Below, in pieces: positions 1 through 64,000 of a stretch of DNA of 64,000 bases. Location of the stretch: positions 1 to 64,000 of the forward strand of contig JAGHQL010000021.1 of the NCBI GenBank assembly GCA_020080175.1, written 5' to 3'. The DNA comes from Glutinoglossum americanum. Lineage: Eukaryota > Ascomycota > Geoglossomycetes > Geoglossales > Geoglossaceae. Each line of letters opens with the position of its first letter. Within the stretch, counting starts at the first letter, position 1. Under the pieces are notes generated by a model. The model did not search any database. It was not told where the DNA came from and was given only the letters and a program-made list of their open reading frames with translations. The translations under genes and the position numbers were made by a program.

Positions 1-1162
1 CCCCTCCACCTCCGCTTCCATACCCGTACCCACCATTCACCCCCCCATTCTCATTCCCACTCCTAACGTACCCATAGCCAGCCCCAAACCCCCTCGCTCC
101 AACCCCACTATTAGTGTGGCGAGGGAGATCGCTATAGTGCCTAGCCCGTCTCGGAAACTCGACGAGGCGGAAATAAGCCGTTGAGAGAATGAGGGTTAGG
201 AGGATGGAGAGGATACTAGATATAAATTGGTTAGAAGTTAACTACTTTCCATTTCCTTTGGGTGCTGGAAGGGTGCATATATCCGTCGGGTCATAGGAGC
301 AAAAGACTCACCACCACCCCACCACACCCCACCCTCCCTTCCCACCCTCCCCCACTCCCTCCAACCCAACCCCTTCCGCCCACCAAACCCCCAGCCTCCA
401 CCCCAACTCATCCCCAATCACAACCCTAACCTCCCTCCCCCCGCCACTAACCGAATACGCCCCCGCCGAATCCACGCCCCCCTCCCCATCCGCATGCACA
501 ATGACATTAACGTAATTCCTGACGTGCAGATGGCTCAACTGGAGCACGCCCGTGACCGCGAACGTTAGGGGGATGTACTCCTGCCCCTCCTGCAGCTCCT
601 CGCTGTACGGGCGCGCCGGGATCCGGCAGGTGAGCGGCGAGTCGTTGTGGATGTAGAATTCGAGAAGGTGGAAGAACTCGTCGGACACTCCATCTACGGT
701 GCAGTTCAGAGGGCCGGAGACGCCGTAGTGGAGCGTGAGGGGTCGTCCGGTCTCGTTGCAGGTCGGGAAGGGGACGTACTGGAGTCTGCCTTTGGCGTCT
801 GATATCTGCGGTGGGTTTTCTTGTTAGTCAACGCTGCCTACCGCCGGGTGGGAAAAGCTCTCTCTCTCTCTCACTCACATGCTCTCCTGTCTCTCTTTAC
901 ACACACACACACACACACACACAAATCAGCACATCCAATCCAATATTCCGAGTTATATATATATATAAGATAGGGAAGAATATCGCCTTACGTACATTGT
1001 CCTGTTCAGACAACTGACCTCAAGTCCATCACCGACCTTATACCCCGTGCGCCCAATCGGCTTCTGCTTCCCTGTTCCGTCGTACGAGACCGCGACTACG
1101 TCGCCGCAAAGGAGGAGAAGAGAGAAGAGGAGGAGGAAGGGAACGAAGGTGCGTGGTATCAT
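1..1162 (-). CDS. Conserved secreted/type I membrane protein, 3' end beyond window
   Basis: Three exons can be joined in frame: 1162-992, 805-312 and 215 to the window edge. The ATG at 1162 opens a clear signal peptide (M-I-P-R-T-F-V followed by a run of F and L, ending near DVVA), then a luminal region with a Cys and an N-glycosylation site in CLNRT. Exon 2 encodes a luminal, Cys-containing domain (IYIHND-like stretch with SPLTCRIPA, then HLHVRNYVNVIVHADG). Exon 3 starts with a hydrophobic segment (ILSILLTLILSTAYF), a basic stop-transfer (RRARHY) and a Gly/Tyr/Asn-rich cytoplasmic tail. Topology is therefore signal peptide, lumen, one membrane span, short tail. It resembles conserved Pezizomycotina secretory-pathway proteins, but I do not recognise the family and assign no function. 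Intron 1 holds a compound microsatellite. Confidence 0.65.
858..967. repeat. Compound microsatellite (CT)n-(AC)12-(TA)n in an intron
   Basis: Three dinucleotide tracts lie within about 110 bp: a CT run from 858, an AC run of about 12 units at 899-922 and a TA run at 952-967. All lie inside intron 1 (806-991) of the membrane-protein gene, so length variation would not change the protein. Confidence 0.9.
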
Positions 1163-1594
1163 GATGGCTTGCTTCTCTCCTCGGAGGCTTTCTTCACGCT
1201 GACATGGTGATCGCAAGTAGTAGATTGTTGGGCCTCGACTGCGTTCTTGCGTGTCCAAACCATGAAAACTTCAAGAGAGCACAGATCCCCAACTCTCACA
1301 ATCCCAAGTTTTTAAAACCTTCGGTGTTCGACGCAAATGCTGCGGTGGCCTACGCAACACACACATGCCGCTTACATAATCCATCCCTTTTTCATCATTC
1401 AACCAATTACTCCCTACGTTTACATATTTCCCAAGATTCACTACTACTAAAGGAAAAAATGATTATGGGAGCGATACTGATATTCGTTGTTGTATAAGCC
1501 CCCCAACAGCATCTGGTAGGCCTTTTAATAAATGAAGAGAAGAGCAAGGCTAAGAGCAAGGGGGGACCATATTATTAGCAACGGGTTCACCCCT
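1163..1594. other. Intergenic, 3' of PGI1 and 5' of the membrane-protein gene
   Basis: No coding sequence of its own. It holds the putative 3' UTR of glucose-6-phosphate isomerase and the promoter of the minus-strand membrane-protein gene. I see no distinct motif. Confidence 0.6.
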
Positions 1595-3521
<1,927 letters not shown>

Positions 3522-4457
3522 TGTAAAACGCAAGTTGTCCGAGGAAATGGGAAAACGTCACCGAGTGCCCCAATGGTTGGGATAACGAAAGATATGATCT
3601 CAATGAACTCACGAGAAGCTGCTGACAAGACGGGTAATTTATGCTTGGTGAAGGAGGTGGACGGTTACGACTTGTAAGCAGGAGAGCGGAAGTCACGGAG
3701 AAAGGAGTGAATAATCAAGCGGGGGGTCGGCTCTGACGTATGGTGGGGGCATGTGCCATACCAAATGTGGGGCAGGAAGTCCCACCACGGACATTCATCT
3801 CCCAACATTAGCAGCGCGCTTCCGCATCCCCGTAGTTCAGGACAGAGTTTATCAAGTGAAGCGCACGGCGAGTTCTCTATTCTCTTGGGAAACAGCTAGT
3901 TACAAAAACCAATCCCCCACCCTGGCTTCGCCGTTTCTCCAGAGCATCTCGCATTATGCTTTCTTTTGGATGTGTGCATCATTGCGTAGCTTCAACTTTT
4001 TATTTGACCGCCATCACATGGGCAAAAAGAAGCTTTATGCATTCACTTTTCTCTTCTCTGAATGGCGTTGAGTATTCTCAACCAAGGGGAAAGAAGCCGA
4101 ACCACACGCAAGATGCCAACACCGCTTCCAGAGAACCAGGGGAAGGTAAAGTCGGAAAGAAAATGAAGATGGAAAGTCCGATAGAAAGAAATTGTTTGCC
4201 AGGTTCTCGCAGAGGCTGGCATCGAAAGCACAACAGTGGAGAAATGGCGTGCAATCTTGAAACCATTTAAGAAAAAAAAAAATCAAATGGGCCGTGTGTG
4301 TGCCTGGCTATATCGACCACATGACAACCCCCCAGCCTTAGGCTATGCCACGGAAGATGAGTTTTGTAGTAGAGAGCAAATCCATCACGGATGCTCAAAT
4401 GGCATCCAATCCCATCACAATTCCGGATAAACCACTGCGCCTCTCTTGTACGTGCGC
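3522..4457. other. Intergenic, PGI1 promoter and YPK1 3' region
   Basis: Tandem genes on the minus strand flank this 0.9 kb. Short open frames occur on both strands but none shows family similarity or conserved splice structure. A GTGAGT-like site near 3612 could start a 5' UTR intron of PGI1, but I found no convincing acceptor. Confidence 0.5.
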
Positions 4458-6949
4458 TCAACCAGTGACGCTTCCAAAAGCTGGATCTTTGACACTACCC
4501 CCACCATCGCCAAGGCCAGCCACAGGACGGTTATACGACCAGCCAGCAAATTGTTGCTGCATAGTGCTTGATAAGAACGGCCCTTCGACGAGTGAGTCGG
4601 TTGGTGCTTCAGATGTGAACTCCCGGTCGAAATTGGCAGTATCGAGTGCGTCGACCTGGAGGCGTGCTGTTAGCGATCTCTCGGGGTGATGGGACTAGCC
4701 GAGTGGAACACTCACCACATTGGGTTTGAAGGTTGGTTCATATTTGCGTTGCAGAAGCTTCCTCCAGTCAATGCTGTGGAAGAATGGGTGCGCCTTGATC
4801 TCCGCCGCCCCATTGACGCCCAATCTTGTTGACGGGTTTCGGTCCAACAATTTCGTCAATAGATCCTTGGCAGTTTGAGGCACGATCTCTGGGCCTGGGA
4901 AATGAAGAGGGTCTTGTAGAATCTTGCGGTACATCTCGTTCGTATTCTCGTCGTAAAATGGAGGAAGCCCTGTTAACATTTCGTAAAGAAGCACTCCAAG
5001 AGTCCACCAATCAACCGTCTTTGTGTAGCCCTGTGAAAGCAAGAGCTCGGGAGCGAGGTATTCAGGGGTGCCACAGAAGGCTTAGACTCGTTAGTCTCGA
5101 AGCTCTGATTTCAACTGACCTGAGTTGGCGTGGGAATTGGACTTACTGTTGGTTCTATCTTCGTCTTTCATATCTAGCTTGCAGAGGCCGAAATCACACA
5201 AAGCGATATGACCAGTATAATCCAACAAGATATTCTCGGGCTTCAAGTCTCGGTAGATGACGTTGAACCCATGTAAGCACTCTAGAGCGCACAAAAGTTC
5301 CGCAGTGTAGAATCTAGAACGGTTGATGTCGAAGCGCTGTTCCTTTTGCAGATGATGGAATAGTTCACCTCCATTGACAAATGCAAGAACCAGGTAGAGC
5401 TTCTCGGGAGATTGAAAAGAGAATTTCAGAGGCACGATGAAGGGATTATTGATCTGAGCGAGAACCGAACGTTCCGCTAGAGTGTGCGATACCTCAGAAC
5501 GAGAAATAATGTGGGCTTTGCGAATGGTCTTGAGGGCGTAGATTCGGTGGGTATCTCGCTTCCTTTAGAGGACATATTAGCAACCAACACCTTTGTTAAG
5601 AGCCCCACAAAGTCAGGGGGCGATCTAGGGAACCAGATAGTGAAGCGCAACTAACATAACCTGCATGACCTTTCCAAAACTGCCTTTCCCGACGACTTTC
5701 AGAAGCTCGAAGTCCTCAATTTTCAGCGTTCGCTGTCGGTTCTCAACGTATTCCACCCCAATCCTGACTGAGCCCGTACCCCCAACAAGTTCGAGCCATT
5801 CCGCACCACTCTGGCCGAGACTACGCTCTTGCTGAGCGAAGGCGGCAGCAGCCTTTTCCTTCTCTTTCTTGCTAGACTTGGGGTCTTCAACGAATTGACG
5901 GGCTTCTTCGAAACGAGGATTGATACGGCAAAGACCAAGAAATATGTCTTCATTCCTTCCAGCGCCAGGCGATGCGTTCGGGTTACGAAGATAGATTTGA
6001 CAGTTGAGGTCACAGGTACGAGAAACATCGAATTTGTAGGACGTATTATCTCCAGCCCAAAGAGGATTCTCAGGAGTGCCAGATACAGCGTTGATGAAGA
6101 TTTGGTTCTTATCAAAGTCAAGGATGGCGTATGGTAGGTATTTGGAGGAATATCGGCCGTGGTTAGTAGGGAAACCATTGATACTAGCAGATGACTGAGG
6201 GCGACCAGAGATTGAGTAGGATGATGCTGGGACGCGGGAAGAAGATGAGGTAGGACGAGCAGAACCAGCAACAGAGAAGCCGCCCCCGCCCATTGAGAGG
6301 GAGTTCTGTGGCTGGGAATTGAGACTCTGAAGGAATTGGGTGGGAAGGGAGAGGCCTTTCCCTTCATGAAGAGTGACAATTAGAATGCCTGGCTTCAAAG
6401 GAGCCGCAGGTGGAGTAGGAACTGCTGCGTCGGTTTCGGAGGAGGCTAGGGAATGGAATTAGTAAAAGCAATGTGGAATTAGAACCCTATACCAACCGAT
6501 TCCAGTATTACCTAAGCTAGAGCTGCCATTGCCACCGCCTTCCTTCTGGGATTCGGGGGTAATAGTGGACGTTGATGAAGAGCGGCCGAATGTGCCCGCC
6601 AAAGGGGTGAGATGCACCCCTCCTAGTTCTGTATCAAGATCACTGTAAGTACGCTGGACAAACGTATTTGGAACAGAACCATCTTCTGCACCAGCGCCAA
6701 AAAGGTTCGAAAAAAAGGGCCTAATCGCCCTCTTCCGTTGCGAAATCCACCGCATCACGACAAGCACTGGGATAGCAGATTTGCCCTTGCTGGATCACTT
6801 GTCGCAGCGCCTTGCCATTGAAGACGTGGCAGTGGTGGGTCCCCGAGGCAGCTCGAATAAAGACGTTGAACGCCGGTGGTGCAGGGAAGGGGCAGCAGTG
6901 AAGAAGAAGGTGCGGAATAGCACTTACTTTTCGTGAGTTTCCAGCTCAT
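4458..6949 (-). CDS. YPK1: AGC-family protein kinase, Ypk1/YpkA type
   Basis: Serine/threonine kinase of the TORC2-Ypk1 branch controlling sphingolipid synthesis and cell-wall and membrane stress responses (family knowledge). Six exons: 6949-6928, 6628-6512, 6445-5656, 5562-5147, 5080-4716 and 4655-4458, in frame, 635 aa. The first exon is 22 nt (MSWKLTK), as in Aspergillus YpkA. A C2-like N-terminal half (KPGILIVTLHEGKG to GSVRIGVEYVE, about residues 55-300) precedes the kinase: Gly loop VGKGSFGKV, VAIK-type ALKTI, catalytic YRDLKPENILLD, DFGLCK, then activation loop with TFCGTPEYLAPE. The C-terminal AGC tail carries FDREFTSEAP (turn region) and the hydrophobic motif FAGWSYNRP. Divergent from ADA2. 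Exon 4-5 and 5-6 junctions were fixed by the family sequence. Confidence 0.96.
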
Positions 6950-7989
6950 GGCGTCGTGTTTTCTCGGCGACAATGCCACCGGCAAAGTTATCGAAATTGA
7001 AAATGCTGCCTGTGTGAAAAGGCAATGCGGGACCAGCAGATTACCAGCACGATGCCCCTCGGTGAACAGAACGCCACAGCAGAGGGATCAGACCACAGAA
7101 GACGAAAGCCAGAAGCACGCTGGCTAGAGTATTCTGGCTCGCGAAAAGACGAAGACTTCCCAGACTATATAAAGATTGGGGGTGTTAAGGAGGCAGGGAA
7201 TACGGAGGGAGAGACCATGAGGCAGCTGGTGGAGAGGTTGAAGTACAGGAGCGAGTACGGAGTCCGAGCGAGCACCGTAGCGAGAGCGCGAGTTGTTGCT
7301 TGTTCTTGTGGACGTTGTTTGCACGTGATGTTGAATTTCTACAGCCCCGGATTCGTCTTATTTGTCGTCATCGATCCCGCAATATTGCCTCCAAGAAAAA
7401 GTCCCTGTTACTTCTGTTCACTTTCAACGGCTTGCATGGTGGCAGTGCTGTCCTACAGCATCAATTTATAGCAGAGGGTACATGCTACCTACATGCGCTT
7501 GAGAGGCTGTGGGTCGAAGAACGCGAACAGACCGTATTAACTAACGCCCATTCCGAATATAGATTCGTCCACCTGGGAGATGTGACAACGATCCGCAACG
7601 TTGTTTTCTAATCCCAGAACGTGAATTGTGCATGTTCCCGGATCGTTCACGCTGTGTGGCGTCTGCGCCGTGGCTGAGCCCCTTATCCGAGATCCCAGAC
7701 GTTGCTATTGGTTGGTAGAATCTTCCTGCCTGCGAAGACGGTTCGGTTTCAGTGAGATAGCCTTGACGAACACGTTCAGGTACGACGGACGCCTGTGAGT
7801 GACGTTTCGACAACTGATCCCCTACTGTTTAGACCTGCGTCATCCGGGCGACGTGCTCCCAGCTCATCGACGGGAGTTCTCCGCATTGGATGCGCCATCC
7901 TCTTGCCGCAAAGTTTTTCCGTCTAGAAACGGCCTTGGGGCGGCTAAGGAGGCTCCCCGAGCGAGGAACTCGCGGCGAAGAGAAGAGCT
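6950..7989. other. Divergent intergenic region YPK1/ADA2
   Basis: About 1 kb between the divergent start codons of YPK1 (minus) and ADA2 (plus). It should contain both promoters and 5' leaders. I see open frames but no conserved protein and no clear TATA element. Confidence 0.55.
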
Positions 7990-9872
7990 ATGGGTGTTAT
8001 TAAGAAGAAAACTGCTACGAGAGGAACGGAAGGAGGAGTTAAGTTCGTCTGCGACGTTTGTTCTGCCGACATCACTTCTACGGTACGTCTTTTGGCTCTT
8101 TTTCTATCTTCTGTATCATTTTCAGCCGCGCTTGCTGCTCGCTCGGTACTCTTTCGCCTTGTGATAGAACAAGGGATACGCAAGGAAATCTTGGCAAAAT
8201 ATTCTTGATGAATCTAACTCGCCTTGGTGGGACTCATAGGTTCGCATACGGTGTGCGCATCCAGCTTGCATCGAATACGACCTCTGCGTGCCATGCTTCT
8301 CAAATGGGGCATCCTCTGGCAGCCATCATCCTCCAACTCACCAGTACCAAGTCATCGAGCAACATTCTATACCCATATTCACCGAAGATTGGGGCGCTGA
8401 CGAAGAGCTTCTGCTATTGGAGGGCGCGGAGTCATACGGTCTTGGGTCATGGGCTGAGATTGCGAACCACATTGGTGGGTATCGAACGAAGGAAGAAGTT
8501 CGAGACCATTACATCAGCACATATATCGACTCTCCAAACTTTCCTTTGCCCGAACTAGCCAGCCCAAAAAACAGCGGTGGGTTGGAGAAGATTTCTAGAG
8601 AGGATTTTCAGGCTCGGAAGAAGCGAAGGATAGAAGACAGACGGGAAGCAGCGAAGAATTTGCCCCCTGCGACTCCAAAGAAGAAACCGACGGCTAGTGT
8701 ACCAGCCTGTCATGAGGTACAGGGATACATGCCAGGGCGGATGGAATTCGAGACGGAGTATGCGAATGATGCTGAAGAGGCAGTCCAACACATGCAGTTT
8801 GATCCCGGCGATGGCACCGACTCTCGCACGGGCGAGCTGGAGCCGGAGATGAAGTTAAAACTGACGGTGATGGATATCTACAACTCCCGGCTGACAGCTA
8901 GGGCGGAGAGAAAGAGGGTGATATTTGAGCATAAGCTCCTGGAATATCGAAAGAATGCTGCGCTCGATAAGAAGCGGACGAAAGAGGAAAAAGATCTGTT
9001 GAATAAGGCCAAACCCTTCGCGAGGATGATGAATCACCAGGACTTTGAGGACTTTTGCAACGGACTCGTTGATGAGTTGAACCTGAGGCAAGCCATATCA
9101 CAACTACAGGAATGGAGACAGATGCGGATAGGAGATCTTCGAAGTGGCGAGAAGTATGAGGCCGAGAAGGCTCAGCGGGTAAGACTGTCGATCTATTTGA
9201 TCCTCTGTAGTCGCCAGGCAATTCACTAACTTTCGTCGCTCTGTCAGGCTAACGCGATGAAACCCCAACCGGCTGGACAGTTCGACCGTCTCGCCAGTGC
9301 CCGCCAACCCAAGCCTACTCCACCTGTTGAAATCCCATCAGCCGCTGCTGCCTTAACAGCTCCCGAACTACCCCACAGCATAACTCAAAACGGCGTCCAT
9401 ACGCCTTCATCAGCCTCGCCACCCTCGCGCTCTCCACACATGAACGGCGATGTTGGCAAAGCGCTTGCCAACGGCAGTCTCAACGGGACTGTAACGCCAT
9501 CCACAAATAACAAACAACGTTTTGTTATCCAACCATTAGCCAATGTGCAACCGCTTACCCTGAACAATGAGAATGCGACGGACCTGCATCTTTTAACGAA
9601 GGATGAGCAACAGTTGTGTAGTATGCTGCGCATTATGCCAAAGCCATATCTGGTTATGAAGGAACATATCATTAAGGAGGCGATGAAACAAGGAGGTAAC
9701 CTGAAGAAAAAGGCTGCCAGAGAGATATGTCGGGTACGCTAAAGCATCCCTAAACCCAAGCAAAATGTGCGTGGATACTAATCCGGCATTTCTCTTTCTA
9801 CAGATTGACGTGAATAAAGGCAGCCGCATTTACGATTTCTTTGTTAACAGCGGGTGGATAGGGAAGGCGTAA
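7990..9872 (+). CDS. ADA2: SAGA/ADA transcriptional adaptor Ada2
   Basis: Nuclear adaptor that binds and stimulates the Gcn5 acetyltransferase in SAGA (family knowledge). Four exons: 7990-8082, 8240-9178, 9248-9733 and 9804-9872, in frame, 528 aa. Visible domains: ZZ zinc finger at the N-terminus ([11 protein letters not shown], then [17 protein letters not shown] and a His pair), a SANT domain ([18 protein letters not shown] through [18 protein letters not shown]), a charged central region ([20 protein letters not shown]) and a C-terminal SWIRM domain ([20 protein letters not shown], ending [12 protein letters not shown]). Intron 1 interrupts the ZZ finger at STV|R. The start is the first ATG of a lysine-rich leader ([12 protein letters not shown]). 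Confidence 0.96.
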
Positions 9873-10553
9873 ACTGTTTTTATGTTGGCACGCCGTATGT
9901 GTCCACACGAGTTTATACCATTCCTATGCCTCTACCCTTCTAATATAAATTACCTGGTACAAGTTTATTAAACCCTTTCCTTCCTCCTTTCTATTCCCCT
10001 CCTTACTCGCAATTAACTTCATGTCTGCTTATGGTAGGAACTGGGCAGGCGGGCTTGAGAAAATACCAAACGGCGCAGCTTTGTTTAAAAGACCAACTTG
10101 ATAGATTGTGTTTCTCTTCCCTTTTTGCAGGAAAAAAGGGAGCTCGGAAGGCATTATTACAAGGGATTTCTGCTGTAAAATTACACGGCCTGGTGCGTGG
10201 GGACATGGAGGGGTATTGAGTTGCCGCGGCATTGGTGGCCGGCTGTGCTGTGGTTATCCTTATCGGAATAAAGGAATAAAGTTACCTTTTCAATCAAGAG
10301 ACAAGACGCGATACTTAGTTCTGCTCACTGGTTTTCTTCACGCTTCGCAGGGTCCGTAGGAATAACTGGAATCTAATAGCATCGCCAGAGGTGAAGTTCG
10401 CAGACTTGGGGGCCCCACTATAAATCGCAATCTTACCCCACCAACACATACCGACACGCATAACAACTCCACAACAACACAATCCCCACGGCGAACCCAA
10501 GAAACAAGAGAGAAAAAAGCCCTTACTCACCCACTCCCCACTAGCAAACCCCA
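9873..10553. other. Intergenic ADA2 to YCH1-like gene
   Basis: ADA2 3' UTR followed by the promoter of the rhodanese phosphatase. The last 150 bp are C- and A-rich, as in many fungal 5' leaders. No further gene seen. Confidence 0.5.
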
Positions 10554-11095
10554 ATGACCGAACCCACGATCTCCAACCTCCCCCGAATAACCCCCCAAAC
10601 CCTCTCCGGCCTCCTCCTCTCCCAACCCGCCCCGAAGGACATCGCGGTAATCGACGTGCGCACCACAGACCACGTAGGCGGCCACATCCGCGACTCCATG
10701 CACGTCCCGTCCGACACGCTGGACCACCGGATCCCGGCGCTGGTCCGCGAGCTGGAGGGGAAGAAGACGGTCGTTTTTCATTGCACGATGAGCCAGCACA
10801 GGGGCCCGGGGGCGGCGTTGCAGTATTGGAGGGAGAGGAGGAGGATGTTGGGGGAGGCGGGGGGGCAGGAGGTCGTGGTGCTTGAGGGGGGGTTCATGAG
10901 GTGGCAGGAGAAGTGAGTATGGGGTGTTTTTATTCTTCTTTTTGGGGAGGGGAGGAGGGGAGATTGGGTTTCTGCTATGTGGATCCCTCTGATTGTCTGC
11001 TAGTGCTAACCGCGGAGGAATTTAGATACGGGAAGGACGAACGCCTTACGGAAGCTTACGCCGAGGATATCTGGGCGGATGGCTATGATGGTTAG
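10554..11095 (+). CDS. Rhodanese-fold phosphatase, Ych1/Ibp1 (Cdc25-like) type
   Basis: Small single-domain phosphatase or arsenate-reductase-like protein. Two exons, 10554-10912 and 11026-11095, give 142 aa. The rhodanese/Cdc25 fold is visible: IAVIDVRTTDHVGGHI (the D-V-R strand and substrate loop), DSMHVPSDTL, a catalytic C-x5-R loop within HCTMSQHRGP, and VVVLEGGFMRWQE near the end. Exon 2 adds YGKDERLTEAYAEDIW, a tail common in Ych1/Ibp1 proteins. The coding part is very GC-rich at third positions, and exon 1 would read into a stop directly at the GTGAGT donor. Arsenate reductase (Acr2-like) and Cdc25-like phosphatase activities cannot be told apart here, so no symbol is given. Confidence 0.85.
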
Positions 11096-11875
11096 AATTG
11101 GTAGTTCTCCCCGCCTCCATAACACACACCTCGGGTATAGCTCTAAACCTAGAAAAGCTTCTGTTTCTTTTATTTTAACTACCATTTCTATACGTAGATG
11201 AAAGACCTGAGGTTTCTATCTTACTAGTTATGGGGAGACGGTCATGTTTTCTAAACGTGTCTCTTAGATGGAAACTGCAATTCCTACCATATGTTGTGGT
11301 TACCACCACTCTTCCAGTTCCAATGAACCCGGGCATTTACTCGAGATTTGCCTCTCAGGTTGCCCGTATAGGAAGTTGTACTAGCTAGTAGATGCGGCTC
11401 TCATGCTATTCCGCAATCCACCGAAACAACTCATCTCGAACCCGACACCTCCCGTAGGCAATCTTCTGTAGGCACATTCCGATTTTGACACCTAAACAAT
11501 CAGACTGCTGCCTGGCGAAATATCCACCGGTCGTGTCGCAGCACACGTAGCTGGCCTTTCCCTTCACAGGAGTAGTGGCTAATTGGCTAGTGCTAAACGG
11601 CCACCTGGTTCTTGAAGCACCGGATGAGATGGAGGTGCTACAAGATTCGAGATGGGAAGCTTAGTCTTCAAGCGCTAATCGGAGATCCGCCTATCTCAAC
11701 AAACTTCGGGCCGCACCTAATCGTACAACAAGGGCTGCTGCTCCTTAAGTGGTTGAAGCCATGCACAGGCCCGGCGAGAGCGCATCCAATGAGTTGACTG
11801 CAAATTCCCGGGATTGATCTGGTTGACTTGAGCAATTGATGGGAAGTATAGGCATCTCGTTCTACTACGTCGCGT
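11096..11875. other. Convergent intergenic region
   Basis: Between the 3' ends of the rhodanese phosphatase (plus) and TIM21 (minus). Short open frames only; no conserved protein seen. Confidence 0.5.
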
Positions 11876-12968
11876 CTACCAACCCCACTGGATACCTAAG
11901 AATTTCTTTTTGCCCCCCTTGCCCTGTTTATCCGAGCTATCTGTCTGCACATCCGTATTCTCAAGGAACAATCGGGGATAGCCTTTGTTTAATCAGCCAG
12001 CAAATAAGGGAGGAAATCGTGTGGAAGCCGCATACCTTTAACATCTAGAAAGAGGTATTTGTAGTCGAACTCAGACTGGCTAGGGCTTTTGGTCATGTGG
12101 AGGTTTACTACACCAGTATTGAGTGGCCCTTCGACCTAGTATCCGCGTCAGCTCTGGAGATTGCCGAAGCTATTGCAGTCTATAGCAATATACGGAATCA
12201 ACCGAGAACTCACATTAAAATGCATGAGAAGGTGGTCCGTCCCGGTGCGATCCGTGGTGACTTTTGAGCTATAATAATAGGATGTTAGCTCCAAATGGTC
12301 CTTTCCATACATTCTCTTTTTGGATGGCTGTATTTAAGGATTGGAGTGAAGGATTTCGGTGGGCTCACGCTATCGGCCTAGACCGGGCCCACTTATTCCA
12401 TGTTGGCTCCCCATAGGCTTTAATCTTCTTGCTGCTGCCAAGAAGCTCCGTACATCGGGGGTCCTTCTTTACACGATCGACTGCACGGTTGAATTGGTTT
12501 GTTTTGCCCTCCGGGGAGAAAACCTCTAGGTAGAGGAATGTTATGACTCCGCCCTGAAACTAGGATATCAGCAATAGCCTTAGAGGTGCACTCGGAAAGT
12601 ATAGTTGGAATAGGCCAGTATTGAACTTGGATTCCTCGTAGACTTTTACACTCCGAGGTAGAATTGGTGGTCGAGAGGAGCAGACTACTCACGGTCATAA
12701 CTAGACCAACTAAAACCGTCATAAAGTTGAATGTTTGCTGCGTGGTTCTTGCGGCCTTTTCTCGAGCAGAGAGCTCGCCCCACCGTACCCTCCCATCATC
12801 ACTTGCCACAGTTATTTGCTTCCTCGTGGAGCCACGACTCTTCCCCGTGTTGTTCTGTGTTGTGTATCGGCGGGTTGGTACAAATGTTGATACTCGCGCA
12901 ATCGAAACCATCGGCTCCGATGAGCGTCGCAGAAGAAATTGAGATGCGCCTCCCAGCATTCGGGACAT
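11876..12968 (-). CDS. TIM21: Mitochondrial import inner membrane translocase subunit Tim21
   Basis: Component of the TIM23 presequence translocase that contacts Tom22 and respiratory complexes (family knowledge). Five exons: 12968-12693, 12553-12369, 12268-12214, 12135-12036 and 11982-11876; 240 aa in frame. An Arg/Ser-rich mitochondrial presequence (MSRMLGGASQFLLRR) leads to the conserved matrix-side signature WGELSAREKAARTTQQTFNF and one membrane span (MTVLVGLVMTGGVITFLYLE, split by intron 1). The intermembrane-space domain follows: VFSPEGKTNQFNRAVDRVKK, LGSSKKIKAYGEPTWNKWAR, TDRTGTDHLLMHFN, VEGPLNTGVVNLHMTK, DYKYLFLDVKG and a Lys/Gly-rich C-terminus ending GIQWGW. An in-frame ATG at 13001 would add 11 residues; the start is the least certain part. 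Confidence 0.93.
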
Positions 12969-13276
12969 TGTGTACAGGAATTGTGGAGCGTAGATAGTCA
13001 TTCCAGTGTTCATATGTTTCTGATCATAGATATGCACCTGCGTGCAGTCTGAATAGGCTTGCGATCGTTATTGCCACTTAGGGCGGCGGCACATTTCTCT
13101 CAGCGGCCTGGGCACACGATCGCACCCCAACCGATAATTCGGACAAATTACTTCCCATTAGTCCCTTGAGGTCTACGTCGAGACTTCCTCACTCTCTACC
13201 TGCAGACGTTCAAACCTCTGCGTGTCTTCTTGACATTCAGTTTTGTGTTGGCACTGCAGCACACTACATCGCCAAA

Positions 13277-15075
13277 ATGAGTCAAGCAACAAAAGCCCAG
13301 TCCCAGAAGATATTCGAGAAGCTGAAGACAAAACCCGCAAATAAAGTGAGTGCTCAATCGAGAGGTGATACTAGAGGAGCTACACCTTTCAGGATTTCCC
13401 TATAGCACTGTACTCACTTAGTGCAGGTATGTTTCGATTGCGGTTCTAAAAACCCCACGTGGTCTTCTGTTCCCTTTGGCATATACCTCTGCCTTGACTG
13501 CTCGGCGAATCACCGGAACTTGGGAGTACATATCTCGTTCGTTAGATCCACTAATCTTGACCGTATGGATTTCATATTTCCGAATATCTCCAGTATGCTC
13601 TGAGCGGGACTAACATAGAATGTAGAATGGCAATGGGACCAGCTGCGAGTTATGAAAGTTGGAGGCAACGAGTCTGCCACAATGTACTTCCAATCGCATG
13701 GTGGATCAGCAGCTCTTGCTAGTAAAGACCCAAAGACAAAATATACGTCTAACGCCGCCGCAAAATACAAGGATGAACTCAAGCGGAGGGCTGCTTTGGA
13801 TGCAAATGAGTGCGTTACTCCGGCCACTTTGTTGAATGCACAACTAACAGTGCTATTACAAAGGTATCCCGAAGAGGTCGTTATCACCGATATCGTAGCT
13901 ACTGCTTCTACCGATGGTGCTTCTACACCAGCAAGCGAGCCCGACAACGACTTCTTCTCATCATGGGATAAACCGTCAATAAAGCGTCCAACGCCACCTC
14001 CTTCGCGCACTGCCACCCCTCCTGTGGTCGGCCGCACTCCTTCTCCATTCCTAAACGCCGGGCAAAACGGAACCCGATCCAAGTCACCCCTAGCGGAGAT
14101 AGAGACCGCTAGCAGGACCACTTCTTCTGCAGCGCTTCGCAAGACTACCACCGCGACAGGGCCAAGAAAAGCGAATGTTTTAGGATCGAAAAAGACGCAG
14201 AAGCTCGGCGCAAAAAAAATCGTCGCTTCTGATATTGACTTCGAAGCAGCTGAGAAAAAGGCTAGAGAAGAGGCTGAACGTATTGAAAAGTTGGGTTACA
14301 ACCCTGACACTGAAGATACCGCTGTCGCGGAAAAGGGAAAGGCTATATCCGGAGGGTCAATACCGGGTGGACCGAACATCATACACCCTACGCCAGTGAG
14401 CCCCAAGAGAGCTGGAATGGGCGTAGTAGGAGGACACGGGAGAAGTAACAGTGAGATAGAGAGGCTCGGCATGGGCGTTGGGCGACTTGGCTTCGGTCAA
14501 GTTGGAGGTGGAAAGGCTAACGCCGCCGCCGCGCCGAAGAAACTGGGTTTTGGCTCAACGGCCTCATCTAATAAAGCGATTGATGATGGTAAGATCTCTT
14601 GCCGTTGTCTAGTATTACCGTTGGTTGTCTATGACCTCTAATTAGCCCTCTACCACAGCAGATGATGAGAAATATGCCCGCAACAAGTTTGGCACCCAAA
14701 AGGGCATCTCCTCAGATGAGTTCTTTGGCCGCAATAACTTCGATCCCTCAGCTCAATCCGAAGCCCGATCTCGACTCCAAGGCTTTGAGAGCGCTAGTTC
14801 AATCTCCAGCAATCAGTATTTCGGTCGTCCAGAGGATGACGATGTTCCCGCTGACGATGGGTATGGCGATCTAGAGGGTGCAGCGAGAGATTTCGTTAGA
14901 AAGTTTGGCTTAACCGCGGGCGACGATTTGGATAACTTGACCGCTGTGTTGGGAGACGGAGCAAGCAAGCTACAAAGTGAGCTATTTCCCCCAATTCTAT
15001 TCACCCCGGTCTAGTCAATAGCGTCATCACTGACTTCATATTGCAGATGCTGTGCGCAATTATTTGAACAGCTAA
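13277..15075 (+). CDS. GLO3: ADP-ribosylation factor GTPase-activating protein, Glo3 type
   Basis: ArfGAP acting in COPI retrograde transport from Golgi to ER (family knowledge). Five exons: 13277-13345, 13427-13562, 13626-14588, 14662-14976 and 15047-15075; 503 aa. The ArfGAP zinc finger is complete: [17 protein letters not shown] then CLDCSANHR, followed by the arginine-finger region [11 protein letters not shown], joined over intron 2 to [16 protein letters not shown] long Ser/Pro/Thr-rich middle follows. The C-terminal ARFGAP2/3-type Glo3 motifs are visible as KLGFG repeats, [17 protein letters not shown] and [15 protein letters not shown], and the protein ends AVRNYLNS. Divergent from TIM21, with only about 310 bp between start codons. 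Confidence 0.94.
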
Positions 15076-16308
15076 ATCGTGTGTTTGAGGTACTGCGTCC
15101 GCTGCTAGGTTTCTGCTTTTAGCCTTTTATGGGCTCGTGGGAGGCGGGGAAGGATTCGGCGCGCGGATAGGCACTTCTCTGCGAAATGTAGAATGTGGAT
15201 GCTACAAAGTAACGCTGCAATGATGAGGGCGTTCTCGCAGGTGACATACTAGACCGAGGGATCTGTATATAGAAGTTCCTGTGGAGTCCTTTTTTGCGTT
15301 ATGAAGGTCCGTGTTTTCTCCAACGTTCTTTGATATCTAATAACAGTGCGATAAAGTGAACAAGCTCAAGGATCTAGCATTTTAATATTGTAGCGAGTCC
15401 ATTTTAGCGTATTCATCGATACGAGTTACTTTGCATGCATATCCTACTCGACAGCCGGGCTCAGTTGATTGCTTGTCTATCTCCCTTGACCGCATGCATG
15501 TGTCCGGAGCTGATTCAAGGCTGGTTAGTAAGCAGTCCAAGACATCCAATGCCTAGCGATCACACTACCATACCCCGAACAGCCCCCTCGGCCATCCGCA
15601 GGCTGCCTTCCACGGCAGGACTCGAAGACGCATGAGCATATCCAGGGTGTTTCATCACTCAGCTAAGACTCCGACAAAATCCCTCAAGGCGGAGTGCGTC
15701 GGGTAGCCAGAACCCAGTCGCATTCCCCACCACTCGCGCGTGCGGCTTTTTTCCTTTGGCGAGGGTGGTTTTCCTGACCTCCACTGATCTGGTGGTACGC
15801 GTCAGGCTGTTGTTGTTGTTTTGGAAGTGATATCCTACCTGATAGGGGCTTGCCGAATCAGCGGGCTGGGAATGTGCAGATGGGTGGGTGAGTGGTCAGC
15901 ATGTGCGGTGTTTATCTTAAACACCTAGGCTATTTTGCATGTAGGCCTTGATGCTGGTGGCATAGCTGAAATGCCCGTCTATTTTAACTCAGCTCCGTTG
16001 ATTCTGTTTCACTTGATATATCGTGAGTCATTGAGATCTGTGCCTTGTATCTTATATAAACCAAATTACCGGTTGCGGATCGCGGTCGTGTTCGTTGTGG
16101 CTACACATCCCTAAGCAAAATAAGTCTTGTTTTCACCGGCGTTTTCCTGTTTAAGTCTCCGCTCTATCTTACAAACCTCTACGGTAAGTCTCCGAGCTTG
16201 GATACAAACGATATCAACTTTCTCACAAGTTCTAGGTGTCATCACCCGGGACTTCTATCTTCAAGCCCCAGTTCGGCACCCATATTGTCAGTCATATAAA
16301 AGGCCAAT
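15076..16308. other. Intergenic with promoter of the acidic repeat gene
   Basis: About 1.2 kb. The proximal half is GLO3 3' sequence; the distal half contains a TATA element and a probable 5' UTR intron for the downstream acidic gene. No other coding sequence recognised. Confidence 0.5.
16053..16060 (+). promoter_or_regulatory. TATA box (TATATAAA)
   Basis: A perfect TATATAAA lies about 256 bp upstream of the acidic-repeat ATG. The leader after it contains a GTAAGT donor at 16184 and a TCTAG acceptor ending at 16235, consistent with a 52 nt 5' UTR intron. Such a canonical TATA is unusual among the promoters in this window and suggests a regulated or highly expressed gene. Confidence 0.5.
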
Positions 16309-16646
16309 ATGTCCGGCCAGCGTGACTGGGAGTACCAGGAGGAGGATGTCGAGGTTGAAGAAACTATCGAGGTTGAGGAAGAAGTCGATATCGAGGAAGT
16401 CGTAATTGAGGAAGACGAAGTGGAGGAGGACATCGTGATTGAGGAAACCGTTGAGGAAGTTGAGGTCGACGAGTATGTNNNNNNNNNNAGGAGGACATCG
16501 TGATTGAGGAAACCGTTGAGGAAGTTGAGGTCGACGAGTATGTCGAGGAGGACATCGTGATTGAGGAAACCGTTGAGGAAGTTGAGGTCGACGAGTATGT
16601 TGAGGAGGACGTTGAGATCGATGAGGAAGAGGAAGACGACTACTAA
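16309..16646 (+). CDS. Acidic tandem-repeat protein (Glu/Val/Asp-rich), split by an assembly gap
   Basis: The ATG at 16309 opens MSGQRDWEYQEEDVEVEE, then an almost pure E/V/I/D sequence. From about 16426 a 57 bp unit encodes a 19-residue repeat (EEDIVIEETVEEVEVDEYV). It appears once before the 10-N gap, once just after it and once more, before the end VEEDVEIDEEEEDDY and a TAA at 16644. There is no basic or hydrophobic domain, and Cys, Lys, Pro and Gly are essentially absent from the repeat part. The gap sits inside the tandem array, so copy number and length are unknown, and frame across it cannot be judged. I recognise no family; alternating E-V pattern suggests an extended or beta-prone acidic polymer. 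The upstream TATA box and leader intron support expression. Confidence 0.6.
16426..16607 (+). repeat. 57 bp tandem repeat inside the acidic gene
   Basis: Unit beginning gaggaggacatcgtgattga. Copies start at about 16426, just after the gap (about 16489) and about 16546. The copies are nearly identical at DNA level, which points to recent amplification or gene conversion. The sequence gap is probably the assembler failing on further copies. Confidence 0.85.
16479..16488. other. Assembly gap (10 N)
   Basis: Ten undetermined bases inside the tandem repeat of the acidic gene. A round number of N is normally a placeholder, so true length is unknown. Confidence 0.98.
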
Positions 16647-17520
16647 GTCGAGGAAGTCAAGACGTCAAGAAGGATATGTGATTTGAAAAAAAAAAAAAAG
16701 GTGCGGGAAGCAGGGCGGGCTGCGGATGGCAGTCGTCAACGGTGATTTCACTCTTTTCCTCTCGAATTCCCATATTAGTTGGTCCGGATAAGAAGAATGT
16801 ACTGGCGTCGTTACGGTTCCTCCCCTTTTTGCTTCATCACACTCCTTTTTCGTACCTTCTTTCCTACATGTACCTTCTAACAATCTATAACATGCTTGTC
16901 CTTGAGGTAATTCCTAAAAAACCTCCAGGTTTAGTGCACGCCGTTAAACGACTAACGCGCACAGAACCTAATTTATGTGTGAAAACATTTGGGGGACTGC
17001 TTTTTTCCTTTATTGTTTACTATTTAGTGTGGATGGCCGTGCTCAATATTAGTGCATTCATTTCGCAGTGGGAGATGTATCTGGTAGCCGGTTTGCGCGA
17101 AAAAACACCCCTATAAGCTCACAGGTATTTGGAAGGAGGTGTGTGGGTAGTGGCTGTTGGTTCAAGTGGCACCCCCTATAGGTTTGCTTGGTCCAGAAAT
17201 TTCTGAATGTCTTGAGGCCGGAAAGGATATCCCGCGGGGTACTACAAACCGGGATAAACTATTCCAAATTTGGGAAGTAGACAGAAGGGTGTAAGTAGAA
17301 CACTGAACCCTTTTTTGCCTTGGGTTCGAACCTTGGTGCCCCCCCTTTTTCCCGGTAACCTAAATCCTCCTTTCTTATACTACATATCTTTCTAGCAAAA
17401 CTAGGTCTCGAGGGAACCCCGGCCTGGTTTCCCAAGCCTTGTCGTTCCCCAAGGTCACATAGACCCACCGCTAATCACGAACCCACTAGTCTCTCTTTTG
17501 ATATCTCTTTTCATGGATGC
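16647..17520. other. Convergent intergenic region
   Basis: Between the acidic gene (plus) and the folate enzyme (minus). An A-run at about 16685 follows the acidic gene. A plus-strand open frame at 16742-17116 has no recognisable similarity. A GGTTCGAACC string near 17323 is not part of a foldable tRNA that I can see. Confidence 0.5.
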
Positions 17521-19176
17521 TCAAACTCTCCAAATTGCATCCGCCATCTTCACTACCTTAGCCATTTCCGCTACATCATGCACCCTCACAATATCCGCAC
17601 CGCCAGCTACGCAAGCCGCCAACGCCCCGGCCGTTCCCCAGGTTCTATCCTTCGGCTCTGAAACACCCGTGATCTTTCCAACAAACCCCTTCCGACTCGG
17701 CCCAACTAACCAAGGTAGCCCATGTAGCCCCTCAAAACCCCGCAGAGTATTGAGGCTCCGTAAGATCTCGAGGTTCTGGGTCTGCCTCTTCGCAAATCCA
17801 ATACCGGGGTCAAGGATCATGCGCCAGCGCCGAATACCGGCTGCCTCTGCGGTTTGAATGCGATCGGATAACTCTCTTGCTACCGTTGGAATGACGCCAC
17901 TGGGGTAGTCCGTTAAAGATGACATGTTGATTGGGGTACCTCTAGAATGCATAAGGCAGACTGTACAGCCTAGACGTGCCAAGGTGGGTAACATATTTGG
18001 ATCCATTACGCCAGCTGAGATGTCGTTGATAATATCTGCGCCAGCGGCGACAGCGGCCTCGGCGACTGAGGCGCGATACGTGTCGATGCTTATGCATACA
18101 TGGCGAACCAGCGGTGAGGAGCGGATTGCATTGATTGCGGGCAGAACACGGGCAAGCTCCTCTTGCTCGCCGACATCAGTAGCACCAGGACGCGTGGATT
18201 GGCCGCCGATATCTATGATGGAAGCGCCTGAAGAGATGAAAGCGGAAACCGTGTTAACGATACTGATGGGGTCGTTGCTGTGATTTCCACCATCGGAGAA
18301 GGAATCCGGTGATAGATTTAGAATGGCCATGACCATGGTGGACTTGGCGGGGGAAAGACTTGTTAACGGAGGTAAAGAAGGAGATAGGGGAGTTAGCGTC
18401 GAAAGAGGAGTGGCCGATGGGGGTAGAGCATTTAGATGTGATAAGAGCGAGGTGTGGAGGTGCGATGAAGGGATTATTCGGTGGGGGATTAGTCTGATGG
18501 ACAAGTTTTAAACTGAATTCCTTCCCGAGTGTTTCTAGGGACAAGCTTACTCGCAGAGCGGGCGTAAGACAAATTCTCGCTCAAGCATTAACTTATGGGG
18601 AATAGTAAGTCTTTCCTCATCCACAGTGAGACCATCATAGAGGAGAATATCAAGATCAATATTTCGAGGCCCCTTATCTACCAGCTTTTTCCGGCCTAGT
18701 GATTTCTCGATATCTTGCAGCTGATCTAGGAGCTCAATTGGTGCTAGGGAGGTCTCTACCTAATAGTAGCAAGGTCAAAATGTTTCAGCTAAAGAATGAG
18801 ATGTCGAGCCGTAGGGACACCTAAAGTAACTAGATTTATTACTAACCTCACACGCTCCATTGACGAATCGTGGCTGTTCTTCAACGTACATGGCCTCTGT
18901 TTCCCAAAGTCCACTCGTTCGTACAACTCCAATGCCTCGTAGGTCCATCTCCATACAAGCCTTTTGGATCTCTCCAATTCTATCCCCTAAATTACTACCC
19001 AAGGCAATAAACGCTTGGTGTTTCCCTCTAGCATTCAGTTGGGCTATAAGCCCAGAGTCAGCGCTACCGTGCATTGCCTCTGCCCGCGACGATGCAGTAT
19101 TGTGGATCCCCAATCCATGATAGTAAGGGAATATTAGACGTGGCACTCGGCTTCGAAGTGTAAAAGGCAAGGACAT
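17521..19176 (-). CDS. FOL1: Bifunctional folate enzyme: HPPK-dihydropteroate synthase
   Basis: Catalyses pyrophosphorylation of hydroxymethyl-dihydropterin and its condensation with p-aminobenzoate in folate synthesis, expected in mitochondria. Exons 19176-18847, 18759-18551 and 18493-17521 give 503 aa (an ATG at 19185 would add three residues). An Arg-rich leader (MSLPFTLRSRVPRLIF) fits a mitochondrial presequence. The HPPK domain has AFIALGSNLGDR, VRTSGLWETEAMYVEEQPRFVNGACE, and the signature GPRNIDLDILLYDG. The DHPS domain has MAILNLSPDSFSDGG, ASIIDIGGQSTRPGA, INDISAG, LDPGIGFAK and LVGPSRKGFVG. Yeast Fol1 is trifunctional with N-terminal dihydroneopterin aldolase repeats; these are absent here, because the presequence runs straight into HPPK. 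The symbol is used in that reduced sense. Confidence 0.93.
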
Positions 19177-19377
19177 CCGTAACAATAACTCGTATATGAG
19201 AAACTCGCAAGTCCATTATTCCTCAAGAAAGTGTGGGGTACTTTAATTTATCCCGCTCAGAAGGTGTGCCGCTTTTATCACGTGTTTCAAAAATTTGTTG
19301 ACGCGAACTCGGGAGATGTAGTTCTAACCACTACCAGGCTCGCAACAAAACAGCTCGGGGAACAATTGAAGTTTACC

Positions 19378-20419
19378 ATGACACTAGCGGATATTCCAAC
19401 ACCTATAGTGCTATCGCTGGCAGCCATAGGATTTACCTATGTCTTTGCAAAGATACTAAGCTACTTGCGAGTTATATTCAGTTTATTTCTGCTGAGCGGC
19501 GTCTCCGTAAGTCAACTTGAGAACCCCTCAAGGGATAACTGGTTGACCATCAGTGTAGCTGCGGAAATTCGGACCAAAGGGCTCGTGGGCAGTGATTACC
19601 GGTGCGTCAGATGGCATTGGCAAAGAGTTCGCACTTCAATTAGCTTCGAAAGGCTTCAATGTAGTTCTTGTGTCCCGCACCCAAGGCAAGCTGGAAGCCC
19701 TTGCCAAGGAGATCGAGTCAAAATATGCCGACATCCAGAGCAAAATACTGGCTATGGACTTCGCGAAGAACAGCGATGGAGACTATGGTCGATTGATGGC
19801 GCTAGTTGATGGCTTGGACGTGGCGGTCCTTATCAACAATGTCGGAAAGTCCCACGATATTCCGGTTCCATTTGTCCTCACGCCTTCACAAGAGATGAAT
19901 GACATTGTCGCTATAAACTGTGTCGGTACTCTTAAAGTCACACGGATCGTAGCTCCAGGTATGGCACAACGTCGTCGCGGCCTCATTCTTACAATGGGTT
20001 CTTTCGGGGGTCTTTTACCAACACCGCTCCTCGCCACATATTCCGGGAGCAAGGCGTTCCTTCAGCAGTGGTCAACAGCGCTCGGCTCCGAACTTAGACC
20101 TCATGGTGTCCAAGTAGAACTCGTCTTGAGCTATCTTGTCACGTCTTCCATGTCGAAGATTCGCCGGCCAAGCATGTTTATCCCAAACCCAAAGAACTTT
20201 GTCCAGGCAGTTTTGGGAAAGATTGGACGAAGTGGGGGAGCGCAGGGTATTGCACACACATCTACACCTTATTGGTCGCATGGGATTATGCATTGGGCTT
20301 TGGCAGTATTTTTGGGGTTGTCGAATCCATTTGTAGTGGATAGGAATAAGGTTATGCACGAGAGTATTAGAAGGCGTGCACTGAAAAAGCAACAAAGGGA
20401 GGGGAAGAAGATCCTTTGA
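19378..20419 (+). CDS. IFA38: Very-long-chain 3-oxoacyl-CoA reductase
   Basis: ER membrane short-chain dehydrogenase for the first reduction of the very-long-chain fatty acid elongation cycle. Two exons, 19378-19506 and 19559-20419, give 329 aa. Exon 1 is an N-terminal membrane anchor ([20 protein letters not shown]). Exon 2 carries the Rossmann fold: [19 protein letters not shown] (cofactor loop), [13 protein letters not shown], the serine of TMGSFGG, and the catalytic Y-x3-K in [11 protein letters not shown]. The C-terminus has a second hydrophobic stretch ([16 protein letters not shown]) and a lysine-rich end (KKQQREGKK), compatible with an ER-retention dilysine-like signal. Length and order match KAR/HSD17B12 proteins. 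Divergent from the folate gene with about 200 bp between start codons. Confidence 0.94.
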
Positions 20420-20878
20420 GCCAGAATCCTCGAGCGACTTGAAAGGTGGCTGAAGCTACTGATGCTTTCTTGCTTTGCAGATTACTCGAGCGAGTTAGAG
20501 CCGCATCGCTCCACCTGACTCAGTAACAAAGAAATAATAAAACAACACTGTCCTAGTCATATGAATCCATTTTGAATAGTGTAATTCATGCCGAGTACTA
20601 TTTTGCAGACTCTAAATTATCACGCTACGTCCTTTTTGGAGCTTACCTAATTCGAAAGTTTAGGTCTGTTGTCTGTTGTCTGTTGTCGCAAAAGCCCTTT
20701 CCAGCACCCTCCAAGCCCAAGTCCCTCTCTTCCGTTCTGGAGCCACGGCATCATAGGGCTCAATTACCTCTCGTTCGTCTTGCCCGCAGCTTCTCCTTGA
20801 AAACTACAAGCTTTTCAGCTACAGGATTTTGCTAAGAAAGGCCTAGAGAAAAGCGCGGTTCAAGCAACGGTTCCTTCG
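20420..20878. other. Intergenic IFA38 to NUP170
   Basis: IFA38 3' UTR and NUP170 promoter. A tctgttgtctgttgtctgttg triplet-like direct repeat sits near 20667. No gene seen. Confidence 0.5.
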
Positions 20879-23800
20879 ATGTCTTTCCATGTTCAGACTC
20901 CACAACGTCCACTACCAGGCGCATACTTTATGACACCTGCACTGAGCAGACCTCAGGCGAGCTCAGCTGTTCATCCTCCTCTTTTCCGTTCTAATTCAAC
21001 TTCATCATTGCATGGCTCCGTGGATACTGGACAGGCCGCTTCGACTACCCCAATAGCTCCTGCAGAGATTTTGAAGCCGATAGAACGGGCGGCGAGGACT
21101 ATCAACGAGACTCTAGCACAGGAGGCAAGGTATCCTGAGCTAGACAACTATATCGGCCGTACGTTTCTTTCCCATAACTGAAGTCAACATGCTAACACCC
21201 CGTAGAAGGCATTTCCTCCGACTATGACACTCCTCTCACGCCAGCATGGGCACCCTTCCAAAAGTCCAAAATCTACAACATTCCAGACAAGATCTTCGAG
21301 CAATACAATGAAGCTCAAGTCTCGACCATGATGGGCCTATTCGCTGAGCTCGGGCATGCATGGATATCAATTGACAACTCGCTTTACTTGTGGGACTACT
21401 CACACCCGAACCCTGAATTAATAGGCTTCGAGGAGCAACCGAACACTATCACAGCCGTCAAGTTGGTCGCGCCGCGCCCAGGCGTTTTTGTGTCGAGCAT
21501 CAATTTTCTTCTCGTAGTTGCTACTACCAGCGATATCTTCTTGATTGGGTTATCTTGCCAACCTAATCCAGCGGGTGGTAAAATCGTTACGCTCTATCAA
21601 ACACGTATGTCTTTATCGGTCAGGGGAATGGACATCAATGTAATCGAGGGGTCTATGGCTTCCGGGAGGGTTTTTTTTTCGGGAAGGCACGCTCATGATG
21701 TTTTTGAGATCACATATCAGGTATAAGCTATTCTTAGCGTTAGGGTGTGCTCGCTGACAACTAGTAGCAAGAAGAGAAGTGGTTCCAGAAACGCTGCGGT
21801 AAAATTAACCATACCAGCAAAGGGTTCTCGGCGCTCAACCCTGGTCTTGGATTGTTAGGGCATGCTTCCCAAGGTATAGCCTCCACTATGTTCTATTTGC
21901 GCAGAAATCTGACCACGGTAACTACCAGAATACGTTGTACAGATAGCTATCGACGATACCCGCAACCTCCTTTACACACTGTCATCAAAGTCAACAATTA
22001 GAACCTTTCACCTCAGACCCAACAACGCGCTAGATCTAGCCATTACCCAGACGCTAGCTTACACATTCTCAAATGTCCGACACATGGTCTCTCGCACAGA
22101 ACTAATAAATATCGATACCCCTATTGTTTCCATTAACCCTATCTCAGCAAACGAGGCTTCTAAGCTGCACCTTATGGCAACAACTTCTACTGGGTGCCGG
22201 CTATTTCTTAGCGCAACTTCTTCCTTCGGCTGGACAGCCACGGATTCCGGAGCTCCCACGAGCATGCAAGTCCAGCACGTCAAATTTCCTCCACCAGAAT
22301 CTCCCAGTCAACCCACCCAAAGGTCACCCGGTCAATTAACGCCTTATCAGGCTAACGAAGCGATTGACACGTCTTCCAAATCGCTAATTCCGACCCGAGC
22401 GGCTGTTAGGTATGCTCCGGGATATTGCCTCTGTTTTACCAACAAGGTATCGGGAGGTGCTACCGACACTCTCTTTATTTCGTCCCCAGATTCCGGACGG
22501 ATTGCTAGACCTCAAGACCAACCACAGCTTGCGAGATATCGCGAACACGGAACGTGGATGTCTCTGGAAAGCCGGGCCGAAGATATTGGGTTGATCACTC
22601 CACCATTTGCCGCAGCTCCTACCCCAGCAGGATTTGGAAACGAACTAGCAATTCAATTTGATAAGCCAGCAACAGAAATCGCAATCCTCACAAACACCGG
22701 AGTACATATTGTCAGGCGAAAACGGTTAGTTGATATCTTTGCCGCGGCGATCCGGTATGGCCGGGGGGATGATGGGCTTGAGGGCGAAGTTAAGAAGTTC
22801 GTTCGTCTATACGGCCGCGGCGAGACTACTGCTACTGCACTTGCTGTAGCGTGTGGCCAAGGCCTGGATGTCATGTCTGACTCCCGGATCGTCAAGGTCA
22901 CTGATCCTGAAATCTTAGAAATCTCTCGGAAGGTGTTCATCGAGTATGGTGGCAAACCGATATTGAACGAGAATTCCGTTCTGGATCAATCGATACCCGC
23001 GATTGACAACGTGCGGCCATCACCAAGGCATGAGGGGACAGCACTCTACATATCACGGCTTGTGCGGTCAATTTGGAAAGCCCCGGTAATTCGGGAAGGT
23101 ACAACACCAATGGGAGGGCTTACCGTCAGCTCCACTGTACCACTCGAGAAACTACAAAACATCCAGCGGGATTTGACAAAGTTACAGGAATTCCTAGACA
23201 CAAACAAGAGCTTCATTGATGGCTTAGCTGGTCCGGAATCACTACTACGAATTACGACCAAGCAGGAAGAGATCTCTCTGCAGGCCGAACATCGAGCGTT
23301 AAATTCGCTTGTTTGCTTGATTGACGGCATTATCGAAGGCATATCTTTTGTTTTGGTCTTGTTCGACGATCGCGTAGAACAGATCATACTCTCACTGAAG
23401 GACACGTTCAGACAGCGGGCAAGAGAGCTCACCTACGAGAGGCTCTTTGCGACAAATAGTGGGAAGGAATTAGCAAAGGAACTAGTGAAAGCAATTGTAA
23501 ATCGAAGCATTGCCGCCGGGTCAAATGTCGACACTATTGCCGAGGCGCTGCGGAGACGATGCGGTAGCTTCTGTAGCGCAGACGATGCCATCATTTTCAA
23601 GTCTCAAGAGCTGCTGAAGAAAGCCTCGGAAGTTGGCGGCACCTCCGATCTCGGCCGAAATCTCCTGCGAGAAAGTTTGAGGCTATTTGAGCAGGTCGCA
23701 TCAAGTTTGAAAATGGAGGCTTTGAAGGTGGCAGCTGAGCAGTTTACCTCAATGCAATTCTACGCTGGTAGGTTAGATGCGCTCTACGCTGTGTTCTAGT

Positions 23801-25475
23801 ACTGACAGACTTAGGGGCTATCCAACTGGCTTTAAGTGTTGCTAGAGAATCTGACAGAGGCAATCAAGCCCTGGCCTACATTGCGGCCGGGTTGCCGGAA
23901 CAGGTTTGTGCAACCCAAAACAATCACCTACCAATGGCTAATTTGTATAGGATGACCGGCGTCGCCTTCTTGAAACACGGATCAACTGTTATAAGATGAT
24001 ATTTGATATATTAACTGCTGTTGACCTAGCAACAAGCCAATCTCCGGAAAAAGTTGATGGCCACTATACAAGGAGCGCTAGGCTACGGAGTGAGGCATAT
24101 GGCGTGGTTCACACTTCGGAAGACGAAGTCTTCCAGAATAGCTTGTACGACTGGTATATCGACAATGGATGGAATGACCGCCTCCTAGAAGTCGAATCAC
24201 CTTACATCATTGCCTATCTGAAACGAAAATTTACTGAGAGCCCAGCGTTTGCGGACCTTCTATGGAACTACCACGCTCAAAGAGGGCAGTACTATGAAGC
24301 AGCGAGAGTCCAGCTGGAGCTAGCAAAGATCGAAATCCACAATGATAGATTCCGCATTCCGTTGGAAAAGCGAATCGAGTATCTCAGTAGAGCAAAGGCA
24401 AATGCTTCAATACATACCATCGGTGTCGGGCGCCAATCCCGCCAGACTCTTCTCCACCAGATCTCTGAGCTGTTGGAGGTTGCTAACATCCAGGACGACC
24501 TTCTACAGAGGCTAAAGGTTGACCCGCGACTATCACCGGCGAAGAGGGAAGAGATCCTCACGGAACTGAACGGTCCTATTATCGGTCTCACTGATGTTAG
24601 TAATTCCCAACCCCCACGCGATTCGCGATCTTGAAACTTACTCGTTTGTCCTCTTTTGGTAGCTCTTCAACGAATTTGTCGACAAAGCTGGCTATTTCGA
24701 TCTCTCTCTATTGATCTATCAGGCAGCGGATCACCAAAACCCCACTCATATCAAGGCGGCGTGGCAGAGTCTTATACTGGAAGTTCACAGTGCAACCACA
24801 GAGAAAGGGGAACCACAACCTTACGAAGCCGTTGCAGAAACTGTCCGGAGTATGGGCAATCGGCTCGGCCTTTCTGAAAATACTTTTCCAATCGGTATGG
24901 CAACGATCCACCCAATGACCCACAGCAAACAGGAAGAAAAGCTGATTAATATTTTCTCAAGATACTCTCTTCCGCGAACTTAGGACCTACTCCGTCGAAC
25001 ACCAACTCGACGTTGGCCCACCTACGTGGGTTGTTGACACCTTCATCGACCTTCAGGTTCCCTACGAAGCCATCTCCTCCGTTCTTGAAAGCATGCTATA
25101 TCACGACGAAGCCCCATTTACTGGTAATAACCGGAAATTCATAGCTAACGACATTGTGTATCTGGTCAGCCGCTGGTGGGAGGATGACAGAGGCGGAAAA
25201 CTGTTTGGCAGCGAAGCCACGAGAGCTAAAATAACGCAATTGCTAGCCGTATTGGCACAAGCCCAATATCTCACCAGGACGGAGAGAGAGGGCGTGCAGA
25301 GATGGTTGAATAGGGTAAGCCTGGCCCGTGGGTGACATACACCGCTTTGGACTAGCAATATCCAAGTTTCTTGCTCCTTACTCCTGCTGCTGAGATACGA
25401 AGCGGGTTGGATAAACCGGGGCTCCTATTTGTCATTTTAAAATTTCTGTCTCGGCTGGTGGAGCGTGTACGCTAG
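20879..25475 (+). CDS. NUP170: Inner-ring nucleoporin Nup170 (Nup155/Nup157 family)
   Basis: Scaffold nucleoporin of the inner ring linking membrane and central channel of the nuclear pore (family knowledge). Nine exons join in frame: 20879-21158, 21206-21720, 21768-21873, 21929-23767, 23815-23903, 23951-24595, 24663-24894, 24962-25314 and 25356-25475; 1392 aa, as expected. A disordered N-terminus (QTPQRPLPGAYFMTPALSRP) precedes the beta-propeller region, recognised by DNYIGQGISSDYDTP, FQKSKIYNIPDKIFEQYNEA and VFFSGRHAHDVFEITYQ. The C-terminal alpha-solenoid carries LEERLQ-like helices, DDRRRLLETRINCYKMI, NSLYDWYIDNGWNDRLLE and RWWEDDRGGKLFGSE. Exon 8 uses an AAG acceptor. The last exon (ending LKFLSRLVERVR) is poorly conserved and is the weakest part of the model. 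Confidence 0.94.
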
Positions 25476-26203
25476 ATGCACTCTCATGGCGCGTGGTTAT
25501 ATTTCGTGAGCAGAGACGAAAGACCCGCAAAATATCCTTGTTTAAGAAATATATAAGATACATACATTGAGGAGTGGCTTTTCAGGAATACTGCCGAACA
25601 CACGGAGTGGATCTTTTGGTCTGACGGGATGATTGATTGGCGGTGTCGATCTTTTTGGTGGTTCGGCGGAAACCTGAAGGTCCAATAACCTAATAATAGA
25701 GAAGAATTATCCTGACGCGTATGTACTGGGCTGGTGATACCCTGGCCAGTTAAATAGTGGTCGGCGTGAGGGAGCAATTGGTGGGTGGATAAACGTAATT
25801 CGAGACTCTTTCCACTCCCAGATTCCCAACCTGGACAAGTGGGAAGAGGCATTTACTCTAACGAGGGGGGAGTGAGGGTTGAGGGTAACGAAGCACTTTT
25901 ATCCGTAGTTGGAGGGTTGGGGGTATGTAGGTGGATAGGACCTGTGAGCACGTATGTGCTGTGCGTATCGTGTGTTGCAGTGGGTTCTAAATAGGAGATA
26001 ATAAGGTGGCGACGACGGCGCGGGCGGGTGGGATCACCCAACCTCCGTCTGAAGGTGTGTGATATAAGTCCTTACGCACCCACCCCTCAAGGGCAAGCCG
26101 GCCGCGCCTCTCTATTCTATCTCCCTCGACATCGTAGCCGGCTCTTGCGCGCAGTCCCGCCCAAAAAAAAAGCCACCCTCCCCCCACCACCGGAGGACCC
26201 TCC
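25476..26203. other. Intergenic 3' of NUP170
   Basis: No gene recognised. The stretch from 26155 is rich in C-runs and A-runs adjoining the SINE-like element. Confidence 0.5.
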
Positions 26204-26447
26204 AAAAAAAAAGGTTCGGAGCGTCTCCTACATCCTCTTGTCGGCCTTCGGTGTCGAGATTTATTGCCCTGCACTTGTTAGAATGTTCTCTGCCGTGGTG
26301 TTTTGATGTTATGGCTTACGGATAACTTTGTACCTCCCCCTTTTTTATCCTTTCTTTGTTTGCGCTTATCGGGATTCGAACCGCGGACGTGCCGGACAAC
26401 TTGGAGTTTTTAAAGCACGAGGCCTACTTGCACCAAGTTGCCGGGTT
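26204..26447 (-). mobile_element. tRNA-headed SINE-like element, copy 1
   Basis: About 244 bp, read on the minus strand from 26447 to 26204. The head AACCCGGCAACTTGG resembles a Pol III A box, and about 55 nt later GGTTCGAATCCC matches the B-box consensus. A divergent middle follows, then a conserved 3' part (TTCTAACAAGTGCAGG, later GTAGGAGACGCTCCGAACC), ending in a T-run of nine, a natural Pol III terminator. A second copy with the same head, spacing, 3' part and T-run lies at 53721-53958 on the opposite strand. There is no acceptor-stem pairing, so it is not a functional tRNA gene. I see no clear target-site duplication. The family appears undescribed as far as I can tell, but I cannot search for it. 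Confidence 0.7.
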
Positions 26448-26810
26448 GACGGGGGGTGCGTTAACTCGGGTTATATGCCCTTCTGGGGGAGTGAATGTGT
26501 GGTGCGTGGATTTTTGCTAGAGGGACGGCACAACGCGTTGAATACTTATTCTTTTGCGCCATAAGATGTATCAGTAGTCTCGATATGGCGATCATATTCC
26601 CCTTTTGGATACGTTGGGGGCTTTGTTAGTTATTGCACATACTCGCATATACGTGAATTGTGTTGTTTGCATTGCACACCGTGAGCATGTTTATCGCGAA
26701 AATGGGTAAAGCTTCATCAGGTTCTTTACTATATGTAAGCGAACGGTATTAAGCACGCCCGACACCATAAACCGCTAAAGGATCTGAGGATCGAAAGCGC
26801 AAGCTAACTT
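26448..26810. other. Intergenic, 3' flank of the CMD gene
   Basis: AT-richer sequence with no gene recognised. Confidence 0.5.
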
Positions 26811-27539
26811 TCATACACCAGTCCCCAAATCAGTCTCCCTCAATCTCGCTAGCATGCTCTTGATCCCAGATAGCCCTGCTTCCACCTGCTCAACATACCC
26901 CTCCATTCTCTTGGCCTGCTCTTTCAACACCTCAGGAGATGTGGCCGTCGATCTCGGCGATGACACGTTTGGCACATTCGATATCCTCGCCGACAGGCAA
27001 TCCTCGCTGCCATTCTTCTCTCCTACATCCAACGCCACCAGGAACCTAGACACGCAATTATACGCTGCCACCGTTGCTGTGATCTCCACGACCTGCTGGT
27101 CTGTGAACAGGGACTTTAGCTTATCAAAGACAGCCTGCGGCACAGCAACGTGCTTGGTCATTGCGTCTGTGTAGTCCACCACCGCCATCTGCTCTTTCGT
27201 CAATCCTCCCCATCCCTTTCCCTTTAGCGTGTCCATTGCTTCGTCGGACAGACCGGCCGCTTGAGCTAGCGGCGCATGGTGAGCCCATTCGTACCATGCC
27301 CTGTTTAGCACCGCGACGCGGCACATACATATCTCTCTGACGGCAGCGTCGAGAGTCGTTCTGGTCCGTATGGTACCAAAGAAAGCGTTCCAGCCATCCG
27401 CCACTAGAGGGGAGTGAAGTAGGGCGCGATCTAGCTCCAGGAGAGGCCTAGGCGATCTCCGAGCCCTTATGCGAGAGACAATTGCATCTTCTTCAGGAGT
27501 CTTGGTCTCTATTGGGTCTGAAACGTAAGGAAGACGCAT
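26811..27539 (-). CDS. Carboxymuconolactone decarboxylase (CMD/AhpD-like) family protein
   Basis: Single exon, 242 aa from the ATG at 27539 (MRLPYVSDPIETKTPEEDA), the start typical of fungal CMD proteins. An upstream in-frame extension of 49 residues begins at 27686 but lacks family similarity. The AhpD/CMD helix is visible as REICMCRVAVLNRAWYEWAH, with Cys and His residues at the positions used for redox or decarboxylase chemistry, and later QQVVEITATVAAYNCVSRFL. After the domain there is an unusual C-terminal extension of about 65 residues with a heptad-like, charged helix (LKEQAKRMEGYVEQVEAGL). The substrate is unknown; fungal members occur as stand-alone peroxidase-like proteins and in secondary-metabolite clusters. 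No cluster partners are adjacent. Confidence 0.8.
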   Translation of the reverse strand: MRLPYVSDPIETKTPEEDAIVSRIRARRSPRPLLELDRALLHSPLVADGWNAFFGTIRTRTTLDAAVREICMCRVAVLNRAWYEWAHHAPLAQAAGLSDEAMDTLKGKGWGGLTKEQMAVVDYTDAMTKHVAVPQAVFDKLKSLFTDQQVVEITATVAAYNCVSRFLVALDVGEKNGSEDCLSARISNVPNVSSPRSTATSPEVLKEQAKRMEGYVEQVEAGLSGIKSMLARLRETDLGTGV

Positions 27540-30500
27540 TGCATCGACGTTTGCGTTTCTCGAAAGTTGAGGACGAATGACGGCCCGTTCAGGATTGCCG
27601 ATCCTTTCTAGGACTAAGCAGGTTAGTGAGCGTATGAGCGTATCGCAAATGACGTGGATTCCTGCACGAAAGAGAGGAATATTCACCTTCGGATTCTATA
27701 GTTCCCAGACAATGGTCTGTTTCGGCTGAGGGTGTTCCTCGGTGGGGGTTGAGGATTTACCCCGCGACATGCTTGACAACAAACCCCCGTCTCCAGAAGC
27801 AGGAAACAACGCATCGTGCAACGCATCAACGCACAGTTTGAACTACCTAACCGCCAAGAGAGTCAAAACAAGACTGGGTTCCATTCCACTTGCTCTTCGT
27901 TTTGTAGTAATTAACTCCATGCGGATCTGCCGGTCAATCCTTCCAGTTAGAGAGGGCCAATTCCGGGTGTTCACCGCCTTATTGGGCAGGACAGGGTCTG
28001 CCGCATCGTGCTCATACTCAATACGGCGGTTGTATCTTCGTTATGAATTTAGGCCTGGGAACTGGAACCGAAGCAAAAACGTGTTCACGAATCTCGAATG
28101 TTCCGGGCGAGTCGGAACATTTTACGAATCCAGTGGCGTTTCCTCGCTCCCTGCAGCTGGAAACCCCTTCTTGAGTTTTTGAGCGTCTGGCGCCAGATAA
28201 GGGCAAGGATACAGCCATCCTTAGGCACCTCCGATCTGACAGGCAATTAGCCCGGTCAAGTTGCACAACATCATCCCTCATGCAAGCCATCATTCGACGG
28301 GGGTTAGTGATGGGTTTTTAGCCCACAGAACAGCTAATACGAGCTTTTGGAAAGGTAGTTTATTTGCTGGGCTTCTTGAGCCTTCAGACTCAAACACGTC
28401 AGCAGACTCTCTGGTCGCCCACATTTGCCTTGCCTTGTTGTCCGCACGTTTTTGCCATGCGATGCGATGTCAAGGTGCCACTGCAACAGGGCAACGTCAA
28501 TAGCACCGAGACAGGCCCTAAGAACGGAACATATCTGCGGGATGTACTTGTACCGTGCAACGAACCTCTACATAGCAACTAGTTCGTCCAATTCCTGCGG
28601 CACTCCCATAGGCGGCTACGTAATGTGTTAATATCGTTCCAGTATTGCCAAGGCGGCTTCACTGGAGAAACGATACCGGGAATACAATCGCTTCTTGAGA
28701 ACCCTCTCCAAGCACCCTCAAGCCGGCACCATCCTGCACCTGCCCTGGGGTTGGCCCCGGCTCGTTCATAGGACCCTTTTATTCGGGTATGCTTCGATAG
28801 CCTTTGGTTGGCCTTCTGCTCCAGGGGGCCTGTATTCTTACTACGCAGGATAGTATGATCTGAGTCACGTTTCAGCCCAGGCAAGTGAAAAGCAAACATA
28901 AAAGCAAAAAACAAAATTTACAAAAACAAAATATAGTAGTTGAAATCCAACTTTTCGGGGCAAGCAACGGAGAGACGGACCGAGGCGGATCATAATTTCC
29001 TTGCTCGGCCCTCTTCAACCAAGGTGCCGGGATTTCTGCGAGCTAAGCTTAGAGAAGGATAACGTTTTGCGCCATCTAGTGTGTTGGGAAAATAGCAATC
29101 CGTCTTGCAGATCAGATTATGACATTGACCATTTTCCATTACACAAAGCACTGACTTACAGGCTATCCCAGCTTCTTGTGCTGTCAGATTGCCGAGTATT
29201 GCGTTACTTACTTTGCCCTATTGGTTGGATTTGAAAGGTCTGCGGTGGTTAGATATTCCCGTAATATGCTTTATGGGTACTGGGTATGGGTTGGCTGTTC
29301 GATAGACAAAAGGTCTGAACGGCTTTGTGAAGCGGGTGGCCCCCTGATTAGACAGGGTCAACTTTCTTCGATAATCCGTCTAAGAGAATAGAACGGGTTG
29401 AAATGACGACCCGTCTCTCCTGAACTGTAGGGGTTTCACCTACTCTTGGATGCACAATTGTCACCACTAGGCCTCATAGAGTTTGCCCAAGCATCCTAAA
29501 GTTAATTCACGTGGCTACGCTTGGAATAAGCTACGAATGAGGCATTTCTCCGGAAACAACCTGTGAGAGTAGGTGGTTGTTATCATGGTATCGTATCAAG
29601 ACTTCCAAAGCAAAAGAGGGGTTTTTGTTGCATAGTCAGATGTCAACGGGCCCTAGTAGGCAGCGGCCACAAATGCCCACTATTTGAGGGCAAGCCCAAT
29701 AAGCGTGCGTAGTCAGCTCTGCACACTTTTGGCCAGTGCATAATGCGGGATGATGGCGCATCTGTTGTCCAGAATTTCCCAAACAACCTCGGCAGCTGGT
29801 CTGAGAGAGGCCACTCATGTTTTTCCACCGCGCTTTGATGTCGCACAACCATTGAACACGAGTGTTCTGCAATCCTTGCCACCCCTGCAGGATGCGTTTG
29901 ATGACTCCGTTTTGATGCTATGCTTTTTCAGGCGGTCGTGGAGAACAGGCTTCGACACGTCGGAAAGTTCAGCATCAATCAACCCATGAAGCTGAACTGC
30001 TGCGAATCATGTTCAAGGACGCTGAATGAGATGGGATCACCGCACCATAGCACTGGTGGATGGGACGCCACCCATCCTCATGGCAGCTTGCCCTTCCTCG
30101 TCTACGAGAGTAACCGAGTTCCAAGGAGAGTTGCCAGCCCTTTCGGAATCCCTGGGACGTGATAGCAAAACAGCACTGCTAAGATAATTCCGTCATGTAG
30201 CACAAACCTTTCCCAGCAATTCGGTCCCCTTTGACCTCTACCCGTTCCGGTGGCGTGGTAGCTCATCCTTGACCCGCCTCCCTGGGGAGTTAGAATCGCC
30301 GGGAAATTCGGGGAACGAAACTTTCTTTTCCCAGTGGTCTAGGATGTCTGATGTCGCACATCCGCTGGGAGCTTACCCTAAAGTATTGTCTGAGCGCTGA
30401 GCGCGATTGTGCCATTGAATGTCAGGGTCATGATATGTCATTTAGTAGGGAACCTGTCTACGTGCTAGGCACTAGCTCCCGCATCATTGGGCAGCGCACA

Positions 30501-31450
30501 ACCGGGATTGAATAGCCTTAGCGGCCGTGTTGCCCCAGAACTTACCGTAATAGAGTATGTACTTGGGGGGTAGACGAAAGTCTCTGCCTAGCAACCATAC
30601 ATTCGCTTGCGCGTTGCTGGGCAGAGACTTACCCTCGCCCCCCGAGTACATGGCGTGCGCCGCGGCTTCTGAGAGACTGGGTGACCAAGACTCCTGTTTC
30701 CCAAAATCAGCGCGGGGTGGCTCAGCACAGAGAAGCAGCTGGGCTATGGGCTGTCGCGGCTGCAAAAAACGAGCACCACAGCCTGGCAATCTTAAGAGGC
30801 CAACGCATCGTAAGGCGAAAGAACAGCGTGGACACCGAACGGGGGATCAATGCCTAGACAGCAATGACAACCGACCAGTCTTCGCCGTGGATTGCATACA
30901 TACTACTTGCTGCACCTCCTATTATCAGATGATTTGTTTTGTTCGTTCGTTCGCGGATTTGGGGGTTCCATTATCTCTGTTGCATCCCGATTCGCTCCAA
31001 GTGGTCCCCGACCCGGGCACCACGTAGGACGAACCTTCTGACTTCCTGACGGCTGACAACAACTGGTTGATTCATTCCTTGTGCTGGATCGTCGGGTCAT
31101 GGGAAGGTATCTCCCAACATAGCCAATAGCGATGGGATAGCCTTTCCCAATGTTCGAAGTCCCTGGTTCCTTGAATGGTTTTGAAAAACCCGTTAATTCC
31201 AAGCTTTTCCATTACGCCCTGCTGCACTAGCCTGACCGTTAATTTTCCTTGGCTATATTGAAAGCCTTCCCATCTCGGTTGGCACGTTCTGAAAGTATTG
31301 CGTTGAGTAGAAGGGTTTTGGAAGCTCGAAAGGCGAATATAGCTACTGGATTGCAGCTCGGTCTCCTCACCACATGGCGTACAAATCTACCCCGAAAATC
31401 CGCAAGACTCAATGACCAACAGAGGGAGACTGACAATTGCTAAACTATAG
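27540..31450. other. Gene-poor 3.9 kb region
   Basis: Open frames are short, on both strands, and lack conserved motifs. A minus-strand stretch at 29636-29872 has Cys/His spacing faintly like the zinc-binding end of a reverse transcriptase (CTGQKCAELTTHAYWACP), suggesting a decayed LINE, but this is weak. An imperfect hairpin lies at 30557-30651. Otherwise I see nothing definite. Confidence 0.5.
30557..30651. repeat. Imperfect foldback hairpin, 39 bp arms
   Basis: Left arm 30557-30595 and right arm 30613-30651 pair over 31 of 39 positions with a 17 nt loop. Most of the mismatches are transitions or cluster in the middle of the arm. Not associated with any coding sequence. Confidence 0.75.
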
Positions 31451-33090
31451 CAATCCGAATTCTGACACAGCGTCGCTCGACAGCGGTCTCATGCGTACGG
31501 TGACTATCCACGACCGTCAGTTTCAGCAGTACGCCCTCGAGAACTCCATATATTTCGCTCCTGTTGATGAAGTGAATCACACCCAGCTTTTCATTCGTGA
31601 TAGGAGATGTGAGCCCAGGAATTGACTTGGGCGTTCATAGGATGAGGCAGAGAGGTTAAATATCCAACACAACGTGCTCAGCAGAGCCTTCGATGGACGG
31701 TTGATCTTTCCTCCCATTGCGGAACCAAAGAAAATCCTTGATTGTGGGTATGGCTCCGGTTCTTGGGCCATCGAGGTTGCGGAAGAGTACCCGGAGTGTG
31801 AGGTGAATTATGTTCTTCCGCATGTTCGAAGATGCTCTGACACTGTAGGTGAAAAAGGTCATTGGGATTGACATCTCCTCTCATATGAAGCCTGAAGAGA
31901 CACCGCAAAATCTGTGGCTACAGGTAAGGCCAAGCTCAATCCCTGGGTCTCCCCGACAACCCTCTTTAGCCACCGAGCGGAAACTGGGAGGCTCGAAGCG
32001 GTTGCACGCCTGACTTCAAATGTTATAGCTTGGCCAGGGGGAACCTTGGTGCTAAGAAATTATAAAACCGATAGATCTGTGCTTTTGAAGGAGAAAAAAC
32101 CGCACTCACCCACCTCGACAACGTCATGTCTGACCCGAGCGCAAATTCTTGTCCTAGAGAAAGGCTGACATGATCCGTTACGAAGTTCGACGATCTGAAC
32201 CAAAGTTTCACCTTTAATCCGAACGAATTCGATCTCGTACAATCGAGACTAATGGCAGAGGGTATCAATGGAGAGAGATGGCCCACTTACATACAAGACA
32301 TGGTAAAGTATGTATGCTTTTGCAGGACACGTTAAGCATTAAATGTCAAACAAGTTCCGCACTCTTATCGAAGCTATCACCTTCGGTATTAGTGAGACTG
32401 ACTATGATTTTGCAGAGTGCTGAGGCCAGGAGGATGGCTTCAGATGGCCGAGATATACTACAACTGTCAATCCGTACGAGCCGTCAGCAGCCATTACCAA
32501 ACTTATCTGACAGGGAACAGGATAACGGGACGCTGACCGACCAACATGCGCTTCGCCAGTGGAGCACAAAATACATGAGCGCCTTAGATAACGTGAAGGA
32601 TGTTAGAGCGCCGCTACAACTGAGCATAATGATGAGGGATGCCGGCTTGGTCGACATCGAAACCCACACGATTCAATTGCCGCTTTGCGGTTGGTCAAGA
32701 GGTATCTTCTATTTAGGGGGAACGAACCTCCATGCTTTTCCGTGTGGCTTCCGTTTGCAGGCTTGTGCATTTCTTTCGCGTCTGAACCAGGGTACAAGCG
32801 TTCAAGCTTACACGCATTGTCATGGCAGATACAAAACAGCGAGAGATCGGCGAAATAAACCAAGAGAACGTGAGCAAGTTACTCGGCTCTCTTTCCTTGT
32901 TTCCGTTCACCCAACGGTTACGTATGGCCAAAGAGCAGTGGCTCGTGTTGATAGCGCACGCTCGTAGAGAAGCTGATAATCCAGCTTTCAAGGCGTACTT
33001 CCCTTTGTAAGTGGCAAAACCTCGAAATCATAAAGCATTTGACACTGACTGCGAAGGTACATATGCATTGGAAAAAAGCCTGGAGGCTGA
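31451..33090 (+). CDS. LaeA-like SAM-dependent methyltransferase, first exon unresolved
   Basis: Eight exons join in frame: 31451-31571, 31641-31802, 31858-31923, 32186-32307, 32416-32473, 32521-32701, 32844-33006 and 33057-33090, giving about 302 residues plus an unplaced N-terminus. Motif I is KILDCGYGSGSWAIEVAE, followed by the acidic strand VIGIDISSHMKPEE, then FDLVQSRLMAEGINGERW, and post-I motifs VLRPGGWLQMAEIYYNC. The C-terminus PFTQRLRMAKEQWLVLIAHA and LYICIGKKPGG is typical of this fungal family, which includes LaeA-related regulators and tailoring enzymes. The 31451 boundary is a splice acceptor (ctatag); no convincing upstream exon with ATG was found within 400 bp, so either it lies farther away or was lost. 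No biosynthetic cluster adjoins it. Confidence 0.78.
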
Positions 33091-34105
33091 GGCCTGGAGG
33101 CTGGCCTGTTGTGGTTAATAATAGAGACGGAGCTGGCGATCCATACTTTTGCAAGCAATTAAAAAACGAGAAAGGGGAACATGCTTGAGTACCTCTCTTT
33201 CTGAAGACACTCATACCAATGATGATGTTCCACGTTTGTTTTCGCACAAACTTGGTCGATAGGCTGAGCAAGAGACATGAACCCTTACTTTGACCATTGC
33301 CACGGCAGTGCTCCCAATGCCACACGAAGGCAGAAGCGCAGACTTAGGTTGAACCCGTCCGTTGGCAACTTCGAGACGTACAGACCAGTCCATGAGGGGC
33401 AGTCAGGGAGGGCAGTTGCACGGTTTTCACTAAGCGCTAGCCCAATTCAAGCCGTATCTGGATATGTAGGTATGGATAGCAAGACAGGATTGCTCGTAGC
33501 AATATTCTCATGTCATTTGCCCAACCTAGTCGGGGTAGCTCTCGAGGTCGGAAACTCCAATTCCCACCAACCACTAGTCTTAGTTGATGTAGATTCATGC
33601 AACGAGCCGAAGGTCATTGGATATCTCAAAGCCGGTACATCGCTGCAAAAATAGAGGGTTATTAGCCAGCAAGAGAGAATTTTCTGTTGTATGTGCCTCG
33701 TCACCGAAATGGTTGCAAACAAGCATGTAAACAGAGCTGGCTAGCACAATTTGGGCAAGATAATCGATAGCCTTTGTAGTTATACTCAAGGGAAGTCTCG
33801 ACAAGGTCGTAAGTAGGATTTGTCCTGAGTTTTTTTGCCGAGTGCCAGCACATCGCCCTGCGTGGCGCAAAAGTGAAGTTCAGACCTCATTACCAGTCTG
33901 TCGGGTCCTCTTGGGTTCGAACCAAAGAAGGGAAACAACAGCCGGGGGTCAAAATTACTCGCATGAACTCGCGGTCACATTACTTCGCGCTATAACTCCA
34001 CCGACCTCCCGAAAAGTTCTCCGGCACCCCAAACTCACAGCTTTACCGTTCCCCGCATTGCAGTACATCAATCGCACGGCACTACTGATTGGGGATTCGG
34101 CAAAT
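33091..34105. other. Intergenic methyltransferase to KRR1
   Basis: A 125-codon plus-strand open frame at 33277-33654 has no recognisable similarity and unremarkable composition; I do not call it a gene. The last 250 bp should hold the KRR1 promoter. Confidence 0.5.
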
Positions 34106-35360
<1,255 letters not shown>

Positions 35361-35908
35361 CCAGTTTTCGACAGCATATTATTGGAGTGCGCTTGCTGCA
35401 TTTAACGTGGGAGGAGTCTGGATTGCTTTGTGCTACAACGATCTGCCTAGGTTACATAGGATATATTCCACGCCTCGTGCCCTAGCTTGGAGCCATTGCA
35501 CATAAAGACCGGGAGCACACGCTGGGAGGCTTGGCGCAGCGATGGCTCATCTTATATATACTCCGGTAGCTTTTACGGCTTTTATCTCGTAGATATCCGC
35601 GGTTGCTCTGTTGTACCCCGGATGTGCGTGCATACGTGCACACGTAAACTTGGCCATCGTCACACACGTCCAAAAACAGGGCAATATAAAAGGCAAAAAA
35701 TCTTTGTTCCTGGAAGAGCTTCTGATTGCGCACTATTCCCAGAGTGGTAGTTTCGGCTCTTGTGCCTCGGCACATTTGTCCCCCGGAGTCAGGAATTTGT
35801 CTCCGCATGCCCACCCTATAAAGTATAAAATCTTCACTCCCTCGCAGTCATTGCCTTAGATAACCTCCCCTCTCGCTCAAACCTCTTGAGATACTAAATA
35901 TCTCCGAG
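35361..35908. other. Intergenic KRR1 to nitronate monooxygenase gene
   Basis: 3' UTR then promoter. An ataaagtataaa element lies near 35818, about 90 bp before the next ATG, and could serve as a TATA box. Confidence 0.45.
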
Positions 35909-37262
35909 ATGGCCTCTCCGCGTAAGTCGCATAGTCCATCTCCCTATATTTCCCTATGTTTCCCTAACAGTTCCACAGAGCAAATTCGCACCGCGGCTAC
36001 CGATCTATTGAAGATTAAACATCCTGTCCTTCTGGCGGGAATGAACGTCGCCGCAGGCCCTAGGCTCGCAGCAGCAGTCACTAATGCCGGGGGTCTCGGC
36101 GTGATAGGCGGGGTTGGGTATACACCTGTATGTCGGGTGGCTTCCTGATCCAATTTTCTGCTAATAAAATTTCAAGGATATGCTACGAGAGCAAATTGCA
36201 GAACTGAAAGGCTATCTGATCGACAAGAATGCACCATTTGGCGTCGATCTGTTATTCCCTCAAGTTGGTGGAAATGCGAGAAAGACAAAGTACGATTCTG
36301 TTCCTCCATCATAACGTTAACCTAATAAGTGCCGCTAAATTGAGCCGCTATTTACACGTTTGGAACACGGCACTGTTATTTAAGATACACTGACGATGCT
36401 GTTTGTAGCTACGACTACACAAAAGGCAAGCTTGATGAACTCGTAGAGATCATCATTGAGAGCGGCACTAAGCTCTTCGTGTGCGCCATTGGTGTGGCTC
36501 CTCGCCATATCGTCGACCGGCTGCACGAAGCTGGGATAGTGTACATGAACATGATAGGGCATCCAAAACATGTGCAGAAGTGCCTTGATGCTGGCGCAGA
36601 CATAATCTGCGCACAAGGCGGCGAAGGGGGCGGCCACACTGGCGATGTTCCTACCACCATCCTTATCCCAACTGTGGTTCAGCTCTGCAAGGGCAAGAAG
36701 AGCCCATTGACAGGCCAGGATGTTCTAGTCATTGCTGCGGGTGGCCTGTTCAATGGTCAGAGTTTGGCTGCGGCGTTGATGTTCGGCGCAAGTGCCGTGT
36801 GGATTGGCACACGATTCGTCCTTTGCGATGAGGCCAATGCGCCGAAGGCGCACCAGGAAGCTGTGCGGACGGCCGGATTCGATGATAGTATCCGGACCAT
36901 CATCTTCACTGTATGTTGACCATCTTCTTTGAGGCTTCCTAGGAGTATTGTGACTAAAAGGCCAAAACAAGGGTCGGCCTCTCCGCGTCCGAAAGAACCC
37001 CTATATCATGAACTGGGAAAATAACCGTAAGGAGGAAATCAAAAGGCTCACTTCTCAGGGCAAGATCCCCGTTGAGCACGATTTTGAGACACTTGGTGAC
37101 GATATTGATGATGAAACTCTTGACAACGCCCGTCCTTTCCTTCTTGGCAAAGTCGCCGCTGTTGTTAATGAGAGGAAGCCTGCAAAAGCTATTGTGGATG
37201 AAATGGTCTCGGAGGCGGTTGTATGGCTACGGAAGGGGAATACGATGATTGCGAAGTTGTAG
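35909..37262 (+). CDS. Nitronate monooxygenase / 2-nitropropane dioxygenase family
   Basis: FMN-dependent TIM-barrel enzyme that oxidises alkyl nitronates. Five exons: 35909-35921 (13 nt), 35979-36127, 36177-36289, 36409-36910 and 36972-37262; 355 aa. The tiny first exon encodes MASP and joins to QQIRTAATDLLKIKHPVLLA. Flavin-binding and barrel motifs: GMNVAAGPRLAAAVTNAGG, LGVIGGVGYTP, APFGVDLLFPQ, the conserved Gly-rich AQGGEGGGHTGDVP with the His proposed for catalysis, VIAAGGLFNGQSLAAALMFG and GASAVWIGTRF. It is the fungal class with the long C-terminus (RPLRVRKNPYIMNWENNR and a helical tail). Related proteins include enoyl reductase-like FMN enzymes, so the substrate is not certain. Confidence 0.9.
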
Positions 37263-37640
37263 GGGACGCACAGGGATTTGTCAAATGGGTTTTCTCTTTC
37301 CCCACTTTCCTTCGATGTGTATTACAACCCGTAAATTTACATATCCTTTACTAGTATTATATGGATTGGATGCTTCTATTGAGTGAAGGGATAGGAAGGT
37401 ATTTGCGTCAAGATATATAAAGATGATCGCATCATGGCCCCCTAGTAGAGTACGATTAGCTTCCGACGTAGCGGAGTGGAGAACCGTAGATACTCTACGA
37501 TTGCCAAAACGGGCCGGTGCATATTGCCTTGGGATGCCACTGCTCAATCGGATCTGGGGGCCGTCCCCTCCAGTGGTCCGATAAGTTTCTCGGGGAAGGT
37601 AAAGGAATCATAAAAGCGTAATACTATATTCTCAAAGTAT
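37263..37640. other. Convergent intergenic region
   Basis: Shared 3' flank of the nitronate monooxygenase (plus) and AIM41 (minus). No gene seen. Confidence 0.5.
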
Positions 37641-38250
37641 CTACTCCCTCTTATGTACTATCTCTTTCACCACTCTAGCCACGTCTCCCCTATCCACCGG
37701 CTTTGCCCCCAACTCCCCCCTCTCTCCTAAGAGATTTTCTAACACAGCCCCTATGTCCACCTTTTCTCCACCGCTTCTCAATCTCTCTACTACATCCTCT
37801 ACTGCTTTCCTTATCTCAGCCTCACTCACAACCTCGACCTGCCCCAGATATTCTTCCAGTATCTTCCCCTGAAGCTCTTCCTTGTCCGCTAAATCTGGGC
37901 GCTGGTGCGTTTTGAATTCGTCTGCGGCAGTTTTTGCTGCTGCGGTGCGCTTGCGAAGAAGAGCGAGGAGCTGGATATCTTTATTGATGGGGGATTTGGT
38001 TTTCGAGAGGTTGGTGACCTCCGTAAGGATACTGCGTAGCACGGAGAGGCGGTTGGTGTCTTTAGCTCGCATTGCATCTTTGAGATCGGAACTAGCAATG
38101 AACTATTAGCATGGTGGTTACTAAACCAAGGGGTCAACATTACCGTAGCTTAAGTAGCAGAGGAGCACCGGGTGTACCGCCGGCAGGTAACGACGTGGAA
38201 TAAAAACGAAGGTGTGCCCCAAAAATATGGGCTGCTGGTCGAGTGATCAT
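37641..38250 (-). CDS. AIM41: Mitochondrial YqeY/GatB-like protein Aim41
   Basis: Two exons, 38250-38144 and 38091-37641, give 185 aa. The N-terminus MITRPAAHIFGAHLRFYSTS is a typical mitochondrial presequence. The YqeY domain follows: LLKLRSDLKDAMRAKDTNRL, SVLRSILTEVTNLSKTKSP, ELQGKILEEYLGQVEVVSEA and EIRKAVEDVVERLR, ending with GAKPVDRGDVARVVKEIV. The YqeY fold is shared with the tail of GatB amidotransferase subunits and is thought to bind tRNA, but the function of Aim41 is not established. It diverges from the cyclophilin gene with about 200 bp between start codons. Length agrees with fungal Aim41. Confidence 0.9.
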
Positions 38251-38452
38251 TTTGGTGCAAAATGAGAATCATAGAAATGATCTCGGTGATATACGAGCGC
38301 GTAAACAACACTCGCTGTGAGATTTTCTAAGAATGCTGAATCGGGACTAGCAGCGAATATTAAAGCTTGGCCGCCTCAAGAGCCGCAACACTGTAAACAC
38401 CATACACCTTTCTCTTTTGCATGCAACATTGCGACAACTGCCTGGGTCAGGC

Positions 38453-40098
38453 ATGGCAGCTTCTATTACCCGACCTCGGGTATTCCTCAACATCCAAATT
38501 GGCACAGAGCCCGCAGGCCGCCTCGTTATTGAGTTGTTTTCCGACAAGACGCCCAAAACATGCGAGAAGTGAGTGTTTGCAGAATCTATGCTTGTTCCCT
38601 CAAGCCTCGAAATTATCAAAGAAACCCAGCAAATTAGGACTATTCTAATGGTTCTTGTAGCTTCCGTGCACTCTGTACTGGCAAGCTTGGCCATAATATG
38701 TCGTACAAAGGCTCACCGTTTCACCGGATCATCGACGAGTTTATGGTGCAGGGAGGCGACATCACTAAGGGCAATGGAACGGGTGGAAAGTCCATATACG
38801 GCAAGGAGTTTGAAGATGAGAATATTGGGTGGAGGAAGATTGACAAGGAGGGGTTAGTGTGCATGGCAAATCGTGGACCGGGGACCAACAGCAGCCAGTG
38901 AGTCACCCTTGGTTCTGCCACATCTTACCCAAATAGCGCTAGGAGTGCAGTATCCAACATCGAACAGTAGAACATATACTAAGGCCATCGTAGATTCTTC
39001 ATCACATTAGCTCCTTGTGAGCATCTGAACGCAAAACATACAGTTTTTGGGCATATAGTGTCTGGACAACAGGCGTTAGAAAGGATGGCAAAGCTAAAAG
39101 TTAATAAGGATGACCAGCCATATGACGATGTGCTAATTGTGCATTGTGGGGAGTTGGAGAAACGCGGGAAACCAACCCAACCAAGTGTCAAAGAGCTTTC
39201 GAGAGAGAGCGTCCCGCGGAGATCTCCTGTCGATGAAAGCCGTAGGGGGCGTAAACGACAACGGGAATGCAGTGACATCGACGAAAAGCATAGCTATGAT
39301 GATCGCCATTCCCCTCGAAAGAGCGTCTCCCGCTCACCGCGATCAAAAACCAACTCTCCTCCCCGGCCTCGGCGCCGTAAACACCAGCGAAAACACGACC
39401 GCTCGTCGAGCCCTCGATCGCCATCTCTACCACCTAAAAAAATTCGTTATTACAGACGGAGGAGCAACTCTCTAGATTCTACCCTCCGAGGCCGCTCCCG
39501 GATTCGCTCCGCCTCCCGCACCAGCTCCGCAGCTTCACCGTCCGAACGAAAAGGAAAGACCAATCAGAACTCCTCTCGCTCGCCACCTCGCCATTCCTCT
39601 CCACATCGCCAGCGCTCACCTCGCTACCGCCCACGAAGCCGTTCCTACACCTTCTCACGCTCTCCGCCCCTCCGACGACGTCACCGCCACCGCTCTCGTT
39701 CACCCTCCCGTTCTGTTGAGCGAGACCGCTACCATTACCACCGCCATCGCCGACCTAGCTGGCACTCCCGAGACTACCATAGACGCCCTAAAGACCATTA
39801 TCGCTACAATGAAGAGCGTCGGGCTGACGAAGATCGGATCCGTCGCGAGGAGGAAGCAAGGGAGGGTGGGGAGGATAGGTACCAGGGTATTATTGAGGAT
39901 GATAAACGGAATGGGGGAGGTGATGGATATGATGCTCGTGGAGGAGATCACTGGTATCGCCCAAGTAGAGGGTATGTGGATCGTGGTGATAGTGGGAGGC
40001 TCGGCGATGCGGAGAACGTTGGGGGACCCCCGGACGGGGAACCGGGGGTAAAATTCAAGGGTCGAGGAAGCATGAAGTACCGAGAGCGGAGGTGGTGA
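38453..40098 (+). CDS. Cyclophilin (peptidyl-prolyl isomerase) with RS-rich C-terminal domain
   Basis: Three exons, 38453-38568, 38661-38897 and 38994-40098, give 485 aa. Residues about 8-175 are a complete cyclophilin: [54 protein letters not shown] (catalytic Arg and the F-x-x-Q-x-G motif), [16 protein letters not shown], then [17 protein letters not shown]. The next 300 residues are rich in Arg, Ser, His and Pro, with many RS/SR and RH dipeptides, then an acidic E/R patch and a Gly-rich end. This is the SR-cyclophilin architecture (PPIG/SRcyp), expected in nuclear speckles acting with splicing factors. The conserved active Arg, Phe and Gln residues suggest an active isomerase. Confidence 0.93.
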
Positions 40099-40418
40099 TT
40101 CGGTTGACGTCCTTGGGGAGCTTTACGTTGTTTAGGCGTGGCGAGTGCAGAGCGGCAAGAAGGATATGCCCACCAATCAAACAAGGCTCGATTTTTCTTT
40201 CTTTAAAACGACTGATCACTCTATGCATTCAGGGCAACAACCAGAAAGCACGTCGGGCCACGAGAGGATTCATGGTAGTTGTGGGAAATTGCATAACCCT
40301 TCAAATACCCTCTAACCTGATAAATGGGATTTTTCTTGTTACTTTTTTGTTTCTCCGGAGTGAGGATTTGCCTGAAATGGGCGAGATAAATCTAGCGGAT
40401 GGTGTGCCCCTGCTACTA
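40099..40418. other. Convergent intergenic region
   Basis: 3' flanks of the cyclophilin (plus) and AAT1 (minus). Nothing else seen. Confidence 0.5.
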
Positions 40419-42121
<1,703 letters not shown>

Positions 42122-42494
42122 AATTTTTTTTTTTTTTTCCCTTGTTTTCAGGGCTTTGGTGGGGCAGCGTGCCTATGCGGGTCGTGGTGTGGCGGCAAGC
42201 CGTGTGTTTGATTAGACATATATTGCGCCTCGGACATGGTGCGTTTCTTGAGACGAACTGGCCCGAGGTTCGGTCACGGGCTTTCGGCCTGTCTCGCTCC
42301 AAAGACACGTCTCCGGAAGTTGCATGTATATCATTGATTACGTTTATTTAACTGCTCTGTTTCGTCTGTTCCCCCGCGTTGTCTAATCTCATACGTCTGA
42401 CCCCCCTTTCGAACACCGGTAATTAGTACATATGGGTATACAAATCCTGTGCTCCCCCGCAATGAAATGAATATGTTTACATCGGATTCGAACC
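42122..42494. other. Intergenic AAT1 5' flank and UFE1 3' flank
   Basis: Tandem minus-strand genes flank it. Contains the poly(T) run (42124-42138 on the plus strand) that becomes a poly(A) leader of AAT1. No gene seen. Confidence 0.5.
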
Positions 42495-43746
42495 TCATAT
42501 CAGGAGGTCATAAATGATCAAAAACCCACTAAATGCAACGGTGCCGTAGAATACATATTTTGCCGTGCTCTTCCGCTCGGCCGCTTTTTTCAGTTGCTTG
42601 TTTCCGCCACCCACATTTTCTGTAGTTTGAAATGAATCCGCAACCAATTGGTCAATGTGCTCAGACTGTGTCGCAAGGTTGTTGACGAGCGTAGTTTGTA
42701 GCTCGGAGATCTCCACAAGGGAGCGCTCAGCGGTCCTGAATAAGTGAAGGCCTTAGTGAACCATGTGACATTTATAACATCGGGATAGGGGGACGGAAAG
42801 GGGCAATGAGCAGATGGAATTTGATACATACCTGACCTGATCAAGCGTATCCTCATAATGCTTTAGCATATCCTGATTCTCCCGTGCGAAAAGCTGTAGC
42901 TGCTCTGGGCTCAGCTGCTCCTCGATCTCTTTCGTCTCTTGCTCATCCATCAAGACGCCTCTACGCTCCATCTCCTTCCTCATCCCATTGACCGTATTTG
43001 TAACGTCAATTGAGTCAAAGTTTGGGGCGCCTCCATTTGCCTTCGTAGGAGCGCTAGCCGTTCCCTGTGTCTTGTATAAAGCGCTCTTGCTCTTCTCGAC
43101 TTCCCTTATCAACCTCGTCTCCATCATACCCCTTTGCAGCTCTCCACATTCTTCCAATTTGCGTCGTAGGTACCAGATCACGCTCTCTCTATGCACCTTC
43201 ACGCTTCTGATCCTAGCCTCGTCCAGTAGCTCCTCCTCACTCTTCTCCTGCCCACCGCTCGCCGCCCATCGCCCGAGCGCACCAAACGGATACCGGGCAT
43301 GTTTTTTCTTTGCAAGCACTGTCTCTGTATTTTGGCGAATGAGTTCAGCATCTGATAGATTGCGAATCGCAGCATTGAGCTCGTGGAGGAGCTGTTTAGA
43401 CTCTGCATCGATTTCATCTCGTTGGACATCTGTCAGGTAACGACGCTCCTTTTCGGGATAACCCAGAGGTACGGAGGGATTTGCGTAGGAGAGTTGACTC
43501 CGTCGCGGTGGCGTAGTGGAGAGGTAGGCTGGACGGATTGACCTAAGGTAGGTATGGAGCGTTGAGATATGGGAGTTCTGGGGAAGATATCAGCAGAAGG
43601 ACAGATAAATCGGAAGCCCCTCTTACTATTCGGTATGCTTCCTTGAGAAATTCATCGACGCTGAGTAGATTAGTTTTTGCAAACTTGGATAGAGAAACGC
43701 TGTGCTTTCCGAGGGCTTCATTTAGCAGAGAAGTTATGTCCGTCAT
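42495..43746 (-). CDS. UFE1: ER t-SNARE Ufe1 / syntaxin-18
   Basis: SNARE for Golgi-to-ER retrograde vesicle fusion. Exons 43746-43627, 43577-42832 and 42735-42495 give 368 aa. The N-terminus MTDITSLLNEALGKHSVSL and VDEFLKEAYRI joins to NSHIS and RSIRPAYLSTTPPRR, the syntaxin-18 N-terminal signature. The middle is charged and helical. The Qa-SNARE motif runs through LFARENQDMLKHYEDTLDQV, TAERSLVEISELQTTLVNNL and ATQSEHIDQLVADS, followed by a single C-terminal membrane anchor (YVFYGTVAFSGFLIIYDLLI), which ends the protein. The open frame extends upstream to 43905, but that extension has no family similarity. Confidence 0.93.
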
Positions 43747-44649
43747 CTCTGGTGCACATGTTCTGAGTATCCGCGAGAGTTCACGCTGGAAAGAAATGTT
43801 GGTATCCCTGTAAAGTCGCTTACTACGTCGCGCAGAGAGTGAGAGGGTGGAAGCGAACAAATCCTTAATTAATTTAACCGCGAGAGGATCCGGGGATCCT
43901 TTCATACTTCTCTACGTGTTCTCATATTCTTGCCCAAACACGTTACCAAGCAACAACATATTTTGGCTTGTAATATACGAAGGCCACAGCCAAGCACCGC
44001 ATTTGAGAGCGAGCGCAAACCCACACCCCGACTGCCTAAATTTAAAATTAAAGAGGGATTTTGCAGCCTGGCACTTTAGGCCTTACTGAGGCTTTACATC
44101 GCTAAAGCTTAGTTAAGTCTTAACTGGGATCTAAGCATACTTTGGCGCCAGTCCCACAGAACACCACAAAGTCCTGGATTAGAATTGGGTTATGAACCTA
44201 ACACTAGAGATAACCTGGAGTTTACGAGAGACTGGTGGAAAAAAACATTGAAATTAGGTCTATGGACTCACAACTAATTAATAAGTACCAGCCCCATTCC
44301 AAATACTACGTGAGGTTGGACTGGGGATAAGACGCCACCAAGTTCCCGGCTTCACCATGCACGAAACCCACCCCATCCCAATGAATCAAGACTGTCCCAT
44401 CTAGGTAAAGCTCGCAGTAGAGTAGTTAAACAAGCTAAGAAAAAGGGTAGCTTTTCCCAGAAACGAGCCATCTTATGCACTATTAACCGCCCCATAGACC
44501 CTAGTAAAGCCTCTTAAATTTTCCGAGGGCAGGAGGGCTTCATCGCCGGGTGTGGTCCTGAGAATTTCTTTAGTATGCCTTTCTTCATGGCAGTGCCAAC
44601 TATGGCCATCAACATACCGTCCCAACCGCACCTCCTACCTTCTCAAACT
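43747..44649. other. Intergenic UFE1 5' flank and 3' of esterase-ankyrin gene
   Basis: No gene recognised; promoter of UFE1 expected near 43750-44050. Confidence 0.5.
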
Positions 44650-47600
44650 CTAACCCCAAAACGCCTTCTTCCCCTCCCTCTTCTTCACCTTCTCCTTCTC
44701 CTTCAACAGCTGCTTCAACCCCTCATGCCCCGGTCTTCCCGCCCAATGCGACGCCGTCTTCCCATTCTGACTCTTCGCCGTCGGATCCGCACCCCTCTCA
44801 AGCAGTAACATCACGGTAGCTTCACTCCCTGACATAGCCGCATAATGCAGCGCTGTAGCTTTGTTATTCTTGCATTGGGATTCGAGAGCAGCGCCATTGT
44901 CGAGGAGCACGGCTACTACTGCCGGGTTCTTGGACATGGCTGCGTAGTGGAGGGGCGCGGCGCCGATATCACCGCAGTGGGTTTCAGTATTGGCTTTGTT
45001 GGTGACTAGGAGGCGGGTTATGGCTTCATGGCCTTGGTCTGCTGCGAGATGCAGGGCTGTTAAGCCGAGCCTACTCTCAAGTTCAAGGTCGGCTCTCATC
45101 TCTAGCAATACGCGCACCACGGATTCCCTTCCCTGTGCAGATGCAATATGTAGCGCCGTTAATCCATTGTTATTCCGCCTGTTGATATCAATTCCACTCT
45201 CAATGAGGCAGCGCACCACTTTCTCATGCCCAGCATTGGCTGCAATATGTAGTGCCGTCTCGCCATTTTTGTCCGCGTCGGTGTCGGCTTTATTTGTAAC
45301 CAGAAACTGTGCTACTAGCTCGTGCCCATTTGAAACAGCTAAGACCAGGGCCGTCATTCCTTTCCTGTCTCTAGCGTCTAGGTTTACTCCATACTCAAAC
45401 AGCATTTTCACTATGGATTCGTGTCCGCGCTGCGATGCTATGTGTAACGCCGTCTGGTTTTCTAATGTCTTTGCCTTGGAGTTGGCGCCTGACTCGAGAA
45501 GCAGTTGAACCATGCTCTCATGGCCGTTCCGTGAGGCCATGTGCAATGCCGCCTCGCCGGACCTATCCGCAGCGTCGATATCGGCAGATGAGTTAATGAG
45601 TAGATGGCATACAGACTCGTGTCCATAACGCGAGGCCATATGCAATGGAGTCGCCCCATTCTTATCTTTTGCCTTGGCGTCAGCATTTTCGTTGAGGAAA
45701 ATACTAGCAATTTCTCTGTCCCCACATTGTGAGGCCACATGCAACGCCGTCACCCCGTGCTCATCTGTTGCCGCAAGGTCGGCTTCCCGGTCGTAGACTA
45801 GTTCTTCCACTACATCATATTTCCCAGCTTTTATCGCCTCAAAAAGCTCCTTTGAGCTCGTAGGGGTGACCCCCCCATATTTGGATAGCAAATGCTTGTT
45901 AGCTGATAACAAAGCTTCTTTGTCACTACCTCGTCTTGTGTCAGAAGTTGCGACAAGTGTGGAAGCCCTACTCAAGCCTCCACTTGAGGGGCGGGACATA
46001 TCTCCGCTGCTGCTGCTTCTGCCGATGATGGTGCCGCTTGTAGTTGAGGCCCTATCTAGTCTTCTGCCGCCCGTAGTATTTTGGGTTTTGAGGTTAAATT
46101 GCCGCTGTGAAGTCTTGAGTAGTCGGACCACTGAATCGTGCCCTGACATAGTAGCTAGATTCAACGCAGTCCGTCCAAGCGAGTCCTCTATATTGGTCTC
46201 GGCCCCCTCTTCGGTCAGCAAACGTACGATGGAGAGGTGCCCGTTCTTTGCCGCAGAGTGCAGAGCCGTGGTTTTATTGTTGTCCTGTGCGTCTATTTGC
46301 GCTCCATGCTCGAGGAGCAGCTGAGCTATGGCCTTATTGCCTTGATCAGCTGCGAGGTGCAACACCGTCGTTCCAAGCTTGCCACTCCTTTCTGTGACCT
46401 TGGCTCCCTTCTCGGCTAGTAGTTTCACTACCGCCGCGTGCCCCCTCTCGACTGCCCAAAAAAGCATCGTATTTCCATCACGGTCTTTAGCAGTCACTTC
46501 GGGACCGTTTTCCAGTAACCAAACCACAGCCTCATGTTGTCTTTCTCGCGCGCAATCCAAAGCCGTCTTTCCGGATCGATTTTTTGTGTGAGTTTTCACG
46601 TTGCGCATAATTAATTCCCGAACTACGGCCACTTGTCCGTTTTCAGCAGCACAGTGAAGCGCGGTTCGCCCGAAATCATCTTGCAATTCGACGGTGGCAT
46701 CTTTGTTCAGTAGTATAAATGTTATAGTATCATGTCCTGCCACAGCAGCATGGTGCAAAGGTGTCATTCCATCTTGGCCTTCGGCGTTGACGTTTGATCC
46801 TTCTCTTAACAGGCGTCGCAGTTCGGTTGGATCCCCATCCTGAGCAGCCCGATGTAGGTAAGCCCATTCAAAATCGTTACTAGCTCGTTGCGGATTCCGA
46901 AGCGACTGTGGCCTTGAGCTGGTAAGTGTACCTAGCATCCTTTGAAGCCGACAGAAAAGCTTATCGTATGTCGCGTCATCTCGATCCGCAAACCTGCAAA
47001 TGCCTCTGTGATCTGTATCTGCCGGTACCTGATCTTCCCCCTCAAATTCTAATAATGCGGAATATTTGTCAACGACCTAGAAAGCGGCATCGTAAGCCAA
47101 GGGATGATTAACTCAAGGACTGCAGCCTTACCACCGTAGACAACCTCCCTTTCCCTGTTGGTCTCCGTTCATAGAAGCTAGCCACCATAAAATTATTTAT
47201 TTCGAATTTGAAGCTGGATGCCAGTTGCAATAGTTCCGCACTATTCCGTTCCAAAGCTCCGACCAGACTAGGCCCGGGCTTGTTCATGACGGACGTAGCA
47301 AGCTTAGCAAGAACGCCCCCATAAGCAGCAACTTTACTCCCCTGGTGTGGGGTCCCGAGAAATATGATACCGACGGTGTGTTCATGGATGCTCCGATATT
47401 TAGGATCGATTCGAGCCGATGTGAGCGCCTAATCTCAGAGCATCAGACATAAGTTCCCTACACTCCTGATTGATGGCTACTCACCTGTTTCACAATAATG
47501 CCGCCGAGGGAATGGGCGATGAACACTAAAGGCCTCTGTACTTCCTAATTGCCAACATAAGTCGGTCATAGTCCTAGCTGTGTAGAGTCGAACCCAAGTA

Positions 47601-48026
47601 GCTCACATCATCCTTTTGCCGCTTGTCAACCAGGCTACCAAGTAGATCTATAGCATGGTCTTTAAAATCTGATATGGAATTTCCGAACGCAGCTGTTGCA
47701 TTGTACCCAAAGGTCATTATCCGCACCCCTGGGACGTCCAGCGGAAGGAAGTCTTTGAGCCAAAAAGCTCCCGTTGTTGGGTGCGTCCAAGTATCCTTCC
47801 GATCTCCGTTAAGGCCATGAATGGCTATGATGCTAAGCAACCAGTTATTAGCATGGATCCGTTCGACAGAAACAACAACCACATCTGCCCCTCCAACAAT
47901 GGCATCCGGCCCTCTGCTTGGTGAGGCCTCGCGCTACGACCAAGCAAACGCTTGAGGAACTTACTCAGCTAACAGAGCCGGTGATTCCTTGGTAAGTCCC
48001 ACAGGATGCAAAACCTCTAGGACCAT
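44650..48026 (-). CDS. SesB-like serine esterase fused to about 20 ankyrin repeats
   Basis: Five exons, 48026-47965, 47832-47607, 47544-47485, 47428-47132 and 47076-44650, give 1023 aa in frame. Residues about 20-235 form an alpha/beta-hydrolase of the SesB/NLR-associated type: IIAIHGLNGDRKDTWTH, VRIMTFGYNATAAF, nucleophile elbow FIAHSLGGIIVKQAL, FLGTPHQGSKVA, then the closing motif VVDKYSALLEFEGEDQVPA with a DH pair. No NACHT or NB-ARC P-loop follows. Instead ankyrin repeats start at once (HRAAQDGDPTELRRLLREG): eight repeats, a Ser/Thr/Arg-rich linker of about 80 residues, then about twelve more (for example GATPLHMASRYGHESVCHLL). Similar esterase domains form N-termini of fungal NLRs involved in allorecognition. 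Exon 1 (MVLEVLHPVGLTKE) is the least certain exon. Confidence 0.82.
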
Positions 48027-49359
48027 ATCGCGAACATAAAAGCGTTCGCATACGAACGCGGGAAGATATTAGGGGTTCCAGTTTAGAGGAGACGAGTCTT
48101 CATCGTAGGGCTGGGAGAAGAGGCACAGCCTCACCTATAAGTCTCCTCAGCCGGCAATTAGAAGCGACAGCAAACATAAAGAGCGCAGAGAGGTGAAATA
48201 GTTGAAAGCCAATAGATAGAGTAAAAACCCTACAGATCTACCCGGTATCCATGTCTTGCAGATATTTAAATATCGTTATCTTTGCAGGAAACTTTGGAGC
48301 GAGGAACTACGCTGTAAAGTACTTATACATCCTATACGCATACATACATGCTATACCCTACTCGTACCTGGATGAGGACGAACTGTAAGCTATAAACGAG
48401 ATCCCAGGGGCGAGAAAAGTCGTGGGGGTCTGCGCCGTTTTGGTTAAGCGACTACCCGTTGCCGCTTGGCCATATCTCGCTAAGTGGAGAACTCCCAGGC
48501 GCAAACTGAACTGCGACTGGGGCAAGCTAAACATAAAAGCGGCGAGATCCCACCACACTCTAGTATTTTACTGACTTCGTCAAAACACCAACAATGATTC
48601 GTAACTCAACAACAAATAGTCATTGCCACGCAAGCTAATTTAAACAATAGCCCGTATTAGGTTTCCATGTCCACTAGCGAGGAGAGGAAGGAACATGAAG
48701 ATAGGAGTCTAGAGGACGCTGGAGCGACACCTACTTTTTAAGAGGCTAGATACGCAGATGAGTCACGTGACCAATCATCGCTAATGCAGCACTGGACGAC
48801 TAGAATCCGGTAGCGATTCAGTCATGAAGGACAGCAACAACACGCTCTTCGCTCGCCCACCCAAAAGAGATGGAAGTCGGGGCGGATTTCTATAACCTTG
48901 ACACATAAACCCAACTCTACCTTCTATCTCCCTAGCCTCACGACCGACTATAGACAGCTCACAGGCACGGAGCAAACCAACACGTTACATAGCAATGCCG
49001 ATACACCCTATTACTCTAAACTATGGCGCTGGTCTCCAGAGCTGGAAGCTGCAATTCCCCATATACTTGCGTGTGCTTAGAGGGGCCTGCTGTGCAGACC
49101 ATCAATTCAATTTTGGGTGTTAGCTGAGACTGTAATTCGTGCTTGCATTCCCATGCCGATACCCGCGCTCCCTTCGCATTCACCCTTCCCGTTAGTGTTT
49201 CTGAGTATTTCAACTCATTCTCTTATCTTCTCCCTCACCCATTTCTGTGGATGGGTGGTGGGTTATGTCGCAAGAATAGATATGATGTAGGTTCCGCCCT
49301 GAGCGTACTATATGTGTGATCTTCTCTCCAGCAGCCGGCGTCAACTTGAGTAGTAAGAC
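48027..49359. other. Intergenic
   Basis: About 1.3 kb with no recognised gene; the promoter of the esterase-ankyrin gene should lie in its first part. Confidence 0.5.
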
Positions 49360-49758
49360 ATGGCCCGTCGTGTCGCGAGAAAGGATGTAATGGCTGCTAT
49401 ATATTCTGTCTTCACGAAACACGAGAAGCAGCTCATTGTCTTTATGGTATCTTGGGCTGGATTCTTCTATCCGCTGTCGTCTAATATCACTGGTGGTGCC
49501 ATATCCCAATTTCTAGGCCGGAGAGCAGCCTTCTGGTTTCTCACAATAATGTGTGGGGTTTTGATGGTTCCAATCCTGGTGTTTTGCCCAGAGACTGGCC
49601 GCAACATTGTCGGCAACGGCTCTGTGCCACCCTCAGGGCGGAGCATATCGCTTCTTAACCACCTCCAGGTTCGCAGATTGAAGAAAGCTGAGCAGCTTAA
49701 TCGTGCGGACTCTGACGAGGGGCAGGCCTCGGCTAGTGTTTCATTTCCATCGCGGTGA
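49360..49758 (+). pseudogene. Internally deleted MFS (drug:H+ antiporter-1-like) transporter relic
   Basis: Open for 132 codons from ATG. The first part matches the start of a DHA1 transporter: AAIYSVFTKHEKQLIVFMVS and WAGFFYPLSSNI are the cytoplasmic leader and TM1. Immediately after, the sequence jumps to TM5-6 and the following loop: GGAISQFLGRRAAFWFLTIM, VLMVPILVFCPETGRNIVGN and GSVPPSGRSISLLNHL. About 80-100 residues (TM2-TM4) are missing, with no splice sites at the join. The second half of the transporter is absent; the downstream 250 bp are Lys/Arg-rich and unrelated to an MFS carrier. Best explained as a deletion relic of a 12-TM transporter. Confidence 0.75.
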
Positions 49759-51053
49759 TAATTGCGATTACGAGCTTCTTATTATAGTTCGAGGTGAAAT
49801 TCGGCCCGCGTTGAAGGGAAGCGAGATGTGTGAAGATTGAGAAGGGAGAAAAAGCTAAGAATAATGTGGAGGATGAGGGAGTCCTGGCGGGTGAAGCCGT
49901 GGTGGAGGCGACTGAAGATGCAAAGGGGCAGGATGGCGAAAAGCTAGAAAATTGGGGGCATTAGTGCAGCTCGCGCCGCCAATTTCTCAGCCTATTAACG
50001 GATCGCTATTCAACCTTTTCACGATTTTCGCCGCCACAAGGTCGAACAGAAGCCGATAGTCATATAGCAACCACCGACGAAGGGCCTCTCATTATATACA
50101 GTACCATATTCAGCTGTCCAGAGCTTCAGTCAGGGTCCCTTTTTTTAAGGGGGGCTTGTTTTGAACCCAAGTCTGAATTCTCATGCTAAAAGGATCTACA
50201 TCTGCTTAAAGCTTCCCCCCGTGACCCCCAACCGTGGGTTGCGCACATATGTATATCCACTGGTTTGTCGCCTCCCCGTAAGTTAACGTATTTTCTTCCC
50301 GATTCTGTTTCCCATGAGTTTATGATTGAAAGCTACACTAAGCTACCCAGCCTACACGAATTTGCTAATTGTGAAAATACTCCTCACCGCTCTCCTGATT
50401 CCTTTCCCTAATAGGGGTTTTGAGAGATATATGCCATTCCCAAGCACTTTCAAACAGTCCTTTTACCGCAAACCACCTGATTCCTACTAGCCCCTTGTGT
50501 CGACCTGACTTTCTGAAAGCTCTACTACCCCTCAGAATCTTTCAAAAGCATATAGCAAGCAGTATTTTTGATTATTTGCCAGTCAAATAGTCTCTTGCAC
50601 CTTGCACCTTTGTGTCTTCACTTAGAGTGTTTCCGGTAGACGCCCAACACTTACCCTTTATGTTCTGAATCCTGACCCTATGGAGTTACGGAAATCATTA
50701 TTTTATGTTCGGGTATTCATGGAGGAAGTGTGGGGTTTTGATTTACTGACCGGTAAATGTATGACTGAGGCGATTGCAAGGCATGTTCCCTAGGGACGCC
50801 CTCACCCTGTTGAGCCTCTGTCGGAAGAGTTTGTTGCTGAAGCCTACAGTTGTGGATTGAGAGTCAGTGTCACCCTTTGAAACGTCCATCCGGCTCTGGG
50901 CAAATATTGGATCCCCATGGATCCCCCCCACCAAGGCGGATGGAATAACTAACTTATCTATCCATGTCTGAATTCTGGTAAAATTATTCGTGTCAGTGTC
51001 GCCAGCTTTCTCAGCAACTAGAGTCAGTTGTTTAGGCCTAGTACTATGATGGT
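49759..51053. other. Intergenic, possible alternative 3' exon of the orphan gene
   Basis: 49.8-50.7 kb holds nothing recognised. On the minus strand 51100-50743 is open and may form the last exon of the upstream orphan gene (see that entry). Confidence 0.4.
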
Positions 51054-52547
51054 TTAGGAAATCAGTGTCGCCGCCCGGAACACTCTTCGGCCGTTGATAG
51101 GGATAGGTAATTGACTCAACCAGTGTTTTACTCCGGATAGGAATGCCTTGGAGCCGTCCTCTCCTTGGCTTTCGCGATGGCAACGGTTACTTTCTCTAAG
51201 ACTAACACCGCTCTGGGCTACTGCGGGGGTGCTAGGGACTTCCGTTTTGACTCGCGCCGGATCCTTGGACCGTAAGCCGCTGGAGATTTTCTCATTATGG
51301 ATACGTGTCTCAGGCTCAGAGGAACTGGAATTCCCACTACAGCTGGCTTAGCAAAGGAGTGTTAAGAGAAAAAAAAATAGAGGAACAGATGTTGTCTTAC
51401 TGAATATCCATCGGAGACCCTAGATCGTCGGGGTGGCAGAGCCACCAGGCGTCATCTTCCCCTTTCTCCGCGCATTGACCCTCCTTCGCTCCTTCGCTCC
51501 TAGATAGCTCTTCGTTTCGATTACTGCCCATAGTCATGCTGCTGAGATCACTTGCCCCCGAGGCCTGCTCACCCTGATCGCCTCCCGTCACTTTGTCTTT
51601 GTCTGCCATTCCCACCTCGCCAGGGCGGACGCTTTGGTGAAATGCGGGGAGTATATCTTCCTTTTCGGCTTGGCCCTCACCCCGAGCACAATTGTCCCTA
51701 ATCACCATTTCTATAGTCTCTGCCTCCTTCCCGGAGCAGACATTTTCGTGGCTTGCAGTGGTGTCTGTATATCGCTCACCCTGGCTGTCACCTCCTCTCA
51801 CTCTCACTTCCATATCTTCGTCACTAAAGTCAAGGATTCGGGAAGGCGTGGAGAATCGCCCACTTCCAGTGTAGCAAGCATTCCCTATATCTCCACCTTT
51901 TATTTCCTCCTCATCAAAGCGGAAGTTTTCATAGCTCGTGGTGAGCTTCTCCGCCTTTTCCATATGCCGCTCATTCCTATCCCTGCTGAGATCTTCTTCA
52001 GTAATTCCAATGGCTTCATATACGGAGATAAGCTTATAATCGTCTGCTCGCGGGGGCGGTAAACGTAGGTGCGAAGATGAGCGCCTTCCTATTTCTTAGC
52101 GATCGCGATCTCTCTTCACACGCTACTAACCAGACAATATGCGGTATCTCACCTATCTTTTTCTGTTATCCTATTATCGTCCTTTAGTTCTGGCCATGGC
52201 TCCCCTGGTAAAAGTTATTAATTTTGCACTCACTCTCCTTTCAACTAGACTAAAATCCGAGGGTCACTTCTCGCACCTGCTTCAATGGGATCTCCTGGGC
52301 TTTGCACCCTCAACCTTGGATCGTAAGGAATATATTCAGGCGCATACGTAGGCCTATGCCTTGCATCCTCCACATTCCTTGTAGCCGCGCCATCTAATCT
52401 CGAGTAAAAAGCTTCCAATTCCGCGTCTGTAGCAGCAGAGCTTTGACGTAGCTCCTCGAGCTCAGTAGCATGCTGCTCTTTCAGACGCTTTATGCGTTGT
52501 TCTTCTCTCTGTAGTGCCCTGCGTTTCCTCTTGTTTTTGGAGGCCAT
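51054..52547 (-). CDS. Unrecognised multi-exon gene, acidic/polar protein
   Basis: Exons 52547-52277, 52043-51401 and 51336-51054 join in frame to 398 aa. I do not recognise the family. The N-terminus is basic and helical (MASKNKRKRRALQREEQRIK then a coiled coil rich in E, L and R up to about residue 60), like a short bZIP-type basic segment. Next come PEYIPYDPRLRVQSPGDPIE and DDYKLISVYEAIGITEEDLS, then a long polar, acidic region (many E, D, S and G) and a C-terminal third with RSKDPARVKTEVPSTP. The evidence for reality is long uninterrupted frames linked by good donor/acceptor pairs in matching phase. A possible further 47 nt intron (GTAAAA to GAAG, near 51120-51074) would switch to the frame open to 50743 and add about 110 residues with three GDTD motifs. 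Function unknown; nuclear location is only inferred from the basic N-terminus. Confidence 0.45.
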
Positions 52548-53720
52548 TTCAAGGAAAGGTGTTCGCGCGGTTCGGAGGAGTAGTAACGTTTCTGCGAAGA
52601 CTGAATTGGTATCTAGAAGCTGGGTAGGGTAACTAGCTCACGGTCATCCTAAGGACCGGCAAGCAGTTAATACGTACGGGTCCAGCAATCAGCTACGTTC
52701 TACATTGACCTACCCGAGCAAGGCGAGGATTCAAGTGCTCCGGAAATAAGTATTGGTATGAATCATCTCATGTACTTGCTGGGCGATTTACTTGGGAGAT
52801 AGGGTGCTTTTACTCTTAATTTTGCTAACGAGTACAAACGAATCCAGCAACTAGACATTTCACCCTCTGGAATCGCCTAAACAGCGTGAAAATCCTATAT
52901 GCTTTAGAGTCAATACTGCTATATTTGGCTCATGTACGAGGTACAGGAACGTTTTGCCTAAACCGAGTTGCGTGAGAGCAGCTATTGCCTATGTCAATCC
53001 ACCTAACCCTCCACACCTCATATTCCTATATCTAGTATGCGAGAGTACCCGCGAAGGCCATGCAACATGCAACGGGGTACTTGTCCTCAATCAACTAACC
53101 GCCAATCCGGAGTAACTAACCCATACGACTTCCCCTTTTTTTTTTACATCAACAGCCACTACGCCAGAAGACCACACATGTGCACACATCCCCCAAGTTC
53201 GACGGGAAAACGCCTCCAGCAGGCAATTGATGCAGCTGAAAGCCACCTAAAGTTCACTAAAAGTACCACCTAAGACCTCGAACTTGTGCTTGATTATATC
53301 TCCATATAGGAGGTCCCTGACAACCTTGCTGCTATCTGAGCGGGCGAATGGTGCCATGAGATATTTCGCTGCCGAGAGATTTCAGTTAAAGGAAACCGGA
53401 TCTCGGAAGAGATATGAACGGGATAAGTGTGGGTATTCTCTCTAGTAGAGCACAGTGACTACCCCCTTAGCACACATGAATCCCAACGCACCCTATTAGC
53501 CAGGATAGACATTGCCAAATAAAAGCCATCCGAAGGGGAATCCCATCACCACATAAGGCTGCAAATTAACCCCCATGGCGCGAGAACAAATCTTGATCAC
53601 GTTGCGCTGACAGCCCCTAAAGGTTACCTAGAACAGTTGTGCAGTACATAAGCACAACGCATTCACTCGCTCCTCCTTCAAAAACGGCGTCACATAAACA
53701 AAGCTAACACGCTTATCATT
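52548..53720. other. Intergenic
   Basis: About 1.2 kb of AT-richer sequence without recognised genes or repeats. Confidence 0.5.
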
Positions 53721-53958
53721 AACCCGGCAACTTGGCACAGGTAGGAGCTCGTGCTTTGAAAATGCCAAATTGTCCGGCACGTCCGCAGTTCGAATCCCGA
53801 CACACGCAAAGGAAGAATAATAGAAGGATAAAAGAACTTGTGAGTAATATCGAGCATCCTATATCAAAGGACTTTCTAACAAGCGCAGGACAAATGGGAT
53901 TGAATAGATCACGACAAACGCCAGCGAAGGACGTAGGAGACGCTCCGAACCTTTTTTT
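53721..53958 (+). mobile_element. tRNA-headed SINE-like element, copy 2
   Basis: About 238 bp. The head AACCCGGCAACTTGG is identical to copy 1 (26447-26204). The B box reads AGTTCGAATCCC (one change). The shared 3' part reads TTCTAACAAGCGCAGG and GTAGGAGACGCTCCGAACC, then a T-run of seven. The head is about 85% identical to copy 1, while the region between B box and 3' part has diverged more and contains small indels. No clear target-site duplication. Confidence 0.7.
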
Positions 53959-55059
53959 GCCCTGAGGAGGGCGGCGTGTGTGTGTGTTTTTTTTCAAGGA
54001 GGTGTATGCAGAAGGTGTGTGCAGAGTTGGCAAAGAGGTGTGTGTGTGGTTTTTGCTTAGGGACTTGCGTCACCCGCCTTCGTGTGTGCGTGCGTACATA
54101 GATCGTCCTCCGTGTTCCGTCCCCCCTTTTCTCTCCCCGGTGCAAACCAGACCGGGCGATAGCTTACCCATAGCCACAAGAGTCCCCTTCCACACGTACC
54201 CACACCACAGCCTCCCAAACACGCGTGATGTAACACAGCGGCCGTCCACAAGGCCATGATGATGATGTCCATGATCGTGATGGCTACAAATCCCTCCAGG
54301 TAAGCCTGCTCTGGCGCCAAGGCAGCGCTTCGCACACACGCACATACATATATACCTGGGGGGAATGCTTAACAAGAGGCAACTAGCTATATGGGCCGTA
54401 TGGCCCCGTGGCGCAAGCAAGCCCATGACGCAGTAATATATTACACGTTGACCTGTATGGCTGGAACTGGGGCGACGTGCGGTATTCCGGTAAACCCCTT
54501 GCCGTATCCGAGTAAATAAGAAATGGCGAAAAGCCGCCGCGACCTTGCAAGCCCGAACGGTTATACCTATCTCGGGAACTGCAGGAAGGTATGGGACATT
54601 TGGCCGAGGCACTTGAGAACATCCGCGAGGTATCCTGTTCTCGGGTCGCAATGTTACCCCCCTTATTTATTTATTTTTTGGAAAATTTCGTGAGACTAGG
54701 CTACTCGAACAACAATCGAGAAAGAAAACGAATGGAGGGGGTGAGGCTCTGAGTGCCAGTTTAGAGTCTATAACAAAAAAGAAAAGTAAAAGACGGGTCT
54801 TCCTCCACATGGAAAGGGAAGATCCATATGTATGTATGTACAGGCGGAAGATTTCCGTACATACTTGCTCGATAAAATATGGTATCCTCATTGGTATTCC
54901 CCTCCTCCTTATGTTTATTCATAGTCACATGTCCGGTCCAGAAAATGAAAGTCCGATTAGAAAACGCCGATCCGCCAGCTCTGAAAAACGATACACAAAT
55001 CATTCCATCCAGACACCTCACGTTGAAGATCTTTAACCCTGGTGGGGGGTAGATTGGGG
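53959..55059. other. Intergenic with TG-rich tract
   Basis: A TG-rich stretch (about 53975-54050) adjoins the SINE-like copy. Nothing coding recognised up to the end of the cystathionine lyase gene. Confidence 0.5.
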
Positions 55060-56680
55060 TCATAACCCATTGGAAAGAAAGGATGGTCTGAACGTGTGAG
55101 TTGGTGTCTCAACTCCAGAGGACGATGATGGTTCGCCCAAAATTTGGCCCGGCTTGATGGCATGAAATCCATCGACTGTCACGGACACAGCACCAGCTTG
55201 GACCAGCTGCAGAGCAAACAATTAGCGAGAGGGTTTGTGTCGAAAGCAAATGATGACACGAGAAGAAACGTACTGCACGGCTCAAATCATCAATGAGATC
55301 ATCTGCATCCTCAATTCCAACACATAATCTGATGATATCCTCGGGCAACTCCCTCTCCTTTCTCGTTTTCGCATCAATGCTGGCGTGACTCATGCGGCAT
55401 GGCATGCTGATCAGGCTGTTGACGCACCCAAAGCTCACGCTGATCGCCCACAACCTTGCTGAATCTACTATCCTCTCACTGACAACAATATCACCCGTCT
55501 CGAAACTTAGAACTGCTCCCGCTCCCCGCGCCATGCTCCAGTGCAAGTCATACTGCGGATGACTGCGCAGGCCCGGATAACGGACTTTGAAGCCGCGAGC
55601 CTCAAGAAACTCGGCAATGCGTTGGGCATTGGCTTGCTGTTTCTCCATACGAACGCCCAGTGTCTTGACTCCCCGTAATAGCAGCCAGCAGTCGAAGGGT
55701 GAGAGTCCACATCCAGAAGCATTGATGGAAAAATATAGCTTGTCACCGAGACCTAGATCGTTGACCGCAATCACGCCAGCCATGAGGTCGTGGTGTCCTG
55801 ACAGATACTTAGTCCCACTCTCGTAGACGATATCGGCGCCTAGATCTAGGGGGTTCTGTAGGAGTGGTGAGAGCATGGTATTGTCCACCGCAACGATGGC
55901 TTTTGGATTCACCTCATGCGCGGCGTTTGCGATGGTCAGGATATCAACAATCTTGATCATTGGATTCGTAGGTGTCTCTAGTAGGACCATGGCTGTTTTC
56001 TCGCTCAGAACCTCTCGGACACGTTCTGGTTCTGTTGTATCGACGTGGTGTACAATGACATCTCCATTAGTCGAAAGATATTTCAATAAACGATTTGTCC
56101 CGCCGTAGAGATCGTCACCAGTAACTACTTCGTCGCCGGGACGAAGCATCCGAGTGATCACATCAAGAGCGCCCATGCCAGAAGAAACAGCCAGAGCACG
56201 GGCGGCGCCCATAATCTTCGCTAGATGCCGCTCGAGATGTGTGCGGGTCGGATTGCCAGAGCGTGTATAGTCATACTCACCACCACCACTGTTGGATGTC
56301 TGCTTAAATGTAGCCGACTAGTATATAATAAGTTAGCATTATTGGTCTCATAGCTTTCGAAGAGCTGGAGGTGGGCGCCTCAAGGCCGCACAGTGTCGAA
56401 TCGGTGGACACTCCTCCGGACCCCTCCATGTTCTTGCGCGGAAGGAGTAACCCACCTGATATATCGGTACACTGGACGCATTATGCTGGTCGTTGCTGTC
56501 AGTGTACACTAATTCCGTCGCCAATGCGTATTTTCGTTCACTCCTCGGCGTTGACGGAGCCGGTGACGGCGGTAGGTCATGACCTTGAAGATCCACACGG
56601 GCGAAAGCCTTGCTGACGGCGGTGCCCTCCGAATCGCCCAGAGGAGACGAAGAAATTTCCGAAGGTGGCGGCGGAGACAT
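55060..56680 (-). CDS. Cystathionine beta-lyase (metG/STR3 type)
   Basis: PLP enzyme splitting cystathionine to homocysteine, pyruvate and ammonia in methionine synthesis. Three exons, 56680-56456, 56317-55274 and 55206-55060, give 471 aa. A Pro/Ser-rich N-terminus precedes KYALATELVYTDSND and SVPIYQ, joined to SATFKQTSNSGGGEYDYTRS and GNPTRTHLERHLAKI. Core motifs: ALAVSSGMGALDVITRML, GDDLYGGTNRLLKYLS, ETPTNPMIKIVDI, VAVDNTMLSPLLQNP, and the PLP-lysine site YESGTKYLSGHHDLMAG. The C-terminus has SVSFGCVNSLISMPCRMSHA and LCVGIEDADDLIDDL. The family pattern fits Pezizomycotina beta-lyases rather than gamma-lyases, but enzymes of this fold are hard to separate by eye, so no symbol is given. The last exon extends past the usual end with a polar tail. 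Confidence 0.9.
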
Positions 56681-57726
56681 GGTCGATGAGTATTGTGCGT
56701 GCTGTACTTGTTGGGTGGGTATTTCGGGCCGACTCAGACGGTCAATTGCAGCGAATATACGGGCTATGGTTAAGGATACGGGTGTCGTAGAAGGCGAGTT
56801 TAATTGGAGAGGTTTGTGCGTCTGCTCCCAGAATATACTAGCTAGTTTCTAGTATTGTTTGTGCGTTTGGAAGATGCACAAAGCGGGCGGGACCCTTTTA
56901 AATTTTTTTGTGGGGTATCCTTGGCGGCTAAGACAAAGGGCTATGAGCCGCTTCACGTTCTCTTCTGGATTCGGGAAATGGTTAAATATCCGGCTGCCAA
57001 GTTCAATCATCAGCGTTCTCCGGTTTCTACCGCCGAAATCTCCCCCATCTTTGATGCTTGGTTGCCATCGGGCTTTGTAATCGATGTCAATATCCCGCCA
57101 GTCGGCGATAATTGTCCGCCTTTCATCCGGCTTCACCATATATGGAGCGTATCAAACAACAAATATCCCTACGACCCTACTATATCATCATATAAACATA
57201 TCACTGTCCGGGTCGGAAACCATTTCCTATGCAGGATGTAATACCAATAATTGCACTTTTGCCCCTCCCGTTATTTCCCACAATTAGATATCACAAAGTT
57301 TATCCTTAGTACATAATGATAAAATGATAATATCCAATTCAAAGAAGCCCACCCCTCCCCCGCTGTGGAAAGATAGACTGCCAACCCTTTGCAAAATCCA
57401 TAGAGGCAACCGCGCGTAAGGACAACCGAAGGCACCGGGCCAGTTATCCTCCATCATTTGATCTTGATCCTCCTCTAGTTCCTTCCGCCCAAGGCAATAA
57501 GCAAACATATGGACGCCTTGTTATACAGAGGAAAACCAAACTAATACAAAGAGCCAACTGACAGAAGAGGAAGTCTTTCCTCTCCTTCCCAAGATCGAGT
57601 ACTACATACCACCTGAGCCAACCACACTCAGATCGCCATTAAGGCCGAAAAATTGGAACCTAGGTTCGAGTAATATCCCGTTAGTTATGCTCTTGACGCA
57701 TTTGTACGCGGCGAAATCACGGAACT
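56681..57726. other. Intergenic
   Basis: Overlapping open frames on both strands at 56849-57241 (96 and 128 codons) have no recognisable similarity and shadow one another. Nothing called. Confidence 0.5.
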
Positions 57727-60700
57727 TTAAAGGGAATGGAGGACAAACCAATCCTCAACATTAAGTGTATTTGGTACTACCCCCCTGGAACTGTTGCTCC
57801 ACGTTTCGTCAGGACTACCGGCAGAACCATCGAAGGCATCCATCTGGTTCGGCCATCCCTGGTGTTGTACCGGAAGTCCATGCGATCCTGAGATACCACC
57901 TGGTATGCCTGATATAGGAGATCCGCCGGAAGGTCTAGATCCCCGCTGCGGTATTTGCGTTGTTTGACCGGTCATCTGCATTTGCTGCATCGTGGGGGCC
58001 TGTTGGCCCATCTGAGGCATTTGCTGCGCAAGCTGTGGATCTAGCGTTGACTGCGGAGAGTATTGCGGTAGCATGTTAGCGGAGCCTTCCGGAAACAACT
58101 GGTCAGGTTGGAAATTCTCCCAGAGGCTTTGGGAGATCAGAGGTGAAGAACGAGTGGCGAGATAGAGATCCGGTGGTGTAGCGGGAACAGAAAACGAAGG
58201 GTTGAAGGGGGTGGGAGGCCGAGTGTTTGAGCGTGAGTTGCCATCCCCCATAAAGGCGTCCGATTGCTGCCGCATATGAGGGGAGGTCATTACATTAGGG
58301 GCTCCCATAGGGACCACTCCCGGGTGGCCAAGATCCCTGGATGGTGTGACAGCTGGAGTTTGAGGGCGAGAGCGCTCATAGGAAACTTGAGGCGCGGGAG
58401 GACCGTTTGGGTTGAATCCAAGCTCCATATCGTCGTACTTCCTCTTCGCCGGCTCCTCAGTCTTAGGAACGATCTGGCCTTGACTGTGGCCACTACCATG
58501 CTTTATTTTACTGTGCCGTTTGCCAGATGCCTTTTGCAGCCTCTCCTCGAGAATCTTGTTCCCAAGGATTGACTCGAAGAGGGTATGGACCATCTTGGCG
58601 ACCAGCCAGACTTTCGACACTTCCTTGAGGGCGTTCATGCATATTTTCATCCTCTGCTGTGTAGCTGCAACAACAGATGGAATGTTCGATCGCATTTGAT
58701 ACACATGCATGATCAGGGCCGAAAACAAACTATATACACTGTGGTTCATGTTAGCGGTTGCTGTAGTGTTGATGAGAAGATACACGTACATGAATGCAGG
58801 ACAAAATCGAATCTCATCATGTGTTTGCAGGTTTTCTATGATTGATGTGATCATAGATGCTGCCGTGAATGCAATATTCCGCGAGGGGTATGCAGTATCA
58901 TCATGATGTCCGTTCGCTCCGTTAGTATGTGGTGCTGCTGGTGGCATGTGCGCCCTATGTAACAGGCACAATGTAGTACTGCGACACTATTAGTCCCTTC
59001 CAGCTAACAGAGGTCGCCGAATAGATACGTACTAGTAATTCGAATGAAGAAGAGCGGACCAGAAGTGATGCCGTGGCCGCTCCCAATAGACCTCTCTTGG
59101 GCAGTTTTGCAACCAGTCCGCCAGGGCCATATCGCTATGCGTCAGATCGATGGCGTTTTGCCGTCGTGCTTTGGAGGCCACAGAGTACTGCTGAGATAAC
59201 ACCAGACCCATGATTTCACATAGTTTGACATACTGCAGAAAGAATTGAACATGTAGCGGGTCTGGTGGGTAGTCGGCAACATGGTCAGTCTCATCATCTA
59301 TGAAGTCATCTTCAGAGACCATCTCCACGTCCGAGTCATCGGTATTGATATGGACAGGTCTTCCGAGGGCGACCGCCACCGAACGATCTCTAGTGAAGAG
59401 AGTCCACCATATCCGTTTCCATAGCCGCTTATCTGCCCTGCTCAGCTGGGAGCCCTCCACACTATAATAGCTTAGTGATCAACGACGAAGTCTGATTATG
59501 GACGCAGCGCAGCACAGCACGTACCTTCGATGCATCCCGGAGCCCTGAGCGACTATGGTGGCCACCCGGCTCCAGTAAAACACATTCTTGGTAACATCTA
59601 GAGTACCATAAGCAGGCGTTTAGGGACCATGCGGGTAATAGATCCATGTATGTTACCTTCGGGGCCTTCCCAGTACCACCCCATAAGAATTAGGGCCTGA
59701 ACGATAGTAACCCTGTCATCCTCGTAATTTGCATCATATAGCGCTTTTGCTCTTTTGTAAAAAGTCATTGCAGCAGGGGTCGTAGAGCCGTTGGCGTCCA
59801 TCAACTGGGTGTTTGTGCATACTCTCGAGCCGGCCAGCAAGATTGCCTGAAGCAGGAGGAGTGAAGGCGGGTTTTTTGAGTCTCGATATCGCCTCATGAA
59901 CCGGCTACGATTGATAACAGGCACAATGGGAAACACCCATTTGAAAAAAGCTTCAACCAGCTCGTCACACAAAGCCCTTGGAGGTAACAGAAATGCCCCT
60001 CTTTGATGCAATATGTCTATCTCCAGGTTGTCTAGTTCGGTTAACCTGGCCCTGGATCCTCGAACATTCTCAGGAAGTGGGTAGTGCACGACGTCTGTTG
60101 TCCCGTGACGGTCGTGAACAAGTAAGGATAGATTCGAGGACTCTCCTAAGTATGCCACTCTCCCAGCTTCTTTAATGGGCGCTCTGGCAAACTTTGGTTT
60201 CATAAACTGTGCGTAAGTGGTACTATGTGCGGCTTGTTCTGCAACTTGCGCATCAGTATAGCTCGTCGGAGGCGTTCCATCTTGAGAGTTGTATGCCGCG
60301 GTGCTTCGGGAGAATGCTCCCGGGGATTCTCCTGGTGGTGACTTCTCTTGTGTAGACTCTCCCCGATCACTAGATGACTCACGCATGTTAGCGACTGATA
60401 GTTTTGCAAAAAGGGGAAATTATCCTCTCAACTACCTGTCGGAGTCCTTCGATCTTGCTTGCGCTTTCTTTCTTTTTGGTGTTGGGATCTTGCATTCTAT
60501 CGCGAAAGCAACACAGTTCGTGCACGGAACTCCTAGACTCGCAGCGTCACAACGAACCTAAACCCAGACGGTTAGATCCAGAACGTGAGAAAAAGAGCCA
60601 TCCTTCTGCCTGTGGTTGGAAAATCTACCTTTCGGGCATGGCATGTCTGCGAGCTGGATGTCAGCAAACGTATGTTCGGTGCAACTAGGCTTAAGCAAGT

Positions 60701-60929
60701 CGCAGAATCATACCTCACAAGCTCTTGAGGCACGCTGCCTGAGTGTTCCAAAAGACAAGTTAGCCCATCGTGCGCGCACAGCATTCCAGAACTCCGACAA
60801 TATATCTCTCCCTCACCTCCTAAAACTTGGATGACCCGGGGTCTGCGATGAAGGTGCCGCCGATGCTGTAGGCACTCGTCCTTCATGACCATTATTCCCT
60901 TGGACAATTGCGCCACTGTCACCGGCCAT
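57727..60929 (-). CDS. Zn2Cys6 transcription factor, CTF1/FarA type
   Basis: Regulator of cutinase and fatty-acid utilisation genes in relatives (family knowledge). Nine exons: 60929-60817, 60738-60714 (25 nt), 60646-60629 (18 nt), 60557-60436, 60369-59657, 59597-59525, 59461-59033, 58978-58790 and 58738-57727; 897 aa, close to CTF1-alpha. The zinc cluster is assembled from four exons: RASRACE, TCHARK, then VRCDAASLGVPCTNCVAF and AIECKIPTPKRKK, giving all six Cys. The fungal-specific regulatory domain follows (LPPRALCDELVEAFFKWVFP, ILMGWYWEGPEDVTKNVFYW, GSGMHRSVEGSQLSRADKRL and WWTLFTRDRSVAVALGRP). The helical region RFCPAFIVYSLFSALIMHVY is completed by removing intron 8. The C-terminal 250 residues are Pro/Gln/Met-rich, a likely activation region, ending NTLNVEDWF. 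Start choice: first in-frame ATG (MAGDSGAIVQGNN). Confidence 0.9.
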
Positions 60930-62873
60930 AACTCCACAACTTGAAGGACCACAACTTTTTTCTCTTTTCCTTTTTGTCCTTCCAATAGTCAGGAGCCCGG
61001 CTTGATTACCCGTGTCTCCGATATCGTCCGCGAGAAGGATTTCGAGTAAACAAGTCGTCTGTTGTAGTGGAGAGCCGGTTGCAGTTGCCAGAAGCGAAAT
61101 GTTCTTCGATGGCCGTGCGAATGTGGGGGATATTGTCGCCTCTACGCGATGTTTCGGGATTGACGCAACCAACCTCAGAGCGACTCCAATAAATTCATGT
61201 GAGCGTTAAAATATTTTTTTTTGGTAGGTTTCCTATGTGTCTATATCCACCACCTGCTGCTCAAAGAGAAAACATTTTGCGAGTCGGCTAAACGCACGAT
61301 TACACACTTCTCTAAAGGATTCTATTCTTGTGCTTCTAGAAATATGTGAAACCCATATAATGTCACGCATCGCATGGACAGGCTTGCTGGAGCAGCGATA
61401 GGTGTGTATGTGCATAGCATGTACACGATACAGGAACGGATGGCACAGTCCAGGCTCGGGCGGGATTACAGGGTCCGCCGCTCACCCTCACACCCCCTCG
61501 TCCCTCCGCTGCAAGAGACAAACTCCAGTGGGAGCAAGCCTATTCCCGATTACTCCCGCTCCAACAACACAACGACGATTGTTGTCGGGCTATTGCGGCT
61601 TCTCTTGCGGGTGCCCTGGCTGCCATGAGCTACAGAAAAGGTCTGGAAGGCCCAAGCTACTCGCCCAGTGCAGAAATACCCGGAATCCCCCGTCCATCGC
61701 AACGTACATAGGGGACACGGAGGTTTGGCGACACGTTTCGGCAGCCCACCTGCATTCGGGTGGCGGCCACGGACGCGCCAGGGTGATGAGCAACGGCTGA
61801 TCTAAAAGAGGCCCACGCTCCAGCTCAACCCCAAAGATTGATCTCCCTCAACCATTCGGCTCCTGCAGCTCTCCCGCAAGTGTTCGCAGCTGCATGAATA
61901 ATTGACGTCGAATAAGTCCCTTCGAATTATAGAGACCGTTATGGGCACTTCCAGAGAAGCCGCTTGCCGGGTGGGTACTTGCTGCTTACATTCTTTCGGC
62001 GCGTGAGGCAGGCCTCAAAGAAATTTGCGGGGAAGGCACGGAAAGCTATGGTCCGTTTGGAAGAGACAACCCCTACGAGCGAGAGAAACTCTCCACGGCT
62101 GGCTGGTACTCCCAGCTCCTGGCGAAGTAACCTAAGCTTTCCAGCTCATTGTCTTATTGCCTAGTGCCAACTACCCTGGGCTTCTAAATTTTTGGTACCC
62201 TCGGATCTGCCCATATCAAGAACACATCGCTCACGAGGGCTCAACCCCACCCTCCGAGCGCGGATATATCTTTCGTGGCTCGGACCACAGGCTGATCTGT
62301 TTACCCCCCTCTCCTTCTATGTATCTTAACTACCCCCAGAGCGATGATTTGTATATCACGTACTTTAACCAAGTCCGGGGGGAGACTCAGTTGCAGACGG
62401 ATCTACTTCCCCCATGCAAGAGGCCAATTCTCCTTGCTGCGCGCCTAAAATAAGGCACCGATGCATTAGAAAAAGTCTGGTTGTTTTTTTGCCTCCTCAT
62501 CGCGAAAGTCTCCTGTTTAACTATATCCCCGGCTTTAGGGTAGTCGCGACGTCTATCGGCGTCCCTCGTTTTGAATATATCCATACTACAACGGATCTTC
62601 TCCTCAGTTTGGAGCACTACCTTTTCTAGAGTTGACTGTAGGAAAGAAATGGTATTCGTGTGCACGTGATGGTAGGCCAATGATAGGTGATGTGTGCTTA
62701 TGAGCTTATAATGCTTCCCAGCCGAGAGGTACAGTAGACCTATGTAAAGACATTCTCAACGGCGCCGCGCGGAGCCTCCTATTCATGTACATGAACCAAA
62801 ACCAACACCCACGATGTCCCAGAATCCCATTTTATCAAAAAAAAAAAAGACTTGTATTTTTCTTGTCTGACGA
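60930..62873. other. Intergenic between CTF1-like gene and MCD4
   Basis: Almost 2 kb. The first part is the promoter/leader of the regulator. A plus-strand open frame at 61402-61800 is Cys-rich in the middle but matches no domain I know. Several purine/pyrimidine-rich stretches; an A-run at 62838-62849 lies just past MCD4. Nothing else called. Confidence 0.5.
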
Positions 62874-64000
62874 TTACGTCGCATTTCCGTTGAGTACAGG
62901 CTCTTCGCTGCCGGTATGACCGTTCGCCAGTTTAACGCTAAATGCCGCAGAGGAGTCGACAGATACGCCACCGTTGCCATTGCCATTCATAACAGAGCCC
63001 TCCGCTCTCCCCCTCTCCTTAGTGGTATCGGAGCTTCTATATTCTGCATGTTGCCCGACCTCAACACCGCTGGTGAATACCTCACTAAGAGACTCCAAAA
63101 CAGCCACAAAAACACATAATAAGCTCGCTATGCAGAAATGGCTGATGGTCGTCCCAATATCCAGCCAGCTGCCCTCATCACGCACCATATAGAAGAAATT
63201 CAGCGTGAGCACATCGCTGATCGCCATGACCACCATGAATAGGGCGGATGGTGCAACGCCAAGTGATCGGTTCAGGATACCAAGATTCGCAGAGATAATC
63301 GCGAAGGGGATGAGCAGCTTAAGGAGTAGTAAGGCACCCTGAGAGAAGGGATTGAACACCGGGATGAGTCGGTAGACGGAATCGAGCGAAAATGAGGAGA
63401 TGGAGGCAATATTTCCAGTCCCAAAAAATGCTACCTGTATCAAGAAAAAAAAGAATAGTGCAATGCGAGCGTCGGCCAGAGTGATCGTACGCCATCGCCT
63501 GCCAAGATTACATGTAGCCGCAGCGGGTCCTGAGGACGTCCCGGGTGACCTGGTAGCAGCATGGAGGATTCTATGCTCGTAGATGCGCTGCTCAAGCCGA
63601 ACCCAGATAAGCAGGGTCGCGCAAAAAGCAACATGAAATAACCCTTCATATGATATCGTTAGAATGATGAATACTGGTGAGAAACTGAGGAATATGACCA
63701 TTAATCGATGGAGGTAGTGGATGTTTGGTTGCAGGCAGTGCAGGAATGGTATGGTTAAAGACATCACTGTCTGAGGTCAGCAAACAAGTCACCACTAAGG
63801 AGTCTGGGAATGCCACCAAGAATAAGCCATCCAACGATCTGATTGCCCAGGGGAAGACCCCGCTTAGCTTGTAGGGATATAGCACTTGACCTCGTCACAA
63901 TCATGGCCAAGCCAACCAAGCCAATCTAAGTCCACAAGAGGTTATTAGTAGAAATCTCAACCCTGGTGTGATGTAATAGCTCACTTGTGCTCCTAAGATG
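62874..64000 (-). CDS. MCD4: GPI ethanolamine phosphate transferase 1 (Mcd4/PIG-N), 3' part
   Basis: ER multispanning enzyme adding ethanolamine phosphate to the first mannose of GPI anchors. Only the last part is present: exon from the window edge to 63985 (ILGAQ), exon 63925-63817 and exon 63766-62874. Sequence reads IGLVGLAMIVTRSSAISLQA, KRGLPLGNQIVGWLIL, then across the intron VMSLTIPFLHCLQ. The PigN C-terminal membrane domain follows with several TM segments: LMVIFLSFSPVFIILTISYE, LADARIALFFFFLIQVAF, FGTGNIASISSFSLDSVYRL, NPFSQGALLLLKLLIPFAII and LGVAPSALFMVVMAISDVLT, and the end domain GSWLDIGTTISHFCIASLLC. A variable, Gly/Asn/Ser-rich cytoplasmic tail closes the protein. The catalytic alkaline-phosphatase-like domain lies beyond the window. 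Confidence 0.95.

Follow-up and report, generated by a model that had tools for sequence, protein, structure and literature searches.

A dispersed family of predicted small RNA genes with an upstream TATA-like box in Glutinoglossum americanum

The 5S rRNA genes of filamentous fungi are dispersed, transcribed by RNA polymerase III (Pol III), preceded by a TATA-like element and subject to birth-and-death turnover. The family that we describe here from Glutinoglossum americanum resembles them in these respects, as we read it, but differs in that no 5S rRNA was found by Rfam. Rfam 15 gave no match at the gathering score across the 64,000-nucleotide stretch of DNA analysed (the window), and five loci of the family gave, at E values up to 10, two matches that lay far below the gathering score; a known RNA family was thus rejected as its identity.

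The closest analogues in architecture are the rodent 4.5SI and 4.5SH RNA genes, which combine A and B boxes with a TATA-like box at −31/−24 (PMC10137851). Like these genes, the fungal family has internal boxes, a TATA-like box in the 5′ flank, a T-run, a small (here predicted) RNA and more than one gene copy; a further likeness is that the rodent RNAs are related to SINEs yet distinct from them. In contrast, 4.5SI is encoded by three genes and 4.5SH by tandem repeats, while the fungal copies are dispersed and strongly diverged. The two systems also differ in organism and sequence, and for the fungal family transcription is a prediction.

Among fungi, the AfuSINE2 elements of Aspergillus fumigatus, which are tRNA-related SINEs, resemble the family in that they are few and diverged, carry Pol III boxes and are of similar size (140–493 bp for AfuSINE2). 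They differ in that they are reported to have target-site duplications of 4–14 bp and identifiable tRNA relatives (PMC5063351), neither of which was seen here. In Magnaporthe, WEIRD is likewise a fungal non-coding RNA to which no function is assigned, and Mg-SINE is a fungal SINE, the 3′ end of which resembles that of the MGL LINE. WEIRD is 1113 nt long, is reported only as fusions to LINE copies and is often flanked by direct repeats, features that were not found in the Glutinoglossum family (PMC2104539).

A preliminary description of the window, made from its sequence, had reported two copies of a tRNA-derived SINE, at 26447–26204 on the minus strand (copy a) and at 53721–53958 on the plus strand (copy b). 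We verified both positions, which run from the head to the end of the T-run and which we take as the predicted Pol III-transcribed regions. The elements claimed for the two copies were also found. Both begin with the same 15-nt head, AACCCGGCAACTTGG, and share an exact 19-nt 3′ module, GTAGGAGACGCTCCGAACC (26213–26231, minus strand, and 53933–53951, plus strand), which includes a small hairpin, GGAG-ACG-CTCC, and takes variant forms in other copies. In the window, the module occurs exactly twice, and still twice when 3 mismatches are allowed, against 0.02 occurrences expected from shuffling. It is followed by nine T in copy a (26204–26212, minus strand) and seven T in copy b (53952–53958, plus strand), both putative Pol III terminators. 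Scored against the box consensus sequences, the A-box-like motifs, TGGTGCAAGTAG in copy a (26424–26435, minus strand) and TGGCACAGGTAG in copy b (53733–53744, plus strand), each agree at 7 of 8 positions, while the B-box-like motifs, GGTTCGAATCC in copy a (26372–26382, minus strand) and AGTTCGAATCC in copy b (53787–53797, plus strand), agree at 10 and 9 of 10 positions, respectively. Counted from the head, the A-box-like motif sits at +13 and the B-box-like motif at +66/+67 in copies a and b.

Homology between the window copies extends beyond these elements, which the preliminary description had not mentioned: it takes in ~60–70 bp upstream of the head and, beyond the T-run, a further ~35–40 bp, giving an alignment of 366 columns with 65.6% identity. 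At −30 to −24 from the head, both copies carry a TATA-like box with no mismatch to CAYATAA, namely CATATAA in copy a (26471–26477, minus strand; upstream-block match at 26453–26479) and CACATAA in copy b (53691–53697, plus strand). Farther out, ~80–120 bp before the heads, a motif resembling GTTGTGTTGCG is present at 26526–26536 (minus strand) and 53599–53609 (plus strand). It recurs ahead of several members of the largest subfamily and, weakly, in C13 and C149; it may be an extra promoter element or merely inherited.

The preliminary description had proposed a genome-wide search for further copies. Using DNA and pattern searches of the assembly (25.77 Mb in 317 contigs, with the window on contig C124), we identified at least 31 loci, bearing out the claim of a dispersed, multi-copy family. 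This number is a lower bound; the search scores the best candidates only. Besides the two window copies, it includes 29 loci, all on other contigs. A recognisable head is present in 25 of the 31 loci, and 23 of those 25 have an accepted tail. Copies without a head or tail also occur: the tail is missing from C40b and C111, and six loci are partial, with C222, C223, C264, C15, C35b and C106 left outside the head counts for want of a usable head. The tail-pattern search returned 11 matches, of which the six with 3 mismatches were discarded as chance (the reversed control gave 26 matches) and five were kept; C223, with ~37 nt of tail, is a weak member. Measured from the head up to the T-run, the copies are ~142 to 302 nt long.

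An ungapped comparison of the 25 headed copies, with AACCCGG as the anchor, gave identities of 0.24–0.28 at −240 to −49 and 0.31 at −48 to −37; identity then rose to 0.47–0.51 at −36 to −1 and reached 0.81 at 0 to 11, a rise that supports the predicted transcribed region of copy a. Anchoring at CCGAACC (23 copies) gave an identity of 0.82 at 0 to 11, and background past about +60. Upstream, the box keeps a near-fixed spacing. If the head is taken as the start, 20 of the 25 headed copies have a match to CAYATAA, exact or with a single mismatch, no more than 1 nt away from −30; in one of them, C42, another position matches equally well. In the other five, no convincing TATA-like box occupies −30, and these copies count against the gene-family reading. 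Three of them (C40a, C112 and C13) have 2 mismatches at −30, C3 has no site of this type near −30, and the nearest ones in C190b are at −41 to −47. Used alone as a genome query, the upstream block gave ten matches, all ten beside known copies, while the reversed control gave none; we therefore consider the block part of the unit. As the TATA-like box lies at the distance found in rodent 4.5SI/4.5SH, we infer that transcription would start at or next to AACCCGG.

Inside the unit, the 25 copies agree with the consensus at 5–8 of 8 A-box-like and 5–10 of 10 B-box-like positions, values that reflect the best placement in each copy with no null, and the T-run follows CGAACC in most of the 23 tails. 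The recurrence of these motifs across the family supports the earlier claim of a Pol III-type unit. In contrast, the claim that this unit ends at the head and the T-run was not supported. The preliminary description had stated that homology extending well beyond these points would refute its SINE reading, and homology crosses both. Some copies share it as far as about −245 on the upstream side and about +190 on the downstream side, and one pair as far as about +290. Among the flank matches, 1 of 21 upstream and 4 of 11 downstream are more distant or out of register, and the unit was not extended by these.

In most of the 25 headed copies, the ~55 nt at the 5′ end of the predicted RNA fold into a single long hairpin, which CCGG/CCGG usually closes. 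Its folding has a mean z of −2.2, with z below −1 in 18 of the 25; the window copies give −21.1 kcal/mol and z −2.82 (copy a; 26392–26444, minus strand) and −22.4 kcal/mol and z −2.43 (copy b; 53724–53777, plus strand). In an alignment built without structure, 85.8% of 331 cells are paired across 14 pairs, and sliding the partner as a control lowers pairing to 21–45%. The hairpin is also compensated, with two-sided changes in 6 pairs and 13 double-change cells. None of 500 shuffles, a control that ignores the kinship of the copies, equalled the observed pairing, double-change cells or covariation score; the two other measures of the five were matched by 32 and 67 of the 500. We count this, and the control's disregard of kinship, against the gene-family reading. 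Structure elsewhere was less evident, which likewise counts against that reading. Whole-RNA folding of the two window copies was not better than that of shuffles (z 0.71 and 0.25), RNAalifold predicted no common structure in the tail, and single copies folded only slightly more stably than simple shuffles on either side of the T-run (mean z −1.24 before it and −1.19 after it).

Sequence conservation is stronger in the head than in the rest of the predicted RNA. In seven pairwise comparisons of copies, the head is identical at 474 of 552 aligned positions (86%) and the body plus tail at 802 of 1093 (73%), a contrast with a pooled p of about 5e-9 that is significant alone at 0.05 in only 4 of the 7 pairs. 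In those pairs, the −36 to −1 block is identical at 176 of 251 bases (70%), not above body or tail, and the preceding 64 bp at 169 of 372 (45%). Three pairs from the second subfamily have heads that are 91–98% identical, compared with 41–60% in the upstream 64 bp. The conservation of the head fits a constraint on the 5′ part of the RNA, while that of the TATA-like block does not indicate any extra constraint. A constrained SINE source lineage, with its promoter and RNA structure kept, could leave a like trace, and head conservation is therefore not proof of a host function.

Phylogenetic analysis used 22 rows (C42, C222, C35b and the tail-less copies were excluded). A short subfamily comprising C3, C149 and C13 has a support of 100/100, and a second group of C61, C255, C285, C309, C14 and C190b, with C40a, has 96/95. 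The other copies lie outside these two supported groups; among them, C274a and C299 pair at lower support, and the window copies are sisters (99/95), from which we conclude that they probably arose via local inverted duplication. The median end branch is 0.23 and the closest of ten close pairs compared, C285/C309, is only 89% identical, so no very recent copies are seen.

Five contigs (C124, C274, C40, C35 and C190) carry two loci each, and in all five the partners are inverted, 26 to 111 kb apart; the chance of five out of five is 1 in 32, and the pairs diverge in 4 of 5. The tree joins the window copies as sisters but does not do so for C274a/C274b or C190/C190b. Two types of tail were observed, GTAGGAG..CTCCGAACC and AAAGGGnnCTnCCCnAGTA..CCGAACC; both are found in series in C274a, C299 and C40a, which suggests that tails are modular. 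The C125 and C40b loci have a further 92-bp repeat in common, at 82.6% identity and on opposite strands; it lies outside the C125 core and may be a separate dispersed repeat.

The proposed tRNA origin was not borne out. ARAGORN found 0 tRNAs in the window and in 10 further loci, and the head of the window copies forms a single long hairpin with no cloverleaf. Of the original tRNA-derived SINE reading, a dispersed, multi-copy, Pol III-type unit thus remains, without the tRNA derivation and the proposed ends. Signs of mobility were also sought. Among 22 copies, the longest word shared by the two flanks averaged 7.64 within copies and 7.66 across them, a weak test given that the copies are old; three other choices of the flank intervals compared gave own/cross values of 5.09/5.04, 3.23/2.86 and 6.09/6.02, again with no excess (cross pairs sampled, and the same old copies). 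Terminal inverted repeats scored 6.48 against 6.03 for shuffles and were well above them in 3 of 23 copies. No transposon family was detected at E values up to 0.01 among 20 neighbouring open reading frames, the longest per locus within about 1.5 kb at 20 of the 31 loci. At that threshold, 13 of these frames match some Pfam family (11 over its cut-off) and seven match none; the neighbours include mS41, a kinase domain protein, a cullin, a YchF-type GTPase C-terminus, a SYO1-like protein and a copper amine oxidase.

The genome contains 22 RVT_1 matches. One of these, on C267, has an open frame of 1172 codons, and retroelements are thus present. The tail motif was not found at the three reverse transcriptase loci examined, among which a LINE 3′ end may not be represented. 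Outside this genome, one family pattern gave 1 match among genome_contigs, in a Steroidobacter contig and taken as chance, and another search with one family pattern gave 0 among viral_contigs, neither collection being fungal. A literature search, the coverage of which mostly leaves out subscription journals, yielded no paper on the family among the matches listed.

We lean towards a multigene family whose dispersed members encode small non-coding RNAs and would be read by Pol III from their own upstream promoter. The principal alternative is an old SINE family, in which Pol III transcripts were retroposed by a LINE and have since diverged, with a true 5′ end perhaps upstream of the head. Such a family would have the dispersed copies, the A- and B-box-like motifs, the T-run and the conserved 3′ module, as well as several subfamilies with a variable centre. 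The reverse transcriptase matches make retroposition possible in principle, and diverged low-copy SINEs are described from A. fumigatus (PMC5063351). In close pairs, the −36 to −1 block is kept no better than body or tail, which further strengthens this alternative and weakens the gene-family reading. On the other hand, most headed copies have pre-start sequence in common at near-fixed spacing, the upstream block alone matches the genome only beside known copies, and homology runs past the T-run; flanking direct repeats are not in excess either, with the weakness of that test in old copies. On balance, the family looks more like small RNA genes with their own promoter than like ordinary SINEs, and we regard the SINE explanation as doubtful.

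Less probable still is a non-autonomous DNA element of about 350–680 bp that contains a Pol III unit by happenstance. Its appeal lies in the flank homology that part of the copies share well outside the unit, but the extent of this homology varies among subfamilies, and neither terminal inverted repeats beyond chance nor an excess of flanking duplications was detected. Moreover, conservation is highest at the head and terminator rather than at the outer ends. The idea that a local segmental duplication copied an ordinary intergenic stretch, and nothing more, agrees with the sister relationship of the window copies and their inverted arrangement, 27 kb apart. As a full account it was ruled out by the genome searches, with heads, boxes or tails carried by the 29 other loci, and we consider it very improbable. 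The evidence accordingly favours the gene family, followed by the old SINE family and then by the DNA element.

On the best reading of the sequences, the gene family would comprise at least three subfamilies with a Pol III type 2 promoter plus a TATA-like box and undergo birth-and-death turnover. In a typical intact copy, the TATA-like box at about −30 would direct initiation at or near AACCCGG, with A- and B-box-like motifs internal to the gene and the T-run acting as terminator. The predicted product is an RNA of ~140–300 nt, which would consist of a conserved 5′ hairpin holding the A box, a middle part that varies and is often rich in A, and a 3′ module with CGAACC-U(n) at its end. Copies may arise by DNA-level duplication of the unit, including its upstream promoter and downstream flank, and would then diverge and die. 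Any cellular role of the RNA would perhaps be exerted via a protein bound to the 5′ hairpin.

More tentatively, we propose that the family may represent an undescribed class of functional, dispersed Pol III non-coding RNAs of filamentous fungi, with at least three subfamilies and with a 5′ A-box hairpin and a CGAACC-U(n) tail joined by a variable linker, which would evolve by birth and death and not by retroposition. If so, a fungal genome of ordinary size would hold some thirty copies of one Pol III RNA gene family, which a repeat screen would class as a SINE and which Rfam-based annotation would overlook. The family would then extend to fungi the group of SINE-like RNAs with a retained upstream promoter, and the combination of a TATA-like box at −30 with a covarying 5′ hairpin would help in probing the function of such genes and provide a clear marker for them in other fungi.
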